Assembly: GCF_000270285.1 (NCBI RefSeq)
Contig: NC_015738.1
Location: 2,542,001 to 2,606,000, forward strand
Source: Eggerthella sp. YY7918
GTDB lineage: Bacteria > Actinomycetota > Coriobacteriia > Coriobacteriales > Eggerthellaceae
Length of the DNA stretch: 64,000 bases
Direction: 5' to 3'
The translations under genes were made by a program, and so were the position numbers. The notes under the pieces are model-generated. The model searched no databases. It was not told where the DNA came from and was given only the letters and a program-made list of their open reading frames with translations. The number at the start of each line of letters is the position of its first letter. The stretch's first letter is position 1. Below, piece by piece: positions 1 through 64,000 of the stretch.

Positions 1-61
1 CCTCTCGCAATCACTCTCTTTTCAAAAAGAAAATGATACCACCCGCTCAAGGAGGCACGCG

Positions 62-1624
62 CTATATTCGCATGTCGGTTTCTTCAGGTGGTTCGTCTAT
101 GCCAAGCGCCTGCTGTTCCGCCACGACAGCAGCAAGAGTATCTTGCTGAGAATGAATACCCATTTTTCGGTAGATATTACGGACATGAGTTTTCACCGTC
201 TCTTTTGATAGAGTAAGCTCTTCGCAGATGTCGGCTCGACTTGATCCGCGCGCAAGCATAGAAAATATTTCCTGCTCCCGTGATGTCAATGCATATCGAC
301 GGCCTACGAGTTCACACGCACGATCAAAACTGTCGGGCATTTCGTTCATTTCGCCAGGTCGAACCATACCCCATCCCGTTTGAAGATTTTTTCGATCGCT
401 CATAACCAGCGAAACAGCCAGCAAAACAAATACCATCACCGTCGCGAGATCACGTGCAGTATGAACGGTAATATCAAAGGTATACACCACGCCGCTTCCT
501 ATAAGCGCCCCAACGACTTGACCCAGTAGTAAAAAGCACGTCGTGATCGCAAACACCCAGTTTGCAGGCAATCCGCGTTGGTTGATGAGAAACGTACACA
601 AGGCCCACATCATTATATCGACGAAACGATATCCCAAAGTGTGAATAAACAGTCCCTCTGGCGCATCGGGACTCACTACTGCTAAAACTAAATAACCAGC
701 CGCCATGATAAGAAAACCAACCTGATAGATAAGTTGGTTGAAATCCATTCGAAAAAAGAGCGCGCATACAAACAACACTATGGCTGAAAGGGCAAAACTT
801 GCTGCAGAAAGGGCTACAACTGGCCCCTCAACTCCCCCGAGCAAGAGAACCGCCTGCACAATACCGAACGATAGCCCTTGCGTGAACGATGTTGCTAAAA
901 AGCGACGGGGAATATATAACGGCGCATCTAAACCGTGCATGAGCAAGGCGGGCGTTACAGGAACATCCCGAACAAGAAGCCTCATGCATATCGGGGGTAT
1001 AACAACCGCGACTATCCATACCGCAATATCTGGCAAAAATGTAATGCAAACCGTCAGCAACGCAGCAACTACGGTCCCCACTACACCATGCAAAATGGTA
1101 ATACGCGGGCCCAATTCCCCCAGCACACGTCCCCACTCAACATGAAGACAGGCCGTCCCTGCGCCCATCAATACCCCACCAAAACACGTAACCACCGCAT
1201 TAATAGAAAAGACGGTTAGGGGTGAATACGATAGCATCCCGCATATACCCACTCCTACCGACATTGTGGCCGACACGCATATTAAATACCAACGACCCTG
1301 TGGAACAATACCTTTCAATTTGAACAAGAACCCCAGTAACAAGAACGTCAAAGCATAGGCGGTAAGAGGAACAACCCAACCAGGAAGAATGAAATCAAGC
1401 TCGTTAAGAAATGCAGGGCTGAATAAGGTTGTTTGGAACACAAGCCATACCCATGTCCAAAACAAACCAAAACCTATCGATAACCTTGGGTGAATACGTA
1501 TTTCATGGAGAAATGACATGAGCATCACACGCCGCTCGCGCCAACCCACTACGACACGCTGTGTACTTCGAGAACCCTCCGCGGCAGACACCGCTCGGTT
1601 TTTCATATCGCTTTCACTCTGCAT
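62..1624 (-). CDS. LuxR-family regulator with multi-TM N-terminal sensor
   Basis: Predicted 520-residue membrane-anchored transcription factor. About 430 residues of strongly hydrophobic sequence (many TM segments, likely 12) are followed by a C-terminal LuxR/FixJ helix-turn-helix with the usual LTSREQEIFSMLARG and SKETVKTHVRNIYRKM elements. The ATG chosen follows a GGGAGGGG ribosome site by ten bases; later ATGs lack one. It is transcribed away from the flavoprotein gene that follows, and this pairing recurs three more times in the window, so it probably senses the substrate of that flavoprotein or a related signal and controls its transcription. Family recognition is secure; the ligand is unknown. 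Confidence 0.88.
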   Translation of the reverse strand: MQSESDMKNRAVSAAEGSRSTQRVVVGWRERRVMLMSFLHEIRIHPRLSIGFGLFWTWVWLVFQTTLFSPAFLNELDFILPGWVVPLTAYALTFLLLGFLFKLKGIVPQGRWYLICVSATMSVGVGICGMLSYSPLTVFSINAVVTCFGGVLMGAGTACLHVEWGRVLGELGPRITILHGVVGTVVAALLTVCITFLPDIAVWIVAVVIPPICMRLLVRDVPVTPALLMHGLDAPLYIPRRFLATSFTQGLSFGIVQAVLLLGGVEGPVVALSAASFALSAIVLFVCALFFRMDFNQLIYQVGFLIMAAGYLVLAVVSPDAPEGLFIHTLGYRFVDIMMWALCTFLINQRGLPANWVFAITTCFLLLGQVVGALIGSGVVYTFDITVHTARDLATVMVFVLLAVSLVMSDRKNLQTGWGMVRPGEMNEMPDSFDRACELVGRRYALTSREQEIFSMLARGSSRADICEELTLSKETVKTHVRNIYRKMGIHSQQDTLAAVVAEQQALGIDEPPEETDMRI

Positions 1625-1700
1625 GCCCCAAACGCCCCTCCCTGAGCACCTGTGCGCTCGGGTCATGGTATCACAGCGCGCTACAAGCAGCCCTCTGCAT

Positions 1701-1723
1701 ATCTACCCCTTCCGGGGGTAGAT
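1701..1723. promoter_or_regulatory. 9-bp inverted repeat, NarL-like dyad
   Basis: Perfect arms ATCTACCCC and GGGGTAGAT flank the loop TTCCG in the region between the divergent LuxR and flavoprotein genes. The TACCCC...GGGGTA core resembles the inverted heptamers bound by NarL-type LuxR-family domains, so it may be the operator of the adjacent regulator. A hairpin role in RNA is the alternative. Confidence 0.4.
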
Positions 1724-1870
1724 GTTCTCACCTGCGAATTTACCGCGTAAGGGGGATGGCAAAACAAAGGCCTGTACCGTAACTTCAATGGCAGCTCATC
1801 TATATGCGGAAGTGATAGGGGTACCTTTCCGTACCGATGAGCAAAACAATACAGGGAGGAAGGACTACGT

Positions 1871-3721
1871 ATGGAGAGTCGCGAGAGTGTTTCTAAGACG
1901 GGCGTATCTCGTCGCCAGTTTCTCATTGGTGCAGGTTTGGCAGGCTTAGGTGCCGCAGGAGCAGGTCTTGCAGGATGTGCGCCCAGCGGAGAAAAAGCTC
2001 CCGCCGGCGGCGCGTCAAGTGACGGTGGTGGCAGCGTTGTAACCGACTCCGCCTCACTTACCGGCAATCCGCTAGGTGCAAATGCAGCCGTAAATTGGAC
2101 GTTTATGACACCGCCGGAGGAAATTCCGTCTGACCAAATTACCGGCAGTGAAGACGTTGACGTACTTGTGGTCGGTTGCGGCTTCGCGGGCGCTATTGCA
2201 TCAGTTACTGCAGCTGAATACGGGGCGAAAACGCTTTGTATCGACAAGCAGGATACTTGGTCGGGTCGTGGCGGCCATATCACAGCCTATGGCTCAAAAA
2301 TCGTCAAGCAGTACGCAGGTGAAGGCTGGTTTAAAGAGGCTGACTACTCGCATGTTGTCCGCCGTCTTATTGAATGGGCAACCGGCCGCGTCAAAGAGCC
2401 CCTCATGTGGCAATTCGCACGCAAATCTGGAGCCTGCATGGACTGGCTCGTTGACCTTGTAGCAGAGTCTGGCTTGCACCCCACGCTTTGGGCAGGTTTC
2501 TATAAGGGTCCCGACTATACCGAGGAACCTATTACGCATTTCTTCTACGATGATTCGACTGACTTCGTCTATCTTGATGGCGTGTCTACCGGCCTTGGTA
2601 TGGCAGTGCTTATCCCTGCAGTCCTCGCAGAAGGAGAGAAGAAGGGCGTTGAGTATCGCTATAACACTCCTTGCGTGCGCCTTGTTCGGGATGGCGAAGG
2701 TCCGGTTACGGGCGCTATCGTGGGCGAAGAGGGCAAATACACTCAGATCAACGCCAAGTCTGTCATTATCGCGGCAGGCGATTACCTAGACGATGACGAA
2801 ATGCGTTCACGCTACCAGCCTTTCACCTGGCATGCCGACAGCCGTCTCTATATCCCCTTCGGTATCTCTACAGGAGATCTGCATAAGCAGGCTATGTGGG
2901 TCGGTGGAGCCATGCAGGAATCCGAGCCGCACTGCGCTACCATTCATTTGGAGTCTGGTGCACAAAGCTACAATTTCCTTCACGTCAATGTCAACGGCGA
3001 ACGCTTTATGAACGAAGACGTAAACACTCAGTCGAAATCGTGCGTAAAGTCTTATCAGCCCGAAGGCAAAGCATTCACCATTTATGATGCCAACTCGCTC
3101 GAGAAATTTGCGCAGTCATGCAATGATGGCATATCGGGCGGCATCTCTTCTGACCAGCAATACCGTCGCTACGGCGTGCCATTCGACATGGAAGTAGAGC
3201 TGAAACTTCGCCAAGCAAAGATCGACCAAGGATTGCTGTTCCAGGCCGACACCCTTGATGAGCTGGCCGAGAAGGCGGGCATCGATGCCGAGGGCCTTAA
3301 AGCAACCGTTGCACGATACAACGAACTTGCCGCCAAGGGCAATGACGATGATTTTGGGAAGCGCCCTGAAATTCTTTGGCCCATCGACACGCCACCGTTC
3401 TTCGCTGGCCAGTTAGTATCCACCTTGCTTGCTGCCTCAGGTGGATTGCGCCAAGACACTGCATGTCATGTGCTTGACAATGAGAACAATCCCATTGAAG
3501 GACTTTATGTATGCGGCGCTGCGGGTGGAGAATACTTCTCGAACGACTATCCTACAATCTGCCCCGGCACAAATCATGGACGCTGCCTGACCTTTGGTCG
3601 TATCGCCGGTATTAATGCCGCGGGAGGAGACGCTGATAAAGAAATTGCCGATCTTGAAATTCTAAGTGGCAACATGCCCGAAGAAGATCGCATCAACACG
3701 GTAACCCCCTCGAAACTGTAG
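1871..3721 (+). CDS. Tat-exported FAD-dependent reductase, fumarate-reductase flavoprotein family
   Basis: 616 residues. The N-terminus has a twin-arginine motif (SRRQFL, residues 13-18) and a lipobox-like LAGC with Cys36, so it is likely exported folded and lipid-anchored. A FAD Rossmann GCGFAG (102-107) follows. The body matches the FAD_binding_2 / flavocytochrome c family, ending in NHGRCLTFGRIAG. After the conserved NGERFMNED the expected fumarate-reductase TRD with the proton-donating Arg is not seen (NTQSKS instead), so the substrate is probably not fumarate. No heme-binding motif or FMN domain is present; electrons must come from a separate carrier. GGGAGGAAGG precedes the ATG. Regulated, by inference, by the divergent LuxR protein. 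Confidence 0.9.
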   Translation: MESRESVSKTGVSRRQFLIGAGLAGLGAAGAGLAGCAPSGEKAPAGGASSDGGGSVVTDSASLTGNPLGANAAVNWTFMTPPEEIPSDQITGSEDVDVLVVGCGFAGAIASVTAAEYGAKTLCIDKQDTWSGRGGHITAYGSKIVKQYAGEGWFKEADYSHVVRRLIEWATGRVKEPLMWQFARKSGACMDWLVDLVAESGLHPTLWAGFYKGPDYTEEPITHFFYDDSTDFVYLDGVSTGLGMAVLIPAVLAEGEKKGVEYRYNTPCVRLVRDGEGPVTGAIVGEEGKYTQINAKSVIIAAGDYLDDDEMRSRYQPFTWHADSRLYIPFGISTGDLHKQAMWVGGAMQESEPHCATIHLESGAQSYNFLHVNVNGERFMNEDVNTQSKSCVKSYQPEGKAFTIYDANSLEKFAQSCNDGISGGISSDQQYRRYGVPFDMEVELKLRQAKIDQGLLFQADTLDELAEKAGIDAEGLKATVARYNELAAKGNDDDFGKRPEILWPIDTPPFFAGQLVSTLLAASGGLRQDTACHVLDNENNPIEGLYVCGAAGGEYFSNDYPTICPGTNHGRCLTFGRIAGINAAGGDADKEIADLEILSGNMPEEDRINTVTPSKL

Positions 3722-3740
3722 AGCTGAAGCCTATCCCCGT

Positions 3741-3776
3741 AAGCCGCCCGACACTCCCTCCCCCGTCGGGCGGCTT
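3741..3776. terminator. Rho-independent terminator, possibly bidirectional
   Basis: Perfect 12-bp arms AAGCCGCCCGAC / GTCGGGCGGCTT lie between the convergent flavoprotein gene and the EthD operon. Confidence 0.8.
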
Positions 3777-3832
3777 CTTCATGGGTGCTCTATCGTTTAG
3801 AGCGCAATCCTACGTCCTCTTTCGTGTTGATC

Positions 3833-4567
3833 TTAGAGAGGATATCCTCCGCAAGACGAACTTTCCACGACAGGGTGTGTCTCAACCAAGTAGGTGTCAA
3901 TAGAGCCAATAAAGTCAGATCCATGGGCAGCCAAACGCTGGAACTCTTTGGAATCATAGAAGCAATCGAAAGCTTCCTTATTCTCAAAATAGAACTCAAC
4001 CATGCCATCGCACGGCAGCTGCTCGTACGTAGCAGGTTTTCCATCCACGAATCGGTCGATTACAAGATTCTGATTGTAACCCGCATGGCCAGGGACCGCT
4101 TCAACGAGCGCGGCATGCGCATACCACCACTCGCGCTGGAATTCCGCAGGACTCACACCATCTGCCCGACTCAAAAACGACACGCGATGGATGAGGTTTT
4201 TGTCCCGCAAATAGGGAGGAACCTCGCGAACCACCTTGCGAGAAAACACGAGGATGTCGCACAAGCGCTTCTGCAGAAGGATCTCCGCGTCATCGAGAAG
4301 CGCATTGCCGGTTTCGACATCGAGCGACTGCACCCCTTCCACCATGTCGGTATACGTATCGAAATGAAGCTCGGAGTATCCGTCTATGTCGATGCTGCCA
4401 CCCTCGATGGGATGACGATGTTCGTTATCGATCACCAGGTTTTGGTTGTAGATGCGCAGGTTCTTCATACCTGCAGCAATCGGCCCATGGATATTGAGCC
4501 AGTGTTCCGAAAACGATTCCTGGGTAAAGGCATCGTTCTTTTTCAATAGTCCGCATCGAACAATCAT
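3833..4567 (-). CDS. Tandem EthD-domain protein (subfamily A)
   Basis: 244 residues made of two similar EthD/dimeric alpha-beta-barrel halves. The first opens MIVRCGLLKKND and carries HWLNIHGPIA and YNQNLVID. The second repeats the plan (RVSFLSRADGVS, EWWYAHAALVE, GYNQNLVIDR). EthD proteins are small and act in ring or ether degradation, often with no known cofactor; no precise reaction can be assigned. It is the last gene of a six-gene minus-strand run (EthD, three SDRs, SnoaL, EthD). Its closest relative here is the EthD protein ending at 14174. Start supported by GGGAGAGG. Could form a heteromer with the other EthD proteins. Confidence 0.8.
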   Translation of the reverse strand: MIVRCGLLKKNDAFTQESFSEHWLNIHGPIAAGMKNLRIYNQNLVIDNEHRHPIEGGSIDIDGYSELHFDTYTDMVEGVQSLDVETGNALLDDAEILLQKRLCDILVFSRKVVREVPPYLRDKNLIHRVSFLSRADGVSPAEFQREWWYAHAALVEAVPGHAGYNQNLVIDRFVDGKPATYEQLPCDGMVEFYFENKEAFDCFYDSKEFQRLAAHGSDFIGSIDTYLVETHPVVESSSCGGYPL

Positions 4568-4615
4568 GCGTTCCTCTCCCTTTCTTGGAGCAACAGCCCA
4601 GAATCGGGCTTGCAG

Positions 4616-5107
4616 TTACATCATGAAAACCTTATAGGCGTTGGCGCAGTCCTCGTAGCGCTTCTTTATGTTGCCTTCGCCTCGTAGATAGGTCAGGGAC
4701 ATCTCTGTGAAATACCATCGCCCGTCAATCTTCACATACGTATTGTCGTAGTGGGCGCGACCCACAAACTCGCCTCCATGCTCCGCATCGTACAAATCAT
4801 CCTGAAGAGACCAATGCGAGATGGCCGCTCCCTCGCCCGTCAGCTCAATCCAATGGTGATGCCCCTGGTGACTTGAGGTAACGCCCTCTGCAAACTTGGC
4901 CTGCATTGTGGCGAGCATCCCTTCACGCCCTTCGTAGCGTCCGCCCGTTGTGTTGTTGATGAAGACAAAATCCTCAACAAGACACGCGCGCAATCCGTCC
5001 CAGTCTTTCGCATCAAGCGTATCCCAATACGTAGCCTGCAATCGTTCGATAGCCCTCAAATCTTCCTGAGCCTCGATTCGTCTCTCAAGCTCTTCAAGCG
5101 TTGCCAT
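4616..5107 (-). CDS. SnoaL-like / BaiE-like dehydratase or isomerase
   Basis: 163 residues, NTF2/SnoaL fold, the size of the bile-acid 7-alpha-dehydratase BaiE. Tyr27 and Asp32 in YWDTLDAKDW match the spacing of BaiE Tyr30/Asp35. A His-rich SHQGHHHW (80-86) holds the expected His, Asp103/104 fits the second acid, and Arg142 fits the C-terminal Arg. Such enzymes remove or shift groups by acid-base chemistry without cofactor, typically on steroid or polyketide-like rings. It sits between an SDR and an EthD gene in one operon. A bile-acid role is not shown: the CoA ligase and CoA transferase of a bai operon are absent nearby. GGAAGAGGG precedes the ATG. Confidence 0.72.
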   Translation of the reverse strand: MATLEELERRIEAQEDLRAIERLQATYWDTLDAKDWDGLRACLVEDFVFINNTTGGRYEGREGMLATMQAKFAEGVTSSHQGHHHWIELTGEGAAISHWSLQDDLYDAEHGGEFVGRAHYDNTYVKIDGRWYFTEMSLTYLRGEGNIKKRYEDCANAYKVFMM

Positions 5108-5123
5108 TGTTCCCTCTTCCAGC

Positions 5124-5873
5124 CTAGGTCAAACTGAATCCGCCCTCGTTATAAATGGTCTCGCCCGTAATGAACGACGCATCTTCCGAAGCCAGGAACA
5201 GCGCTACGTCCACCGTCTCTTGAATTTCGCCGTAGCGCCCAAACGGCATCTTCGCCAAAAATGCTGCGCTGCGTTCCGGATCGTTGATGGTTCCGGCAGC
5301 AATACGCGTTTTTGACGTACCGGGACCGATGGCGTTCACGTGAATGCCATATTTTGCCAGCTCAAGTGCCATCACTTGCGTCAACATCTTGACAGCAGCC
5401 TTCGATGGGCCGTACGGGGTAACGCCCCCGATGGTCTTCCGCGAGCTATTGGAGCTCGTGTTGACGATGTAGCCCTTCACACCAAGCTCGACCATCGTAC
5501 GGGCAACCGCTTGACCAACATAGAACTCGCCGTTCAAGTTAGTGTCTATAACGTCAAGCCATCCCTCTTTGGAACACTCAAGGAAGGGTTGCCTATGAAC
5601 AATGCCGGCATTATTCATGAGCACATCGATACGCCCATAGCGATCAATAACCTTTTGCACGCTCTCTTGAACCTGATCGTAATCGCGAACGTCGCAATGT
5701 AGGCAGTACACGCGATCGTTGTCGCCGAACACCTCTTCCATCGTGTCATCTTCAATATCGAAGATGGCCACCTGGGCGCCCTCTTGCACAAGCTGTTCGA
5801 CCATGCCGCGCCCCAAACCATTGGCGCCGCCGGTCACCAGCGCTATCTTATCGATGAACCTTTGTTTTTCCAT
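5124..5873 (-). CDS. Short-chain dehydrogenase/reductase, first of three
   Basis: 249-residue classical SDR, cytoplasmic. TGGANGLG near the N-terminus binds the dinucleotide; an Asp at the end of beta-2 (IFDIED) favours NAD(H). NNAG is present, the catalytic Ser is in NTSSNSS, and the Tyr/Lys pair is YGPSK. The C-terminal FLASEDASFITGETIYNEGG is typical. It shares an operon with two further SDRs and a SnoaL protein, so it likely oxidises or reduces a hydroxyl/keto group of the island's substrate. Length equals that of BaiA-type hydroxysteroid dehydrogenases, but length alone does not identify the substrate. RBS AAGGAG. Confidence 0.85.
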   Translation of the reverse strand: MEKQRFIDKIALVTGGANGLGRGMVEQLVQEGAQVAIFDIEDDTMEEVFGDNDRVYCLHCDVRDYDQVQESVQKVIDRYGRIDVLMNNAGIVHRQPFLECSKEGWLDVIDTNLNGEFYVGQAVARTMVELGVKGYIVNTSSNSSRKTIGGVTPYGPSKAAVKMLTQVMALELAKYGIHVNAIGPGTSKTRIAAGTINDPERSAAFLAKMPFGRYGEIQETVDVALFLASEDASFITGETIYNEGGFSLT

Positions 5874-5910
5874 ATCTATTCTCCTTGCTCATGCCGTGTT
5901 TTCGCATGTT

Positions 5911-6666
5911 CTAGAGACTCTGGCCGCCGTCTTCGAAGATGACCTCTCCCAACATGAACGAAGACTCCTCCGAAGCGAGGAACAACGCCACATCCACAGC
6001 CTCTCGCACTTCGCCATAGCGATGTATGGGAATGTCGTTGAGAAACTGCTCGTTCATCTTCGGATTCGAACGAGTCGGTTCGCTCATACGGGTCTTCGTC
6101 GTGCCAGGTCCGAAGGCATTGACGCGTATTCCGTATTCGGCAAGTTCTTTAGCGAATTGCTTGGTAAAAACAGCGATGGCCGCTTTGGTCGCCGGATAGG
6201 CGCCTAAATACTTGGGAATAAACCGGAAGGTGTTCGAAGAGGTATTAACGATAACCCCCTTCGTCTTCTTTTCAACCATACACTGGGCAACAGCCTGCGC
6301 CACGTAAAACGATCCGTTCAGATTGGTGTTGACTACACGGTCCCATTCATCCTTGGGACACGTGAGCATGCTGTTCTTTTCGCCATCTTTGAAGCAAATT
6401 CCCGCGTTGTTCATGAGAATATCGATGCGCCCGTACTTCTCTACGGCTTCATCGACCATGCGGTGCACGGCATCGTAGTCAGTGATGTCACATGCGATGG
6501 TATGGACACGCTCTTCGTCGCCAAACGTCTCTTCAAGCGTGTCAACCTCAATATCCACCGCGACAAGCTCTTCAACGCCCTCCGCGAGAAATCGCTTAAC
6601 CATACACTGTCCGATACCGTTTGCGGCACCGGTTACCAGCACTACTTTGTTATCAAACCGAGCCAT
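5911..6666 (-). CDS. Short-chain dehydrogenase/reductase, second of three
   Basis: 251-residue classical SDR and close paralogue of the neighbouring one. TGAANGIG is the nucleotide loop, an Asp after beta-2 (VAVDIEVD) suggests NAD(H), NNAGICF is the structural motif, and NTSSNTF plus YPATK supply the catalytic Ser, Tyr and Lys. The C-terminal FLASEESSFMLGEVIFEDGG matches the sister protein almost position for position, pointing to a tandem duplication that then diverged. A 37-bp gap separates it from the next SDR. AAGGGG precedes the start. Likely a different regio- or stereospecificity on the same pathway. Confidence 0.85.
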   Translation of the reverse strand: MARFDNKVVLVTGAANGIGQCMVKRFLAEGVEELVAVDIEVDTLEETFGDEERVHTIACDITDYDAVHRMVDEAVEKYGRIDILMNNAGICFKDGEKNSMLTCPKDEWDRVVNTNLNGSFYVAQAVAQCMVEKKTKGVIVNTSSNTFRFIPKYLGAYPATKAAIAVFTKQFAKELAEYGIRVNAFGPGTTKTRMSEPTRSNPKMNEQFLNDIPIHRYGEVREAVDVALFLASEESSFMLGEVIFEDGGQSL

Positions 6667-6718
6667 GATACACCCCTTCTCCTTGATGAGTTACCGCATG
6701 CGGTGGATTTGCATGCCG

Positions 6719-7615
6719 CTATTTTTGGTCGGCAGTCGCCAGATGGAGATAGGTCGTGGCACCGCCATCGGCGGCGATAAACTCACCGTTAATGAAGCTC
6801 GAGTCGTCGGATGCAAGGAACAGAACGACCGACGCAATCTCTTCGGGCAGTGCGTAGCGCTTCATGGAAGACGCCTCTACCAGTCCCTTGCGATTCTGGC
6901 CGCGCGGCATAGTCATACCGGAAAGAACAAGGCCGGGACTTACGGCGTTGACGCGAATGCCGTAGGTACCCAGGTCGGTAGCTGCCGCGCGCGTCATGCC
7001 CATGACGGCGGCCTTTGCCATGGCATAACCGACAAAATTCCCAGGACCAAAGTGAGTGCCCTGATAGGAGCACGTATTGACAATGGTGCCGCCACCAGCT
7101 TCGATGATAGCGGGCGCGCAATAGTGCATGCCGTTGTATACACCCCAGCAATCGACATCCATGATGCGCGTCAGCGACTCGCGCGTCTCGGTTAAAACGG
7201 AGCCGTTCTGGCACATTCCGGCGTTGTTAACCAGTACGTCAAGACGACCGCTCTCGTCGACCACTTTCTTGACCAGAGCCTGCCAAGCTTCTTCGTCGGC
7301 CACGTCCATCGGAAACGCCACGGCTTCTCCACCATCGGCTTTGATGGCAGCTTCGACGCGCTTCAAGCCTTCTTCTTCGATGTCGGCCATGTACACCTTG
7401 GCACCCTGCTGGGCGATCATCTTGGCTTCCATCTCGCCTTGCCCGCCTGCCGCACCGGTCACGATGACTACCTGGCCCTCGAATTTGCCGGTTCCTTCGG
7501 CAACGCGCGGCCAACGCTTGGCCTGAGCTTCAGCGTATACTTTTTCTTCAAATGCCTTTTGATCGGGACCCGAGACGACAGCGTTATCGAAAAACTCCGC
7601 TCGCTTTGACTTCAT
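6719..7615 (-). CDS. Short-chain dehydrogenase/reductase with N-terminal extension, third of three
   Basis: 298 residues. About 45 extra N-terminal residues precede the SDR core, which starts at the TGAAGGQG loop. Asp after beta-2 (YMADIEEE) suggests NAD(H). NNAGMCQ, NTCSYQG and YAMAK provide the classical active site. It is more distant from the other two SDRs than they are from each other. Extended SDRs of about this length reduce dihydrodaidzein in equol-forming Coriobacteriia, a possible analogy but not an identification. It is the second gene of the operon, after an EthD gene. Confidence 0.85.
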   Translation of the reverse strand: MKSKRAEFFDNAVVSGPDQKAFEEKVYAEAQAKRWPRVAEGTGKFEGQVVIVTGAAGGQGEMEAKMIAQQGAKVYMADIEEEGLKRVEAAIKADGGEAVAFPMDVADEEAWQALVKKVVDESGRLDVLVNNAGMCQNGSVLTETRESLTRIMDVDCWGVYNGMHYCAPAIIEAGGGTIVNTCSYQGTHFGPGNFVGYAMAKAAVMGMTRAAATDLGTYGIRVNAVSPGLVLSGMTMPRGQNRKGLVEASSMKRYALPEEIASVVLFLASDDSSFINGEFIAADGGATTYLHLATADQK

Positions 7616-7676
7616 ACTTCCACCTTCCCAAAAGAAGGGCCGTACCGCTCAGCGTGCGATACGGCCGATATCTCAT

Positions 7677-8375
7677 CTACTTCTTCAGCTCAACGGGAAC
7701 GGCCTCAACGAAATACGTCGTCACCGTGCCGATGAACTCGGCCGCATGCACGCTTGCACGCAGTTTGAAGCCCGGCGTGCTATAGCACTCATTGAAAGCG
7801 TCCATGTCTTCAAACCAGAACTCAACCATGCCCTCGACCGGCAGCTCTGCATAGTGAACAGGCTTGTCCTCTATCAAACGGTCGATGACGAGGTTCTGGT
7901 TGTAGCCACAGTACCCGCTCATGTGCTTCACCAGCAGAGAGTGGGTGTACCACCACTCGTCGTGGAACGTCGCTGCATCGACGCCCTCTTTGCGGTCGCA
8001 GAAGGAAACACGCTTGATAACCTTGCCTTCAAGATATCCCGGCACAAGCGTGTCGCGTTTCTTCACAACAACCATCGTGGAAAGAGGCTGCTCAACAAGC
8101 GGCTCCAAGGAAGCGAGGAGCGCATCGCCCGACTGGGCGAACGCCTCCAACATGTCGCCATAGCTGTCGAAGAACATCTCGATGAACCCGTCGATATCGA
8201 TAGCGCCCCGGCCCAAATGCGAACGCTGTTGGCGGTCAGTCACGAAATTGATCTCACACGCACGCAGCTCGGGCATGGCAGCGATCACCTCGCGCACTTC
8301 CCCCATCATTCCGTCACGAAACGCCTCTTCAGAAACTCCTTCTTTGCATTTCAACAAGCTAATCCTGGAAATCAT
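7677..8375 (-). CDS. Tandem EthD-domain protein (subfamily B), operon leader
   Basis: 232 residues, two EthD-like halves: MISRISLLKCKEGVS opens the first, and VIKRVSFCDRKEGVDAATF with EWWYTHSLLVK and GYNQNLVIDR marks the second. An in-frame upstream ATG would add 22 residues, but AAGGAAAGG sits correctly before the start used here, and all island paralogues begin with this MISR-type segment. Closest relative here is the EthD gene at 18576. First gene of the EthD-SDR-SDR-SDR-SnoaL-EthD operon, with the shared palindromic box about 70 bp upstream. Biochemical role unknown. Confidence 0.8.
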   Translation of the reverse strand: MISRISLLKCKEGVSEEAFRDGMMGEVREVIAAMPELRACEINFVTDRQQRSHLGRGAIDIDGFIEMFFDSYGDMLEAFAQSGDALLASLEPLVEQPLSTMVVVKKRDTLVPGYLEGKVIKRVSFCDRKEGVDAATFHDEWWYTHSLLVKHMSGYCGYNQNLVIDRLIEDKPVHYAELPVEGMVEFWFEDMDAFNECYSTPGFKLRASVHAAEFIGTVTTYFVEAVPVELKK

Positions 8376-8423
8376 GTTGTGCCCTTTCCTTAGATCGTTC
8401 AGGAATTTTAGTATCCGGTAGCG

Positions 8424-8476
8424 GTTGCACACCTTCAACAACGCACTTGAAAGTGTGCAACTAACTTCGGAGTAAG
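8424..8476. promoter_or_regulatory. HxlR-regulon palindrome, site 1
   Basis: Contains aacGCACTTGAAAGTG, one of five similar boxes in the island. Two overlapping dyads are visible: CACTT-GA-AAGTG at 8444-8455, and an outer perfect GTTGCACAC (8424-8432) / GTGTGCAAC (8453-8461). A degenerate second half-site (ACTTCGGAGT) follows. It lies upstream of the EthD-SDR operon. Operator function is inferred from repetition. Confidence 0.6.
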
Positions 8477-8501
8477 TGCCTTTGATCAGGTACTACGTGG
8501 T

Positions 8502-9737
8502 TTACGCCTCCTCAGCGTCCTTCGCCTTCATCTTCTTGTAGAACATCCACGCCACCGCCAGCAGCACGAGACCGACGATGCAGAGCATGCCGAGGATCGG
8601 GAACGCCGAGCTGTAGCTACCCGTAGTGGCCAGCGCATTGGCGGAGATCACCGGGCCGATGAACGAGGCGAGCGTGTAGCCAATGAACATGAAGCCGTAG
8701 TTCTGGCCTGCATTGCCAGGGCCATAAGCGTCGGCGCACACCGACGGCATGATGGCCATGATGCCGCCAAAGCAGATGCCCAGAATGCAGGCCTCGACGA
8801 TGAAGATCATGGTGCTGGTGGCATTGGCGAACAGGAACAGATGGATGACCGCCGTAACGGCAACGGCGCCGAACATGGTTTGGAAGCGTCCAAATTTGTC
8901 AGATATAGCACCGAGTCCCAAACGACCTGTGCCATTGGCAATGGCAAAGATACCCACCATGAGAGCACCCATACCGGCATCCATACCGGCTTGGACCTGA
9001 CCCACCAAAGACACCGTGGACAGCATCATAACGCCGGTGCAGGCAACGGTACCGAAGAACAGCAGCAGGGTCCAGAAGAACGGCGTTTTCAGCATTTCGC
9101 CGGAGGTGTAGTTCTTCACGCGCTTGGTGTCGGCCTCGGCCGGCGGATTCCAGCCCTCAGGCTTGAAATCGGCCGCGGGCATCTTCAAGAAACGAGAGAG
9201 GATGATAAAGCCGACGATGCAGAACACGCCCACGATGTTGAAAGCGATGCTCACATTTAAGTTCTCGATAATCATGTTGCCCACAGGAGCTGTGAGCAGC
9301 GGGTAGATAGCCATGATAGCCAGGGCAATGCCGTTGGCAAAGCCGCGCTTGTCGGGATACCAGCGCGTAGCGATGGCGAGGGACAGGTTGTAGCAAATAC
9401 CATCGCACACACCCACCAACAGGCCGAACGTAATGTACAGCACGGGAATGCTGCTGGCGAAGCCCGTCAGGAACCAGCCGAGGCCGAAGCCAATGCCGGC
9501 GATGGTCATGATCAGGTGCGCGGGGATCTTGCGCTGCAGCCATCCGCCGATGGGACCGCTCAAACCGATCATGGCGATAACGATGGTGTAGGCAAGCGAA
9601 ACCGACTGGGGAGAGAAGCCGTAAGCCTCCATCAGCGGTTTCTGGAAGATGCTCCAAATATTCAGCGATGCCGTCAGCGCACCGCACAGGGCCGCGCAGA
9701 TCAGAATAACTCCGCGACGATACGTTTTAACTGACAT
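8502..9737 (-). CDS. MFS transporter, oxalate/formate antiporter (OFA)-like
   Basis: 411 residues with twelve hydrophobic segments and MFS signatures (GWLQRK-type loop after TM2, RWYPDKRGFANGIA after TM4, and GRLGLGAISDKFGR in the second half). This arrangement is characteristic of the OFA branch, which exchanges small carboxylates. It follows the two OYE genes on the same strand and precedes the EthD operon, so it likely imports the island's substrate or exports its product, as BaiG does for bile acids in another family branch. AAGGAGG precedes the ATG. Substrate not predictable. Confidence 0.85.
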   Translation of the reverse strand: MSVKTYRRGVILICAALCGALTASLNIWSIFQKPLMEAYGFSPQSVSLAYTIVIAMIGLSGPIGGWLQRKIPAHLIMTIAGIGFGLGWFLTGFASSIPVLYITFGLLVGVCDGICYNLSLAIATRWYPDKRGFANGIALAIMAIYPLLTAPVGNMIIENLNVSIAFNIVGVFCIVGFIILSRFLKMPAADFKPEGWNPPAEADTKRVKNYTSGEMLKTPFFWTLLLFFGTVACTGVMMLSTVSLVGQVQAGMDAGMGALMVGIFAIANGTGRLGLGAISDKFGRFQTMFGAVAVTAVIHLFLFANATSTMIFIVEACILGICFGGIMAIMPSVCADAYGPGNAGQNYGFMFIGYTLASFIGPVISANALATTGSYSSAFPILGMLCIVGLVLLAVAWMFYKKMKAKDAEEA

Positions 9738-9865
9738 ACTTTCCTCCTTGTTTATCTTCGAAATTGCATCCCAAAACGAAAAACGATTCGTCTCGCGTGA
9801 AACCTCGGCTCCGCTCGGCAGTCACCTCCCTCGGTTTGCGTCGCCTTCAGTTCCCTTCATGCACT

Positions 9866-9909
9866 CCGTGTCCCACCGGGTCGCTTACTTTTGACACGAC
9901 GGGACACGG
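9866..9909 (-). terminator. Hairpin after the OYE pair, terminator or attenuator
   Basis: Perfect 9-bp arms CCGTGTCCC / GGGACACGG just downstream of the second OYE gene and upstream of the MFS gene. No clear U-run, so partial read-through into the transporter gene is possible. Confidence 0.4.
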
Positions 9910-9918
9910 GATGATGCC

Positions 9919-11979
9919 TTATATAAGACAGCCCACACGACGACCATCGGCGAATGCGTGTTTGAGAAATGCGTTCTCCCCACCGAGTGTCGAGCCGATT
10001 TCGTACGTCTCGTCGACAAGAGATGAGACCATGTCGAAAAACGTCGCATCGTGTCGCTCGGGCAGCATGACCATCATGGAATCGCATTCCACCAACTCTT
10101 CGTCGCCGTTTGCAAACTTCACAAGCGCCCCCTGCTTGCCAAATTCAGCCACGGTGGCATTGCGCAGGATACGAACGCCCTTGCGATCGAACCATGGCAA
10201 AATACGTTCCTTGTACTTGATCGGGATCAAACCTCCGATGTCCTCATCTTCAGCAATCAGCACAATGTCTTTACCGCGCTTGCGCATAAACTCGGCGCAT
10301 TGAGCACCTTCAGCACCCGCCCCCCATATCACGATCTTCTTACCCACAGGGAAAAACTTTTCGCTCATGGAGGCGAGCTTGTCCGGACCGAACATTTTGA
10401 GAGGCATCTGCGCAAGTTTCGACATCATGGGAATGGTGAACACATTTTTGCGGTTAATGCCGGGAATATCCGGAATGTAATAGGGCGACGAGTTGGCCAC
10501 GACCACGGCATCAGGAGCCTCTTGCCGAACAAGCCGCTCGTCAACCTCGGTCTTAAGCTTCACCTTGACGGCAGATTTCTCGATCATAGCGGTCAGGTAA
10601 TTATAAATATGCATGACCTCTTCGCATCCGCCGCTCTTGATCATAGCTGCCAGCTTGACGCGGCCGCCCAGAGCTCCCGACTTCTCGTACAGGGTCACGT
10701 CATGCCCACGTTCGGCAAGGGTGAGAGCACATTCCATCCCAGCAGGACCTCCGCCCACCACCATGACGCGCTTTTTCTTCTCGGCGGGTTTGGCAGCAAG
10801 CTGCCGTTCTTGACCCAACGTGGGATTCACGCGACAGATTCGCGGTTGCGTCACCGGATCTTCGCAGCTTGCGCAGCGTGTGCAGCGCATGATCTCATCG
10901 GTGCGTCCTTCTTCGACCTTTTTCGCAAACCACGGATCGGCCCACAACGTGCGACCCAGGGCGATAACGTCGGCATCGCCGGCCTCAAGCACGCGTTCCG
11001 CCAAATCCTCGTTCATGCGACCTGCCGTGATAACCGGCACATCCACAGCATCCTTGATCTGCCTGGCCACAGCCGTCCACAAACCCACGCCTCGATACTC
11101 GTCCATATACGGCTCCATGAAAGGATCCGGATCGGGATAGGGGAAGTAGTCCGGGCAGTACCGAAACGGCGTCGGGCCGTATCCGTAACCGGCGATACTG
11201 ATATATTGAGCGCCCGCTTCAACAAAAGCCTTGGCATTTTCGGCAGCCTGCTCAGCTGTAATACCCTGTCCTGAGGGGTGGAACTCACGACCGTTGAGAC
11301 GGCAGCCGATAACAAAATCAGGCCCACATGCTTCGCGAATGCCTTCGATGATCTCGCGCACGATACGCGTGCGATTCTCGACGTTTTGGCACCCATATTC
11401 GTCATCGCGCTTATTCCAAAGCGGACTCACAAAGCTGTCGAGAAAATACCCATGGGCGACGTGCACCTCGACAGCATCAAACCCGCCTTTCTTCAAGCGT
11501 ACGGCCGCCTCTATTTGCAGACGCTGCTTTTCGTGGATATCCTCAACCGTCAACCCACGCGGTGCATGACACCACGGTTCGGGAACCGGCATTTCCTCTT
11601 CAGAAAGCGTCGAAGACGAAATGGGCGGAAGTCCGTCGGGAGTTGTGCCGGCAGAAGGGCCAATATGATGAAGCTGACCGATGGTGAGACATCCGTGCTT
11701 GTGAATTGCTTCGTTCAGTTCAAGCATACCGGGGATGAACCTATCGTCGTACGCGCCTAGGTATATCCCTCCCGCGGGCTCCCAAAGAATAGCTGCGACA
11801 TCGATGGCGGCCACGCCTCCGGCAGCCATGTTCTCGTACATGGCGATAGCATCGCTGCCGTCGGCGGTGCAGTCTTCGTTCCAGCGCCACGAAGACTGCG
11901 GGGCCTTGATCATCCGATTCTTCAACACGAAGTTCGGCGTTATTTCAATCGGAGACAAAAGCTTCTCGTAGTTGTTCAT
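9919..11979 (-). CDS. Old-yellow-enzyme type NADH:flavin oxidoreductase / 2-enoate reductase (BaiCD/BaiH-like)
   Basis: 686 residues in the 2-enoate-reductase plan. An N-terminal FMN TIM barrel (LLSPIEITPNFVLKNRMIKAP at the start) is followed by a Cys cluster CTRCASC...C for one [4Fe-4S], then FAD/NAD domains with VVGGGPAGMECA and a second GAGAEGAQCAE loop. The family reduces activated C=C bonds of enoates, enones, steroids and isoflavones with NADH. The Cys spacing (CX2CX2C) differs from the commoner CX2CX3C. The ATG used has GGGAGGGAAG in front; an upstream in-frame extension of 33 residues has no such support. Tandem with a paralogue 26 bp upstream. Likely the C=C reductase of the island. 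Confidence 0.88.
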   Translation of the reverse strand: MNNYEKLLSPIEITPNFVLKNRMIKAPQSSWRWNEDCTADGSDAIAMYENMAAGGVAAIDVAAILWEPAGGIYLGAYDDRFIPGMLELNEAIHKHGCLTIGQLHHIGPSAGTTPDGLPPISSSTLSEEEMPVPEPWCHAPRGLTVEDIHEKQRLQIEAAVRLKKGGFDAVEVHVAHGYFLDSFVSPLWNKRDDEYGCQNVENRTRIVREIIEGIREACGPDFVIGCRLNGREFHPSGQGITAEQAAENAKAFVEAGAQYISIAGYGYGPTPFRYCPDYFPYPDPDPFMEPYMDEYRGVGLWTAVARQIKDAVDVPVITAGRMNEDLAERVLEAGDADVIALGRTLWADPWFAKKVEEGRTDEIMRCTRCASCEDPVTQPRICRVNPTLGQERQLAAKPAEKKKRVMVVGGGPAGMECALTLAERGHDVTLYEKSGALGGRVKLAAMIKSGGCEEVMHIYNYLTAMIEKSAVKVKLKTEVDERLVRQEAPDAVVVANSSPYYIPDIPGINRKNVFTIPMMSKLAQMPLKMFGPDKLASMSEKFFPVGKKIVIWGAGAEGAQCAEFMRKRGKDIVLIAEDEDIGGLIPIKYKERILPWFDRKGVRILRNATVAEFGKQGALVKFANGDEELVECDSMMVMLPERHDATFFDMVSSLVDETYEIGSTLGGENAFLKHAFADGRRVGCLI

Positions 11980-12005
11980 ACAAGCTTCCCTCCCTTGTCT
12001 CTCGA

Positions 12006-14105
12006 TTACAACTTCAGCGCGGTGGCACGACCTTGGCCCACCGCGTCGACCATGAGCGTAGAGCCTGGTCCCTGACACGCACCGATGGCATACACTTCAG
12101 GGGCAAGTTCTTTAAGCTGGTCATACAGGCTTAAACCCGAACCAGGAGACTTGAACACCAGAATGCTGTCCGCCTTGAGGTAGCACTCTTCGCCGTCCTT
12201 GACATATGCGATACCACGCTTATCGATCGCACGGTATTCAACGCCGGTAATAATCTGAACATCGTTTTCCTGTAGCCACTTGAGCGATCTGCTCTTATAA
12301 CGCGGCGGTATACCCTCGCCCACCGTGTCCAAATCCTCAAGAACCGTGACGTTTTTACCGCGTTTGCGCAGGAAGATGGCGCCCTGCACACCCTCAATTT
12401 GGCTACCTAAAACAACGCAGTTCTTACCGATACCCGGCAAAGCGATCTGCGAGAGCTTGTTGATAGCATTCGCGCCGAAGATTTTGAGCGGTTTTTCCGC
12501 CAAGCGCGTTAGCTGGGGAACCGTGGAAACGATACCCAAATCGACTCCCGGGATGTCCGGTACGCCATACACGCCTCCTGTCGCGACAATAATCGCGTCG
12601 GGCTTCATTTCGCGCACCATGTCGGGCGTCACCGTTGTCTTGGTCTTGATGGTCAGCCCCGGCGTTTTCTTGGCCTGGGATGTCAGCCAGTCGATGAGCG
12701 CGGGAACGTTCTCACACACCGTACCCTTCACCATGGTGGCCAGGTTAAGTTCAAGAGCCAAGATGGATTCTTTTTCGCACAACGTCACTTTATGACCGCG
12801 TTCGGCGGCAACGCGGGCGGCCTCGAGCCCGGCAGCGCCAGCGCCCACAACCAGCACCTTTTTCTTCGTTTCCGCAGGCGTGACAGCCATTTCCTTCTCG
12901 CGCAAAAACGCCGGGTTCACACGGCAGCGACGATGCGGCATTTCGTTCATACGCAGCTCATCGCACGTCGCGCAATGGTTGCAACGACGGATATCCTCGG
13001 GTCGGCCTTCCGCTATCTTGTTGGGCATGTCGGGGTCGGCCCACAGGCCGCGCGCGAACAGAGCCAGATCAACTTCGCCCTTTTCAAGCGCCGTTTCGGC
13101 CTTCTCCGGCGTGGCGAAACCAACGCCGAACACGGGGGCGGACACGGCTTGCTTGATGGCAGCAGCAGGAGGAATGGAGAGGCCTTCGCCATCCAGTCGA
13201 TCAAGGTACTGCTTCATATCCTCATCGGGCGAAGGATACATCCAGTAGTCAAGCGCAAACTGCATAGGAACCGGGCCGTAGCCATAGCCGGTTACGCTGA
13301 TGTAGTCGACACCGGCAGCATCGTAGATCTTCGCGATTTCGACACCCTCTTCGATGGTAATGGCATCCGGATGGCCGTATTCCTGTCCGTTCGTGCGCAC
13401 GCCCACAATGAAGTCCTCGCCGCAGCGCTCTTTCACGCCGCGGATGATCTCGCAGACCAAACGCGTACGGTTCTCTAAGGACTGGCAACCATACTGATCA
13501 TCGCGGTGATTCCACACGCGCGACACAAAGCTCAGCAGGAAATATCCGTTTGCCGCGTGCACCTCGATACCGTCGAGTCCGGCCTTCTTCGCGCGCTCGG
13601 CGGCAGCAAAATAGCGCTCTTTGAACGCCTCGATTTCCTCAAGGGACAGCCCTCGGGTGGGGTGGCAGTACGGTTCGGGGCTCGGGAGTTCCTCTGCCGT
13701 CAGAGTCGTGGAGCACCAGGCGCCACCCTTGGTTTTGATCGCGGCGCCATTTTGGAAGATTTGAGCGATGAGCTCGCATCCATTGCCGTGTACGGTGTCG
13801 GCCAGCTGAGACAGGCCGGGGATGAACTTGTCGTCGTAGAGGCCACCGAGCGGGTACGTTTCTACCGTGTAGACGCCACCGTCGGCATCGTCGATCAGAG
13901 TGGCAGGATCGTCGCAGATCATGCCTCCCAAGATGATGGCCGAAGCACCACCTTTGGAAATCGCATCATACAGGCCGATGATCCTATCGTTGCAGAATTG
14001 ACCCGGATCCCAGGACATCGCGGACGACGGCGCCTTGACCATGCGGTTGCGCCAATGATGGGTGCCGATGGTAATCGGCTCAAGCAATTTTTCATACGCT
14101 CTCAT
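12006..14105 (-). CDS. Old-yellow-enzyme type NADH:flavin oxidoreductase / 2-enoate reductase, paralogue
   Basis: 699 residues, same three-part plan as its neighbour: FMN barrel opening LLEPITIGTHHWRNRMVKAP, Fe-S cluster cysteines CNHCATC...C (CX2CX2CX12C), then FAD/NAD(P) domains with VVGAGAAGLEAARVAAERGH. The two proteins are clearly paralogous but diverged, like the BaiCD/BaiH pair that reduces two different double bonds of one steroid. Second gene of the unit that begins with the EthD gene upstream; GAAGAGGG precedes the ATG. Cytoplasmic. Substrate unknown. Confidence 0.88.
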   Translation of the reverse strand: MRAYEKLLEPITIGTHHWRNRMVKAPSSAMSWDPGQFCNDRIIGLYDAISKGGASAIILGGMICDDPATLIDDADGGVYTVETYPLGGLYDDKFIPGLSQLADTVHGNGCELIAQIFQNGAAIKTKGGAWCSTTLTAEELPSPEPYCHPTRGLSLEEIEAFKERYFAAAERAKKAGLDGIEVHAANGYFLLSFVSRVWNHRDDQYGCQSLENRTRLVCEIIRGVKERCGEDFIVGVRTNGQEYGHPDAITIEEGVEIAKIYDAAGVDYISVTGYGYGPVPMQFALDYWMYPSPDEDMKQYLDRLDGEGLSIPPAAAIKQAVSAPVFGVGFATPEKAETALEKGEVDLALFARGLWADPDMPNKIAEGRPEDIRRCNHCATCDELRMNEMPHRRCRVNPAFLREKEMAVTPAETKKKVLVVGAGAAGLEAARVAAERGHKVTLCEKESILALELNLATMVKGTVCENVPALIDWLTSQAKKTPGLTIKTKTTVTPDMVREMKPDAIIVATGGVYGVPDIPGVDLGIVSTVPQLTRLAEKPLKIFGANAINKLSQIALPGIGKNCVVLGSQIEGVQGAIFLRKRGKNVTVLEDLDTVGEGIPPRYKSRSLKWLQENDVQIITGVEYRAIDKRGIAYVKDGEECYLKADSILVFKSPGSGLSLYDQLKELAPEVYAIGACQGPGSTLMVDAVGQGRATALKL

Positions 14106-14173
14106 AGCTTAGTTCCCTCTTCTCATTCAACGTTGCTGCCACGTCTTGTTTTCACAAAAGCTCATTCGGTTAC

Positions 14174-14875
14174 CTATGCAGAAGGCAAAGCAACCGGGTA
14201 TGTTTCAGTTAGATAGGTGTTGATTGCGCCGACAAACTCCGCAGCGTGCGCGGATGCGCGTGCAAACTCGGGCGATGTACAAAATTCGTCGAGTGCCTCT
14301 TGAGTTTCGAACCACAGTTCCACCACGCCCTCAACAGGCAGTTCTTCGTATGGAATGGACACGCCGCCATCGATGCGATCGATGACGAGATCCTGGTTGT
14401 ACCCTACGCATCCGGGAATGGTCTGAGCTATACGGTCGTGAACGTTCCACCATTCCTTGACGAAACGCTCCGAACTCACGCCTTCGGCACGGCTCAGAAA
14501 CGACACGCGCTGGATAAGCTTCTTCCCACGCAAATACTCGGGGATTTTGATGACCGTGCGCTTGGCAAGCACGAGGATCTGGCAATGGGGATTTGCAAAC
14601 AGCGGCACATCGTTAGCGCCTTCGCCATGCAGCGATTCCACACCCTCAAGCATGTCGCCATAGCTATCGAATTGCAGTTCAGAGTACCCGTCGATAATCA
14701 CCGGACCCTGGTTCAGAGAGTTATGACCTTCGCGATCGACTACCACGTGTTGATCGTACTGACGCAAATTCGCCATAGCGCTCGCGATGGGTCCATGCAC
14801 GTTCAACCAGTAGTCTTTAAACTCTTCCATGCTCATATCTTCTTTTTTCTGCATTAATCCACACCTGCTGATCAA
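14174..14875 (-). CDS. Tandem EthD-domain protein (subfamily A), probable TTG start
   Basis: 233 residues, two EthD-like halves (first: ISRCGLMQKKEDMS, YWLNVHGPIASAM, YDQHVVVDRE; second: LIQRVSFLSRAEGVS, EWWNVHDRIAQ, GYNQDLVIDR). An in-frame ATG nine bases upstream abuts the GGGAGG ribosome site with no spacing; TTG eight bases after that site fits better, and the decayed copy of this leader at 18237 has ATG exactly there. First gene of the EthD-OYE-OYE(-MFS) unit, downstream of a conserved hairpin and the palindromic box. Closest relative: the EthD protein at 3833. Confidence 0.78.
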   Translation of the reverse strand: MISRCGLMQKKEDMSMEEFKDYWLNVHGPIASAMANLRQYDQHVVVDREGHNSLNQGPVIIDGYSELQFDSYGDMLEGVESLHGEGANDVPLFANPHCQILVLAKRTVIKIPEYLRGKKLIQRVSFLSRAEGVSSERFVKEWWNVHDRIAQTIPGCVGYNQDLVIDRIDGGVSIPYEELPVEGVVELWFETQEALDEFCTSPEFARASAHAAEFVGAINTYLTETYPVALPSA

Positions 14876-15183
14876 AGCGACCATCCTCCCTAAATCGAAC
14901 GTGCGACTTGCTTTACCTTTCGGCGATCCCCCACGCCTCATCCGCAAAGCATTGCTGTGACACAACCCTGTGTAGACCCCTGTAAAGAACTCGGGTAGTT
15001 CGCGAACCCCGCATACCCGCATACTATGATGATTCGAAACTGGCCTCAATAACGCACTTTAAAGTCATAAGGGCACCAATAAGTAAGTACTAAATCCCTG
15101 ATCGATTCACTGTTTTTTGGATTTATGCGCCGATGGGTTGAGGCCCGAAAAGGGGCGCAGAAAAGAGGTGCTAACAAGAGGCG
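14876..15183 (-). promoter_or_regulatory. Upstream region of the EthD-OYE unit: box 2 and leader hairpin
   Basis: 308 bp without a gene. It holds the island box AATAACGCACTTTAAAGT at 15048-15065 and, between the box and the gene, an inverted repeat CGGGTA (14992-14997) / TACCCG (15014-15019) enclosing GTTCGCGAAC. The whole segment recurs in diverged form at 18240-18430, including box, hairpin arms and spacing, so these parts are probably functional. Confidence 0.6.
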
Positions 15184-16566
15184 CTAAAGCAGCCCAACCA
15201 TTCTTAAACCGGTGAGAACAAGAACCAACACTGCAGTTGTAACCAGCACATAAGGCCCATTCCACCGCAAACCAACCTTGAGGGGTGACTGCCCAATCAT
15301 GCCGGAAACGGCTATGACATTTGCCGACGCGGGACATATGACATTTCCCAATGCCCAACTTATCGACAAAACGAGAGCAAAATAGATAGGAGTAACGCCG
15401 CAATCTGAGGCGCTGATGGCCCCTCCTATCACTGCAATAACCACAATGGGATGAATGCCGGCAGCTGAAGTTATCAGTGTGATCGCGATTATCGCCAAAG
15501 TGAGCAGGAGCACATTCTGCCCCGTAAGGAACAAGAGAGCTCCAGCCATAGTATCGCCCAAATGGGAATAAGCGATGCTATTTGCAAATAATCCCGCCCC
15601 GGCAAAAAGAACTATCTGGTTCTTTACTTGGGGAAGCTTGTTGCAAACATAGTCCCTTTTGAATTCCCGCGCATAGGTCGGCAATCGCTTAATGGCGGTC
15701 ATCCATATGACGGGGAACACAAGCGATGCCATGGCAACAACAATGATGACCGACAGCCCGTAGATCTGAGAAACTACCGCAATGGAAGCCACCAGCAAAA
15801 CCGCAAACACGCACAGCTCGACAACTTTTGACAGAGCGAAATTACCAGCAGGTTCTTCTGTTGTGCAGGAAGAACTTTGAGCCGTCTTTTCCCCCACGAA
15901 CGTCATGAGAAACCCAACGGCCAATGCAATAACCGCGCACGCAAGCGCAAAGGGGCAGAACTCCATCCAATCGATGCCCGTAAGCTGGATAACCAACGCG
16001 ATTGTTGCCGACGTTGGCGCCCAAATCATGCAGGTAACAAACCCTCTGCTCAGCGCCGAACTAAAAAGCTTCTTGTTTTCGCTGTGGCGACTCGCTCGAG
16101 AGACTTCATAGGTAAGAGGAACCGCCGCAATGCTGATGAGCGCGCCGACAAAAGCCGACATACTGCTCACGAGCGCGTAATAGCGACTATCGGTATGTGC
16201 ATAGCGAGTAAAAACTTCGCTGAGCGACTCGCTATATCCTCCATGCTGAACAGGTATTCCTAAAAGCGGAACCATGATAAACATAACGATGAGATACGAG
16301 TTTTCTTGCAACGCCTCTTTCCAAATGGCAAACGGCGCTTGTGAATATAACAACAGTACAATGCTTAAGGAAAAAAGCAGGATTCCGATTACCCTCGACG
16401 ACCCGGTTGATGCGACAAAACTCAGAACGATTACAGCAATCATCAAAACAAAATTGAAATCATCAAGGAGCGGCGACTTCAGAAATACATTCACGATATA
16501 GCACACACCCAGGCAAAAGGTGATCACGCTTCTTATGTTGCGAAAGAGGCTCCTTACGCCACCCAT
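15184..16566 (-). CDS. Polytopic membrane transporter, ion-transporter-superfamily-like
   Basis: 460 residues, hydrophobic throughout with roughly ten or more TM segments; FVTCMIWAPTSATIALVIQ and LGNVICPASANVIAVSG look like the paired re-entrant loops of citrate/dicarboxylate- or NhaC/DctM-like ion-transporter families. I do not recognise the exact family. The ATG used is preceded by a modest AAGAAAGAAG; a TTG eight codons upstream has no better site. It lies inside the EthD/OYE island, so uptake of an organic anion related to the island is plausible. Confidence 0.65.
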   Translation of the reverse strand: MGGVRSLFRNIRSVITFCLGVCYIVNVFLKSPLLDDFNFVLMIAVIVLSFVASTGSSRVIGILLFSLSIVLLLYSQAPFAIWKEALQENSYLIVMFIMVPLLGIPVQHGGYSESLSEVFTRYAHTDSRYYALVSSMSAFVGALISIAAVPLTYEVSRASRHSENKKLFSSALSRGFVTCMIWAPTSATIALVIQLTGIDWMEFCPFALACAVIALAVGFLMTFVGEKTAQSSSCTTEEPAGNFALSKVVELCVFAVLLVASIAVVSQIYGLSVIIVVAMASLVFPVIWMTAIKRLPTYAREFKRDYVCNKLPQVKNQIVLFAGAGLFANSIAYSHLGDTMAGALLFLTGQNVLLLTLAIIAITLITSAAGIHPIVVIAVIGGAISASDCGVTPIYFALVLSISWALGNVICPASANVIAVSGMIGQSPLKVGLRWNGPYVLVTTAVLVLVLTGLRMVGLL

Positions 16567-16695
16567 ATCGTCTTCTTTCTTACCCCGCAAAGGTTAAGCC
16601 CGCCTCAGGCAGCCTGCTCGTTTCGCACGCAAACATGAACGTCCTACATAGCAGCCAGCTCATGCATCCAAGGAGCTTCTTCCCCTACCATCACA

Positions 16696-16733
16696 GGGGG
16701 AATAGGGAGGCCCGAGCCACTCCCTATTCCCCC
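16696..16733. terminator. Terminator after the MHS-type transporter
   Basis: Perfect 14-bp arms GGGGGAATAGGGAG / CTCCCTATTCCCCC in the 230-bp gap between the two minus-strand transporter genes. Confidence 0.75.
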
Positions 16734-16799
16734 ATGAATGCTCTCACCACACGCACTCTCGTGAGTTCTTATCCTAACATGCAATGAGCCGTGCGGGTT

Positions 16800-18104
16800 C
16801 TAGTCCGACTGGTTTTCCTTCTTGGCGTAGTAACCCTTCAAAAGGAAAACGGTGGTTAAAAACGTTACAAAAATAGCGCCGATAATCAACCACGTGATGG
16901 ACAAGCGGTCTCCCGTAGCCGCAATGAGCGCCGTTGCGGCAAGAGGCGCCAAACCACCAAAGATTGCCGCTGCCAGATTATAGGAAAAACCGATTCCACT
17001 GTTACGGAGCTGGGTGGGAAACACCTCGGCTGAAACCACCACGATCGCAACGGCGAGAATTGTCTGAAACACAATCAGGACTCCCAGCAGTGCAATCATA
17101 ATAAGGGCGTTGGTCTGCTGAATCAAAATATAGAAGACCGGATAGGACAGAATGAGAAAGCCAAGGCAGCCAATTATGAGACATTTCCGCCTTCCAATCT
17201 TGTCAATGAGCATGCCCATAACGGGACACAGGCACAAATAGATTGCGATGACTGAAGTATTGACGACGAACGCACTTGACAAGGACGTATCCATAAACTG
17301 CGAGATATAGGTAGGCATATAGGTTATCAAAATGTAGTACGTCGCGCTTGAACCGACAAGCAGTCCAACTACCGTAAGGATTGACTTCTTGTAGAGGAGG
17401 AACAGGTCTTTGACGGGCGTGTGCGGCTCATCTGCCTTCTTCTCCTCTTTCATTTTTTGGAACTCGGGAGAATCAGGAACGCTCCTGCGCATATAGACGC
17501 CATAGATGGCAATCAGGATTCCGCAGATAAAGGGTACACGCCATCCCCAATCGTACAACGCCGCTTCGGGCAAAACGGTCGTAATAAGCAACCCTGCCGC
17601 AGAGCCTACCAGAAGGCCGCATCCAACACTAAAGGGCTGCCAGCTTACAAGGAAAGCCCTGTTGTTTGGCGTTCCGTATTCCGCAATAAACGTAAGAGAG
17701 GAACCGAATTCTCCACCGGTCGCCAAGCCCTGAACAAGACGCAATATCACCAGAAGAATTGGTGCGAGGATTCCAATTTGAGAATACGTAGGCAAAAGCC
17801 CCATGCACATGGTGCATATTCCCATAGCTAGAATTGTCAGCGTTAAAGCTTTTATTCTTCCGTGCTTGTCAGCATAGGCGCCAATCAGAATACCGCCGAT
17901 AGGACGAACGAGAAAGCCTGTTCCAAAAACCAGAAAACTCATCAAAAGTCCGACGATCGGCTCATCGGACGTAAAGAAATTCGCAGAAATTATGACCGCA
18001 AAGTACCCATACAATCCATAGTCGAACCACTCCAACATATTCCCAAGACTACCCGAGAATACTGCCTTAGCCAACGAGGTCTTTTTCTTTGCAGTTGCCT
18101 CCAT
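16800..18104 (-). CDS. MFS transporter, metabolite:H+ symporter (MHS) family
   Basis: 434 residues, twelve predicted TM segments. The N-terminal SGSLGNMLEWFDYGLYG and the loop GAYADKHGRIKAL are diagnostic of the MHS branch (ProP, KgtP, ShiA relatives), which symports small organic acids or betaines with protons. Immediately upstream lies the remnant of an EthD gene, whose former promoter region may now drive this transporter. AGGGGG precedes the ATG. Substrate not predictable; presumably linked to the island. Confidence 0.88.
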   Translation of the reverse strand: MEATAKKKTSLAKAVFSGSLGNMLEWFDYGLYGYFAVIISANFFTSDEPIVGLLMSFLVFGTGFLVRPIGGILIGAYADKHGRIKALTLTILAMGICTMCMGLLPTYSQIGILAPILLVILRLVQGLATGGEFGSSLTFIAEYGTPNNRAFLVSWQPFSVGCGLLVGSAAGLLITTVLPEAALYDWGWRVPFICGILIAIYGVYMRRSVPDSPEFQKMKEEKKADEPHTPVKDLFLLYKKSILTVVGLLVGSSATYYILITYMPTYISQFMDTSLSSAFVVNTSVIAIYLCLCPVMGMLIDKIGRRKCLIIGCLGFLILSYPVFYILIQQTNALIMIALLGVLIVFQTILAVAIVVVSAEVFPTQLRNSGIGFSYNLAAAIFGGLAPLAATALIAATGDRLSITWLIIGAIFVTFLTTVFLLKGYYAKKENQSD

Positions 18105-18138
18105 GTTTACCCCCTGCCAAAAAAGCTAGAGACGATTA

Positions 18139-18237
18139 TGTTGCTTGCAATGAACCCCTGAACGCTCAGTACGTAGTTCTTACGCTCCCCCATGCCTATG
18201 TCCCCCTTTTCTGCATCAATCCACCTCTGCTGATCAT
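18139..18237 (-). pseudogene. Decayed 5' remnant of an EthD gene
   Basis: Reading from the ATG, MISRGGLMQKRGT matches ISRCGLMQKKED of the EthD protein starting at 14875, then hits TAG. Continuing in another frame, MGERKNYVLSVQGFIASN matches MEEFKDYWLNVHGPIASAM. Homology ends a few codons on, just before the MHS transporter. The ribosome site AAGGAGG and the upstream leader are still well conserved. I infer a duplicated EthD promoter and 5' end, frameshifted and truncated. Confidence 0.75.
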
Positions 18238-18239
18238 GA

Positions 18240-18430
18240 CGACCATCCTCCTTGAATCGAAACACAGGCAACGACAGGCAGGATTCCCCTTTGTGCTTTA
18301 CACGTGCTAAAGCACCATGCGGTGCCCGCCATGCATTAGCCCCTCTGAAAAGTTCGGGTATCTTACGAACTCTCCCTACCCGCATGATGTGATGATTCGA
18401 GACCGACTTCAATAACGCACTTTAAAGTCA
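18240..18430 (-). promoter_or_regulatory. Duplicated EthD leader and box 3
   Basis: Matches 14885-15066: box AATAACGCACTTTAAAGT (18411-18428, identical to box 2), hairpin arms CGGGTA (18355-18360) / TACCCG (18377-18382), and the GATGATTCGA stretch. The hairpin stem is retained although the loop has changed. It may now be the promoter of the MHS transporter. The rest of the 18431-18575 gap shows no gene. Confidence 0.6.
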
Positions 18431-18575
18431 GAAAGGCACGAAAAAGTAAGAAGATACCCCAGCTGATCAGCCTTTCCTTTCTTGGTGTGGCGTATGCGAA
18501 ACACGTACAGACACGTTCAAACAACGAAGACGGCGCACTCTATGAGAACGCGCCGTCATGGAACCGGGCAACGTC

Positions 18576-19271
18576 CTATGCCATCGCAATAGGCTGTGCT
18601 TCCACCAAATAGGTCGTGATATTGTCGATGAACTCTGCCCCGTGCGCTCCCGTGCGCTTGAAAGCCGGGGTTCCGTAGCATTCGTCGAATGCTTTCATGT
18701 TCTCGAACCAGAACTCCACCACGCCTTCGATCGGCAGCTCTTCGAACGGCACGGATTCCCCGTCCACGATACGGTCGATAACGAGATTCTGGTTGTATCC
18801 CGAATAGCCCGTCATGGTCTTGACCAAAGCGGAATGCATCTGCCACCATTCGTCCTGCCACACCGCCGCGCTCACGCCGTCCTTACGTCCGAGGAATGAC
18901 ATGCGCTTGATCAGCTTTACGCCGTCCAGATAGGCGGGAACCGGCGTGTCAACCTTTTTCACCACCACAAGGGCCGGAACGTCGGGCGCTGCAAACTGGG
19001 CATAATCAGCCGCAAGCGCGTCTTCAAGAGCAGCAATGCCGCGCATCATGTCGCCGTAGCTGTCAAAGAACATTTCGGTATAGCCGTCGATCTCCGTCGA
19101 ACCACGATCAAACGGCGAACGCTGCTCGTTGTCCACCACCACGTTCGTTTCGCAACCTTTCAGGAAGGGCATGGTAGCTAAAAGCTTCGCATGATCCTGC
19201 GTCAGATACGTGGCGAACTCCTCAGCCGACAACCCCTCTTTCCGTTTGAGCAAGTTGATTCTCGAAATCAT
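18576..19271 (-). CDS. Tandem EthD-domain protein (subfamily B)
   Basis: 231 residues; MISRINLLKRKEGLSAEEF opens half one and LIKRMSFLGRKDGVS, EWWQMHSALVK and GYNQNLVIDR mark half two. The ATG chosen is eight bases after AAAGGA; one nine bases upstream overlaps that site. Most similar to the EthD protein ending at 7677, sharing the DGYTEMFFDSYGDMM-type stretch. It stands alone between the HxlR gene and the EthD remnant, with the most perfect copy of the island palindrome about 100 bp upstream. No reaction can be assigned. Confidence 0.8.
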   Translation of the reverse strand: MISRINLLKRKEGLSAEEFATYLTQDHAKLLATMPFLKGCETNVVVDNEQRSPFDRGSTEIDGYTEMFFDSYGDMMRGIAALEDALAADYAQFAAPDVPALVVVKKVDTPVPAYLDGVKLIKRMSFLGRKDGVSAAVWQDEWWQMHSALVKTMTGYSGYNQNLVIDRIVDGESVPFEELPIEGVVEFWFENMKAFDECYGTPAFKRTGAHGAEFIDNITTYLVEAQPIAMA

Positions 19272-19369
19272 GTCGATCATCCTTTCTGAAACGTATCCCT
19301 GTCCTCACCGCAGGTCGCTTCGAGATGCGGTTCTTACCTCGTATTCTGTTGACGCAGGAATACCAGCGC

Positions 19370-19406
19370 AATAATGCACTTATAAGTGCGCTTCTTACTT
19401 GAAAGT
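19370..19406. promoter_or_regulatory. HxlR-regulon palindrome, site 4 (perfect)
   Basis: GCACTTATAAGTGC at 19376-19389 is a perfect 14-bp palindrome within the island box; a second partial box ACTTGAAAGTG (19398-19406 region) follows about two helical turns away. Upstream of the lone EthD gene. Confidence 0.65.
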
Positions 19407-19498
19407 GAGACAGAGAAACGGCAAAAGAGCTACCGCGAACTGTTGACGATCGACAAAAAATCTAAGGCGCCTGAGCGGCGCCTTGAAGCAAACGATGG

Positions 19499-20005
19499 CT
19501 ACTCGTCTTGAGCATCGCTTTCATCCGAATTGCTGCGCACGTTGAACGTTGAAGGGTCGAATTTCCAGGCTATGCGTTCTGCCGTTTCCTGGTCCGAATC
19601 GTTATCGACGCCACCATACACCAGTACGCCATCTTCCATCCTGCCCTTTGTGCGTTGCAACGTTTCCTCGGAAAACCCGCCGTAAGCCGCACCCCAATCG
19701 CGAATGAAGTACAAAACGTTCGCGAAGCTAATGCCCTTCGCCGTGAGCAAATAATCAACCCGCAGCGGCTTGACTTCCACGACAACGCGCTTGATGATTC
19801 CCTCTTCTTCCAGCTCGCTTAAATGTTGGCTAAACATCTTATGCGAGATGTCGTAAGGAATGCGTCTTCTTAGCTCGCTATAGCGCGCTCTTTTACCGGG
19901 GGCCATGCTCAGATACCACACGATAAAGGGCTTCCACTTACCTCCCAATATCGATGCGACATACGATAGGGAGCACGAGGTCAAATCATCTATTCTCTCA
20001 AGCAT
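19499..20005 (-). CDS. HxlR-family winged-helix transcriptional regulator
   Basis: 168 residues. The signature region GGKWKPFIVWYLS, the winged helix with RYSELRRRIPYDISHKMFSQHL, and EVKPLRVDYLLTAKG define the HxlR family (MarR-like dimers that bind short palindromes and often respond to reactive carbonyls or aromatic effectors). A conserved Cys near the N-terminus (SCSLSYVAS), as in many HxlR sensors, is present. The start has GAAGAGGG in front. It carries the island box about 220 bp upstream, consistent with autoregulation, and is the only dedicated regulator inside the EthD/OYE island, so it is the likely binder of all five boxes. Confidence 0.88.
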   Translation of the reverse strand: MLERIDDLTSCSLSYVASILGGKWKPFIVWYLSMAPGKRARYSELRRRIPYDISHKMFSQHLSELEEEGIIKRVVVEVKPLRVDYLLTAKGISFANVLYFIRDWGAAYGGFSEETLQRTKGRMEDGVLVYGGVDNDSDQETAERIAWKFDPSTFNVRSNSDESDAQDE

Positions 20006-20375
20006 ACAACCCTCTTCCCAAAGTAGCGATCGGACAGACAGCGTATGATTATAGGGAAGACGGAAAATCACCTAGCTAGCAATCCCATGAGCAAGACAAC
20101 TCCTCTACATTCGATCTACCGTCAGACCCTAGAAACTTCACGCTACGAACGGCACGCCCCCAAGAATGTCCCAATTGAAACACCCCTCCTGAGTCTAGTA
20201 TCCACAGAGAAACGCATCGTGCAATAACGCACTTGAAAGTAACCACGAGGAACCGCGAACCTTGCCGAGCTCCCCCAAACGAGGCTGACTCGCTGCCGAT
20301 TCGGCGCGATTTCTAAAAAAAGCCCGCCTCCGAAGAGACGGGCTTTGCAAAAGCACATATGTCGCCAAGTGGCTC
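20006..20375. promoter_or_regulatory. HxlR upstream region with box 5; rpsI terminator
   Basis: 370 bp. AATAACGCACTTGAAAGT at 20223-20240 is the fifth island box. At 20319-20346 a hairpin AAAGCCCGCCTC / GAGACGGGCTTT (one G-U) ends the rplM-rpsI unit. No other gene seen. Confidence 0.6.
20319..20346 (-). terminator. Terminator of rplM-rpsI
   Basis: 12-bp stem with a CGAA tetraloop, 30 bp after the rpsI stop. The U-tract on the transcript strand corresponds to TAAAAAAA on the plus strand. Confidence 0.85.
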
Positions 20376-20768
20376 TTAGCGCTTGCTGAACTGCGGGCGC
20401 TTGCGGGCCTTCTTCAGACCGTACTTCTTGCGTTCAACCATACGGGCGTCACGCGTGAGGTAACCAGCCTTCTTGAGCTCGGCACGGTAGTCGCCAGCAT
20501 CGAGCAGCGCGCGGGAAATGCCGTGACGCAGAGCGCCTGCCTGTCCCGAGATACCGCCGCCGTTGATGCGAGCGATCACGTCGAAGTGATCCAGGGTATC
20601 CGTCACCTTGAACGGAGCCTTCGCGTAGTCAACGAGCGCGTCGCGACCAAAGTACTGCACAGCCTCACGGCCGTTAACGGTAATCTTGCCGGTGCCGGGA
20701 ACGAGGCGCACGCGAGCGATAGCGTTCTTGCGGCGGCCGGTGCCGTAATACAAAGCTTCACCTGCCAT
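20376..20768 (-). CDS. rpsI: 30S ribosomal protein S9
   Basis: 130 residues, full length. [17 protein letters not shown] at the start and the basic C-terminus [16 protein letters not shown], which reaches the P-site tRNA, are hallmarks. Separated from rplM by three bases, so the two are translated together, the usual bacterial arrangement. Confidence 0.98.
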
Positions 20769-20771
20769 GGG

Positions 20772-21206
20772 TTAACCCTCCATCTTAATCTCGCGGGGCT
20801 TCTGAGCCATGTGCGGATGCTCCGCACCTGTGTACACCTTGAGCTTCTTGCCCATGGCGCGACCGAGCGTGTTCTTCGGCAACATGCCCTTCACGGCATG
20901 CTCGATAACGCGCTCCGGATGCTTGGCCATGGCCTCTTCGAAGGTCTCGGACTTCAGCCCGCCGGGAAAACCGCTGTGGCGATAGTAGCTCTTCGACTGG
21001 GCCTTCGTACCAGAAACGCGAATCTTGTCCGCGTTGATGATAATGACGAAGTCGCCGGTGTCGACATGCGGCGTGTACTGCGGCTTGTGCTTGCCCTTGA
21101 GGATGTGGGCGGCCTTGCTCGCAACACGGCCAAGTACTTGGTCCGTCGCGTCGATCAAGACCCACTCGCGCTCAACTTCGTTGGGCTTCGCGTAATACGT
21201 CTTCAC
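20772..21206 (-). CDS. rplM: 50S ribosomal protein L13
   Basis: 144 residues with the expected [28 protein letters not shown] and [17 protein letters not shown] segments. It starts with GTG behind GGAGGAAGA. First gene of the rplM-rpsI operon, preceded by a long structured leader. Confidence 0.98.
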
Positions 21207-21602
21207 TGTCTTCCTCCAAAAATCTGTCCTACCCCGCCGTGCGGGGCGGGTTTCGATGCGCCGGAGTGCCTGCCGGAACTTCGACCATGCTTTTCAGCTG
21301 ATCTGCCACCGTTTAGGACGTACGTCGCATCGGTTGTTTGTTTTCAAAAGTGCAGGTCGATTGGATGTCGGGTTCCTACGCCGACGCGCTTCCTCAGGTC
21401 TGGACTCCCCAGGTTCGCGCTTCCGTTCCTCACTGCATACACGGGGCTTTTGAAAGCGAACCTTTGCATTGTAAACAGGCACAACCTATAAAGTCAACGA
21501 AAATCCCCTCCCCTGCGCGCGATCTGCACAAACCATGCCAAGGGCGCAGGCTACTGACGAGCCGGCTGAATCCGGCAACACACATTGCATCAAGCATCCT
21601 TT
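21207..21602 (-). promoter_or_regulatory. Structured leader/promoter region of rplM
   Basis: About 250 bp before rplM contain CCCCGC-CGT-GCGGGG (21232-21246) close to the ribosome site and distant complementary blocks TTTTCAAAAG (21341-21350) and CTTTTGAAAG (21447-21456) enclosing about 95 nt. Ribosomal operons often have autoregulatory leaders; whether this matches a known L13 leader I cannot tell. The remainder shows no gene. Confidence 0.4.
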
Positions 21603-21633
21603 AAGCATATAATTCTCATATTATTCTATGCTT
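21603..21633. promoter_or_regulatory. Inverted repeat before the Phd/YefM-RelE pair
   Basis: Perfect arms AAGCATA (21603-21609) / TATGCTT (21627-21633) in an AT-rich promoter directly upstream of the antitoxin gene, the usual place for autorepression by antitoxin and toxin-antitoxin complexes. Confidence 0.5.
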
Positions 21634-21654
21634 ATTTTGAAAGAGAGGCACATC

Positions 21655-21939
21655 ATGGGAGCTCCGATTATCCGCTCGTCCACCGACATCCGCAGAGACT
21701 ACAACGCTATCGAGGCCCTCGCCAAAGAAACCGGCCAGCCCATCTATCTGACAAAGAACGGTCGCGCATCGCTTGTCGTCATCGACCCGGCCTCCTTCGA
21801 CTACGATGCCTACGTCGGCCTGATGATCGACGAGGCCGTCGAGCACAATAAAAAGCATCCCCAAACATACACCCTTGAAGAAGCGAAAGAGGAAGTGCAC
21901 CGTCGAGTAGCAAAGAAGCTGGCCAAACATGAATTATAA
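21655..21939 (+). CDS. Antitoxin, Phd/YefM family
   Basis: 94 residues. The N-terminal domain (IIRSSTDIRRDYNAIEALAK, then PIYLTKNGRASLVVID) is the Phd/YefM DNA-binding fold; the acidic C-terminal part would wrap the toxin. AGAGAGG precedes the ATG used. It overlaps the toxin gene by 11 bases, so the two are translationally coupled. Confidence 0.88.
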   Translation: MGAPIIRSSTDIRRDYNAIEALAKETGQPIYLTKNGRASLVVIDPASFDYDAYVGLMIDEAVEHNKKHPQTYTLEEAKEEVHRRVAKKLAKHEL

Positions 21940-22249
21940 TGTTGTATTTACAAATTCATCTATTGAGGATCTGTCGTTCTTAACGATATATGAAGTTCGA
22001 TTTACATTTTCACACGAAGACGCACAAAATCGCATTTATAAGTTCATGGAATCCATTGCTGATAGTTTAAGCCTGTTTCCCATGCGCAATCCCGCAAAAC
22101 CCTACGGTTTTACTGACACTTCAATACGAAAACAAGTCATTGGTAAGTATGCTGCATTTTATTGGGTTAACGAAGAGACAATGACTGTACATGTTGAACG
22201 AGTTCTACATAGCAAGTCCGATTTCAGCCGTATTCATTTTGGAAATTAG
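21929..22249 (+). CDS. RelE/ParE-family toxin
   Basis: 106 residues. The C-terminal PYGFTDTSIRKQVIGKYAAFYWVNEE..VHVERVLHSKSD pattern is RelE/ParE-like (the central beta-sheet and late basic residues of ribosome-dependent mRNA interferases or gyrase poisons). Which of the two cannot be decided. The gene is noticeably A+T-richer than its neighbours, consistent with horizontal gain. Confidence 0.82.
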   Translation: MNYNVVFTNSSIEDLSFLTIYEVRFTFSHEDAQNRIYKFMESIADSLSLFPMRNPAKPYGFTDTSIRKQVIGKYAAFYWVNEETMTVHVERVLHSKSDFSRIHFGN

Positions 22250-22250
22250 G

Positions 22251-22283
22251 AAGTCCCACGCCGGGAGGGGTGGCGCGGGACTT
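22251..22283. terminator. Terminator between the TA pair and the flavoprotein gene
   Basis: 12-bp arms AAGTCCCACGCC / GGCGCGGGACTT with one mismatch, between convergent genes. Confidence 0.65.
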
Positions 22284-22327
22284 TGGGGAGGGGATAGTAA
22301 AACTGTCGAACTTCTACACGGACTCGC

Positions 22328-23992
22328 TTACGCTTCGGCCAGTTCGTGACCGAGGAGGTAGCCATACGTGATGCAACGACCGTGACTGTTGCCAGCCACA
22401 TTGATGGGATAATCGACCGCAGTAATGTCGCCCATCACGTTACCGAGTGCGTAAAGGCCCTCAATGGGAGCGCCTTCGGCATCGAGGCACTGGAAGTCAA
22501 CGTTGGTGCGCAGACCACCCGTAACGGTAAGCAGCGCGGGACCGACCTTGAGGGCATAGAAGGGGCCTTCCTTGACCGGGGTCAAAAACACCGGTTTTTT
22601 GTAGTAGTCAGTGTCCTCACCGGCTTCGCACATGCCGTTGTAGCGCTCGACCGTCGCGCTGAGCGTGGAGGCATCGCAGCCGATCTTCTCGGCCAATTCC
22701 TCGATCGTGTCGGCCTCATACGCAATACCCTGTTCAATATAGGCGGGAATCTGCGTTTGGAAGTAGTCGACCGCAAGTTGCAAGTCGCTACCATAGGGAC
22801 GGAATGAATCCCAGAACATACCACCGCCGTAGGGCAGGCCGTTCTTGAGATCGGTCGGCCAATTGGCGTCGAACACCGACCAAGCCTCGCCGTTGGGCTG
22901 ACGGTTGATGGCCAGCGACTTGCCCTGTACCCAGGTGTCCTCACACATGAAGCGCTCGCCGTTGTCGTTCACAAACAGGAACGGACCATGGAACCAGCAG
23001 AAGGCCTGCGGATGCATCATCGTCGGAAACGGAAGATCCTGCAACTGCGCACCAGCCCACATGCCCATTTTGTGGCCGTCGCCCGTGTTCACGCCTACCG
23101 GCGTGTACTGGCTGCGCGGCTGACCGTACTCCACGCAGATGGGAGCGTACGCCTTGCACATCTCGATGTCGCCACCGATGTCACCCGTGCACAGCACCAC
23201 GCCCTTGCTGGCGTTGTACTGCACATAACCGTCCTTGGTCTCGCAGATGCAGCCCGTGACCTTATTGCCGTCTTTCACCAACTGAACCGCAGGAGAATCG
23301 AACACGAACTCGGCACCGTCGCGCACCGCGTCGTTGTAGCACAGCTCAGCGCCCGCGAAGCCGGTGGAGGTGAGGCCCGCATCTTCAGGAATCATAAGCA
23401 TATGATAGCCAGGCTGTTCGGCGTACACGTCGTCGTGACTGTAGAACGCACCCACCATAGCGGAAGCCCCCACGGCCTCGGCCTTGGCGAGAAGCCAGTT
23501 GGAAGCCTCTTCGGAATGATTGAAGAACTTGACAATGAGGTCTTCGTTCGCACGGCTGGCGCACTGGGCAATCCAATGCTGTTTGGCGTTAACTTTGTCT
23601 ACCTTGATGCCCAATTCATCCATGTAATGCGAATTGATGGCACCGAAACCACCGCCGCGGCCGTTCCAGCTGGATGTTTTCTCCACGACGGTCACTTTTC
23701 CGCCCTTTTCGGCAGCAGCAGCGGCAGTAGCGCATCCGGCAATGCCCGCACCGATAACAAGAATATCGGTGTCAACCGTGCTGGCAATATCGGTGATTGG
23801 CTCGGGAGCAACCTCCCATGCGTATTGCGCCTGTCCACCCGCGCCCGCATCGCTCTTGGACGATCCGGCATCCGAAGAGTTCGCGGTAGGTGCGCAACCG
23901 GCCAGACCCGCCGCACCCGCTGCAACAGCAGCCGTGGCGCCCAGACCGAGAAACGCGCGACGCGACAGGCCGCTTTTCATATTCTCTGACAT
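22328..23992 (-). CDS. Tat-exported FAD-dependent reductase, fumarate-reductase flavoprotein family
   Basis: 554 residues: twin-arginine SRRAFL (10-15), lipobox LAGC with Cys33, FAD loop GAGIAG, second half ending in GNSHGRCITYGYLLGHELA. The segment after NGERFMCED is TWVQGKSLA rather than the TRD of fumarate reductases, so another acceptor is likely. No heme-binding motif. Divergent from a 12-TM LuxR gene, forming the second of four such pairs. AAAGGGG before the ATG supports this start over one 14 codons upstream. Confidence 0.9.
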   Translation of the reverse strand: MSENMKSGLSRRAFLGLGATAAVAAGAAGLAGCAPTANSSDAGSSKSDAGAGGQAQYAWEVAPEPITDIASTVDTDILVIGAGIAGCATAAAAAEKGGKVTVVEKTSSWNGRGGGFGAINSHYMDELGIKVDKVNAKQHWIAQCASRANEDLIVKFFNHSEEASNWLLAKAEAVGASAMVGAFYSHDDVYAEQPGYHMLMIPEDAGLTSTGFAGAELCYNDAVRDGAEFVFDSPAVQLVKDGNKVTGCICETKDGYVQYNASKGVVLCTGDIGGDIEMCKAYAPICVEYGQPRSQYTPVGVNTGDGHKMGMWAGAQLQDLPFPTMMHPQAFCWFHGPFLFVNDNGERFMCEDTWVQGKSLAINRQPNGEAWSVFDANWPTDLKNGLPYGGGMFWDSFRPYGSDLQLAVDYFQTQIPAYIEQGIAYEADTIEELAEKIGCDASTLSATVERYNGMCEAGEDTDYYKKPVFLTPVKEGPFYALKVGPALLTVTGGLRTNVDFQCLDAEGAPIEGLYALGNVMGDITAVDYPINVAGNSHGRCITYGYLLGHELAEA

Positions 23993-24374
23993 ACAAAACC
24001 CCTTTCGTATTATGCGGACTCCCTCGTTCCGCACACCTTAAGGAGTGCCGCCGCTTTTCACGCATCGGACCGCTGCTGCAACAAAGCGCAGAGTGCGCTC
24101 TGCAGTCGATTGCGCAAGCACGGCGACGCTCTCCTGAAGCGCATAGTGGACTAACTGACCCCATCTGTCATCGAACAAAGCGGCCCATTTCCGCAGGAAA
24201 ACGGTATATGGACCGCTTTGGACCATACCATCCGACCGCTTTTTTCTTGCGTCCTAGAATCAGGTTTGCTAGGTTTACTTGTAGGCTTTTTAAGGTGCGC
24301 AGCGAATGCGAGGGGACGCGACGTTGCGACAGTTCCGCTGAGCAAAAAAGCCGCAAACGGGAGGATTCACACGC
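23993..24374. promoter_or_regulatory. Divergent promoter region with direct repeats
   Basis: 382 bp without a gene. GACCGCTTT occurs at 24211-24219 and again at 24234-24242, 23 bp apart (about two helical turns), and the first overlaps a short dyad TATGG (24207-24211) / CCATA (24223-24227). Plausible LuxR-type binding sites. A third near-copy, GACCGCTGC, lies around 24067. Confidence 0.4.
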
Positions 24375-25805
24375 ATGCAGCAACACGGCGAAACGGTCGG
24401 GCGCTTTTCAAATTGGAGACTTTTAGGATTAGGCTTTTGGCAAGCCTGGCAGATGATCGCCATGTGTACCGCCACGGTCGTTCCCAGCGTTAGCCACATC
24501 CCCTTCGTGAATAACGCGATTTTGTGGGTGCTTTTACTCATGACAGTCGGTTACGCAGCCGTCGTGGCCCTTGCGCGCCGGCGTTCTCCGTTTTTGTCTC
24601 ACGGTGCTTTCTTTGTCGCGGCAGGTGGCCTTACAGCAGCAGGCACCATCGCAGTTCCGCTGGCGCTTACCTTCGGAGAGGGTATCGGCGGTTTTGCACT
24701 CTTTTTGGTGGGTGCTGCCGCGCTTTCGTTCGGCAATGCACTTCTTCTTATCATGTGGGGAGAACTCTGGAGCGCTCTTGCCACCGGACGCGTGGGCCGC
24801 CATTTGTATGTGTCGTATACGTTCGCCTTTGTGTTCTTTTTTGCTGCGTACGCAATGCCCGTATGGATTGCGGTGGTCTTTACCGCGATGCTGCCTATTG
24901 TGTCTGCTGGCGTACTTGTCGCCTGCAAGAAAGAACCTCGGCGCGAACCCTCCGTCCTCCCCCTTGATATAAAGACTATCCCTGTGCGCCGCATCCTCGC
25001 CTGCATCCTTATTATCAGCATTGTGTATGGCACATCGCAGGGTATGGTGAATACGTTCGCTGAAGGAGATGGTGCTTTTATCGCCAAGGCGCTTATTTTA
25101 GCTGGTGCCGCCCTCGCCGCCATCACGCTCTCGATGGTGGTCGCCCCGTCTGCCGCCGAACCCATCGCACTGTATCGCCCCGTTATTCCCGCCATGGTCG
25201 CCGGGCTTATCCTGCTTTTGCTTTTGCCTGCACCATATCGCTTCGTCGGCGCTGGACTGATCATCATGGGCGTCTACTGTCTGGATATGTTCATGATGCT
25301 CGTTTCCACCGACGTCGCCTTCCGCGGACGCATACCCGTTGCAATGTCGTTTGGGCTTGTCATTTTATGCGCCCGAACCGGTACGCTGATCGGCTCGGCT
25401 GCCGCCAATAACCTCCTTGAATCCACGCTTTGGTCGACGGGTGTTCGTACCGACATATTCCTGCTCAGTGTGCTTGTGTTGGTGTGCGTAGGGATGCTGT
25501 TTTTCACCCAGACCGACGTGCAAAAACTTTATGCCACGCCGCGAGCAGAAACACCCGACGCAAGTCTCGAGTCCAAATGTGAGAACATCGCAGACATGTG
25601 CCGCCTGACGAATCGGGAAGCTGAAGTGCTTGTACTGCTGGCGCGCGGACGCACCGTGCGCTATATCTGCGACGAGCTTTCCATTGCGCAAGGCACGGCA
25701 AAGCACCACGTGAGCAACATCTATCGCAAGGTGGGCGTCTTCGACCGCCAGGGATTGCTTGATACCATCGAGCAGGGCGGCGTTGGCAAGCCGGGATGGA
25801 AATAA
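24375..25805 (+). CDS. LuxR-family regulator with multi-TM N-terminal sensor
   Basis: 476 residues. Some 380 hydrophobic N-terminal residues with many TM segments (opening LLGLGFWQAWQM) precede a LuxR helix-turn-helix: LTNREAEVLVLLARGRTVRYI and AQGTAKHHVSNIYRKVGV. It replaces the usual ETVKTH with GTAKHH. Paired head-to-head with the flavoprotein gene. GGGAGGA ribosome site nine bases before the ATG. Confidence 0.88.
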   Translation: MQQHGETVGRFSNWRLLGLGFWQAWQMIAMCTATVVPSVSHIPFVNNAILWVLLLMTVGYAAVVALARRRSPFLSHGAFFVAAGGLTAAGTIAVPLALTFGEGIGGFALFLVGAAALSFGNALLLIMWGELWSALATGRVGRHLYVSYTFAFVFFFAAYAMPVWIAVVFTAMLPIVSAGVLVACKKEPRREPSVLPLDIKTIPVRRILACILIISIVYGTSQGMVNTFAEGDGAFIAKALILAGAALAAITLSMVVAPSAAEPIALYRPVIPAMVAGLILLLLLPAPYRFVGAGLIIMGVYCLDMFMMLVSTDVAFRGRIPVAMSFGLVILCARTGTLIGSAAANNLLESTLWSTGVRTDIFLLSVLVLVCVGMLFFTQTDVQKLYATPRAETPDASLESKCENIADMCRLTNREAEVLVLLARGRTVRYICDELSIAQGTAKHHVSNIYRKVGVFDRQGLLDTIEQGGVGKPGWK

Positions 25806-25832
25806 CTCGGAGAGTTTGACCGCACAGCAGGC

Positions 25833-25867
25833 GTACCCGCTTCGCAATCACAACGCGAAGCGGGTAC
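25833..25867. terminator. Bidirectional terminator
   Basis: Perfect 13-bp arms GTACCCGCTTCGC / GCGAAGCGGGTAC between the convergent LuxR and metY genes. Confidence 0.75.
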
Positions 25868-25893
25868 GCACGACATAAACCCAAATAAACGCT

Positions 25894-27183
25894 TTACACC
25901 GCCGCAAGCGCCTGATCGACATCGGCCAGAAGATCCTCGGTAGCCTCAATGCCGCACGAGAAGCGAATAAGGTCGGGCGTGATGCCAGCTGCAGCCAGCT
26001 CGGCATCGTTCATCTGACGATGCGTTGCGTTGGCGGGGTGCAATACGCAGGTACGCGCGTCGGCCACATGCGTAGCGATTTGCGCGAGCTTGAGGTTCGC
26101 CATGAACGTCTCGGCCGCCGCACGACCGCCGGCCACACCAAAGCTCACCACACCGCTCGCACCGTTTGGCAGATACTTCTGCGCAAGGGCATATTGCGCA
26201 TCATCAGGCAAACCGGGATAGCGCACCCATGCCACCTTCGGGTGCGCAGCCAGATGCTCGGCCATGGCCAGGCCGTTCTTGTTGTGCTGCGCCATGCGCA
26301 GATGCAAGCTTTCGAGGCCCAGATTAACCAGATAGGCATTCTGTGGCGACTGAATTGCACCAAAGTCACGCATGAGCTGGGCCGTCGCTTTCGTAATAAA
26401 CGCACCTTCCAAACCGAAGCGCTCGGTGTAGACCACACCGTGGTAACTCTCATCGGGCTGCGTGAGGCCAGGAAACTTGTCCGCATGCGCACACCAATCG
26501 AAGCGTCCGGAATCTACGATGGCCCCGCCTACGCTCGCACCGTGGCCGTCCATGTACTTGGTGGTGGAGTGCGTGACGATGTCGGCACCCCACTCGATGG
26601 GTCGGCAGTTCACCGGCGTAGGGAACGTGTTGTCCACGATGAGCGGCACACCGTGCGCATGTGCGGCCTGGGCAAAGCGTTCGATATCAAGCACCGTAAG
26701 CGCCGGATTCGCGACAGTTTCACCAAACACTGCTTTTGTATTGGGACGAAATGCCACCTCCAATTCTGCATCGGAGCAGTCGGGCGCAACAAACGTGCAC
26801 TCCAGACCCATACGGCGCATCGTGTTGGCCAGCAGATTATACGTGCCACCGTAAAGCGCCGAACTTGCCACCACATGATCGCCCGCTCCGGCGATGTTGA
26901 ACACGGCGAAGAAACTTGCCGCCTGCCCCGATGAGGTAAGCATCGCCGCCGTGCCACCCTCAAGTTCGGCAATCTTGGCCGCCACCGCATCGTTTGTAGG
27001 ATTCTGCAAGCGAGTATAGAAGTAGCCGGCCTCTTCGAGGTCGAACAATCGCCCCATATGTTCGCTCGTATCGAACTTCCAGGTGGTGGACTGATAGATA
27101 GGGACTTGGCGCGGCTCCCCATCGCCGGGACGGTACCCACCCTGTACGCACGTGGTGCCGATACATTTAGTATTGTCGATCAT
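25894..27183 (-). CDS. metY: O-acetylhomoserine aminocarboxypropyltransferase (sulfhydrylase)
   Basis: 429 residues, Cys/Met-metabolism PLP fold. It joins O-acetylhomoserine and sulfide (or methanethiol) to give homocysteine (or methionine). GYFYTRLQNPTNDAVAAKIA near the N-terminus and THSTTKYMDGHG with the PLP lysine are typical; the length matches the sulfhydrylase branch rather than the shorter MetB/MetC. Divergent from metA, whose enzyme is predicted to make its substrate, and both may respond to the palindrome between them. Confidence 0.93.
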   Translation of the reverse strand: MIDNTKCIGTTCVQGGYRPGDGEPRQVPIYQSTTWKFDTSEHMGRLFDLEEAGYFYTRLQNPTNDAVAAKIAELEGGTAAMLTSSGQAASFFAVFNIAGAGDHVVASSALYGGTYNLLANTMRRMGLECTFVAPDCSDAELEVAFRPNTKAVFGETVANPALTVLDIERFAQAAHAHGVPLIVDNTFPTPVNCRPIEWGADIVTHSTTKYMDGHGASVGGAIVDSGRFDWCAHADKFPGLTQPDESYHGVVYTERFGLEGAFITKATAQLMRDFGAIQSPQNAYLVNLGLESLHLRMAQHNKNGLAMAEHLAAHPKVAWVRYPGLPDDAQYALAQKYLPNGASGVVSFGVAGGRAAAETFMANLKLAQIATHVADARTCVLHPANATHRQMNDAELAAAGITPDLIRFSCGIEATEDLLADVDQALAAV

Positions 27184-27259
27184 GAATGTACTCCTTGCGA
27201 TTGAAAAAGTTTCGCATCATTATAACCACGACTTTTCGCTTCGTGGTATCGGCTCGTTT

Positions 27260-27275
27260 CGATAACGTGTTATCG
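27260..27275. promoter_or_regulatory. Palindrome in the metY-metA divergent promoter
   Basis: CGATAAC-GT-GTTATCG, perfect 7-bp arms, sits midway between the two methionine genes; a second inverted repeat ACCACGA / TCGTGGT lies just left of it (about 27224-27247). Candidate shared operator; the regulator is unknown. Confidence 0.5.
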
Positions 27276-27378
27276 GTTATTCGGATAGTCAGGTCATCTG
27301 ATTGTCCGGTATCATAACGCATACCGTACACGAACGCGCTGCTCGCTTTAGGCAGTGCGACCGACCCGGAGGTTCTCC

Positions 27379-28320
27379 ATGCCTATTAAGATTCCCGACG
27401 CGCTGCCCGCCACCGACACGCTCGAGAGCGAAAACATCTTCGTCATGACGGAGTACCGAGCCATGCACCAGGACATCCGCCCGCTTAAGCTGGTATTGCT
27501 GAACCTCATGCCTACAAAGATTGTCACCGAAACGCAGATACTGCGAAAGCTGTCGAACACGCCGTTGCAAATTGAGATCAGCCTACTGCAAACGGCTAGT
27601 CACACGGCTAAAAACGTGTCTGAGCAGCACCTCGACGCGTTCTACACCACCTTCGCCGACATCAAGGACCAGCACTTCGACGGCATGATCATCACCGGCG
27701 CACCCGTGGAACTACTCGACTTCGAAGACGTGGACTACTGGGACGAGTTGACAGAAATCATGGCGTGGTCGGCCACCAACGTACACTCCACGTTCCACAT
27801 CTGCTGGGGCGCCCAAGCTGGTATCTACTACCACTACGGCATTCCAAAGTACGAGCTTTCGGAAAAGCTATTCGGCGTGTTCGACCATGAGGTAGTGAAA
27901 CCGTCGTCGCCGCTCGTACGCGGATTCAACGATTCGTTCCGCGCACCGCACTCACGTTACACCGAAGTGCATGCGGCCGATATCGAAGCACATCCGCTGC
28001 TTGAGCTCATCGCTGTATCCGACGAGGCCGGCGTCTACATCGCGAAAAGCACCGACAGCCGCCACTTCTTTGTATTCGGCCATCCCGAGTACGATGCTGA
28101 CACGCTCATGGTTGAATACGAGCGCGACATCGCGAAGGGTCTTACCATGCCGCTGCCGCGTCACTACTTCCCCAGCGATGACCCCACACAAACACCCCGC
28201 GCCACCTGGCGCGCCCATGCACAATTGCTGTATACGAACTGGTTGAACTACTACGTATATCAGACCACACCGTATGACCTAGAAAAAGCAGGAACCGAGG
28301 AGGATGACGATCGTGGCTGA
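27379..28320 (+). CDS. metA: Homoserine O-acetyltransferase, MetA family
   Basis: 313 residues, homologous to E. coli MetA along its length ([20 protein letters not shown] with the acyl-accepting Cys, [11 protein letters not shown] with the catalytic His/Glu, [15 protein letters not shown]). In the pocket the motif is GAPVEL, whereas E. coli has GAPLGL; a Glu here is known to favour acetyl-CoA over succinyl-CoA, matching the divergent sulfhydrylase MetY. Start fixed by GGAGG. The small downstream gene overlaps its 3' end. Confidence 0.94.
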
Positions 28321-28519
28321 GCGCCCCCACTATCGCGTGCGCCCGGTGGTAAAGCCGCTGCCTTCGCGCGCGCCGGAGGCCGTCGACAACCCCGTGCGTG
28401 TTCCGGAGAAACGCGATCCTTTCGTCCGCCCCGAAGCCGAGGATGACGACGGCTACGACCCATTCTCCGATCGTCCACCTGCGCCCGAGCCGGCGTTCGA
28501 GGACGACCCCTGGAACTAG
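28313..28519 (+). CDS. Small acidic Pro-rich protein coupled to metA
   Basis: 68 residues from a GTG placed nine bases after AGGAGG inside the end of metA. The composition is rich in Pro, Asp, Glu and Arg, with no hydrophobic core or signal, so probably disordered. No known family. Its last 21 codons recur as a free-standing 63-bp copy at 31498, beyond the LysR/flavoprotein cassette, including an in-frame stop. Confidence 0.6.
28457..28519 (+). repeat. 63-bp direct repeat, left copy
   Basis: End of the small gene, encoding [20 protein letters not shown] and stop. It matches 31498-31560 at 56 of 63 positions by my alignment, with no gap. The two copies bracket the LysR and flavoprotein genes like a duplicated target or attachment site. 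Confidence 0.85.
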
Positions 28520-28589
28520 TATTTAAAACCTAAAGACAGATCCACTTCGTTAGTTGCTCTGCATTCGCACATTCGGTAAAACGCAACAT

Positions 28590-29501
28590 TCAGATCAACC
28601 CTTCTTTATCGATGTGCTGGTAGTGCCTTGTAAACGACCGCGCCCAAGACTCGCCTCTACCCCCTTGTTTCCAAATGCTTACGAGAGAAATAACAAGTGC
28701 GTCCGCGGCCTGCAAAGGCACTAGAACCGCCCGTGCCCTGTCAACGAGAGCTTCGTGAAATGGCATGATAAAGGATACTCCCCTCCCCGCATATACCATT
28801 TCCATGATAGTACTGAGCTGGTCAAACGATTCTGTAAGTAGTGGATCGAACCCATATGAGCGACATCGTCTAACAATCACGTCCAAAGAATACGCACGAT
28901 CAGGGGGCGGTATGATAGAAACCTTTTCTAAATCACCAAAAGATATCTCCGCTTTTTCCGCAAGACGATCACCCTTTGCGACAAGCACTTTGCATCCGCA
29001 GCTGACAAGTGGGAGGCACTCAAGCCCCTCGGCATCGGGCCGACCGACAGCTACCCCAAAATCAAACTCGCCACTCAAAACCCCTTCGACGCATTGAAAA
29101 GACGGTAATTCGATGTAATTAACTTCCTGATTTACGGCTTCGCGCTTAAGCCATTCGATACTCTCGTACGGTATTGCACCTCGTCCTTGTGTTCCAATTG
29201 TACAAAGAGGGAAACAGACTCGTATCGACCGAGAAGCTCCTTCTTTGATCTCCTCCGCAACTGTACGAAGCTTATCGACTTCGTGAAGAAGGGAGCGAGC
29301 TTGATCAAAAAAGGCCGAGCAGGAATCGACCGGTTCGACACCTGCGTACGTCCGCTCAAACAAGGAGAAGCCCAGTTCTAGCTCCAGCTTAAAAATGGCT
29401 TTCGATACCGTCTGTTGGGTAACATAGTGATGTTTCGCAGTCTTTGAAAAACTCTTGCTTGCCGCCGCGTCAACCGCATATTCCAGTTGGTGTAGCTCCA
29501 T
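28590..29501 (-). CDS. LysR-family transcriptional regulator
   Basis: 303 residues. The N-terminal LysR helix-turn-helix is MELHQLEYAVDAAASKSFSKTAKHHYVTQQTVSKAIFKLE-like (LEYAVDAAASKSFSKTA, VTQQTVSKAI), followed by a periplasmic-binding-type effector domain. It lies downstream of, and on the same strand as, a flavoprotein gene and probably controls it, replacing the LuxR partner used by the other flavoproteins. GGGGGAG precedes the ATG. The pair forms the cassette between the 63-bp repeats. Base composition is more A+T-rich than the metA region. Confidence 0.9.
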   Translation of the reverse strand: MELHQLEYAVDAAASKSFSKTAKHHYVTQQTVSKAIFKLELELGFSLFERTYAGVEPVDSCSAFFDQARSLLHEVDKLRTVAEEIKEGASRSIRVCFPLCTIGTQGRGAIPYESIEWLKREAVNQEVNYIELPSFQCVEGVLSGEFDFGVAVGRPDAEGLECLPLVSCGCKVLVAKGDRLAEKAEISFGDLEKVSIIPPPDRAYSLDVIVRRCRSYGFDPLLTESFDQLSTIMEMVYAGRGVSFIMPFHEALVDRARAVLVPLQAADALVISLVSIWKQGGRGESWARSFTRHYQHIDKEGLI

Positions 29502-29561
29502 GATCTCCCCCCTCACATCATCAGGTGCATTACCTTTATACCTTATTACGCATCTAAAGAG

Positions 29562-29593
29562 GGGCGACGGCAGAGGGAGGGGTGCCGTCGCCC
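29562..29593 (-). terminator. Terminator after the flavoprotein gene
   Basis: Perfect 11-bp arms GGGCGACGGCA / TGCCGTCGCCC in the 159-bp gap between the flavoprotein stop and the LysR start. Confidence 0.75.
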
Positions 29594-29660
29594 GCGGCTT
29601 AGGCCGCTTGATGGCCTTCGCTTATCTACGTTCGCGAAAGCCATCGCCGAGTTGTTGTCG

Positions 29661-31382
29661 TCAGTATTCCATAACCATTTGCACACCCGGGTTTACGGCA
29701 GTGGATTCGCCCGCTACATCTTGATAGTACGATTTGTAGTCAGGCAGCGCGTTTACAACAGCCTTGCCAGCTATGTATCCAGACGATAGCGCACGACCGC
29801 AGCTAATGCCACCAGGATCAAGCGTGTAGTCAACATTAAACATTCCATGGGCTACATTACCTGTGACATAAAGTCCGGGTATTACGCTCATTTCCGTATC
29901 GTATGCCTCCATCTTTTCTGTCGCGTATACGCCATCCAGTAAGGCAAGCGGAGCGGCAGAGCGCTTGATTGAATAAAATGGCGGTTCTTTAACAGCTGTT
30001 TTAACTAAATACTCGGGATTCTTTCCGAAATCCTCATCCACTCCCGCATCACATAACTCGTTGTAGCGTTTAATGGTTGCAAAGAGCGTATCTTTTGCTT
30101 TTCCTTCGAATCCCATATTGGCAGCCAGCTCGTCAAGACTCTCCGCCTTAAGGATCGCTCCATTTTCAAGGCAGGTTTCCAACGCCTCTTCATTCGTGGT
30201 AAATTCAAAGCCATGGTCTCGAGCCATGCGTGTCCCGAAATCGCTCCAATATTCGGTAAAGGTCTTGTCGATGATCTGCCAACGAAGATTACCAGGCTGC
30301 TGGCAATTCAAATTCGCGATAACCGGATAGTCGAGATCTTCATTCTGGTACCGTATTCCAAGTGCATTCACTGCAAGGTACGGACTACCGGAAAACGGCG
30401 CATCTCCTTCCGGCAGTGGAGATGGATCGTAATGGATCGCCTGGGAGAATGGGCCTTTGAACATACGCGCGCCTATCCAAAGTGCCATTTTGTGCCCATC
30501 GCCGGTATTATCCTGCGGCATATAGGTATTCGGGAGGCCTTGGCAGAACGGTGCGTACTTCGCAACCATTTCAGGATCGTTTCCGATGTCGCCTGTTGCA
30601 AGTATCACACCCTTGCTTGCCTTGGCGCGAATATACTCGCTGCCGCTCTTGGCGATGACCGCAACGACTCGCCCTTCCTCCGTTTCAAGCTGTACCGCAG
30701 GCGTACTGTAGCGGTATTCTGCCCCAAGCTCTTCGGCGACGGAAACGAGCTTGTTCACCATGTTTGGAACGCGCGAATACCCATTAGTGACCTCGGGGCA
30801 ATCGAAAACACACATCGTCGAATTAGGCGTGGCCATCACAGTGCCGAACGATTCGCCCTTCTGTTCAGCATACTTCATGAGCATATCGATTGCGCGACCG
30901 GAATTATAGATGATCGACTCGATATAGGGCTGGTTCCCGTATCCGTAAGACTCTTCCGTGAAGTACTGCGTCCACACTTTCAGATCATATACGTTGCCGT
31001 TCGCTCGCTGCACACCTGCATCGAATACGCAAAATCCTATTCCATGAGTGACCGGTTGGCTGCTTTTCTGCAATACGACAACCGAGGCACCTTCCTCCGC
31101 AGCAGCAACGGCCGCGAACGTGCCAGCAAGCCCTGCGCCAACGATCACCACGTCGGCCTCAACTGTTTCGACAATCTTGTCCTCAGGAACAGGATCGGGC
31201 GCAATTTCAAATGAGTATTGTCCCTCTGACAAATTTGGAGAATCCGAAGCAACCGACGTCTCGGCGGGAGAACACCCAGCCAGCAGTCCCCCCAATGCTG
31301 TCGATGCGCCAAGCACAGCACCACCCTTCAAGAATGATCGCCGTGATACATTCCATGAACCTTGTTGTTTTCTTTCTTTCAT
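29661..31382 (-). CDS. Tat-exported FAD-dependent reductase, fumarate-reductase flavoprotein family
   Basis: 573 residues: SRRSFL (13-18), lipobox-like LLAGC with Cys37, FAD loop GAGLAG, C-terminal GGISCGRALSSGYIAG. After LGIRYQNED the sequence reads LDYPVIANLNCQQPG, unlike fumarate reductase but like the flavoprotein at 35932 (NLAVQQPG), so these two form a subgroup, probably with related substrates. AAGGGG before the ATG. Its regulator is likely the adjacent LysR protein. Electron donor not encoded nearby. Confidence 0.9.
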   Translation of the reverse strand: MKERKQQGSWNVSRRSFLKGGAVLGASTALGGLLAGCSPAETSVASDSPNLSEGQYSFEIAPDPVPEDKIVETVEADVVIVGAGLAGTFAAVAAAEEGASVVVLQKSSQPVTHGIGFCVFDAGVQRANGNVYDLKVWTQYFTEESYGYGNQPYIESIIYNSGRAIDMLMKYAEQKGESFGTVMATPNSTMCVFDCPEVTNGYSRVPNMVNKLVSVAEELGAEYRYSTPAVQLETEEGRVVAVIAKSGSEYIRAKASKGVILATGDIGNDPEMVAKYAPFCQGLPNTYMPQDNTGDGHKMALWIGARMFKGPFSQAIHYDPSPLPEGDAPFSGSPYLAVNALGIRYQNEDLDYPVIANLNCQQPGNLRWQIIDKTFTEYWSDFGTRMARDHGFEFTTNEEALETCLENGAILKAESLDELAANMGFEGKAKDTLFATIKRYNELCDAGVDEDFGKNPEYLVKTAVKEPPFYSIKRSAAPLALLDGVYATEKMEAYDTEMSVIPGLYVTGNVAHGMFNVDYTLDPGGISCGRALSSGYIAGKAVVNALPDYKSYYQDVAGESTAVNPGVQMVMEY

Positions 31383-31497
31383 GGCATCCCCTTCCACAGA
31401 AAATAATCCGTGCTTTTATCGTACGGCAGAACTTCTCGTCAGGGGAAACAACATTGTTCAATAGGGAAACAGCTCTTTGCTGTAGACTCCGCAAAAT

Positions 31498-31560
31498 GAC
31501 CCATTCTCCGATCGTCCGCCTGCGCCCGAGCCGGCGTTCGAAGATGGCCCCTGGAGATAA
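31498..31560 (+). repeat. 63-bp direct repeat, right copy
   Basis: Free-standing copy of the small gene's tail, encoding [20 protein letters not shown] and stop, followed within a few bases by a terminator that would suit the original gene. Supports insertion of the cassette into that gene's end. Confidence 0.85.
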
Positions 31561-31562
31561 GA

Positions 31563-31589
31563 AAAGGCGGCCCATGCGAGGTCGCCTTT
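31563..31589. terminator. Terminator beside the right repeat
   Basis: AAAGGCGGCC / GGTCGCCTTT (one G-U pair) followed by TCTTATT; may serve both the ancestral metA unit and the small gene on the opposite strand. Confidence 0.65.
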
Positions 31590-31616
31590 CTTATTCCCCT
31601 ATGAATTACAGCGTAA

Positions 31617-31922
31617 TTACTGTTTATTGATCAGGCCTTTGATCATGTCGCCGATCTTCGAACCCTCGGTGGTAACGTTGGCGATGATGTCATGAACGGC
31701 ATCGCTTTCCATAATACCCGCCAAGCGCTCCTTGATGTCGTCGCCCGTATCCCCCAACTGAGCCATAACGCCTTCAGCGATGGCAGCAATATCAGTATCG
31801 CCAAACGTATCGCCGGTAATCTTCTGAATAGCCGCACCCGGATCGGCAGCAAATTCCTGCAACATCTCCGGCGCCTTCTGAATCTCACTTACAATCTTCT
31901 CGACAATCGCTTGAATGTCCAC
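31617..31922 (-). CDS. Small uncharacterised protein
   Basis: 101 residues from a GTG behind AGGAGAAAGGACC. Mostly amphipathic helix (IVEKIVSEIQKAPEMLQEFAAD, then GDTDIAAIAEGVMAQLGDTG), no Cys, no signal peptide, no TM segment. I recognise no family. Single gene, convergent with the terminator of the metA side. Codon use looks like that of the host. Confidence 0.6.
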   Translation of the reverse strand: MDIQAIVEKIVSEIQKAPEMLQEFAADPGAAIQKITGDTFGDTDIAAIAEGVMAQLGDTGDDIKERLAGIMESDAVHDIIANVTTEGSKIGDMIKGLINKQ

Positions 31923-32222
31923 GGGAGGTCCTTTCTCCTCAATTTTGCAGTGTACCCAGTATAGCGAGGGGCCTCAAAGCCCAACGATTCAGCCTTTCAT
32001 CTGCAACTTTTTATTGAAGAGTCAATACCGGAGGTTACTGGCCCCAAATTGGGGGCTGTGGCAATTATCCCCCACAAGGGCAAGTTTCATTACTGCCGAG
32101 AAAAACTGTGACCAGGGATTTTGGCAGCGCCGATAGCCTTTCATCTACCCAAGTCTTCCTCAAAATTGCCACTGGCCCCAAATTGGGGCCAGGTCAGCAT
32201 CAGCGAGCACGCATTTTGTTCT
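31923..32222. other. Intergenic region holding a dispersed repeat
   Basis: 300 bp without a gene; about half is the 164-bp repeat described separately. The rest shows nothing recognisable apart from the promoter space of the small gene. Confidence 0.6.
32038..32201. repeat. 164-bp dispersed repeat with inverted ends, copy A
   Basis: Ends are imperfect inverted repeats: CTGGCCCCAAATTGGGGGC..TGTGGCAATT on the left and the complement of AAAATTGCCACTGGCCCC on the right. The core contains CTGTGACCAGGGATTTT. A second copy of identical length lies at 59796-59959 with the core inverted. Looks like a MITE or REP-type element; no coding capacity. Confidence 0.75.
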
Positions 32223-33491
32223 TTACCACAGCCCAAACATCTGCTGGACGGCCTCTTCGAGCGAGCCTTCGTCGACCGTCCACGTGTCGCCTTTCTTGAC
32301 AAGATTGAGTGAAATATAGGCTTCTTCCATGGGTGCTTTATCCATAGCGGCATGCGAGAATTCAGACACCTTCGCGAGGTATTCTGCCTCGTTCGAAATC
32401 TGTCCACCATCTGCGATATAAGCATCCATATCGTCGTAGACGATACCCATAAATCCATACATTGTGCGACACGTAACCTCTGCGTACACCTCACCTGTTC
32501 CGTTGCTGTAGACGAACAAATCATCGGCAGTCATGTCGATTTTCATGCCGTCCATAAGCCACTGGGCAAATTCGGTAGCATCGAAGCCAGCTTCGGCAAG
32601 TGTCTGATCGGTCGAATCCTGGAAATAGTCGTCGGCCTTTTCGGCAACCATAGCAACTACCTGCTGGTTGTCGGCAAGATTGAGCGCCTCAGCTGCCGCT
32701 ACCAAAGCCGCCGCCTCGTCTTCGGTCGAAGCGGATGCAGACGAATCGCTTGTATCGTTATAGGAATACGAATTCGATGACATTTCGTACTCATCGAATG
32801 CCATTACCAAGGCTGCACCAAAAAGCAGATACACAACAAGCATCAAGACAGAAAACACAATGCCTAAAATGCCACACACCTTACCGCCGGTCGCCTTGCC
32901 ATCCCTGCCAAATGCACGCACATACTGCGAAGCCAGCACTATGGCGATGACGCCCAAAATAATGCCGACAAAAACGGTGCCCGAAAAGACGATAGCACCG
33001 ATACCGCAAATAAGGGCAGCCACGGCTTTCCCCGAACTTGGTGCAGCTGGCGCTATCGGCTGCGACGCATAACCTCCGTAGGGTGAAGGCGGCTGCGTGC
33101 CGTAAGGCGACGTTTGCTGCGCGCCATAGGGTGCCGGCGGCTGCGGAGCGGGAGGTGTTGAGGACTGCGCAGGGGCGCCACCGTAGGGAGCAGGTGGTTG
33201 TTGGAGTGAGGCGGCATAGGGTGCCGGTGTCTGCTGCGGAGAACTACCACCATAAGGGGTGGGCGGCTGCGGAACGGGAATGCCGCCATTGGGAACAGGC
33301 GGTTGTTGAGGTTGCGTTACAGGAGGCGTACCGACAGGCACGGCAACAGGTATCTCGACAGGCGTTGATTCCTCGCCGGGTTCGGGCGCAGGCTCCGCGG
33401 GTTCGGCCGGCTCGGCAGGTTTTGCAGGCTCCGGAGGATTGCTCCAGTCCTCGTCGTTCGGCTGATCAGGCTTGTCATTTGCTTCAGTCAT
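32223..33491 (-). CDS. Pro-rich DUF4190-like membrane protein
   Basis: 422 residues: acidic/proline-rich N-terminus with repeated PPAPYGG-type units (to about residue 160), then two hydrophobic segments flanking SQYVRAFGRDGKATGGKVCG, the DUF4190 pattern, then a soluble C-terminal domain of about 180 residues (EALNLADNQQVVAMVAEKADDYFQD onward) seen in surface proteins of Actinobacteria. Probably a membrane-anchored envelope protein with the C-terminal domain outside. GAGAGGG supports the start. The run of short repeats is a plausible slippage hot spot. Confidence 0.7.
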   Translation of the reverse strand: MTEANDKPDQPNDEDWSNPPEPAKPAEPAEPAEPAPEPGEESTPVEIPVAVPVGTPPVTQPQQPPVPNGGIPVPQPPTPYGGSSPQQTPAPYAASLQQPPAPYGGAPAQSSTPPAPQPPAPYGAQQTSPYGTQPPSPYGGYASQPIAPAAPSSGKAVAALICGIGAIVFSGTVFVGIILGVIAIVLASQYVRAFGRDGKATGGKVCGILGIVFSVLMLVVYLLFGAALVMAFDEYEMSSNSYSYNDTSDSSASASTEDEAAALVAAAEALNLADNQQVVAMVAEKADDYFQDSTDQTLAEAGFDATEFAQWLMDGMKIDMTADDLFVYSNGTGEVYAEVTCRTMYGFMGIVYDDMDAYIADGGQISNEAEYLAKVSEFSHAAMDKAPMEEAYISLNLVKKGDTWTVDEGSLEEAVQQMFGLW

Positions 33492-33618
33492 AAGAACCCT
33501 CTCCTTTGCACGCACCATATGCATGCAGTATATCGTAGGATTACCAACAAACGTTAGAAAAGCCGATCGTTCTTCGAACCATCGATCGAGTTTTCTGCTC
33601 TATTCATTTATTATATAT

Positions 33619-33656
33619 GCACATATTTCAGCTGTTTTTTATGCTTAAAAATGTGC
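33619..33656. promoter_or_regulatory. Inverted repeat upstream of phd-doc
   Basis: GCACAT (33619-33624) / ATGTGC (33651-33656) in a very A+T-rich promoter before the antitoxin gene; candidate autoregulatory site. Confidence 0.4.
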
Positions 33657-33707
33657 TATACTGCAATAAACTTATTGTTTGCTATCGGATTTAGAAAGGA
33701 GGAAGCC

Positions 33708-33938
33708 ATGCCCCTCACGGTCAAGGCATCGGAAGCCCGCGCGCAATTTCCGACTATCGCAAAGCGCGTGCATGAGGATAATATCGAGGTTACGGTTATA
33801 AAAGGAAGCAAACCGTACGTAAAAATCGTTCCTATAGACCGCAGCTCCGAAGGCAACGGCGACGATTCTATGTATGTAGATGCTTACCAAAAAATCGTTG
33901 ACGAATATCGGGATTTGTTTGAGGAGTTGTCTAAATGA
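33708..33938 (+). CDS. Antitoxin, Phd/YefM family
   Basis: 76 residues; VKASEARAQFPTIAKRVHEDN and VTVIKGSKPYVKIVPID give the Phd/YefM DNA-binding fold, with an acidic tail to cap the toxin. AGAAAGGAGG precedes the ATG. The ATGA overlap with the next gene couples translation. Confidence 0.87.
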   Translation: MPLTVKASEARAQFPTIAKRVHEDNIEVTVIKGSKPYVKIVPIDRSSEGNGDDSMYVDAYQKIVDEYRDLFEELSK

Positions 33939-34318
33939 AACCACTCCTTCCTATCCCCTATGAAGTGGTTCTGCGTATCCACGAAGACCAAATTGAGAAG
34001 TTTGGAGGAATGCCAGGAATCCGAGATGAAGGACTTCTTGAGTCAGCCCTCGCACAGCCATTCGCATCATTCGGAGGTGTTGAACTCTATCCAAGCGTAG
34101 TTGCAAAAGCTGCTCGATACGGGTACGGCATTATCAAAAATCATCCTTTTGCTGATGGAAACAAGCGTACAGGAACTGCGTTGATGTTCACTTTTCTTCG
34201 CGCAAATGGGGTTCGTTTTAAACCACGGATTGAAGAATCCTACGATGTCATAATCACTCTTGCCGAGGGCAGCATGAGTTACGAAGAACTTGTCTCTTGG
34301 ATCGAAGCTCAGATTTAG
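33935..34318 (+). CDS. Doc-type Fic-domain toxin
   Basis: 127 residues. HPFADGNKRTG is the Doc/Fic active-site loop; IRDEGLLESALAQP is the Doc-specific N-terminal element. Doc toxins phosphorylate EF-Tu and stall translation. The antitoxin lies directly upstream. All catalytic residues appear intact. Confidence 0.92.
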   Translation: MKPLLPIPYEVVLRIHEDQIEKFGGMPGIRDEGLLESALAQPFASFGGVELYPSVVAKAARYGYGIIKNHPFADGNKRTGTALMFTFLRANGVRFKPRIEESYDVIITLAEGSMSYEELVSWIEAQI

Positions 34319-34383
34319 ATGACACACTGGTGAGTGCCACTTGAAGGGACACTCACCAGTAAGAACTTAGCCAGAGATAGTCG

Positions 34384-35055
34384 TTACGCCGTCCATCCAA
34401 GGAACGCGTCTGCATCAAGTTCTTCGAAGGAGCGGAACGCGCGGTCGGCTGCGAGGGAAAGCTGTTCGTAGGTGCCGCCTAGGTCGCAGTCGTACATACC
34501 CACGGTGGGATAGCCTGCTGCGTGTGCGGTATGCACGGCGTATACCGAATCCTCGAATACCCATGTTTGCGCGCGCGTTGTTCCAAGCGCCTCCCGCGCA
34601 CGATCATATACCGCGGGCTCACGTTTCGACCTCCCCACGTCTTCAACCGAAACGACAGCAGCAAGGTAAGGAGCAAACCCGCAGTGCGCAAGTCCCGCCT
34701 TCAGCAGCGTCGGAGGCGTTGAAGACGCCACGCTCATGGGTACACCTCGGTCAGCAAGGCTCTGCACAAACGCCAGCGCGCCCGGTCGTGCACTTGAGCG
34801 CTCGCGATAGTAGGTCATCATGAACTCGTCGATCATGCGCACCACATCGGCGGCGCTTTCTCCTAGCCCAAATCGGTCATGGAAAAGCTCTCCCACTTCG
34901 GGAATCGTCAGCGTTGTGATGAGGTCGGTATCTTCGCGCGAAAGCACGACGCCCGCGCGTTGCGCCAGCTCGCTTTCAAGCTCTCGCCATACCCCCATTG
35001 AATCAAGCAGCGTGCCATCGCAATCGAAAATGACACCGATTTGTCCGTCCGTCAC
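34384..35055 (-). CDS. HAD-superfamily phosphatase, subfamily IA
   Basis: 223 residues. FDCDGTLLDS holds the nucleophile and acid Asp, SVASSTPP the second motif Ser, and FEDSVYAVHTAHAAG the metal-binding motif; the cap is of the beta-phosphoglucomutase type. The specific phosphoester is unknown. GTG start behind GGAGAG, 12 bp after pyrE, so co-transcribed with it; a nucleotide-related role is possible but unproven. Confidence 0.87.
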   Translation of the reverse strand: MTDGQIGVIFDCDGTLLDSMGVWRELESELAQRAGVVLSREDTDLITTLTIPEVGELFHDRFGLGESAADVVRMIDEFMMTYYRERSSARPGALAFVQSLADRGVPMSVASSTPPTLLKAGLAHCGFAPYLAAVVSVEDVGRSKREPAVYDRAREALGTTRAQTWVFEDSVYAVHTAHAAGYPTVGMYDCDLGGTYEQLSLAADRAFRSFEELDADAFLGWTA

Positions 35056-35067
35056 TTCTCTCCTGCC

Positions 35068-35748
35068 CTATTTCACACCGTAGCGTTGGTAATACTCATC
35101 GAGAGCAGCCTTTACATCGTCATCAATGACCACGCGGCCCTGCACCTCGCGGTTGTACAGGCACTCCGTGACCTCGGCCATCGACACAATGGACGCCACC
35201 GGAAAGCCATACTTCTCCTGTACCTCCTGTTGAGCGGTCACAACGCCGCCCTTACCCACTTCCATGCGGTTGAGCGACACGATAAGGCCTTTCACGTCCA
35301 CGTCGGCCGCGCCTTTCAGGATGGGATACGTTTCATCGATAGACTTGCCAGAGGTGGTTACGTCTTCCACCATAATCACGCGGTCGCCGTCACGCAGCTC
35401 AGATCCCAGCAGGTTACCCGCATCGGCGCCATGATCCTTGACTTCCTTGCGATTGGAGCAGTAGCGCGCCTCTTTGCCGTAAAGTTCTTGCAACCCGATG
35501 ACCGTGATCACCGACAACGGAATGCCCTTATACGCCGGACCAAACACCACATCGAAATCAAGGCCGAAGTTGTCATGGATGGCACGAGCGTAGTACAACC
35601 CCAACCGATGCAGTTGATCGCCCGTCACATAGGCGCCTGCATTCATGAAGAAGGGCGACTTGCGGCCGCTCTTGAGCGTGAACTGGCCAAACTTGAGCAC
35701 TTCGCTTTCAACCATGAACTCGATGAACTCCTGTTTATACTGCTCCAT
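35068..35748 (-). CDS. pyrE: Orotate phosphoribosyltransferase
   Basis: 226 residues. It makes orotidine 5'-phosphate from orotate and PRPP in pyrimidine synthesis. The PRPP-binding signature is VIMVEDVTTSGKS; FGPAYKGIPLSV and LKSGRKSPFFMNAG are further family motifs. The start shown has AAAGGTG in front; an upstream in-frame start adding 14 residues is less likely. Confidence 0.95.
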   Translation of the reverse strand: MEQYKQEFIEFMVESEVLKFGQFTLKSGRKSPFFMNAGAYVTGDQLHRLGLYYARAIHDNFGLDFDVVFGPAYKGIPLSVITVIGLQELYGKEARYCSNRKEVKDHGADAGNLLGSELRDGDRVIMVEDVTTSGKSIDETYPILKGAADVDVKGLIVSLNRMEVGKGGVVTAQQEVQEKYGFPVASIVSMAEVTECLYNREVQGRVVIDDDVKAALDEYYQRYGVK

Positions 35749-35862
35749 AGCGGCACCTTTCTTCGCTTTAAAACGCTTGTCTTTGCACAAAGTGATATTT
35801 TACCACCGCTTCACTCACGAAGGTCCAAGCTCACTGCCGTTCCCCTACGAGCTTCCAAAAAA

Positions 35863-35893
35863 GCGAATACCCCCAATAGGTGGAGGTATTCGC
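35863..35893 (-). terminator. Terminator after the flavoprotein gene
   Basis: GCGAATACC / GGTATTCGC arms extended by CC/GG, 38 bp past the stop of the next flavoprotein gene. Confidence 0.65.
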
Positions 35894-35931
35894 TCGGGAG
35901 GGACAAACTATAAACGTTCAGCGTGACAGCA

Positions 35932-37725
35932 CTAGAAAGCCATCTTTGCGCTTTCGACAGGAACGGGATACTCCTCGCCCATCATGGCGTGCGCGCCCAG
36001 CCAGGCAAGCGTCGTGCAACGACCCATGCACAGTCCACCATAAAGCTGCGGATAGTTGCCGTTGAAGAATCCGCCCACATCGAGTCCTGCCACATACAGA
36101 CCCTCGATAGCCTTGCCTTCCGGCGTGACAGCCTGCATCTTGTCATTCACATGTACGCCCGTAAGCGTTGCAAGCGCCCAACCAGCCATCTTCGCTGCGT
36201 AGTACGGCGGCTTATCCAAACCAGACAGACGCCACGGAGCCTTATGGAAGTCAACATCTTCGCCAGCAGCGGCCATCTCGTTATAGCGCTCCACCGTAGC
36301 CAAGAAGTTCGCCTTTGCATCGGCATCGAAGCCCATGGTATCGGCAAGCTCTTCCAAGGTGTCGCAGCGAATAACATTGCCGTTTTCCACGTTGGGCTCA
36401 AGGTAGACCTCACGCCATTCGGCGTCGTCACGACAGGGATAGAACTGGCCCAGCAGCAGACAGTTCTTTGCACCTTCCTCGGCCACCAGGCGCGAGCAAA
36501 TGGTCGTGCCAAAGTTTACGATATCTTCCCAGCAGCTATCGTCGAACACCTGCCACCAGAAATGTCCGGGCTGCTGTACTGCAAGATTGAAGGCGAAGTC
36601 ATAGGTGTTGTCTTCGTTGCAATAGCGCTTACCGAGAGCATTTACGCGCAAGAACGGTTGAGAACCGGGCCACCAGAAGTTCGGACAGCCGCCGCCCTGT
36701 ACGCCCAGTCCGCCGTTGTCCTCACCGGCAGCCGTAATGCAGCCGCGGTCAAAGATGAGCATCGAACCGGCAGAAGAGGAATCCCTTTCTGCGCCGGCCC
36801 ATGTCGCAAGCTTAATGCCATCGCCATTGCGACCCTCATCGCCAATGTGATTCGTGCAGTACTTATGAGCGACAACGCCCCATTCATCCATCATGTCCTT
36901 GTTGCCCAAGAACCCGCCACAGGCCAGCATGACGCCCTTCGAAGCGTTGTACTGCACATAACCATCCGGCGTTTCGGCGATTACGCCTGTCACCTTGCCG
37001 CCTTCGCCCTCTTGCACAAGCTCGACCGCTTTGTTTTCAAACAGGATCTCGCCGCCGGCCTCGCCAAACAGCTCTACCATAATGGGCATGGCAACTTCCG
37101 AACCCATCGGATTCGCAGTTTCCTGCAACGGCGGCTGATACGCAGTGTGATAGACATTCGTGAAATAGAAATTATCGGGATAGAACTTCTTCTTGATGGT
37201 GTCCACCATCACGTCAGCGCCCTTTTTCTGCAGGTTCTCCTGATACCAGTCCACAAAGCGACCGGAATTATACGCCCACAAACGAATGAGATTCTCGTCG
37301 CATTTTCCCGAAGCGTAGCGCACCAGATCGTGGATGATGTATTCCTTATCGGCTTCCAGTCCCTGGTCTTTCATAAGCTGGCTATCGCACGCGTCGATGT
37401 CTCCGGCCCACATGGTGGGTACCGTACCCTGTTCAAGCACGGCTACCTTGCCGCCAAGTTCGGCAGCGCGCAGGGCAGCTACCATGCCGGAGTTGCCTGC
37501 ACCAACAATGACGATGTCGTAGTCCTTGGTTTCCGCCACATCGCCAGCCACCGACGCCGGCTTTGCATCCCATGTGGTTCCCGAACTCTTCTCGGCACCG
37601 TCTTGGGGCGCGGCTGCGCTTTCTCCTTCTGCCTTAGGACTGCAGCCAAACATTGCGCCCGTTGCTGCAAGAGCGCCCGTCGCCAACGTTCCCGTCAAAA
37701 AACTGCGTCGATCGATGTTTGCCAT
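35932..37725 (-). CDS. Tat-exported FAD-dependent reductase, fumarate-reductase flavoprotein family
   Basis: 597 residues: DRRSFL (5-10), FGC lipobox-like Cys28, FAD loop GAGNSG, C-terminal GLCMGRCTTLAWLGAHAM. After LGKRYCNED comes NTYDFAFNLAVQQPGHFWWQ, placing it with the flavoprotein at 29661. It carries several extra Cys residues, but no CXXCH. Divergent from a 12-TM LuxR gene. AAGGAGG precedes the ATG by ten bases. The acceptor is presumably organic; identity unknown. Confidence 0.9.
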   Translation of the reverse strand: MANIDRRSFLTGTLATGALAATGAMFGCSPKAEGESAAAPQDGAEKSSGTTWDAKPASVAGDVAETKDYDIVIVGAGNSGMVAALRAAELGGKVAVLEQGTVPTMWAGDIDACDSQLMKDQGLEADKEYIIHDLVRYASGKCDENLIRLWAYNSGRFVDWYQENLQKKGADVMVDTIKKKFYPDNFYFTNVYHTAYQPPLQETANPMGSEVAMPIMVELFGEAGGEILFENKAVELVQEGEGGKVTGVIAETPDGYVQYNASKGVMLACGGFLGNKDMMDEWGVVAHKYCTNHIGDEGRNGDGIKLATWAGAERDSSSAGSMLIFDRGCITAAGEDNGGLGVQGGGCPNFWWPGSQPFLRVNALGKRYCNEDNTYDFAFNLAVQQPGHFWWQVFDDSCWEDIVNFGTTICSRLVAEEGAKNCLLLGQFYPCRDDAEWREVYLEPNVENGNVIRCDTLEELADTMGFDADAKANFLATVERYNEMAAAGEDVDFHKAPWRLSGLDKPPYYAAKMAGWALATLTGVHVNDKMQAVTPEGKAIEGLYVAGLDVGGFFNGNYPQLYGGLCMGRCTTLAWLGAHAMMGEEYPVPVESAKMAF

Positions 37726-37882
37726 ACTGGCTCATCCTCCTTGATCATCCGCCCTGTGCGGACCTCCCTTTTACCGGAAACTACACGAGCATTCGCGTTG
37801 TAACCCCGGCTTCTTTGCATTAAGATACTTGGCGGGAGGATGTGTGTCATCATGGATATCGGGGGTTTTCGGCCTTATCCAG

Positions 37883-37916
37883 AGGTGATTTTTCCTCACC
37901 TATATTCCGTGAGAAA
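37883..37916. promoter_or_regulatory. Overlapping dyads in the flavoprotein/LuxR promoter
   Basis: AGGTGA (37883-37888) / TCACCT (37896-37901), overlapping TTTCCTCAC / GTGAGAAA. Within the 230-bp divergent gap; candidate operator for the LuxR protein. Confidence 0.35.
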
Positions 37917-37955
37917 TAGCTTATGATCTGGTGCTTTGGGAAAGCGAGATGACGC

Positions 37956-39446
37956 ATGGACGCACGGGGGAGCTCCAAGAGTCTGCTTGAGCATTTCAAT
38001 AACCGCTTCAGGTTTCGCCATTTGGGATTAGGGTTTCTCTGGGCTTGGATTTATTGCACGTGGCTTTCGCCTGCGCTTTTTGATGGAGCTACCGGCCTTA
38101 CCACCAACAACGATATTTCGTGGACCATTTCGGTGGCATTCGTCACAATATCCCTCTTCGTTTCGCCCTTCCTTTTCAAGCGAAACCTCATAGATATCCG
38201 CTGGATACGCATTGCCGCCCCCGTCGCAAACTGCCTTGGCGCTTTTGCGATGGCTCAGCATGTTATCTTCGGCACCAACATCCCTTACGTAAGCGTACTG
38301 GGCGCTGCCGTCACCGGCATTGCCTCGGGCTGGCTTTGGATTATGTGGGGCGAGTTTTTTGGATCGGTTGACTTGGAAATTACCCATTTCACTTTGCCGC
38401 TCACGGTTGCAATTCCCCTGTGCTGCATGCTGCTGACACTCGGTGCGGCGGGACCATTCGCTGGCGCAGGAATCTGCATCCTTCCCCTTGCGTCAGGCGC
38501 GTGTCTTCTGCTCTCGCTCAACGACAAGGAACCTCTCCAGCCCGTCGTAGAAAAGAAGGACCCCCCCCCTGGCCTCTGGACGAATTTCTTGCAGCTTGGC
38601 ATAGCCTCGCTCGCCACCTACGTTGCCATCAGCTTTTGCTGGAGCAGCATCCACTACAATCCTGAGGTTGATTGGACGGGATGGCTCATCGTAGCCTATA
38701 TTGCAGGCGGTATCCTCGCGATGGCCATCGCCTACCTCTCGCTCACGTTTTCTGTGCGAAAGAACGTATTCAGTCTCTACCGCTGGCTTGTCCCTGTCGT
38801 CTTGTTTGCGTTCGCGGCGCTCTCGTTTCAGACGTTTGCCAGCCGCGTCATAGCATTTTTCCTCATCACCATCGTGCAGTACGGGTTCGACATCATCGTG
38901 TGGGTGTATTTCACAAGCATCATTCGTACAGGCGCCTGTTCCGGTCGCGTAGCCGCCGGCATTAACCGCGGATTCGTCCAGCTTGCTGTGCTCCTGGGTA
39001 GTTTGCTGGGACTCGCCTCTCCCGCCTGGGAAGAGGCCGGGCTTATCAGTTTTGCATCGATCGCCTTTATCGTGCTGGGGTGTATGGTCGCGGCCATATT
39101 TATCGTCTTCGTCAACCCAACTAGAGACCAGCTTTCCCCTCTCGATACGTTTGACGTGGCAACGGAAACAGAACTGGGAACCACCCCGTCCGTCGACGGA
39201 CCCCCGCAAAAGCATGACGAAACCGATTACGACCCCGTACTCATCACCTGCAATGAGCTCACCGAGCAGCATTCCCTCACCAGACGGGAAAAGGAGGTCC
39301 TTGTGCTCTTGGCGCGTGGGCGGTCAATCCCTTACATCAGCGATGCGTTGTTCATATCAAAAAACACCGTGGAATCCCATGTGAAGGCCATCTATCGCAA
39401 GCTTGATGTGCACACGCGTCAGGAACTGCTCACCATATTTGAGTAG
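37956..39446 (+). CDS. LuxR-family regulator with multi-TM N-terminal sensor
   Basis: 496 residues; many TM segments (opening HLGLGFLWAWIYCTWL), a charged linker, then the LuxR helix-turn-helix LTRREKEVLVLLARGRSIPYI and SKNTVESHVKAIYRKLDVHTR. Head-to-head with the flavoprotein gene. The ribosome site is weak (GAAAGCGAG). A run of nine C at about 38562 inside the gene is a potential phase-variation or sequencing-error site, but the frame is open across it. Confidence 0.88.
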   Translation: MDARGSSKSLLEHFNNRFRFRHLGLGFLWAWIYCTWLSPALFDGATGLTTNNDISWTISVAFVTISLFVSPFLFKRNLIDIRWIRIAAPVANCLGAFAMAQHVIFGTNIPYVSVLGAAVTGIASGWLWIMWGEFFGSVDLEITHFTLPLTVAIPLCCMLLTLGAAGPFAGAGICILPLASGACLLLSLNDKEPLQPVVEKKDPPPGLWTNFLQLGIASLATYVAISFCWSSIHYNPEVDWTGWLIVAYIAGGILAMAIAYLSLTFSVRKNVFSLYRWLVPVVLFAFAALSFQTFASRVIAFFLITIVQYGFDIIVWVYFTSIIRTGACSGRVAAGINRGFVQLAVLLGSLLGLASPAWEEAGLISFASIAFIVLGCMVAAIFIVFVNPTRDQLSPLDTFDVATETELGTTPSVDGPPQKHDETDYDPVLITCNELTEQHSLTRREKEVLVLLARGRSIPYISDALFISKNTVESHVKAIYRKLDVHTRQELLTIFE

Positions 39447-39641
39447 CGCGCTTCCCACAATTTGCGCGCACACCACGTAAGGTTCTTGACGTTGTCGCAA
39501 CGTTTGCCCTCGTAAAGCCGCTCACCCCTTTTCCGGGAGCTGATTTTTCACGTCATAGCCGGGATTCTTTTCCTTTCGCGCGTTTCTACAATACAGGTAC
39601 AGACGGCAGTTGGCCGTATGCCACGCGAGAAGGGGTGAAGG

Positions 39642-40802
39642 ATGGGAACCACCGAGCGTATTCAAGCCATATGCGACGAGTTTTATGAATTGTGCTCGAC
39701 GCCAGACAATGAGGCGTTGCGCGCTTTCCGAGGGGAGGGAGGGCGCATTCTGGGCGTGCTCTACAACCAGATACCCGAAGAAGTTATTACCGCTGCAGGA
39801 TTTCTGCCCTATCGTATTCGCGCTGTCGGCAGCACTGGCGCCGAGGCGGCGGATGCGCGTTTTACCCAAGTAAACTGTAGCCTGATCAAGCACTTCTATG
39901 ATTCTGCCGCAAAGGGGCGCTTCGACTTCCTCGACGGCCTCGTTGCAACGAACGGCTGCGACCATATACGCAAGCTGCACGAAAATTGGACATCGGTCCT
40001 GAAGCCCGCGTACTCGTATCTGCTTTGCTTTCCGAAGCGCCAGGGCGACGATCTTCAAGTGGCCCAGCTCACGAAAGAGATACGAAAGTTCAAGGCCAGC
40101 TTAGAAGAGCATTTTGGCGTTACGATCACCGATGAAAAGCTCAAAGAGGCTATTGATCTGCATAATCGCACGCGCGAATTGCAGCGAGCCCTCTATAGCC
40201 TGCGCGCAAAAGAGCATCCTCCCCTCACCGGAGCACAGATGCTTGCGGTAATGATGGCGGGAACCTGTATGCCGCGCGAGGCTTACAACGCCCAGCTGGA
40301 ACGCTTGGTGGAGCTGTGCCAAGAGGCCGAAGGCATCGACGACTATCGGGCGCGCGTGGTCATCTATGGCGGAGAGATCGACTCCATTGCGCTGCTTGAG
40401 GCGATTGAAAGCCAGGGTGCGCTTATCGTAAGCGATTCTTTGGGAGGTTTTGGCAAACGCTCGTGCGACATGACGGTGTCAACCGAAGGCGATCTTTACC
40501 ACAACCTCGCCGACGCCTACTTGATGCAACGTCCCGGCGAGCCGCGCCTGCATGGCACTCGCGCCGCCCGTTGGGCCTATCTTGAGCGCACCGCCGAAGA
40601 GGCCAACGCCCAGGGCATTATCCAGATTCATATACCCATATGCGATCTTTGGAGCTATGAGCGGATTATGTTCGACACCCATGTTCAGAAGCACGGTCTT
40701 TCTTGCCTCGACCTTGATACTGAATACATATTCACAAGCGCGGGCCAAACCCGCACGCGCGTACAGGCATTTGTAGAAACCCTCACGGAAGGTGGTCGCT
40801 AA
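39642..40802 (+). CDS. 2-hydroxyacyl-CoA dehydratase / benzoyl-CoA reductase-like subunit (HgdB/BcrC type)
   Basis: 386 residues. GVLYNQIPEEVITAAGFLPYRI is the family N-terminal signature; cysteines in VNCSLIKH, TNGCDH and YLLCFPK are positioned to ligate a [4Fe-4S] (or double-cubane) cluster. Such subunits pair with a second one and are fed very low-potential electrons by an ATPase activator. The next two genes supply exactly these partners. AGGGGTGAAGG precedes the ATG. Whether it dehydrates a hydroxyacyl-CoA, reduces an aromatic ring or reduces another small molecule cannot be told. Confidence 0.85.
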   Translation: MGTTERIQAICDEFYELCSTPDNEALRAFRGEGGRILGVLYNQIPEEVITAAGFLPYRIRAVGSTGAEAADARFTQVNCSLIKHFYDSAAKGRFDFLDGLVATNGCDHIRKLHENWTSVLKPAYSYLLCFPKRQGDDLQVAQLTKEIRKFKASLEEHFGVTITDEKLKEAIDLHNRTRELQRALYSLRAKEHPPLTGAQMLAVMMAGTCMPREAYNAQLERLVELCQEAEGIDDYRARVVIYGGEIDSIALLEAIESQGALIVSDSLGGFGKRSCDMTVSTEGDLYHNLADAYLMQRPGEPRLHGTRAARWAYLERTAEEANAQGIIQIHIPICDLWSYERIMFDTHVQKHGLSCLDLDTEYIFTSAGQTRTRVQAFVETLTEGGR

Positions 40803-40803
40803 C

Positions 40804-42099
40804 ATGAAGCCCGGACTTGAACGCTTTTACGCCTACCGCGACGTGTTTGCTGGAGGCATTGCCCAATTGGAGGCGGCTCCTGAGCTTGACGACCTCTCCG
40901 TTTTACAGCTCGACTTCTTCAAGCTCGCCCTCAAGCACGCAGAGCGCATGATCCATGCCATCGAAAACGACGAGCCTATCGTTTCGGAATGGTATGGCAA
41001 TGCCTGCGAAATCTATGCCGCCATGGATCTGACGCATTTCTGCCCTGTTGACCTCATTATCGCCACGCAGCCGTTCTTCGATACGGTTGAGCGCATGCAC
41101 GAAGGTGACACCCCGCACGATTCATGCGGCCTTATCGAACTTGCCGTGGATGGCGTTCGGCGCGGTATCGTGCCTACCCCCACCGTCATCACCGGCATGC
41201 TTGAGCCCTGCGACGCACAAAGTCTCATGCATGAAGCATGGGAAACGGTGGAGGGCTGGGAAAACATTCCCACCATCTCGCTCGACCCGCCGTACGGCTA
41301 CGGCGATGAGGATATTCGGTACTTCGCCGATCAGCTCAAGCGGGAAGTGGCTTTCCTGGAAGAGCATACGGGGCACACGATGGACTGGGATGAGCTGCGC
41401 CGCGTCTGCGAGGAAACCAATAAGATGAATGCCGCTTGGGACGATCTTAACCATTGCCTCATGCAGAAGCCCTGTCCGCTTCATTCCCTCCAAGCGGCCG
41501 AATGGGGTTGGAGCGCCGCGCTCCACATCAATTGGCCAGGCGATCCCGAAGCGACTGCGTTTTTTGAAAACATGGCAAGCACCGCGGCTGCACGCGTTGA
41601 GCAGGGCATTGGCGCGATACCCAAAGAACAGATTCGTATTCTCTGGGCCGATCTGAACGGATCATGGGCGCAAAATGCCATCGGACCTTGGCTTGAAGAA
41701 ACCTATGGCGCCGTCATGGTAAACAGTTTCGCCGGTCGGACCCCCTACACGCCCATTGATACCTCAACGCCGGAAAGCATGCTGTTCGGCTTGGCGCGCA
41801 AAGGCATCAACGAGGTCCCTATGATCCGTCAGGCGCGCGGTACCGTTGATATCTTCCTGCAAGACGTCGCCGATATGTGTCGTGATTACCAGGTGGATTG
41901 CGTCTTCTTCCCCAATCACAAGGGACATAAAGACCAGGGCGGAAACATCGGGTATCTACGCGAACTCTGTCGTGAGATGGAAATGCCTTTGCTCTCATTC
42001 ACGTCTGACATTTTCGATCCCACCTTCCTGCCCATCGACCAATTGCAGCGCATTATCGCTACGTTCTTTGAAACGCAGGGCTGGAAGCCTCTCAAGTAA
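40804..42099 (+). CDS. 2-hydroxyacyl-CoA dehydratase / benzoyl-CoA reductase-like subunit (second)
   Basis: 431 residues, one base after the preceding gene, so co-translated. Family features: EWYGNACEIYAAMDLTHF, TPTVITGM region, LFGLARKGINEVPMIRQ and CVFFPNHKGHKDQGGNIGYL near the C-terminus. Compared with classical HgdA/BcrB, the expected Cys positions are only partly filled (Cys in NACEIY, PCDAQS, QVDCVFF), so cluster ligation may differ between the two subunits. A terminator-like hairpin separates it from the activator gene. Confidence 0.8.
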   Translation: MKPGLERFYAYRDVFAGGIAQLEAAPELDDLSVLQLDFFKLALKHAERMIHAIENDEPIVSEWYGNACEIYAAMDLTHFCPVDLIIATQPFFDTVERMHEGDTPHDSCGLIELAVDGVRRGIVPTPTVITGMLEPCDAQSLMHEAWETVEGWENIPTISLDPPYGYGDEDIRYFADQLKREVAFLEEHTGHTMDWDELRRVCEETNKMNAAWDDLNHCLMQKPCPLHSLQAAEWGWSAALHINWPGDPEATAFFENMASTAAARVEQGIGAIPKEQIRILWADLNGSWAQNAIGPWLEETYGAVMVNSFAGRTPYTPIDTSTPESMLFGLARKGINEVPMIRQARGTVDIFLQDVADMCRDYQVDCVFFPNHKGHKDQGGNIGYLRELCREMEMPLLSFTSDIFDPTFLPIDQLQRIIATFFETQGWKPLK

Positions 42100-42109
42100 G
42101 TGCGCGAAA

Positions 42110-42143
42110 GCAAGGCGGGCGGCCAGGCGCAGGCCCGCCTTGC
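42110..42143 (+). terminator. Hairpin between dehydratase and activator genes
   Basis: GCAAGGCGGG / CCCGCCTTGC, perfect 10-bp arms followed by TCGCTTTGC. May attenuate read-through so that the activator is made in lower amount, as suits a catalytic activator. Confidence 0.6.
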
Positions 42144-42182
42144 TCGCTTTGCATCCTGCGCCCATCAAGACGGGGGGAAGTC

Positions 42183-43034
42183 ATGTATGTTCTTGGATGT
42201 GACCTTGGGTCAACCGCTGGCAAAGCGGTTATGCTTGAGACGACCGAAGGCACCGAAGATACGGTCCGCATAGTTGCTTGGGCAATAGAGCCCTCTGGTT
42301 TTTCACCTGACGAAACGGCGCAGCTGGTCATTGATCGCATGTGCAATGATTTGGAGATGGCCGAGCAAATCCACATCGCAGCATCCTGCTGTACCGGATA
42401 TGGTCGCGAGCATGTTCAAAGCATCCCTCACAATGTCTCGGAGATATCGTGCCACGCCCGCGGCGCGCATTTTCTGCATCGTACCGCTCGCACCATCATC
42501 GATGTAGGAGGTCAGGATGTAAAAGTAATCGCACTCAGCAAAACGGGCAAGGTGCTCGACTTCGCCATGAACGACAAGTGTGCAGCGGGCACCGGCAAGT
42601 TCTTCGAGGCCATGGCCCGCACGTTGCGCTGCAGCGTTCAAGAGCTGGGAGACCTTTCGCTTGGCAGCACCGAGCCCGCTCCCATTTCAAGCACCTGCTC
42701 GGTATTTGCCGAAAGCGAAGTGATCACCCACATAAACAAGGGAGTCCCGCGAGCCGATATCGCAGGTGGAATCCATGAATCCATCGCTCGGCGACTCACG
42801 GCCATGGTAAATCGCGTCGGCCTTGCCGAAGACGTCATCCTCACCGGCGGATGTGCGAAAAACAAGGGCCTGCGTGCCGCCCTTGAGCATATGCTCGGTA
42901 TAAGGTTGGCAGAACTTCCTTGCGATCCGCAAATCAACGGCGCTTTGGGCGCAGCGCTTTTCGCACTGGACGCCTACCGCGATCAAAACAATCCTGCAGT
43001 TGAATCCCACGCAGAACGGAACACTCATGCATAG
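42183..43034 (+). CDS. ATP-dependent activator of the dehydratase (HgdC/BcrA/BadF family)
   Basis: 283 residues, ASKHA-fold ATPase: GCDLGSTAGKAVML (phosphate loop 1), DVGGQDVKVI (loop 2), and NDKCAAGTGKF plus STCSVFAESEV with the two Cys that hold a bridging [4Fe-4S] in the homodimer; LTGGCAKNKGLRAALE closes the nucleotide site. It couples ATP hydrolysis to injection of a low-potential electron into the dehydratase component. GGGGGGAAG ribosome site. Overlaps the next gene by eight bases. Confidence 0.92.
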   Translation: MYVLGCDLGSTAGKAVMLETTEGTEDTVRIVAWAIEPSGFSPDETAQLVIDRMCNDLEMAEQIHIAASCCTGYGREHVQSIPHNVSEISCHARGAHFLHRTARTIIDVGGQDVKVIALSKTGKVLDFAMNDKCAAGTGKFFEAMARTLRCSVQELGDLSLGSTEPAPISSTCSVFAESEVITHINKGVPRADIAGGIHESIARRLTAMVNRVGLAEDVILTGGCAKNKGLRAALEHMLGIRLAELPCDPQINGALGAALFALDAYRDQNNPAVESHAERNTHA

Positions 43035-43818
43035 CTTCGACGAGCTCATTTTACAAACTCGCGACGTATTGCATGCACACGACGCGCGTGGGTCGGCTTT
43101 TTCCGCGGCAGAACACACGCTGCCAATCCCACCCTTGGAAGAACTTCCCATTCCCGTTGGACCCCATGTCGGTAGAGGCATTGTTCTGCGCGCCAACACC
43201 GCCGTCGAGCTGGGCGGCACAACAAACGACTCGTGCGCCCTTGTTTTAGCCACAAGCGACACTTCTCTTGTGCGCGATGGGTACGTATCGCTCTTTGGCC
43301 CAGATATTGCTCAACTTCGCTCGTCCGACTCCGCAGAAACGGCTGTCCACACCCCGTTCGCCCAAATCATTTTCGTGGCGGGAGAAAACCTTGCACCGGA
43401 TGATTTTTCCGCGCTTGAACAATGCCAACGGGCGAAAGATTACATTGACGGGTATTTGGTACGAAGCTTTACCGGGCAAGTGCACAGCCGCGTTTCGCGT
43501 CAGCTTGCCGACCGTGGCTTCACCTTGGCCATGTTGGCAAGCGCGCTATCCCATATAGTTAAACAAGCCTGCCCCGCTGCCCAAAGCGTTGAGGTTGCGT
43601 TTGCCACCGAACCAGACAGGGTCCAACGGTGTATCCCCGTGCGCGATGCCTGGATAGCCTCATCGCACGATTTGCGAAAAGCCCGTTGGCTGGAAAAGGG
43701 GATCGACATCGACTGCCCCGCGGGCGGGCATTGCGGATCATGCGCCGATAAAGCAACCTGCGACCGCGTACGCGCCATAGCACGCATGCGAAAAGAAAGG
43801 CAGGCCGTTCATGCCTAG
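43027..43818 (+). CDS. Protein resembling the middle domain of acetyl-CoA synthase beta subunit (AcsB/CdhC), with C-terminal Cys cluster
   Basis: 263 residues. From about 35 to 170 the order of motifs (PVGPHVGRG, AVELGG, DGYVSLFGPDI, IIFVAGENLAPDDFSALEQ, YIDGYLVRSFTGQVHSR) follows the AcsB/CdhC domain that lies ahead of the nickel A-cluster domain; the A-cluster domain itself is missing. The C-terminus adds CPAGGHCGSCADKATC, enough cysteines for an Fe-S or metal site. Homology is my reading by eye, so moderate certainty. Position between the activator and a CooC-like ATPase suggests a role in assembling or feeding the dehydratase-like enzyme. Confidence 0.55.
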   Translation: MHSFDELILQTRDVLHAHDARGSAFSAAEHTLPIPPLEELPIPVGPHVGRGIVLRANTAVELGGTTNDSCALVLATSDTSLVRDGYVSLFGPDIAQLRSSDSAETAVHTPFAQIIFVAGENLAPDDFSALEQCQRAKDYIDGYLVRSFTGQVHSRVSRQLADRGFTLAMLASALSHIVKQACPAAQSVEVAFATEPDRVQRCIPVRDAWIASSHDLRKARWLEKGIDIDCPAGGHCGSCADKATCDRVRAIARMRKERQAVHA

Positions 43819-44686
43819 CATCCTAACGCGTCCTTTTAGTCTTCTTGCAAATCCGACAATACATTGCCATCGGCTTCCCGACGGCCAACCCCACGTGCAC
43901 CCCAAGGTTTGCACCAAAAGCCATCCGGGACATCGGGTGATTGCGATTTGCGGTAAGGGAGGCGTCGGCAAAACGGCCTTCAGCGCACTCGCGACACATG
44001 CGCTACTTCACCGAGCGGACACAGGCAGGTTACTCGTGGTAGATGCCGACCCCGCTTTTGGATTGGCGTTAGCGCTGGGCCTAGAAACCGACCGAACCAT
44101 CGCCCATGTCCGAGAGCGTTTGCTTGCGGCCGCACGCGGTACCAGTCAGGAAGCCGAACAGGAAATAGCGCAGAATCTCGACTACCTCATATTCGAATCG
44201 CTCATAGAAACCGATGAGTTTGCCTTCCTCGCCATGGGGCGCAGCCAGGATTTGGGCTGTTACTGCTCAGTCAACGACCTTTTGCGCGATGCGATGGAAG
44301 TTCTCGCGCAGGAATTCGACACCGTCCTTATCGATGGCGAAGCAGGACTCGAACAAATCAATCGCCAGGTGGTGGCTTCGGTCGATGATCTCATTATCGT
44401 AACGGATGGGTCGTTGCGGGGGCAGCGGACCGTTGACTCGGTCGTGGCTATGGCGCAGGAACACGCTCTGGTGCCGAATGATCGCATATACGTGGTTCTT
44501 AACTGTCAGGACAAAGATACCGCAAACGCCTATGACACAACGCAGATACCACGACTTTTGGGCTCCATTCCCGCAGACAGCGAGCTTGCCGCTTTCGACC
44601 GCGCAGGCACGTCGCTTCTTACGCTTCCGTCGGACAACCCAGCTTCACACGCGGTGCAGCACATCATCGACCATCTGGTCGGGTAG
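43811..44686 (+). CDS. CooC/AcsF-type metal-insertion ATPase with His-rich N-terminus
   Basis: 291 residues. The P-loop is GKGGVGKT, followed by VDADPAFGLALALGL and the CooC hallmark LGCYCSVNDLLR (CXC metal-binding motif). CooC proteins use ATP to load nickel into CO dehydrogenase or acetyl-CoA synthase. An unusual extension of about 40 residues before the P-loop is rich in His and Cys (HCHRLPDGQPHVHPKVCTK) and could bind metal. Overlaps the previous gene by eight bases. No CO dehydrogenase gene is present in the window, so its client is unclear. Confidence 0.83.
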   Translation: MPSILTRPFSLLANPTIHCHRLPDGQPHVHPKVCTKSHPGHRVIAICGKGGVGKTAFSALATHALLHRADTGRLLVVDADPAFGLALALGLETDRTIAHVRERLLAAARGTSQEAEQEIAQNLDYLIFESLIETDEFAFLAMGRSQDLGCYCSVNDLLRDAMEVLAQEFDTVLIDGEAGLEQINRQVVASVDDLIIVTDGSLRGQRTVDSVVAMAQEHALVPNDRIYVVLNCQDKDTANAYDTTQIPRLLGSIPADSELAAFDRAGTSLLTLPSDNPASHAVQHIIDHLVG

Positions 44687-44698
44687 CCGTTCGGATGC

Positions 44699-45445
44699 CT
44701 ATAAGCCTACGGGGAAACAGAAGCGGCAGAGAGCGGGGCCGACGCACCAGATACCGCAGCATAAAACCATGGGGTCGATGCCCATGCTGAAGCCACGCGA
44801 TTCGCTCTCTTGCTGATAGGCCTGACCAACCTGCTGGAACCGCTGATGAGCACGTTGATAGTCAAGATTGCCCGGCTCCATTTCGACTGCACGTCTAATG
44901 TACTCGAGCGCCAAAAGAGCATTGCCCGCACCGTCATTGGCAAGCGCGCTTAGGTAGTACCAGCGTGCCGTGCGAGAACCTGTCGCGACGGCGTCCAGCA
45001 GCTCGACGGCATACCGATAGCGCCCTGCATTCATGGCATCCACGGCGGCACGCATCTGAGGGTTGTCGCCCGCGGATGCCTCCGGATGGATGGGCTGATG
45101 GCCCATACCGCCGAAACCGAATAGGTCATCGAAGTCGATGACCGTCCAGCCATACGGCCCATCGGTTCCGTAGGGGCTTCCGGTACCGTAGCCATACCCG
45201 TATCCCTGCGCGGTGGGGTCCGCACCGCTTGCCGCCGCCGCACGTCGGTCGCTTGCCGCATACTTCTCGGGATTCACGATACGATCATACGCTTCGTTGA
45301 TCTTGTTCATACGCTCGGCAGCATCCGGATCGTTCGGATTAAGGTCGGGATGATTCTCGCGCGCCTTTTTTCGGTACGCTTTCTTCACCTCATCCAACGA
45401 TGCGCTGCGGCTCACGCCCAAAACGTCATAGGGATCTTCCGTCAC
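44699..45445 (-). CDS. J-domain protein with tetratricopeptide-like C-terminus
   Basis: 248 residues. An N-terminal J-domain (DPYDVLGVSRSASLDEVKKAYRKKARENHPD) with intact HPD stimulates a DnaK partner; then a Gly/Tyr-rich linker, a helical region with NAGRYRYAVELLDAV and NALLALEYIRRAVEMEPGNLDY like two TPR units, and a short hydrophobic Cys-containing end (LCCGIWCVGPALCRFC). GTG start after GGAGGTG; it overlaps the upstream gene by four bases, so they are coupled. Confidence 0.87.
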   Translation of the reverse strand: MTEDPYDVLGVSRSASLDEVKKAYRKKARENHPDLNPNDPDAAERMNKINEAYDRIVNPEKYAASDRRAAAASGADPTAQGYGYGYGTGSPYGTDGPYGWTVIDFDDLFGFGGMGHQPIHPEASAGDNPQMRAAVDAMNAGRYRYAVELLDAVATGSRTARWYYLSALANDGAGNALLALEYIRRAVEMEPGNLDYQRAHQRFQQVGQAYQQESESRGFSMGIDPMVLCCGIWCVGPALCRFCFPVGL

Positions 45446-46308
45446 AACGCACCTCCTTCGCCTGCGGTCTTTTCCTTCGCGGCCTTTTCTTTCGCTGCGA
45501 TCTTCTTATGGTATGCCTGCCACATGCCCGCGTACATCACACTGCGCAAGGCATGGGCATCCTGTTCAAGCGGCAGCTTTTCGAATGCCGCCGCCACATC
45601 GGCTGCGAGCAGCTGCAAGTCTTCGCGCACTTCATCGGGCTGTGCGTTCAGAAGCACCAGAGGATTATAGCTTCCCGAAGCCCGGTCGTCGTCCATATCC
45701 ACCGCAGCATCCATGACATACACGAACTTGCCCACTTTTGAACCAAAGGCACGCAAGGCATCGGCCCAAAAGTCCTCCCGCCACACAAACACCTCCGCCA
45801 GAAGCTCCCCAAAGCGGTTCGCCGCAGCATCGGGCGCAGGGATCGAACCCGCTCGCGCCTCTTCCTCCATCTGGTGGATATCCGCCATCCCCTGTTCGAT
45901 AGCCTGACACTGCCGAGGATATGTATCGCGCACCGTCCGATACGCCTTTTCCAGAAGCTGCGCAGACATGCGCGCCCGCAGCACACGATCATCTTCCCAG
46001 TCATCCAGACCCTTGTGATAGACCAATGCGACAGTCATGTCGGCGGCATAGGCGGTGCACTCGGTTTGAACGAACGCATGCGCCTTTAGCGGATGCGGAA
46101 CGCAGCGCCTTGTTCCGCACTGTTCGGTCGGTTCGTAAAGAGAACCCAACACAAGCGCCAAAAACGTCATATCGTACGTCAAGGCAAACCGAGCACCTTG
46201 ACCGTGCCGCTCGGCCAGTGCATGGCAGAGTCCGCAATAGGCCGCACGGTAGCGTTCGCGTTCTTCAGGGGCCAAATCCTCCACGCGAGGCGTGACGTAG
46301 CCAAACAT
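45442..46308 (-). CDS. DUF5685-family protein
   Basis: 288 residues. YRAAYCGLCHALAERHG near the N-terminus, GTRRCVPHPL, and DDWEDDRVLRA fit the DUF5685 family found in Firmicutes and Actinobacteria; KFVYVMDAAVDMDDDRASGSYNPL is the conserved acidic block resembling a metal or diphosphate site. Function unknown. Middle gene of a zinc-ribbon / DUF5685 / J-domain operon, which suggests a protein-quality or membrane-associated role. Confidence 0.8.
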   Translation of the reverse strand: MFGYVTPRVEDLAPEERERYRAAYCGLCHALAERHGQGARFALTYDMTFLALVLGSLYEPTEQCGTRRCVPHPLKAHAFVQTECTAYAADMTVALVYHKGLDDWEDDRVLRARMSAQLLEKAYRTVRDTYPRQCQAIEQGMADIHQMEEEARAGSIPAPDAAANRFGELLAEVFVWREDFWADALRAFGSKVGKFVYVMDAAVDMDDDRASGSYNPLVLLNAQPDEVREDLQLLAADVAAAFEKLPLEQDAHALRSVMYAGMWQAYHKKIAAKEKAAKEKTAGEGGAL

Positions 46309-46385
46309 CTTAGCGGCCGATCTTTTCAGCCAAGATGCGTCTGGCGAATTCAGTGAAAGTCATCACGACCGCGTCCATGCTAACG

Positions 46386-46802
46386 CTACGACTTAATGGT
46401 GGTTTCGGTCTTGCATTTCGGGCACACCACACGCAGCGTGCCCTTTCCGCGCGGAACACTGAGCGATTGGCCGCAGCCCTTGCACGTAAAGTACCGCGTG
46501 GTCGAACGGTTCGTCCACTTTTTCTGCATGAGCAAAAGCTGCTTCTTGGGCTTTTCGGCCACGCGTTCAAACACAGCGTTTTCGCGCTGGCGAGCTGCGA
46601 TATTTTTCGAATAGCAGCGGAAAAGCGCATAGGCCAACACGGCAAGCGACACCCATGAGGCCAGGTCAAACCCTGGAAGCAGCGACACGAACAGCAGCAC
46701 GATGCCAACGATTACAAGGAAATTGGACAGGCCGTCTGCCCCACGCCGTCCCTGCATGGCCTGAGCCATACTTCTTTGCAAACGTTCTAAAAAGTTTTTC
46801 AC
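46386..46802 (-). CDS. Membrane protein with C-terminal zinc ribbon
   Basis: 138 residues from a GTG behind GGAG. Two hydrophobic segments (FLVIVGIVLLFVSLLPG, WVSLAVLAYALFRCY) are followed by a soluble tail ending in a CKGCGQSL...CPKCKTET zinc ribbon. First gene of the operon with the DUF5685 and J-domain proteins; J-domain cofactors often carry such ribbons. No family name known to me. Confidence 0.7.
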   Translation of the reverse strand: MKNFLERLQRSMAQAMQGRRGADGLSNFLVIVGIVLLFVSLLPGFDLASWVSLAVLAYALFRCYSKNIAARQRENAVFERVAEKPKKQLLLMQKKWTNRSTTRYFTCKGCGQSLSVPRGKGTLRVVCPKCKTETTIKS

Positions 46803-46947
46803 GCCAGTTCGCGCTCCTTTTGCACCAGATGTTACGTGCGCCCAACGCACGCTTTTGTCGTTTTCTGACTATAGAGAACTGGTCTGTCCGCATTGAACAG
46901 ATTCCGATTTGTTACACAACTGAAAACCAGAAAACCGAAGGATGTCC

Positions 46948-48231
46948 CTATTCCTCTACGCGAATGACGCTCGGCTCGTCACGCAGAATGTCATCGAGTT
47001 CGGCAATCTCGGCCAACACCGCTCGGACGCTCTTTTCGCGAGCCGTATGGGTCACATACACCAGGTCAACCGTGCCGCCATCCTTCTTGCCGCGCTGCAC
47101 GACGGAGTAGACGCTCACATTGTGCTTCGCGAACACGCTTGCCATAGCAGCTAGCACACCGGAGCGGTCGGTCACCTTGAAGCGGATGTAATATTTCGTT
47201 TTGAGATCGTCCATGGGCACGATCGGCAGACTGTCGGTGCAGGTGCAGCCGACAAGCGGCCCCACGCCCAACGTCACGTGGCGCGCCACTTCCAACACAT
47301 CGCCCATAACTGCACTTGCCGCAGGACCCGAACCGGCACCTTCGCCGAAGAACATGGTTTCGCCTACCGCATCGCCCGTCACATAGATGGCGTTGAATAC
47401 GCCGTCCACCGTGGCCAGCTGATGCGACAGCGGCAACATCGTGGGATGCACGCGCACGTCGATTCCCTCGTCGGTACGATGCGCCAGAGCCAGCAACTTC
47501 ACGCAGTAGCCCATATCGCGCGCCGCATCCAAATCCATCGTCGTAACGTTACGAATACCTTCAGTGTGCACGTCGTCGATAGTCACGCGCGAATTGAACG
47601 CAATCGAAGCCAGAATGGCAATCTTAGCTGCGGCATCGAAGCCGTCCACGTCTGCCGTGGGATCGGCCTCCGCAAAGCCCTTTTCCTGGGCCTCTTTTAG
47701 CGCGTCGTCATAGCTCAAGTCGTCTTCCACCATGCGGGTCAGCATGTAGTTCGTCGTGCCGTTCACGATGCCCATGACCGAAATGATCTCGTTGGCGATA
47801 AGTGAGTGCTTCATGGGATCGATGATGGGAATGCCGCCGCCCACGCTCGCTTCAAAGGCAAGCTCTTTGCCCGCCTCGTCGGCCGCACTCATCACTTCCT
47901 CGCCGTACGTCGCCATAAGTGCCTTGTTGGCGGTAACCACGTTCTTGCCAGCTCGCAACGCGCTGAGCACCACATCGCGCGCCACCGTAGTGCCGCCAAT
48001 AAGTTCAATGACGATATCGATGTCGGGATCATTCACGATGTCGTGGTAGTCCTGCGTGAAGATGTCCTCCACACCGTGGGCGATAGCCTGCTCGGGGTTG
48101 CGCGAGCACACGCGCACCAGTTCGACATCAATGCCATAGTGACGCTTGAAATCTTCACGATGGTTCTTCAGGATGTCGATGCATCCCCCGCCGACCGTCC
48201 CCGTGCCCACGAGTCCCAGTTTTACCGTCAT
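46948..48231 (-). CDS. hom: Homoserine dehydrogenase
   Basis: 427 residues. GLVGTGTVGGG binds NAD(P); NVVTANKALMATYG and VGGGIPIIDPMK hold catalytic and substrate residues; the last about 80 residues form an ACT regulatory domain (IRFKVTDRSGVLAAMASVFAKHNVS). It reduces aspartate semialdehyde to homoserine, feeding metA/metY elsewhere in the window. AAGGGAA ribosome site; 26 bp after lysA, likely one transcript. Confidence 0.96.
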   Translation of the reverse strand: MTVKLGLVGTGTVGGGCIDILKNHREDFKRHYGIDVELVRVCSRNPEQAIAHGVEDIFTQDYHDIVNDPDIDIVIELIGGTTVARDVVLSALRAGKNVVTANKALMATYGEEVMSAADEAGKELAFEASVGGGIPIIDPMKHSLIANEIISVMGIVNGTTNYMLTRMVEDDLSYDDALKEAQEKGFAEADPTADVDGFDAAAKIAILASIAFNSRVTIDDVHTEGIRNVTTMDLDAARDMGYCVKLLALAHRTDEGIDVRVHPTMLPLSHQLATVDGVFNAIYVTGDAVGETMFFGEGAGSGPAASAVMGDVLEVARHVTLGVGPLVGCTCTDSLPIVPMDDLKTKYYIRFKVTDRSGVLAAMASVFAKHNVSVYSVVQRGKKDGGTVDLVYVTHTAREKSVRAVLAEIAELDDILRDEPSVIRVEE

Positions 48232-48257
48232 ATCAGTTCCCTTCTTTGTTCTCCTTG

Positions 48258-49613
48258 TTACACGTCCCGAGCCATGATGTCGTCGTATGTTTCGCGGCGC
48301 GTGGTCACCCGCGCTTCGCCGTCTTTCACAAACACAATGGCGGGGCGTGGTTGGCCGTTGTAGTTGCTCGCCATAGTGTAGCAATACGCGCCCGTTCCAA
48401 ACACGGCCACGATGTCGCCCAAATCCGGATGCTGCAACGGCATGTCGAGCACCACCACGTCGCCGCTCTCGCAATGCTTACCGCACAGCGTGACAATCTC
48501 GGTGCGCGGCTGGTTCGCCTTGTTGGCGATGACCGGCTCGTACTGCGCGTCATACAGCGCGGTGCGCACGTTATCGGACAGACCTCCGTCCACCGCCACG
48601 TATTTACGAATATTCGGCAGCGTTTTTAAGATACCAACCGTATAGAGGGTGAGGCCCGCCGTCGCCACCAAGCTGCGCCCCGGCTCCACCGTCAAACGCG
48701 GCAGCGGAACGCCGTATTCGTCGCAGTACTTCCTGACCGCAGCCACCGTGCATTCAGCGAACTCGTCAATGCTTGAAGGCTTATCGTCGGCCGTGTAAGC
48801 CACCCCCAAGCCGCCACCCATGTCCAGCTCTTCGATAACGTGTCCGTATTCGCGTTGGATGCGCGCCATAAGCTCAACCATCGCCTGCACCGCCTCGTCA
48901 AACGAATGCAGCGCGAAAATCTGCGAACCGATGTGGCAGTGCAAACCTACGAGGCGCACATTCGAAATCTCAAGCGCATCGGCTACGCATTTGAACGCGA
49001 AGTCTCCCAGCATGGTGAAACCGAACTTCGAATCCTCGCATCCGGTACGAATGTACTCGTGGGTGTCGGCTTCCACGCCTGGCGTAATACGCATATAGAT
49101 GTCTTGCTCGATGCCCAGCTCGCCGGCAATTTGCGACACGCGTGCAAGCTCGATGCGGCTGTCCACCACAATGCGCCCCACTCCTGCTTCCATAGCTTCG
49201 CGCAGTTCGGCGGGCGTCTTGTTGTTGCCGTGGACAAACACGCGCTCCATGGGGAATCCCGCCGCACGGGCGTACGCCAGCTCGCCGCCGCCGGAAACGT
49301 CAAGGCAGAGTCCCTCTTGGGCGACAATGCGGCATGCCTCCTTATTGATGAATGCCTTGCTGGCATAAATGACATCCGAATTCGCGTAGCGCGTGCGAAA
49401 TGCTTTGATGTAGGCCTTCATACGCGCGCGCATATCAGCCTCGTCCATAACGTAGAGGGCCGTCCCCTGCTCATGGGCAAGTTCCACCATATCCACGCCG
49501 CCGACAAACAGATGATTGTCGCGCACTTCGGCGGTAAGGGGCAGTACGGCACCCAGTTCCATGGTGGTACGATTGTCGGGTTGTTTACTCAAATCAGATG
49601 CGGGCAACGACAT
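48258..49613 (-). CDS. lysA: Diaminopimelate decarboxylase
   Basis: 451 residues, PLP alanine-racemase-like barrel. YASKAFINK contains the PLP lysine; HCHIGSQIF, GGGLGVAYT and VEPGRSLVATAG follow; CESGDVVVLD supplies the second-subunit Cys. Last step of lysine synthesis. The start is uncertain: the ATG used has only a weak GTGAG, while a GTG/ATG further upstream would extend into unlikely sequence. Confidence 0.95.
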   Translation of the reverse strand: MSLPASDLSKQPDNRTTMELGAVLPLTAEVRDNHLFVGGVDMVELAHEQGTALYVMDEADMRARMKAYIKAFRTRYANSDVIYASKAFINKEACRIVAQEGLCLDVSGGGELAYARAAGFPMERVFVHGNNKTPAELREAMEAGVGRIVVDSRIELARVSQIAGELGIEQDIYMRITPGVEADTHEYIRTGCEDSKFGFTMLGDFAFKCVADALEISNVRLVGLHCHIGSQIFALHSFDEAVQAMVELMARIQREYGHVIEELDMGGGLGVAYTADDKPSSIDEFAECTVAAVRKYCDEYGVPLPRLTVEPGRSLVATAGLTLYTVGILKTLPNIRKYVAVDGGLSDNVRTALYDAQYEPVIANKANQPRTEIVTLCGKHCESGDVVVLDMPLQHPDLGDIVAVFGTGAYCYTMASNYNGQPRPAIVFVKDGEARVTTRRETYDDIMARDV

Positions 49614-49830
49614 GCGATGTCTCACTTTCTGTTCAATTTCGATACCGCGCTCGCCTCCGGCACGGTGTGTTTTGATCAGGATATATGGTACCAGCCCTCC
49701 GTGTCTGTCCCGTGTGGAGGAAGCGAATTTCCGTAGAATGGCTATGTGTATACCAAAAGAGGCCGAAATGCCGTCCTTAATTAACCTCAATTGAGTATAA
49801 TAGGCCTCATCTCAACGAGAAAGGGGCATC

Positions 49831-50226
49831 ATGGCGAAGCAGGAACCATCCATCGATCAATGGCTCGCGGAAGCCAAGCAAGACCCGAAGGCCGCCCAAT
49901 GCGGCATGTTTCTCACCCACAATGGCGTGGTGCGCATCACGCCGAAGCGACAGGTTCGCGAAGGCGTGGAAGGCCTTGGCGACGTAGCGCGCGTGGAATT
50001 CTCCTACGATGCCGCCGGCGTCGATGCGGCCGTTGCTGAAGCGCTCACCTGGCCCGGCGTGTACTATGTACGCGTCTGGTTGAACGAAGGCACACTTGAG
50101 GTGGGCGACTCCATCATGTACGTGCTTATCGGCGCCGACATTCGCCCGAACTGCATCGACGCACTGCAGAAGCTGGTCGGCAAAATCAAAAACGACCTCG
50201 TAGTGGAAAAAGAAATCTACGCGTAA
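49831..50226 (+). CDS. MoaE-like protein (molybdopterin synthase large-subunit family)
   Basis: 131 residues. The C-terminal half (YYVRVWLNEGTLEVGDSIMYVLIGADIRPNCIDALQKLVGKIKND) follows the MoaE order of RVWHR.G.L.VGD and ID.LK, but the terminal VPIWKKE is replaced by LVVEKEIYA and the N-terminal half is atypical. Possibly a MoaE relative with altered function in Mo-cofactor sulfur transfer; no MoaD or other moa gene is near. GAAAGGGG precedes the ATG. Confidence 0.6.
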   Translation: MAKQEPSIDQWLAEAKQDPKAAQCGMFLTHNGVVRITPKRQVREGVEGLGDVARVEFSYDAAGVDAAVAEALTWPGVYYVRVWLNEGTLEVGDSIMYVLIGADIRPNCIDALQKLVGKIKNDLVVEKEIYA

Positions 50227-50252
50227 AACGCCACTTTCATCACGCATAGAAC

Positions 50253-50294
50253 ATACAGCAGGGACTCGACATACTCGCCGAGTCCCTGCTGTAT
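50253..50294. terminator. Bidirectional terminator
   Basis: Perfect 16-bp arms (ATACAGCAGGGACTCG and its complement) between convergent MoaE-like and NrfD genes. Confidence 0.8.
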
Positions 50295-50346
50295 TAAAGG
50301 CCAAACCTAAACGCTAACGCATAGGGCAGCTTAATGCGCAAGCGTA

Positions 50347-51318
50347 CTAACCCAAGAGCTGTGTCATCGTAGTAAGAACCGGATCGGCATGCGCACCCGC
50401 CATAACAATAAGAAAACGCAGCGTGCATCCACCCACGAGAGCGCTCAAGGCACCTCCAAACACAACCACCTGCTTGGTATGGCCTTTTCTCATAACGGCA
50501 ACAATAGCTACCGTAAGAGGAATCACCAAACCGATCGCTACAACCAGCACCCAGAAATATACTGCGAACGATCCACTTGCCAAGAGCTGAGCAGATTCTT
50601 GCGCAATGAGCTGTGTATGAGTGGCGGGGTCTTGCACGCCAGCCATCGAAATAAGCAAGATAGCGAGTACCACAAGCTCCAGCCCAGCGAGTGCAATAAC
50701 GCTCATCTCAAAGAAACGGCTCATCTCAAAAGACAGACCTTCCTTTTTCCGGACACAGAAAGAAATGATCTCAACAAGAGCAATACCTGTATCAAGGGCC
50801 GAAACCGTAAACAGACATGGAATGAGCACGGTATTCCAGAGCGGAATGCCGGGAGCAGACATCAGCAAGATTCCGGTATACACCGCAACGCCAAAAGCCA
50901 GTACGCATCCAACTATACCCAGCACTTTTTGAAGCGATTGCTTGCGCTCGTCAAAACCCGACCATACGTGCGCAAGAATCTTTCCCGAAAATTTCCCCAA
51001 ACAGACTGCTTCCAAAATAAATACCACAATGGCAGCAAACGCAACCCAAGCGCCGAATGTCATCCATGAGCTGAAGTTGGAGAAGCTTTGCCACATCATC
51101 ATTCCACGCAACGGGTTTATCAACTCGCTCAAGAGCAGCAATAGGCCTACGATAAGGCAGACAACAGCTGCAATGATTGAGTACATGATGGTTCGATGGT
51201 ATGCCTTGGCATCCTTATACCAAAGAACCATGGCTGCAATAAATGCGCCCGCACCCATTCCTCCCAAGAAAAGATACGCTGCCGGTTGCCAGCCCCATAA
51301 AACTTGTATTCCATCCAT
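50347..51318 (-). CDS. NrfD/PsrC-type quinol-oxidising membrane subunit
   Basis: 323 residues, eight or nine TM segments; GWQPAAYLFLGGMGAGAF is the NrfD signature, with Glu and Asp residues in the membrane half (EAVCLGKFSGKILAHVW). The family moves electrons between the quinone pool and an Fe-S partner outside the membrane. A GTG ten codons upstream is an alternative start; neither has a strong ribosome site. Last gene of the flavoprotein-cytochrome-ferredoxin-NrfD operon and its probable entry point for electrons. Confidence 0.88.
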   Translation of the reverse strand: MDGIQVLWGWQPAAYLFLGGMGAGAFIAAMVLWYKDAKAYHRTIMYSIIAAVVCLIVGLLLLLSELINPLRGMMMWQSFSNFSSWMTFGAWVAFAAIVVFILEAVCLGKFSGKILAHVWSGFDERKQSLQKVLGIVGCVLAFGVAVYTGILLMSAPGIPLWNTVLIPCLFTVSALDTGIALVEIISFCVRKKEGLSFEMSRFFEMSVIALAGLELVVLAILLISMAGVQDPATHTQLIAQESAQLLASGSFAVYFWVLVVAIGLVIPLTVAIVAVMRKGHTKQVVVFGGALSALVGGCTLRFLIVMAGAHADPVLTTMTQLLG

Positions 51319-51359
51319 ACCTACACCTATCTCGTCATATGCTTGCACGCAAGCAGGTA

Positions 51360-52082
51360 TCAGTTTGAGTCTTCTGCAGCTGGCTCCTCAGCCGATTCCT
51401 CCGCAGGAGCACTGTAGGCCATATACAGAGATGGCCGCGTTGCCGCCTCTACCATGAGAGCCTCAGGACAAAGCGCCATCAAGTCTTCAACATAGCCAAA
51501 GGTAAGTGCATCAAATTTGCAAGCTTCAGCACAGTGGGGCGTTTCACCCGGGGTGACACCATTGCTAAGGCAGCAATCGCACTTCTTCATGCCCTTTTTG
51601 TCGTACTGCGGAACGCTAAAAGGACAGGCCTGGTAGCAATACTTACAACCGATGCAGCGATCGGTATTCACCGACACAATGCCAGCTTCGCCTTTGGTGA
51701 TGGCGCCGGCAGGACATACAGACACGCAAGCAGGCTTCTCACAGTGCATGCATGATGTTGATACGTAGAGGGTGTCGCCTTCGCTCTTCTTGCGATGGCG
51801 CAAATCGCCGCTACCGTCATCCCTTATATAGGTGGTGATCTTGCGGTAAGCAGGATCTTTCTTGCGAATCTTATTGAACTCGCGACAAGCTTGCACACAG
51901 CTCTGACAATTGATGCAGTTTGCCGGTCGTACAAGAAAACCGATTTGGCGTCCCTCACCATCCGCTTCTCCAAGCGCTACCGCGGTACCTTTAGTCGCAA
52001 CAGAGATGCCTGTCACCACGATGAAAGCTCCGGCAGCCATCTTAAGAGCGCTGCGGCGGCTCATTATGGTCGCATTACTCAT
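51360..52082 (-). CDS. Tat-exported four-cluster ferredoxin, NrfC-like
   Basis: 240 residues. N-terminal SRRSALKMAAGAF is a twin-arginine signal; four Cys groups (CINCQSCVQAC, CMHCEKPACVSVC, CIGCKYCYQAC, CDCC..HCAEAC) bind four [4Fe-4S] clusters, as in NrfC/PsrB subunits. It would pass electrons from the NrfD protein to the multiheme cytochrome or flavoprotein encoded upstream. AAGGAG precedes the ATG used. The C-terminus ends in an acidic Glu/Ala-rich tail. Confidence 0.92.
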   Translation of the reverse strand: MSNATIMSRRSALKMAAGAFIVVTGISVATKGTAVALGEADGEGRQIGFLVRPANCINCQSCVQACREFNKIRKKDPAYRKITTYIRDDGSGDLRHRKKSEGDTLYVSTSCMHCEKPACVSVCPAGAITKGEAGIVSVNTDRCIGCKYCYQACPFSVPQYDKKGMKKCDCCLSNGVTPGETPHCAEACKFDALTFGYVEDLMALCPEALMVEAATRPSLYMAYSAPAEESAEEPAAEDSN

Positions 52083-52105
52083 GATTTCATACTCCTTCAG
52101 CTCGC

Positions 52106-52732
52106 CTAGTGACAGGTTCCGCACTCGTAGACGTTTTCGTGGTGGCAACTGATACACAATGCCTTGGCCGTCTCCTCAGTGCTTTCGTTGCTGTGCCAGC
52201 TATGGCAGCTCCCACAAGTGATTTCGCTATGCCCCGTTCCTATTGACATAACCTCATGAGGGTTCACCACCGTACCCTCGGAATCAACGAGGACCGTGTT
52301 CGAGGCGGTCAAAGCCACCAGGTTTTCATCCTCATGACATTCAGTCATACAACTCTGATTGGCTACACTGGTACGGCGTAACTCGCCGCGCATAGTCGCA
52401 CCAGGCGAAAAAGAGCTGTGGGCCCGCTTTAGTTCGCTTGTGACCTCATGACACTCAACGCAATCAGCATCGGCGTGATCTTCTATCCCGTACAAGCAGT
52501 CTCCGGCCTCAGCTGAAACGGCTTCATTCTCATGACAACCAGCGCAGTTCAAATCGGCTTTGAACTCAAACCCGCCTTCGCCGCCATCGGAAGACACCTG
52601 AGAGGTCAGTCCTTTCCAAGAGTGAACAACTGCTGAAGATTCACTTGCTATATTTTGATTGCAACCTATGAGACAACAGGCAGTAATCGCCCCTACCACT
52701 ATGAGAATAAGCGCCATTTTGTTCTTTTTCAC
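52106..52732 (-). CDS. Multiheme c-type cytochrome lipoprotein
   Basis: 208 residues. Signal peptide with lipobox (ACCLIGC). Five CXXCH heme motifs (CAGCH, CVECH, CGSCH, CISCH, CGTCH) plus a CMTECH that has three residues between the cysteines, which may bind a sixth heme or be degenerate. Starts with GTG behind GGGAGG. Placed directly after the flavoprotein gene, it plays the part of the N-terminal heme domain of flavocytochrome c fumarate reductases as a separate subunit. Confidence 0.9.
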   Translation of the reverse strand: MKKNKMALILIVVGAITACCLIGCNQNIASESSAVVHSWKGLTSQVSSDGGEGGFEFKADLNCAGCHENEAVSAEAGDCLYGIEDHADADCVECHEVTSELKRAHSSFSPGATMRGELRRTSVANQSCMTECHEDENLVALTASNTVLVDSEGTVVNPHEVMSIGTGHSEITCGSCHSWHSNESTEETAKALCISCHHENVYECGTCH

Positions 52733-52745
52733 AAGGACACCTCCC

Positions 52746-54302
52746 TTAATCCCGTTCGTCCCACGAGTCAAGCTCGATAACGTCACGAGCAGCGATGATG
52801 CCTTGAGCCATAGAACCATTCACGGCAAGAGGCTGCAAATAAATAGAGGAGTTGCCAACATTGCCTGCACTGTACAAACGCGGGATTGGTTCATTGTTCC
52901 AGTTGAGGGTGCGACCCCAATCGTCGGTTGTTAGGCCTCCGATGGTGTAAATAATTGAGGGCGCCACTTCGATGGCGTAGTATGGACCCTCTCCCAAAGG
53001 AGCTAGGTTGCTGGCATTGCGGCCAAATTCATCAATACCAGCAGCGCAGCCATCGTTGTATGTCTGCACCGTTTCGGCAAGTACCTGAGGGTTAAGGCCT
53101 ATTGTTTGCGCAAGCGCTTCAATCGTGTCGGCTTTTACAATCCATCCTTTTTTGAGCTCTTCTTGGTTGTCATAGCTCCAGACATAGCCGTAGTTGTCTG
53201 CATCGAAGAACATAGCCCAAGAGCAGGAGGAGCCTGCGTTACCTAACGAACCTGAATCGAACGCAGCCTGATCAACAATCTCGTAAATCACCTCGTTGTC
53301 GTAATGAGCCGTTGCAGATCGACATTCCACCATGCTGCCTGAAAAAGCGAATAACGGAAGGGTGGATTTGCTGTGCGTCAGACTGGTGTATTCGTCCATG
53401 AAACGCTTGCCATGACCATTTACATAAATCATCGTAGCCGTCACGGGCGCGTTGCAAAAAATGCCAGTCCCAATCTCCTCACTTGCTTTCTTGGACACAA
53501 GCGTCATAAATTCGAGACCCTTTGACAGCTTAGAAAGCTTGGCTCCGATATTGCCAGCCATAATAAGCCCGTCGCCCGTAAGAAAGGGGCTTCCAATAGA
53601 GTACAGGTCCAAGCCGGGCAGATGAAAGTCGGAGATCATCTGCTTGTTGCAGGTGTAACTTCCTGTTGCAATAAGCACGCCTTTTTTGGCCTTTACGTTA
53701 ATGAGTTCTCCGTTTGCTTCGGCCTTTACACCGATAACCTCACCGCTGGCATTCTGAATAAGCTCTTTTGCAGGGGTTTCATACAGCACCTCAACGCCAG
53801 CTTCATACATAGCATCGCGTAGTGCTGCGTATACCGAAGGTCCGTAACCTTTCATAAACCCATAAGGCTGGTCAATCCATTCACATCCGTGGTCGATCAA
53901 CCAGTCGATAGCAGCCATACCTTCATCTTCGATCTCGTAAGCCCAATCCTCACTCGCCTCACCAAACGAATTGATTCCCATGGTCAGATTTGCATCGACA
54001 GACGCTTTCGGGAAATACGCAGCATTGCAGCGACTGTCGCCTCCGGCCGTTTCCTCTGGCTGCTTCTCAAGCATAAGAACCGACAGGCCCCAATCTGCAG
54101 CCTCGATAGCAGCATACATGCCCGCGCATCCGGACCCTAAAACAACAAATTCGGCTTCTTTATCCCATTGAGCAGGTACTCCAGGGCCCTGTGCAGCGGC
54201 AGCGCTTCCTGAACAGGCACTGAGCGCTCCTGCACTGACCAACCCCGCACCTGCAGCCAAGGCTCCGCCTATAAAACTCCTGCGGCTAAGCTGTTCCCCC
54301 AT
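52746..54302 (-). CDS. Tat-exported FAD-dependent reductase, catalytic subunit of a respiratory operon
   Basis: 518 residues: SRRSFI (6-11), lipobox-like SAC with Cys30, FAD loop GSGCAG, and C-terminal AVNGSMAQGIIAARD in place of the usual GR. After HGKRFMDEY the sequence is TSLTHSKSTLPLFAFS. It is the most divergent of the six flavoproteins and the only one with its own cytochrome, ferredoxin and NrfD genes, making a complete quinol-to-acceptor chain. CGGAGGA ribosome site. Regulated, by position, by the divergent double-MarR protein. Confidence 0.9.
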   Translation of the reverse strand: MGEQLSRRSFIGGALAAGAGLVSAGALSACSGSAAAAQGPGVPAQWDKEAEFVVLGSGCAGMYAAIEAADWGLSVLMLEKQPEETAGGDSRCNAAYFPKASVDANLTMGINSFGEASEDWAYEIEDEGMAAIDWLIDHGCEWIDQPYGFMKGYGPSVYAALRDAMYEAGVEVLYETPAKELIQNASGEVIGVKAEANGELINVKAKKGVLIATGSYTCNKQMISDFHLPGLDLYSIGSPFLTGDGLIMAGNIGAKLSKLSKGLEFMTLVSKKASEEIGTGIFCNAPVTATMIYVNGHGKRFMDEYTSLTHSKSTLPLFAFSGSMVECRSATAHYDNEVIYEIVDQAAFDSGSLGNAGSSCSWAMFFDADNYGYVWSYDNQEELKKGWIVKADTIEALAQTIGLNPQVLAETVQTYNDGCAAGIDEFGRNASNLAPLGEGPYYAIEVAPSIIYTIGGLTTDDWGRTLNWNNEPIPRLYSAGNVGNSSIYLQPLAVNGSMAQGIIAARDVIELDSWDERD

Positions 54303-54614
54303 TAGATCCTCCGATCTCATTCACGTGCTTTGCGACCTCAGGCTTCAGTAGGTCGTATCTCTAAAAGTAAGAATAGGCAGCTATGGAGACGAAGGCCAGG
54401 TCAGAGTTGTAAATTGAAATATACGCTCGAAGAACGTTTTATTGATCGAACAAAAAGCTGCTTGATTTATCGGGCGGTTTCAGTCGTTTTTGCTAGAATA
54501 GCGAGAGCCAGGACCGGCGATCTCTCCGCTGTTGACAGCAAGCAAGCGTATCATTGCAAAAATTGTTTCAGAACGCAGAGAGTGCGCCCATCATTGCAAA
54601 CGAGGGGACAGGTT
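54303..54614. promoter_or_regulatory. Divergent promoter region, flavoprotein operon / double-MarR gene
   Basis: 312 bp, A+T-richer than the flanks. CATTGCAAA occurs twice (about 54552 and 54592), a possible direct-repeat operator. No gene seen; an open frame through it lacks a ribosome site. Confidence 0.35.
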
Positions 54615-55505
54615 GTGCAGAGCACCGCTCCAATTTCTGATCTTATAACAGGCACTGTCTTATACAATAGGATGGTCGAAGATCTCTTTGCTCGCGATTC
54701 TCCACTCACGTTTTCGCAATATCAAGTTCTATTCTTTCTCTCGGTTTTTAAAGAGCGACATGCTCGTATACGCGATCTAAGCGAGATGCTGGTCTTGAGC
54801 GCAAGCACCATCAGTGACGTGGTGAGCGAGCTTGAAGAGGCTGAGTTTGCAAAGCGTTTCTCTCGACCCGAAAATCTCAAGGCAGTCTGGGTTGAATGTA
54901 CCCACGAAGGCAAGGAAGCTCTGCGTGCCGCCAATGACTTTACTCAGAAAAGCACTCGATTTTATTGGGATGCGTACGATAAAGAGGTCAGCGCCTACTA
55001 TTTTTATAACGCAAGGTGCTTATTGAATAGACTTGATGTTCTCGATATGAATGCAGTCCTGTCTTTTAGCGAACCGATTTACTACATTCATGCCTCTCAT
55101 AGATATTTGCGCAGCTACATGAGCTGGTTTAAAAGTACCTATAATTTGGGACTCCTTGATGTGCGCATCCTCATGCTGCTTCTTGAGTGGGGCAAACCTT
55201 TTAACTGCACCGATCTTGCGCATGTCCTCAGCACATCAAACAGTGCCATATCCCATTCTGTTCGATACCTCAACAAGGTAAAAAAGTATGTCGATAAAAC
55301 GTCTAACGACTTAAATAAACGTGAGTCGGTGGTTAGCCTAACGGAGAGCGGCATTCAAACTATTCAGGAAATCAGAGAGCGATTTATCTCTTTCAATCTT
55401 GCTGCGTTTGGGTTTACTCGCGAAGAGTTCGACGAGATGCTCGTGACGGTACATCCCCGAAAAACAATGAGCTACCTCGAGCGCATTTTCGGAATACCTG
55501 AGTAA
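54615..55505 (+). CDS. Double MarR-type winged-helix regulator
   Basis: 296 residues with two MarR-like domains in one chain. The first has LTFSQYQVLFFLSVF, RIRDLSEMLVLSASTISDVVSELEEAEF; the second has LLDVRILMLLLEWG, NCTDLAHVLSTSNSAISHSVRYLNK. MarR proteins normally dimerise, so this may act as an intramolecular dimer. GTG start eight bases after GAGGGGA. Divergent from the flavoprotein-cytochrome operon, which it probably controls in place of the LuxR type used elsewhere. Confidence 0.78.
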   Translation: MQSTAPISDLITGTVLYNRMVEDLFARDSPLTFSQYQVLFFLSVFKERHARIRDLSEMLVLSASTISDVVSELEEAEFAKRFSRPENLKAVWVECTHEGKEALRAANDFTQKSTRFYWDAYDKEVSAYYFYNARCLLNRLDVLDMNAVLSFSEPIYYIHASHRYLRSYMSWFKSTYNLGLLDVRILMLLLEWGKPFNCTDLAHVLSTSNSAISHSVRYLNKVKKYVDKTSNDLNKRESVVSLTESGIQTIQEIRERFISFNLAAFGFTREEFDEMLVTVHPRKTMSYLERIFGIPE

Positions 55506-55526
55506 CATTAATCCCCACGCCACAAG

Positions 55527-55566
55527 ACGAACGTGCTTTCCGCCAGCCAGCAGAAAGCACGTTCGT
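55527..55566. terminator. Bidirectional terminator
   Basis: Perfect 14-bp arms ACGAACGTGCTTTC / GAAAGCACGTTCGT between the convergent regulator and flavoprotein genes. Confidence 0.8.
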
Positions 55567-55594
55567 TTGCACTTAGCGTAAACTTGATCGATTT

Positions 55595-57274
55595 CTATTG
55601 CTCGTTTACGGGAGCTTCGGCACCACTGAGAATACGGCCAACAATCATGCCATACGTCAGTCCACGACCAAGGCTGATACCGCTGCAGTGGTGCGGATAG
55701 GTACCGTAGAACATGCTGCCAGAGCATGTGCCCACAGCATACAGGCCAGGAATAGGAGCGTTCGTTTCGTAAGACAGTACCGCGCTGTCGGAATTAACGC
55801 GCAAGCCGCACTCAGTTGCAAGATTGATCTGTCCCTCATCGCAAGCATAGAACGGCGGAGTGAGCACGGGCGCCAGCTTCTCAGCAGGTACGCCGAATTC
55901 CTCATCAACACCCTTCTCGCAAGCTTCGTTGTAACGCTTGACCGTCTCTACAAACGCAGCCGTATTTATTCCCATCTGCTCGGCGAGGCCTTCAAGCGTA
56001 TCAGACGTTACGGAATCGGCAATGAAGCCCTCCGCTTCTTGCTCAGGTGTAACACCGGGAATAACCAAGTCACGGATCTTATCAATGTTCGATGCTATAT
56101 CGGCGTCAGCAATCACCCAATCATGAGCACCCACTTGAGCATTGATTGCGTTTGCGAGAAAGTTGGAAGGAATAGCCTCGTTGACGAAACGCAAACCATA
56201 CTCATTGACGCGCATAAACGGATGGATCGCAGCGCCGAATGCGCCACCACTTTTCGTACCTGAAGGATCGGTACATAAGGCGTGCGGGTATTCATCTTCA
56301 AAACCGCCAACAGCAAGGCCCATTTCGTGACCATCGCCCGTATTGCCCATACAACTGTTAACCCATGCGCGAACCTGCAAGTCACGCGGACGCAGACACT
56401 TCTTCAGGCGTTCCCAGTTAAACTCGTAACCACCCGTCGCCAGAACAACGCCCTTGGCTGCATTAAACTGCGTAAAGTCCCCTTCCGCATTCTTGGCGAT
56501 AACGCCGACAACACGTCCCTCTTCATTTTGTATAAGCTGACAGGCCGGGGTATTGAAGCGGACTTCGCCGTTGCCGAAAGACTCCATGTATTCGATCATC
56601 ATGGGCGCCATTGCAGCAACACCACCGCCACCGTTGAAGTTGACGGCTGAAGAATACCAGTTCAGACCACCGCGCTTAGTAGTTTGAGCGATGCTCAGCG
56701 CGGGATACTCTATGTGTTCACCAACGATATCCATCAGCCAGTCCATGGCTTCGCCCGAACGCTTTACGAAACGACGAACGACATTTTCGTCAATGCGCCA
56801 CGAACCGGTATACATAAGATCGTAGATGTACTCTTCGGGGTCGATGATGTCATCATATCCGGCATGAACCTTATCGCCAAAAGAAGCAATTTCCCCTCCA
56901 TTACACGCAGGAACATCCCCCTTTTGCAGCAAAACGACCCTTGCCCCACCTTCGGCTGCGGATGCAGCAGCGCAGCAACCTGCCCAGCCTGCGCCGCACA
57001 CAACAACGTCAGTTTCAACAGTCTCGACAATTTTATCAGCGGCAATAGGCTCAGAAACAAAGGCTATTTCGCCTGCTGGAGGCTGAAGCCCTTCAAAGGG
57101 TTCGCTGGAGGGAAAAACGATCTTTTCAACGGTCTGCCCTGTTGCTTCGGACGCTCCCCCCTCTTGTTTTGGAGCACACCCGGCAAGATTCGCTCCAGCC
57201 GCGACGACACCCGCCGTCAGACAGCCATTCAAAAAAGCACGGCGGCTCATAGTACTTTCAGTATTGGTATGCAT
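55595..57274 (-). CDS. Tat-exported FAD-dependent reductase, fumarate-reductase flavoprotein family
   Basis: 559 residues: SRRAFL (10-15; a start at Met9 is possible), lipobox-like LAGC with Cys33, FAD loop GAGWAG, C-terminal GISLGRGLTYGMIVG. After YGLRFVNE the sequence is AIPSNFLANAINAQVG, again without TRD. Divergent from the fourth 12-TM LuxR gene. AAGGGG precedes the ATG. Organic acceptor unknown; no dedicated electron carrier next door. Confidence 0.9.
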   Translation of the reverse strand: MHTNTESTMSRRAFLNGCLTAGVVAAGANLAGCAPKQEGGASEATGQTVEKIVFPSSEPFEGLQPPAGEIAFVSEPIAADKIVETVETDVVVCGAGWAGCCAAASAAEGGARVVLLQKGDVPACNGGEIASFGDKVHAGYDDIIDPEEYIYDLMYTGSWRIDENVVRRFVKRSGEAMDWLMDIVGEHIEYPALSIAQTTKRGGLNWYSSAVNFNGGGGVAAMAPMMIEYMESFGNGEVRFNTPACQLIQNEEGRVVGVIAKNAEGDFTQFNAAKGVVLATGGYEFNWERLKKCLRPRDLQVRAWVNSCMGNTGDGHEMGLAVGGFEDEYPHALCTDPSGTKSGGAFGAAIHPFMRVNEYGLRFVNEAIPSNFLANAINAQVGAHDWVIADADIASNIDKIRDLVIPGVTPEQEAEGFIADSVTSDTLEGLAEQMGINTAAFVETVKRYNEACEKGVDEEFGVPAEKLAPVLTPPFYACDEGQINLATECGLRVNSDSAVLSYETNAPIPGLYAVGTCSGSMFYGTYPHHCSGISLGRGLTYGMIVGRILSGAEAPVNEQ

Positions 57275-57557
57275 GATCAATCCCCTTCCATAGTCAACTT
57301 TCACTCCCAAATGAAGATCAGTCTTGCGAGCGAGCCCGCAAGCCAAGACTATGTGCCTTTGACGACTCTTATCCATCCCTCCAAAGGCTGGAAATCGAAG
57401 AAAAAGGCCCTCTATAGAAAGTATTGATATGTCTTTGATCAGGTATTATGAGATTTCTGTAACATGCACGTAAAGGAGAAGCACGCTATAATCTTTCGGG
57501 GAAGAGGTCGTTTAAACCATTTTTTCGTCTAACCATGTCCAACACCGAGGGGTTCTT
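57275..57557. promoter_or_regulatory. Divergent promoter region with stem structures
   Basis: 283 bp. CATAGTC (about 57289) and GACTATG (about 57350) enclose a smaller stem CTTGCG / CGCAAG, giving a cruciform-like element just upstream of the flavoprotein gene. A TATAAT at 57487-57492 is a good -10 for the LuxR gene. Confidence 0.4.
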
Positions 57558-59006
57558 ATGGACAAGCGCAAAACCGAAAGAGAAGTCTCCATGATTGCGC
57601 TTGGCATCGCAGCGCTTTGGCTGTGGTCTATCTGTCTCTTTCCGTCTGCAGGCGTTGAATCGCCACTGGGTAGTCCGACCGACTTCCATGTTCCCTCTTG
57701 GTTTATTTCGCTTTTTGTTGGCACAGGCGTTACTCTTCTTATCGCGCTTCTTCCCTCCCGATTTTGCTCTAATCGCGCGTTTTTCATTATGGTCCTGTTC
57801 GGATGTCTCTTTCAGGTTGCCGCCGTAGTGGTGGCCTCGCTCCCTTCAGAGACGGTTTACTTAAATACGATATCCGGAATATGTACTGGCCTGTCTATCG
57901 GCGTGCTATGGCTTGCATGGTCATGGGGTCTCGTCCATTTGGATGTCGAACAGGTAGAGGCAATATTTGTTCGGGCACTCTTTTTTACTGCTTTCGGCTT
58001 TATGCTGATCATCTTATTGCCCACATGGCTACGTGTTGGAGCAATGCTTACTCTCCCGGTCATTCAATTAGGGCTTTATGTTCTTTCAGATATCGCCCCC
58101 TTTTCCGCCCTTAGCAACACGGGATTTTCTGACTCTGGGTCAAAACGTACCGAAAACGAAACGCCCGCCTCAGCAAGGCCTGTTTCAAAAGTTGGAAATT
58201 CCCCAAGCGGCTTTCGCCCCATCGCACAGACGTTGGCCAGATGCCTGTTGGCCTATGCGCTCGTTTCTCTTACAGGGGAAGCGTTACGCTCGGTAAAACC
58301 CGCGCTCCTCCTCGATCCATTCTGGCTGTTCGCCCTTGGCATGTTTGTCGCTGGATTCATTTTGCTGCTCTTCATCAAGCATTCGAATCGCGTTGACGTA
58401 TTTGGTGCGATCCGTTGGATATTTCCCCTCGTTGCTTTAGGAGTTGTTTTTGCAACAGATGAACATCGCGTTTTAGCTTCCCTTGGTATTGTTTTGATTG
58501 TTCTTGGGCACGCATCATTCGAAGGTATGTTGCGCATGGACATCATAGCCCTTGCGCAACGTTCCGCCGAGCATAAACTACGCATCGTCTCTTTTGGACT
58601 TGCAGCTATTAGCGTCGGCGCCGCCACTGGCATTGTAGTGTTCAACTTCCTGTCTTTCATTGGCAACAACGACAGGGTGCTTCTTTATTCATTTGTTCTA
58701 TTAGTCTGGATGATCTTGCTGTTTTTTACCGGCTCGAAAAGGCCCGAATCAAGACAGTCGGAGCCCCTGAAGAATGAAGACATCTGCGGTTTGATTGCCG
58801 CTGAATACGGTCTCACACCACGCGAAACGGAAATTCTTGGATACCTCATTGAAGGACGCAGCCACCCGTTTATCCGTGATGAGTTATGCATCTCCAAAGG
58901 CACTGTCGATACCCACGTTCGCCATATTTACGAAAAAATGAACGTCTCCTCGAAACAAGACCTAATCAGCACCGTAAAAGAAGCTCGCTTGTCGGTGCCG
59001 TCATAA
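57558..59006 (+). CDS. LuxR-family regulator with multi-TM N-terminal sensor
   Basis: 482 residues; about twelve hydrophobic segments, then LTPRETEILGYLIEGRSHPFI and SKGTVDTHVRHIYEKMNV, the LuxR helix-turn-helix. Head-to-head with the flavoprotein gene. GAGGGG precedes the ATG. Convergent with adk, separated by a strong terminator. Confidence 0.88.
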   Translation: MDKRKTEREVSMIALGIAALWLWSICLFPSAGVESPLGSPTDFHVPSWFISLFVGTGVTLLIALLPSRFCSNRAFFIMVLFGCLFQVAAVVVASLPSETVYLNTISGICTGLSIGVLWLAWSWGLVHLDVEQVEAIFVRALFFTAFGFMLIILLPTWLRVGAMLTLPVIQLGLYVLSDIAPFSALSNTGFSDSGSKRTENETPASARPVSKVGNSPSGFRPIAQTLARCLLAYALVSLTGEALRSVKPALLLDPFWLFALGMFVAGFILLLFIKHSNRVDVFGAIRWIFPLVALGVVFATDEHRVLASLGIVLIVLGHASFEGMLRMDIIALAQRSAEHKLRIVSFGLAAISVGAATGIVVFNFLSFIGNNDRVLLYSFVLLVWMILLFFTGSKRPESRQSEPLKNEDICGLIAAEYGLTPRETEILGYLIEGRSHPFIRDELCISKGTVDTHVRHIYEKMNVSSKQDLISTVKEARLSVPS

Positions 59007-59015
59007 GGTACAAAA

Positions 59016-59043
59016 AAAGCCGCGTCGATTTCGACGCGGCTTT
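59016..59043. terminator. Bidirectional terminator ending the spc operon
   Basis: AAAGCCGCGTCGA / TCGACGCGGCTTT, perfect 13-bp arms flanked by A/T runs, between LuxR and adk. Confidence 0.88.
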
Positions 59044-59064
59044 GAGTCCACCCTTTGGTAAATG

Positions 59065-59691
59065 TTAGAGGTTAAGCGCCTGCTTGACGTCGGCGTAGAC
59101 CACGTCTGGGTCGCGGTCGCCATCGATGGAAACCAGCAGATCGCAGCCGCGGTAGTAGTCGATGAGCGGGCTCGTGGACTTCTCGTACACGTCGAGACGA
59201 TTGCGCACTGTGGCCTCGTTGTCGTCGTCGCGCTGATACATCTCGCCGCCGCACTTCGGGCAGGTAGCGTCGGCCACCGAGCCGATGTAGTCGCAGTTTT
59301 TGCACATACGACGCGACGTGAGACGCTTGACGATAACCTCGGGATCAACGTCGATGAGCAGCGCCGCATCAAGCGGACGATTCAGCTTAGACAGCTCTGC
59401 GTCGAGTGCGACAGCCTGAGCGGACGTGCGCGGGAATCCATCGAGAATGAAACCCTTCTCGGTGTCAGGGTCTTGCAAACGCTCCGTGACAAGCCCGATG
59501 ATCACATCGTCGGGCACCAGATCGCCCGCATCCATGTACGACTTCGCCTTCTTGCCCAGCGGAGTTCCGGCCTTGACTGCAGCGCGCAGCATATCACCAG
59601 TCGAAATATGCGGCGTACTGAACTCTTCGACCAACCGAGCAGCCTGCGTACCCTTACCGGCACCCGGCGCCCCCAACAACACGATATTCAT
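59065..59691 (-). CDS. adk: Adenylate kinase
   Basis: 208 residues. GAPGAGKGTQ P-loop, GFPRTSAQA, and a LID with CKNCDYIG..CPKCGG, a four-Cys zinc site; the LID spacing is shorter than in Bacillus enzymes. Interconverts ATP, AMP and ADP. GAAAGGA supports the ATG used. Last gene of this spc operon; map and infA do not follow. Confidence 0.96.
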   Translation of the reverse strand: MNIVLLGAPGAGKGTQAARLVEEFSTPHISTGDMLRAAVKAGTPLGKKAKSYMDAGDLVPDDVIIGLVTERLQDPDTEKGFILDGFPRTSAQAVALDAELSKLNRPLDAALLIDVDPEVIVKRLTSRRMCKNCDYIGSVADATCPKCGGEMYQRDDDNEATVRNRLDVYEKSTSPLIDYYRGCDLLVSIDGDRDPDVVYADVKQALNL

Positions 59692-60074
59692 GAGTGATTT
59701 CCTTTCGACATACAAATCGATGCGCCGTATTGTACCAAAGCCCTACCCCAACCGATCATATTTCAACAGAAAGACAGGTAAGGTAGCTCAATAGGCTGGT
59801 CCCAAATCGGGGGCTGTGGCAATTACAGGGAGGGCTTGAGTGGATGGAAAGCTGTCGACATTGTTAAAATCCCTGGTCACAGCATTCCGCATCTGCAGCA
59901 GAGTTTGCTCTTTCCGGGAAAAATTGCCACAGCTCCCGATTTAGGGCCAAGTCAGCATCTAAAACCATCGAACGTTAGCCAATGCATACTCCATACCGCA
60001 CCGCTTTTTCTCTTCTAAAAGAAAGAGCGCCCGCTTTCGCAGACGCCCTTTGTGTTGCTGTTGGAATCCACCTA
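59692..60074. other. secY-adk spacer
   Basis: 383 bp without a gene inside what is normally a tight operon. It holds repeat copy B (59796-59959) and nothing else recognisable; adk may need its own promoter here. Confidence 0.55.
59796..59959. repeat. 164-bp dispersed repeat, copy B
   Basis: Same length as copy A at 32038. Ends CTGGTCCCAAATCGGGGGC..TGTGGCAATT and AAAATTGCCACAGCTCCCG match copy A's ends; the core, read in reverse complement, gives CTGTGACCAGGGATTTT and a C/T-rich block aligned with copy A. The outer GTCAGCATC flank is in the same direction in both copies. Confidence 0.75.
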
Positions 60075-61361
60075 CTACTTGAAGAAACCGTCGTAGTTAT
60101 GCATCTTCAGCTGGCTTTCCACCTTGTTCATGGTGTCAAGAGCAACGCCGATCATGATGAGGATCGAAGTGCCGCCGAACGCCTGAACCAGCTGGTTGCC
60201 CGTAAAGTAGAAGATGATGGTAGGCACCACTGCGATAACCGCAATGAAAATGCCGCCGGGCAACGTGACGCGATGAAGCACATTCTTGATGTACTGCACC
60301 GTCGCCGAACCAGGACGCACGCCGGGGATAAAACCGCCCTGCTTGCGCAGATTGTCGGCCGTCTCGTCCGGATTGAACACCATCGAGGTGTAGAAGTACG
60401 CGAAGAACACGATCAGCAGAACGGTAAGGATCCAATTGACCCAGCCCGACGAAATAGCGTCGGCCACCGCAGTCAACCAACCCACGTTAAACAACGCCGC
60501 CAGCTGCGCCGGGAAGTAAATCAGGCAGCTTGCGAAAATGATGGGGATAACGCCCGCCGCATTCACCTTGAGGGGAATGTAGGTGGACTGTCCGCCCATC
60601 ATCTTGCGACCCTGTACACGCTTGGCGTAGTTCACAGGAATACGACGCTGTGCGCGCTCCACGAAAATGATCGCGGGGATGCAGGCCAGCACCACCAAAA
60701 CGATAAGTACCGTAATGGCTATGCTCATGCCAGCGTCAGCGGAGCTTTGCGTAATAGACGAATAGATAGCACTCGGCACGCGCGACACGATGCTCACGAA
60801 AATGATGAGAGACATGCCGTTGCCCACACCGCGCTGCGTGATAAGCTCGCCCATCCACATGATGAACGCCGTACCGGCTACCAATGTGAACACCACGATG
60901 ATGTCGGTGAGGATCTCGGGGACCTCCGTGCTGAACACAACGCCATACGCCGGCGATTTGAACAGCAGCAGGTAACCGATAGCGTTGATAAGGCCAAGGC
61001 CCAGCGTCAGATAACGCGTAACCTGCGTGATCTTACGACGACCCGTCTCGCCTTCCTTTGCCCAGCGTCCGATAGCCGGAATGACGCCCTGCATAAGCTG
61101 CATGATGATAGATGCCGTAATGTAGGGCATAATGCCGAGCGAGAACACCGAGAAGTTCGACAACGCACCACCGGTGAACAGGTCGAGCATGGTCATGGAA
61201 ACGCCGCCGCTTTGCGTAAATTGATTCGCAAACTCGTTGAACGGAATGCCCGGTACCGGCACGTACGCACCGAAGCGGTACAGCGCGAGAATAGCCAGCG
61301 TAAAAAGAATCTTTTTACGTAGCTCCGGTACCTTAAATGCATCGATGAGAGAGCTTAGCAA
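60075..61361 (-). CDS. secY: Protein translocase subunit SecY
   Basis: 428 residues, ten TM segments. [16 protein letters not shown] after TM1, [17 protein letters not shown] for TM2-TM3 and [10 protein letters not shown] are recognisable; the plug and cytoplasmic loops are complete. It forms the Sec channel. Begins with TTG and overlaps the end of rplO by seven bases, so translation is coupled. Confidence 0.97.
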
Positions 61362-61804
61362 GGCTCTTCAACCTTTCCTCCGGCTGCCTCAATTTTCGCC
61401 TTAGCCGAGGCAGACACTTTGTCAACCTTGACGGTGAGCGCCTTCGTAATTTCACCGTCGCCAAGCACCTTCACGAGTGCGTCGGCATGCTTGATGATGC
61501 CCTTGGCCTTCAGGCTTTCGCCGTCAACCACATCGCCCGCCTCGAAGTTCTCCTCAAGACGCTTGACGTTGACCGGCAGGTATTCCACATGGTTGATATT
61601 CGTAAAGCCGGGCAGCTTCGGCAGACGACGCGCAAGCGGAGTCTGGCCACCCTCAAAACCGGCACCCTTGCCGCCACCGGCACGGGACTTCTGGCCGTTC
61701 ATACCGCGACCGGCAGTCTTACCCGTACCCGATGCAGGGCCACGGCCCACGCGCTTGCGATCCTTGCGAGAACCCTCAGCCGGCTTAAGATCTTTCAGTT
61801 CCAT
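61355..61804 (-). CDS. rplO: 50S ribosomal protein L15
   Basis: 149 residues with the typical Gly/Arg-rich start ([23 protein letters not shown]) and [12 protein letters not shown]. Followed directly by secY as in most bacteria, but separated from rpmD by an unusual 273-bp spacer. Confidence 0.97.
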
Positions 61805-61842
61805 CTACATGCTCCTTTTCGCTTCCGAGCTTCACGCCCGGC

Positions 61843-62077
61843 GCTGGCAGCTCGCCGCCAGCTAACTTCCAATTATTTTCTGGCTCTCCGCCAGAACGAC
61901 GATCTTCAGAGTACACAGGTTTCTTTTAAGTCAGCGAGGGTTTTCGTGGTACCCGAGATTGACGTGAAAGCCCGAGAAAGCGTACTTTGTACGCGACGAG
62001 GACTTGGAGCGTCAAGATTGGGTGCCACGAAAACCCACAGCGTCGACCCGTTCCGCCGTTCGGCAGAACGGTGGAAC
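61843..62077 (-). repeat. Multi-hairpin insertion between rpmD and rplO
   Basis: Four stems in a row: GCTGGC/GCCAGC (61843-61862), TTCTGGC/GCCAGAA (61878-61896), a long 17-bp pair GGGTTTTCGTGGTACCC (61938-61954) / GGGTGCCACGAAAACCC (62020-62036, one mismatch) enclosing GCGTAC-TTT-GTACGC, and GTTCCGCCGTTC-GGCA-GAACGGTGGAAC (62050-62077) touching the rpmD stop. Non-coding; a mobile palindromic element or a regulatory RNA. Confidence 0.7.
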
Positions 62078-62269
62078 CTACAGTTCTTCTACGGTCACAA
62101 GATGCTTGATCTTGAAGATCATGCCGCGGACACACTCGTTGTCAACCTGATCGACCGAACGACCAATCTTGCCGAGGCCGAGCGCACGCAGAGTCTTACC
62201 CTGATCAGCTGGACGGCCGATAGCGCTTTTGACCTGAGTGATGCGCAGCGTCTTTTTCGCGTCTGCCAT
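62078..62269 (-). CDS. rpmD: 50S ribosomal protein L30
   Basis: 63 residues: [32 protein letters not shown] is the L30 consensus. Its ATG shares one base with the rpsE stop (TAATG), so the two are coupled. Confidence 0.96.
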
Positions 62270-62799
62270 TACTTCTTCTCCTTCCAGCCGAACATCTGAG
62301 CAACCGACATGCCGCGGCGCTCAGCTACCTGCTCGGGGCTCTGCATGTTCTTGAGACCCTCGGCGGTTGCCTTAACCACGTTCATGATGTTGTCGGTGCC
62401 GAGCGACTTGGTAAGCACGTCGGTCACACCCGCCAACTCCATGACGGCACGCGCTGCGCCACCGGCGATAACGCCCGTACCAGGCGTAGCCGGCTTGATG
62501 AGCACGCGACCGGCACCATACTCGCCAATGATGTCGTGTGGCAGCGTCTTTTCCGGCGTCAGCGGCACGGTGAACATGTTCTTCTTCGCGTCTTCGACGC
62601 CCTTCTTGATGGCGATAGGCACTTCTTGGGACTTGCCCATACCCACGCCGACGCGGCCGTTACCGTCGCCAACAACGACGAGTGCGGTAAGCGCGAAACG
62701 ACGACCGCCCTTGACAACCTTCGACACGCGATTGATGTAGACGACGCGCTCCTCGAGCTCGGGGACCGCGGCGTTGTCTTGCCTGTTATTACGAGCCAT
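62269..62799 (-). CDS. rpsE: 30S ribosomal protein S5
   Basis: 176 residues. [20 protein letters not shown] and [24 protein letters not shown] are S5 hallmarks; the N-terminal double-stranded RNA-binding part and the C-terminal domain are complete. Spc-operon context as expected. Confidence 0.97.
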
Positions 62800-62814
62800 A
62801 GACCTTAACCCCTT

Positions 62815-63183
62815 CTAGAATTTCAAGCCTGCTTCACGGGCAGCGTCGGCCAATGCCTTCACACGTCCGTGATACAGGTTGCCGCCACGGTCAAACACGA
62901 CTTCCGTGACACCGGACTCCTGCGCCTTCTTGCCCGCGATCTCGCCGAGGGCGGCAGCGCCCTCTACGGTCGCGCCGTTCTTCCCCGTCGCTTTGAACTC
63001 GGGGCCAAGCGTCGAAACGCCGCACAAGGTGGTGCCAGCGACATCGTCGACGAACTGCACATAGATATTGTTGTTGCTGCGCGTTACGCACAAGCGAGGA
63101 CGGGTTGACGTTCCGGAAATCTTACCGCGTACACGGCGATGGCGGCGAGCCAGCCCGGCCTGTTTCTTTTGAAGCTTGTTCAT
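62815..63183 (-). CDS. rplR: 50S ribosomal protein L18
   Basis: 122 residues; [31 protein letters not shown] and the [21 protein letters not shown] ending are typical of the 5S-rRNA-binding protein L18. Confidence 0.97.
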
Positions 63184-63226
63184 GATAATCCCTTCGATCT
63201 CAATCCCTTATAGGCTGGGTGCGCGC

Positions 63227-63769
63227 CTAGTCGGACTTGGCGGCCTTGCCGAGCTTGCGGCGGACATACTCGCCCTCGTAGCGAATACCCTTGCCCTTGT
63301 AGGGCTCAGGCTTGCGCCACGCGCGAATGTTGGCCGCAACCTGGCCAACCTGCTCCTTGCTCGGGCCGGACACGATGATCTCGGTCTGGCTGGGAACCTC
63401 GAACGTGATGTTCTCGGGTGCCTCAACAAGAACGGGGTGGGAATATCCAAGCTGCAACTCAAGATCCTTGCCCTTGAGCGCGGCACGGTAGCCAACGCCA
63501 ACGAGCTGGAGCTTCTTGGTGAAACCGTTGGATGCGCCCTCGATCATGTTGGCGATGAGCGTACGCACAAGACCGTGGTAGCTCTTGGCCTCGCGGGAAT
63601 CATCCGGACGCTCGACCAGAATGTCGTCGCCCTCGCGCTTGATAATCATAATGGAGGGAAAGCTGCGCGTGAGCTCGCCCTTCTGGCCCTTCACCGTCAC
63701 GGTGGTGCCGTCGATGGTTACGTCGACGCCGGCAGGAACGGTGATGGGCTGTTTGCCGATACGAGACAT
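63227..63769 (-). CDS. rplF: 50S ribosomal protein L6
   Basis: 180 residues starting [15 protein letters not shown] behind [29 protein letters not shown] and the ending [24 protein letters not shown] are standard. An upstream in-frame extension of 22 residues overlaps rpsH and is not used. Confidence 0.97.
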
Positions 63770-63785
63770 ATCAAACCTCCCTTTC

Positions 63786-64000
63786 CTACCAGATGTAGGC
63801 GACGACTTCGCCGCCGATGCCCAATTTGCGAGCATCGCGATCGGTCATCACGCCTTTGCTCGTCGAGATGACAGCGGTACCCAAGCCACCGAGCACGCGC
63901 GGCAGCTCGTCCTTGCCCGCGTAGATACGCAGACCGGGCTTCGAGATGCGCTTGATGCCGCGGATGGTCTTGGCCTTCTTGTCGCCGTACTTGAGCGTAA
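63786..64000 (-). CDS. rpsH: 30S ribosomal protein S8, C-terminal part
   Basis: Only the last about 70 residues are in the window; the start lies beyond its right edge. [41 protein letters not shown] and the final VVAYIW identify S8. 16 bp upstream of rplF. Confidence 0.95.

Follow-up and report, generated by a model that had tools for sequence, protein, structure and literature searches.

A five-gene cassette of Eggerthella sp. YY7918 combines a dehydratase-type enzyme core with an acetyl-CoA-synthase middle domain and a CooC-type ATPase

The window analyzed here, a stretch of 64,000 nucleotides from contig NC_015738.1 of Eggerthella sp. YY7918, contains a cassette of five genes on the plus strand. 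P1 (39642–40802) encodes a BzdN/DCCP-like HGD-D small subunit (PF06050, 1.3e-77) and P2 (40792–42099) a divergent HGD-D large subunit, which is the active-site subunit (PF06050, 4.9e-44). They are followed by an ASKHA-type ATPase activator, or activase (P3; 42183–43034; BcrAD_BadFG, PF01869, 2.2e-58), a 263-residue protein made up of a stand-alone acetyl-CoA synthase (ACS; AcsB/CdhC) middle domain and a cysteine tail (P4; 43027–43818; CdhC, PF03598, 2e-14) and a MinD-type ATPase of the CooC/AcsF family (P5; 43811–44686; AAA_31, 1.7e-12). Strand, order and junctions were re-derived and agree with the original prediction of five close-set genes overlapping by 8 bp at each of the last two junctions (P3/P4 and P4/P5). 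Translation of P2 may start at GTG 40792 or alternatively at ATG 40804, in which case the overlap with P1 is gone. The plus-strand gene located 5' of the cassette (37956–39446; GerE/LuxR domain, 1.1e-16) encodes a membrane-type LuxR regulator that is probably the regulator of the cassette; locus L030 likewise has a homologue (2.2e-67) in front of its cassette. A scan for terminators and promoters gave a signal near chance level.

By their family matches, two HGD-D subunits and one BcrAD-type activator, P1 to P3 correspond to the two-subunit HgdB/BcrC-type enzyme with an ATP-driven activator that had been proposed. The top PDB matches of P1 are MbdN and BzdN. On the double-cubane protein model NF040772, with a curated cut-off of 350, P1 reaches 177.6 bits and P2 38.5 bits, both below the cut-off, while P3 scores above that of TIGR00241. 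The six double-cubane cysteines are complete in 31 of 33 P1 rows, the exceptions being the window and locus L025; P1 of Bacillota has them in every row (31/31), in columns aligned with the cysteines of BzdN and DCCP. P1 of the window retains three of the six (C79, C106 and C334). All three [4Fe-4S] cysteines are present in 31 of 33 P2 rows; P2 of the window, which is 79% identical to that of L025, retains C112 and C140 and carries His379 (41926–41928) at the third cluster position. Because of these replacements in P1 and P2, the enzyme of the window may have a different way of working than its Bacillota relatives. In P3, C133 and C172 are cysteines in all 28 rows, and we take them to be the ligands of the activator cluster, a role known from HgdC.

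The assignment of P4 to the AcsB/CdhC middle domain, likewise part of the original prediction, rests on profile and structure searches that all lead to ACS. P4 is the sole match to PF03598 in its own genome, and among 14 control genomes this profile matches in two methanogens only. A 22-row P4 profile retrieves 15 distinct sequences from the PDB at E <= 1e-5, all of them subunits of ACS/CODH complexes, and matches AcsB at 4.5e-15. The structure prediction that had been suggested as a check points the same way: all 22 Foldseek rows with E < 1 are ACS, as are the top rows of a VIA search, with a mean pLDDT of 56 for the predicted structure and an unusable second model (P4 of L031, pLDDT 40). The PF03598 controls, the Foldseek and VIA results and the profile search together rule out a chance match or an annotation artefact. 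R155 of P4 aligns with R429 of Moorella AcsB and is kept in all 22 rows. Neither P4 nor P5 has any PADLOC match, which speaks against a defence system, and no relatives of P4 (plasmid or viral) or of P2 (viral) were present among the plasmid and viral sequences searched.

The claim that the A-cluster domain is missing stands in part. The fourth cubane cysteine and the nickel-binding Cys-Gly-Cys are indeed absent, but the first loop of cubane-binding cysteines survives in a shortened form, so the domain has been trimmed rather than lost. The remaining loop corresponds to the tail C230-x5-C236-x2-C239-x5-C245 (43714–43761), located by HMMER and hhalign alignments to AcsB, shortly beyond which the chain stops. 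The motif C-x2-C-x5-C is present in all 27 P4 sequences and aligns with C506, C509 and C518 of ACS, with either C230 or C236 opposite C506; HMMER matches the first two cysteines, with modest posteriors at this C-terminal end, and hhalign all three. The distance of the tail from the last strand, obtained with a pattern that could score 26 of 27 P4 and 22 of 36 AcsB sequences, is 35–36 residues in 24 of the 26 scored P4 sequences and, similarly, 38–39 in the 22 scored AcsB sequences.

P5 is a CooC-type ATPase with a CXC motif, as foreseen. Its best PDB sequence match is CooC1 (3kje, 2.5e-8), and its GCYC (Cys150-Tyr-Cys152; 44258–44266) lies at the CXC position of CooC, where the metal site of the CooC dimer is found. 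The deviant Walker A motif KGGVGKT and the CXC are invariant in a 20-row alignment. In PMC6006190, Cys112 and Cys114 of CooC1 are described as binding Ni or Zn and the CooC/AcsF family as cluster maturases; by analogy, P5 may bind and insert a metal, perhaps nickel. In the Eggerthellaceae rows (window, L025, L026) the protein additionally has a His-rich N-terminal extension (43862–43933 in the window; HxH...HxH...HxxH, six His), a putative metal-binding tail. The 27 cassette sequences form a single clade in the P5 tree (support 100/99), which shares a 100/100 branch with eight further ATPases, separate from ten that include CooC1; the program flagged long branches in this tree, which holds no characterised AcsF sequence. 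Five of the eight come from ACS loci, and since the other three (L154, L157, L162) do not, 'ACS side' is our interpretation of this position.

Co-conservation of the CooC-like and dehydratase genes, on which the original prediction depended, is found in other genomes. Of 27 complete loci from Bacillota and Eggerthellaceae, 26 have the whole set of five genes, and every one of the 27 was selected for its stand-alone P4; L026 was excluded because its contig starts just before P4, and loci found through P2 that have no P4 (6/9) were kept separate. These loci are not independent, as several stem from near-identical species (e.g., L071/L072). The exception, L089, has P5, P3 and P4 with no P1 and P2 nearby, so P4 and P5 may serve another partner there. 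A survey of 392 Lachnospirales genomes gave a stand-alone P4 in 23 of them, and 3 of 138 genomes of Eggerthellaceae, the family of the window, have one too, so the cassette is uncommon yet widely spread. An orthologue of P5 (the top-scoring P5, with up to six first-look candidates scored per genome in both surveys) was detected in 22 of 387 Lachnospirales genomes, and all 22 carry a stand-alone P4; G747 has both proteins and is absent from these matches, presumably because it was not drawn. Eight control loci, including two from the own genome, contain ordinary P1/P2/P3-type genes; they gave no match to P4 and a single weak P5 match of 25 bits. Pairwise distances among the five proteins correlate across 26 loci (r 0.74–0.96), a range that common ancestry alone raises. 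Genes for acyl-CoA metabolism lie up to about 6 kb away in L031, L036 and L122. The coupling of an ATP-driven iron-sulfur enzyme to two ACS-related proteins, conserved in several anaerobic bacterial groups, hints at a metal-dependent enzyme system.

The usual clients of P5 are lacking in most of these genomes. The own genome has no match to CO dehydrogenase or ACS, consistent with the earlier remark that neither is here; searches of 27 cassette genomes gave a full AcsB in G910 alone, and CO dehydrogenase (CooS) exceeds the cut-off in 3 of 26, with weaker matches in nine more (G910 and G330 lie outside the 26-genome set searched for CO dehydrogenase, HypA and hydrogenase). This scarcity, the P5 tree and the co-occurrence of P5 with stand-alone P4 argue against P5 being an ordinary CooC of CO dehydrogenase. 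HypA adjoins seven cassettes (L078, L083–L088), confirmed at all seven places and each time following a GltD-like oxidoreductase (c9; this neighbour family, like c5 and c10, was identified from a single representative). It does not prove nickel, since the hydrogenase matches to PF00374 in 16 of 26 cassette genomes offer another reason for its presence, as does the pairing of oxidoreductase and HypA published for IsrA homologues (PMC10134865), because of which we regard HypA as weak evidence for nickel in P1 to P5.

Given the observed gene set, homologies, cysteine patterns, linkage and phylogeny of the cassette, we lean towards a member of the benzoyl-CoA reductase/2-hydroxyacyl-CoA dehydratase family, namely an acyl-CoA enzyme of low potential that depends on ATP and has five components, including a dedicated ACS-derived module. 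ATP hydrolysis by P3 would drive electrons into the cluster of P1, likely a double cubane in Bacillota and probably a single cubane in the window. P1 would then reduce the active-site [4Fe-4S] cluster of P2, at which a substrate, presumably an acyl-CoA, would be reduced or dehydrated. The middle domain of P4 may dock the enzyme or bind a CoA ester, and its end, a three-cysteine remnant of the A-cluster cubane loop, would bind metal. P5 would load or repair the metal site in P4 and possibly, via P4, in P1/P2. This arrangement is suggested by the homology of all parts, the linkage in 26 of 27 loci, the co-occurrence of P4 and P5, the P4-less control loci, the AcsB-like tail spacing, the missing clients of P5, the acyl-CoA neighbours and a report, in PMC12289521, that the ACS middle domain interacts with CoA. 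The tree position of P5 and the loop remnant in P4 strengthen the idea of borrowed ACS parts. Against the arrangement stand the absence of the Cys-Gly-Cys and of the fourth cubane cysteine from P4, the loss of cluster cysteines from P1 and P2 of the window, the low pLDDT of the P4 models and the modest C-terminal posteriors. Within it, a further reading is tentative and, in our estimate, rather unlikely: P4 may be a stripped-down A-cluster protein with a nickel-bearing or site-differentiated cluster that is loaded by P5, assisting an ATP-driven double-cubane enzyme either in catalysis or as an electron relay.

P4 and P5 might instead be maturation factors only, with P5 and a P4 scaffold assembling or repairing the Fe-S cluster of P1/P2 (the double cubane), involving neither catalysis nor nickel. 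The complete cysteine set in 31 of 31 Bacillota P1 rows, the co-occurrence of P4 and P5 and the description of the P5 family as cluster maturases (PMC6006190) fit this possibility, which we nevertheless doubt, as the eight examined P1/P2/P3-type loci do without P4 and the lineage of the window retains P4 and P5 while having lost some of the double-cubane cysteines. To our knowledge, DCCP and BzdNO have no P4/P5-like helper, which counts against it as well.

Less probable still is a P4 that serves as a CoA-ester docking or substrate-transfer domain with no functional metal, its cysteines binding structural Zn and P5 acting as an ATP-driven switch. The CoA interaction reported for the ACS middle domain (PMC12289521), the arginine kept in 22 of 22 rows (R155) and the absence of the ACS nickel ligands would agree with such a role, but three invariant cysteines at A-cluster positions next to an ATPase of a metal-site family are hard to explain if metal plays no part. 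L089, with P5-P3-P4 and no P1/P2, would be expected if P4 and P5 had an ACS-like activity of their own (acyl transfer or thiolysis) and shared their operon with the dehydratase by chance; the presence of all five genes in 26 of 27 loci, the correlated distances (r 0.74–0.96, inflated by shared ancestry) and the lack of ACS nickel ligands in P4 make this highly improbable.

The proposed five-component system resembles several known ones in part. Like class I benzoyl-CoA reductase (BzdNO) and DCCP, it has a two-subunit HGD-D core (one kind of subunit in DCCP) with an ASKHA activator, and P1 of Bacillota shares the six aligned cysteines of BzdN and DCCP; unlike these, it scores below the family model cut-offs, adds P4 and P5 and, in the window, retains three of the six cysteines. 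The (R)-2-hydroxyacyl-CoA dehydratases (HadBC/HadI, HgdABC) have the same fold and activator, and HadC, as P1 of the window, lacks some double-cubane cysteines, but the His at the third cluster cysteine of P2, the added P4 and P5 and a score short of the family cut-off set the cassette apart. P4 agrees with AcsB/CdhC in the fold of the middle domain and in the first three cysteines of the A-cluster, yet has neither the N-terminal CODH-binding domain nor the fourth cubane cysteine nor the Cys-Gly-Cys dinickel site, and a CODH partner exceeds the cut-off in just 3 of 26 cassette genomes. P5 shares KGGVGKT and CXC with AcsF/CooC and a clade with ATPases mainly of ACS loci, but forms its own cassette-tied clade of 27 sequences, with the His-rich N-terminus in Eggerthellaceae. 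The isoprene-reductase (IsrA) operon of A. wieringae, as described in PMC10134865, similarly joins anaerobic reductase genes with their own nickel chaperones, with an unrelated core enzyme and HypA/HypB instead of a CooC-type ATPase.

Benzoyl-CoA reductases, 2-hydroxyacyl-CoA dehydratases and double-cubane proteins attain very low potentials. The role of the double-cubane proteins is called still unclear in PMC11971306, and the combination of five genes is not described in the titles and abstract openings of the literature searched, a set outside which most subscription papers fall. The branch described here, which is conserved and carries a module derived from ACS, offers a testable link from these low-potential enzymes to the maturation of nickel sites or clusters. 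It would also demonstrate the reuse of an ACS domain outside the Wood-Ljungdahl pathway. If the nickel reading of P4 were true, anaerobic bacteria would possess acyl-CoA reductases of a new nickel/iron-sulfur class, put together from two ancient systems.

The source genome is a single contig of 3.12 Mb, of which the window covers bases 2542001-2606000. The five plus-strand genes of the cassette (39642..44686, +) are open frames on one strand, and their junctions agree with those of the original prediction. Family searches identify P1 and P2 as HGD-D proteins, P3 as an activator of the BcrAD type, P4 as a protein with a CdhC domain and P5 as an ATPase of the MinD type. Among PDB sequences, the best matches are MbdN/BzdN for P1, ACS chains for P4 and CooC1 for P5. 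A TAT-signal FAD reductase (35932-37725, -) and a membrane LuxR regulator (37956-39446, +) adjoin the cassette; at the locus L025, P5 is followed by a cytochrome c resembling Cgr1 (301 bits against a cut-off of 340).

Within the family of the window, P4 matches occur in four out of 138 genomes: its own, two at ~50% identity and one with a full AcsB. One ~50% relative (L025) has the complete five-gene set with its order unchanged; the contig of the other (L026) starts just before P4. In the class sample (13 out of 296 genomes), every match except the own genome is a full AcsB. Scanning the genome collection with P2 yielded nine loci, three complete for the five genes (L031, L036 and L030, the last being the same locus as L025) and six incomplete. 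The order Lachnospirales has P4 profile matches in 42 of 392 genomes, 23 with P4 standing alone in a frame of at most 312 aa and 19 with full AcsB only; the phylum to which L031 belongs has matches in 90 of 398 genomes, with stand-alone P4 in two (G358 and G910, the latter also encoding a full AcsB). Around the stand-alone Lachnospirales P4 genes (L036, L071-L092), all five genes are present in 22 of 23 loci, 20 of them ordered P5-P1-P2-P3-P4. L036 reads P1-P2-P5-P3-P4, and in L092 the genes are scattered across 14 kb. L089 (6647-9179) comprises P5-P3-P4 without P1 and P2 beside them; the ACS-like module can remain with the activator where no dehydratase subunits adjoin. The G910 locus (L122) reads P1-P2-P3-second activator-P4-P5. 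Co-conservation of the CooC-like and dehydratase genes across genomes is borne out, with all five genes in 26 of 27 complete stand-alone-P4 loci (23 from Lachnospirales, the window, L025, L031 and L122). Eight control loci with P1/P2/P3-type genes (two from the own genome, six from the P2 scan) gave no P4 match and a single weak P5 match (25 bits, L032).

P1 has six cysteine columns that line up with cysteines of BzdN and of the double-cubane cluster protein (DCCP). All six are conserved in 31 of the 33 P1 sequences scored (26 cassette copies and seven second copies), the exceptions being the window and L025, which retain C79, C106 and C334. The three active-site cysteines of P2 are all present in 31 of 33 sequences; the window and L025 again differ, with His at the third position. 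Six cysteines ligate the [8Fe-9S] cluster of BzdN and three the [4Fe-4S] cluster of BzdO, according to PMC11971306. Given these ligand sets, the Bacillota form looks like a two-cluster enzyme of the benzoyl-CoA-reductase type, and the cluster pair of the Eggerthellaceae form, with its P1 and P2 changes, is predicted to be altered. As the cassette of the window falls outside the curated cut-offs and cysteine sets tested, it is placed as a variant of the BCR/HAD/DCCP systems and as a member of no single one. A second, divergent P1-P2 pair lies beside the cassette in seven loci (L071, L072, L073, L075, L076, L079 and L080); this pair may work with the activator, P4 and P5 of the cassette as well.

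In Lachnospirales, the top score group of the P5 profile (357-430 bits) occurs in 22 of 387 genomes, all with stand-alone P4. The next group (~200 bits) occurs in 20 others: the 19 with full AcsB only, and G613. In G613 this ATPase gene adjoins an apparent CO dehydrogenase gene, as judged by eye. Five of six ACS loci examined encode two CooC-type ATPases and the sixth shows one. Maximum-likelihood analysis of 45 sequences places P5 in a single clade of 27 (support 100/99). Joined to this clade on a 100/100 branch are eight ATPases with scores of 181-207 bits, of which five come from ACS loci and three (L154, L157, L162) do not. The other side (100/100) consists of CooC1 and nine ATPases with lower scores; finer placement is unsure owing to long branches. 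Gregg et al. 2016 reportedly distinguished an ACS from a CO-dehydrogenase subgroup within the CooC family, a split that the tree, which included no characterised AcsF, would fit. L154:7160-11866 and L157:6811-11582, from two genomes, share the order CooC/AcsF-type ATPase, 310-aa gene, 605-aa gene and second CooC-like ATPase, and no CO dehydrogenase or ACS was found by eye in the fetched stretches. Two Lachnospirales ACS loci (L155, L158) carry a tandem pair of full-length AcsB genes.

The gene arrangement given in the original prediction is upheld, and the proposal of a reductase with borrowed acetyl-CoA-synthase parts is strengthened at the gene level, its metal chemistry being inferred. Nickel is suggested by the CooC-type ATPase with its CXC motif, by the A-cluster remnant of P4 and the His-rich tail of P5, and by the lack of a match to the usual P5 clients in most cassette genomes. 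Some nickel chaperones carry a His-rich extension, and the Eggerthellaceae P5 has one at its N-terminus (six His in the window, seven in L025). Of 27 cassette genomes, 26 gave no full AcsB, and 23 of 26 had no CO dehydrogenase match over the cut-off, leaving P5 without explanation by either, which is counted for nickel. Against it or neutral are the absence of Cys-Gly-Cys from the A-cluster remnant, the binding of Zn by CooC sites as well (PMC6006190) and the HypA genes beside cassettes, which have explanations other than nickel for P1-P5. A role in iron-sulfur assembly instead of nickel is a live alternative.

The neighbourhood bears on the substrate. Upstream of the cassette, L031 carries ETF-QO-like, acyl-CoA dehydrogenase, acetoacetate-decarboxylase-like and enoyl-CoA hydratase genes; in L036, genes for EtfA and for an acyl-CoA dehydrogenase lie ~5 kb from the cassette, and an acyl-CoA dehydrogenase ~2.5 kb away in L122. 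Just upstream of P1 in L122, a 594-aa frame (12690-14471, -), whose frame overlaps that of P1 by 14 bases, has no match in Pfam or NCBIfam at 1e-5. Nine Lachnospirales loci encode an Old-Yellow-Enzyme-type flavoenzyme (family c5), adjoining P4 in eight; for one representative, the best NCBIfam models are bilirubin reductase and BaiCD, both well below cut-off. In seven loci (L078, L083-L088), P4 is followed by a Fer4/GltD-like oxidoreductase (family c9; 960-989 aa) and then HypA; the two may constitute a unit of the IsrA kind that is coupled with the cassette. From this gene context, the substrate of the cassette is likely an acyl-CoA.
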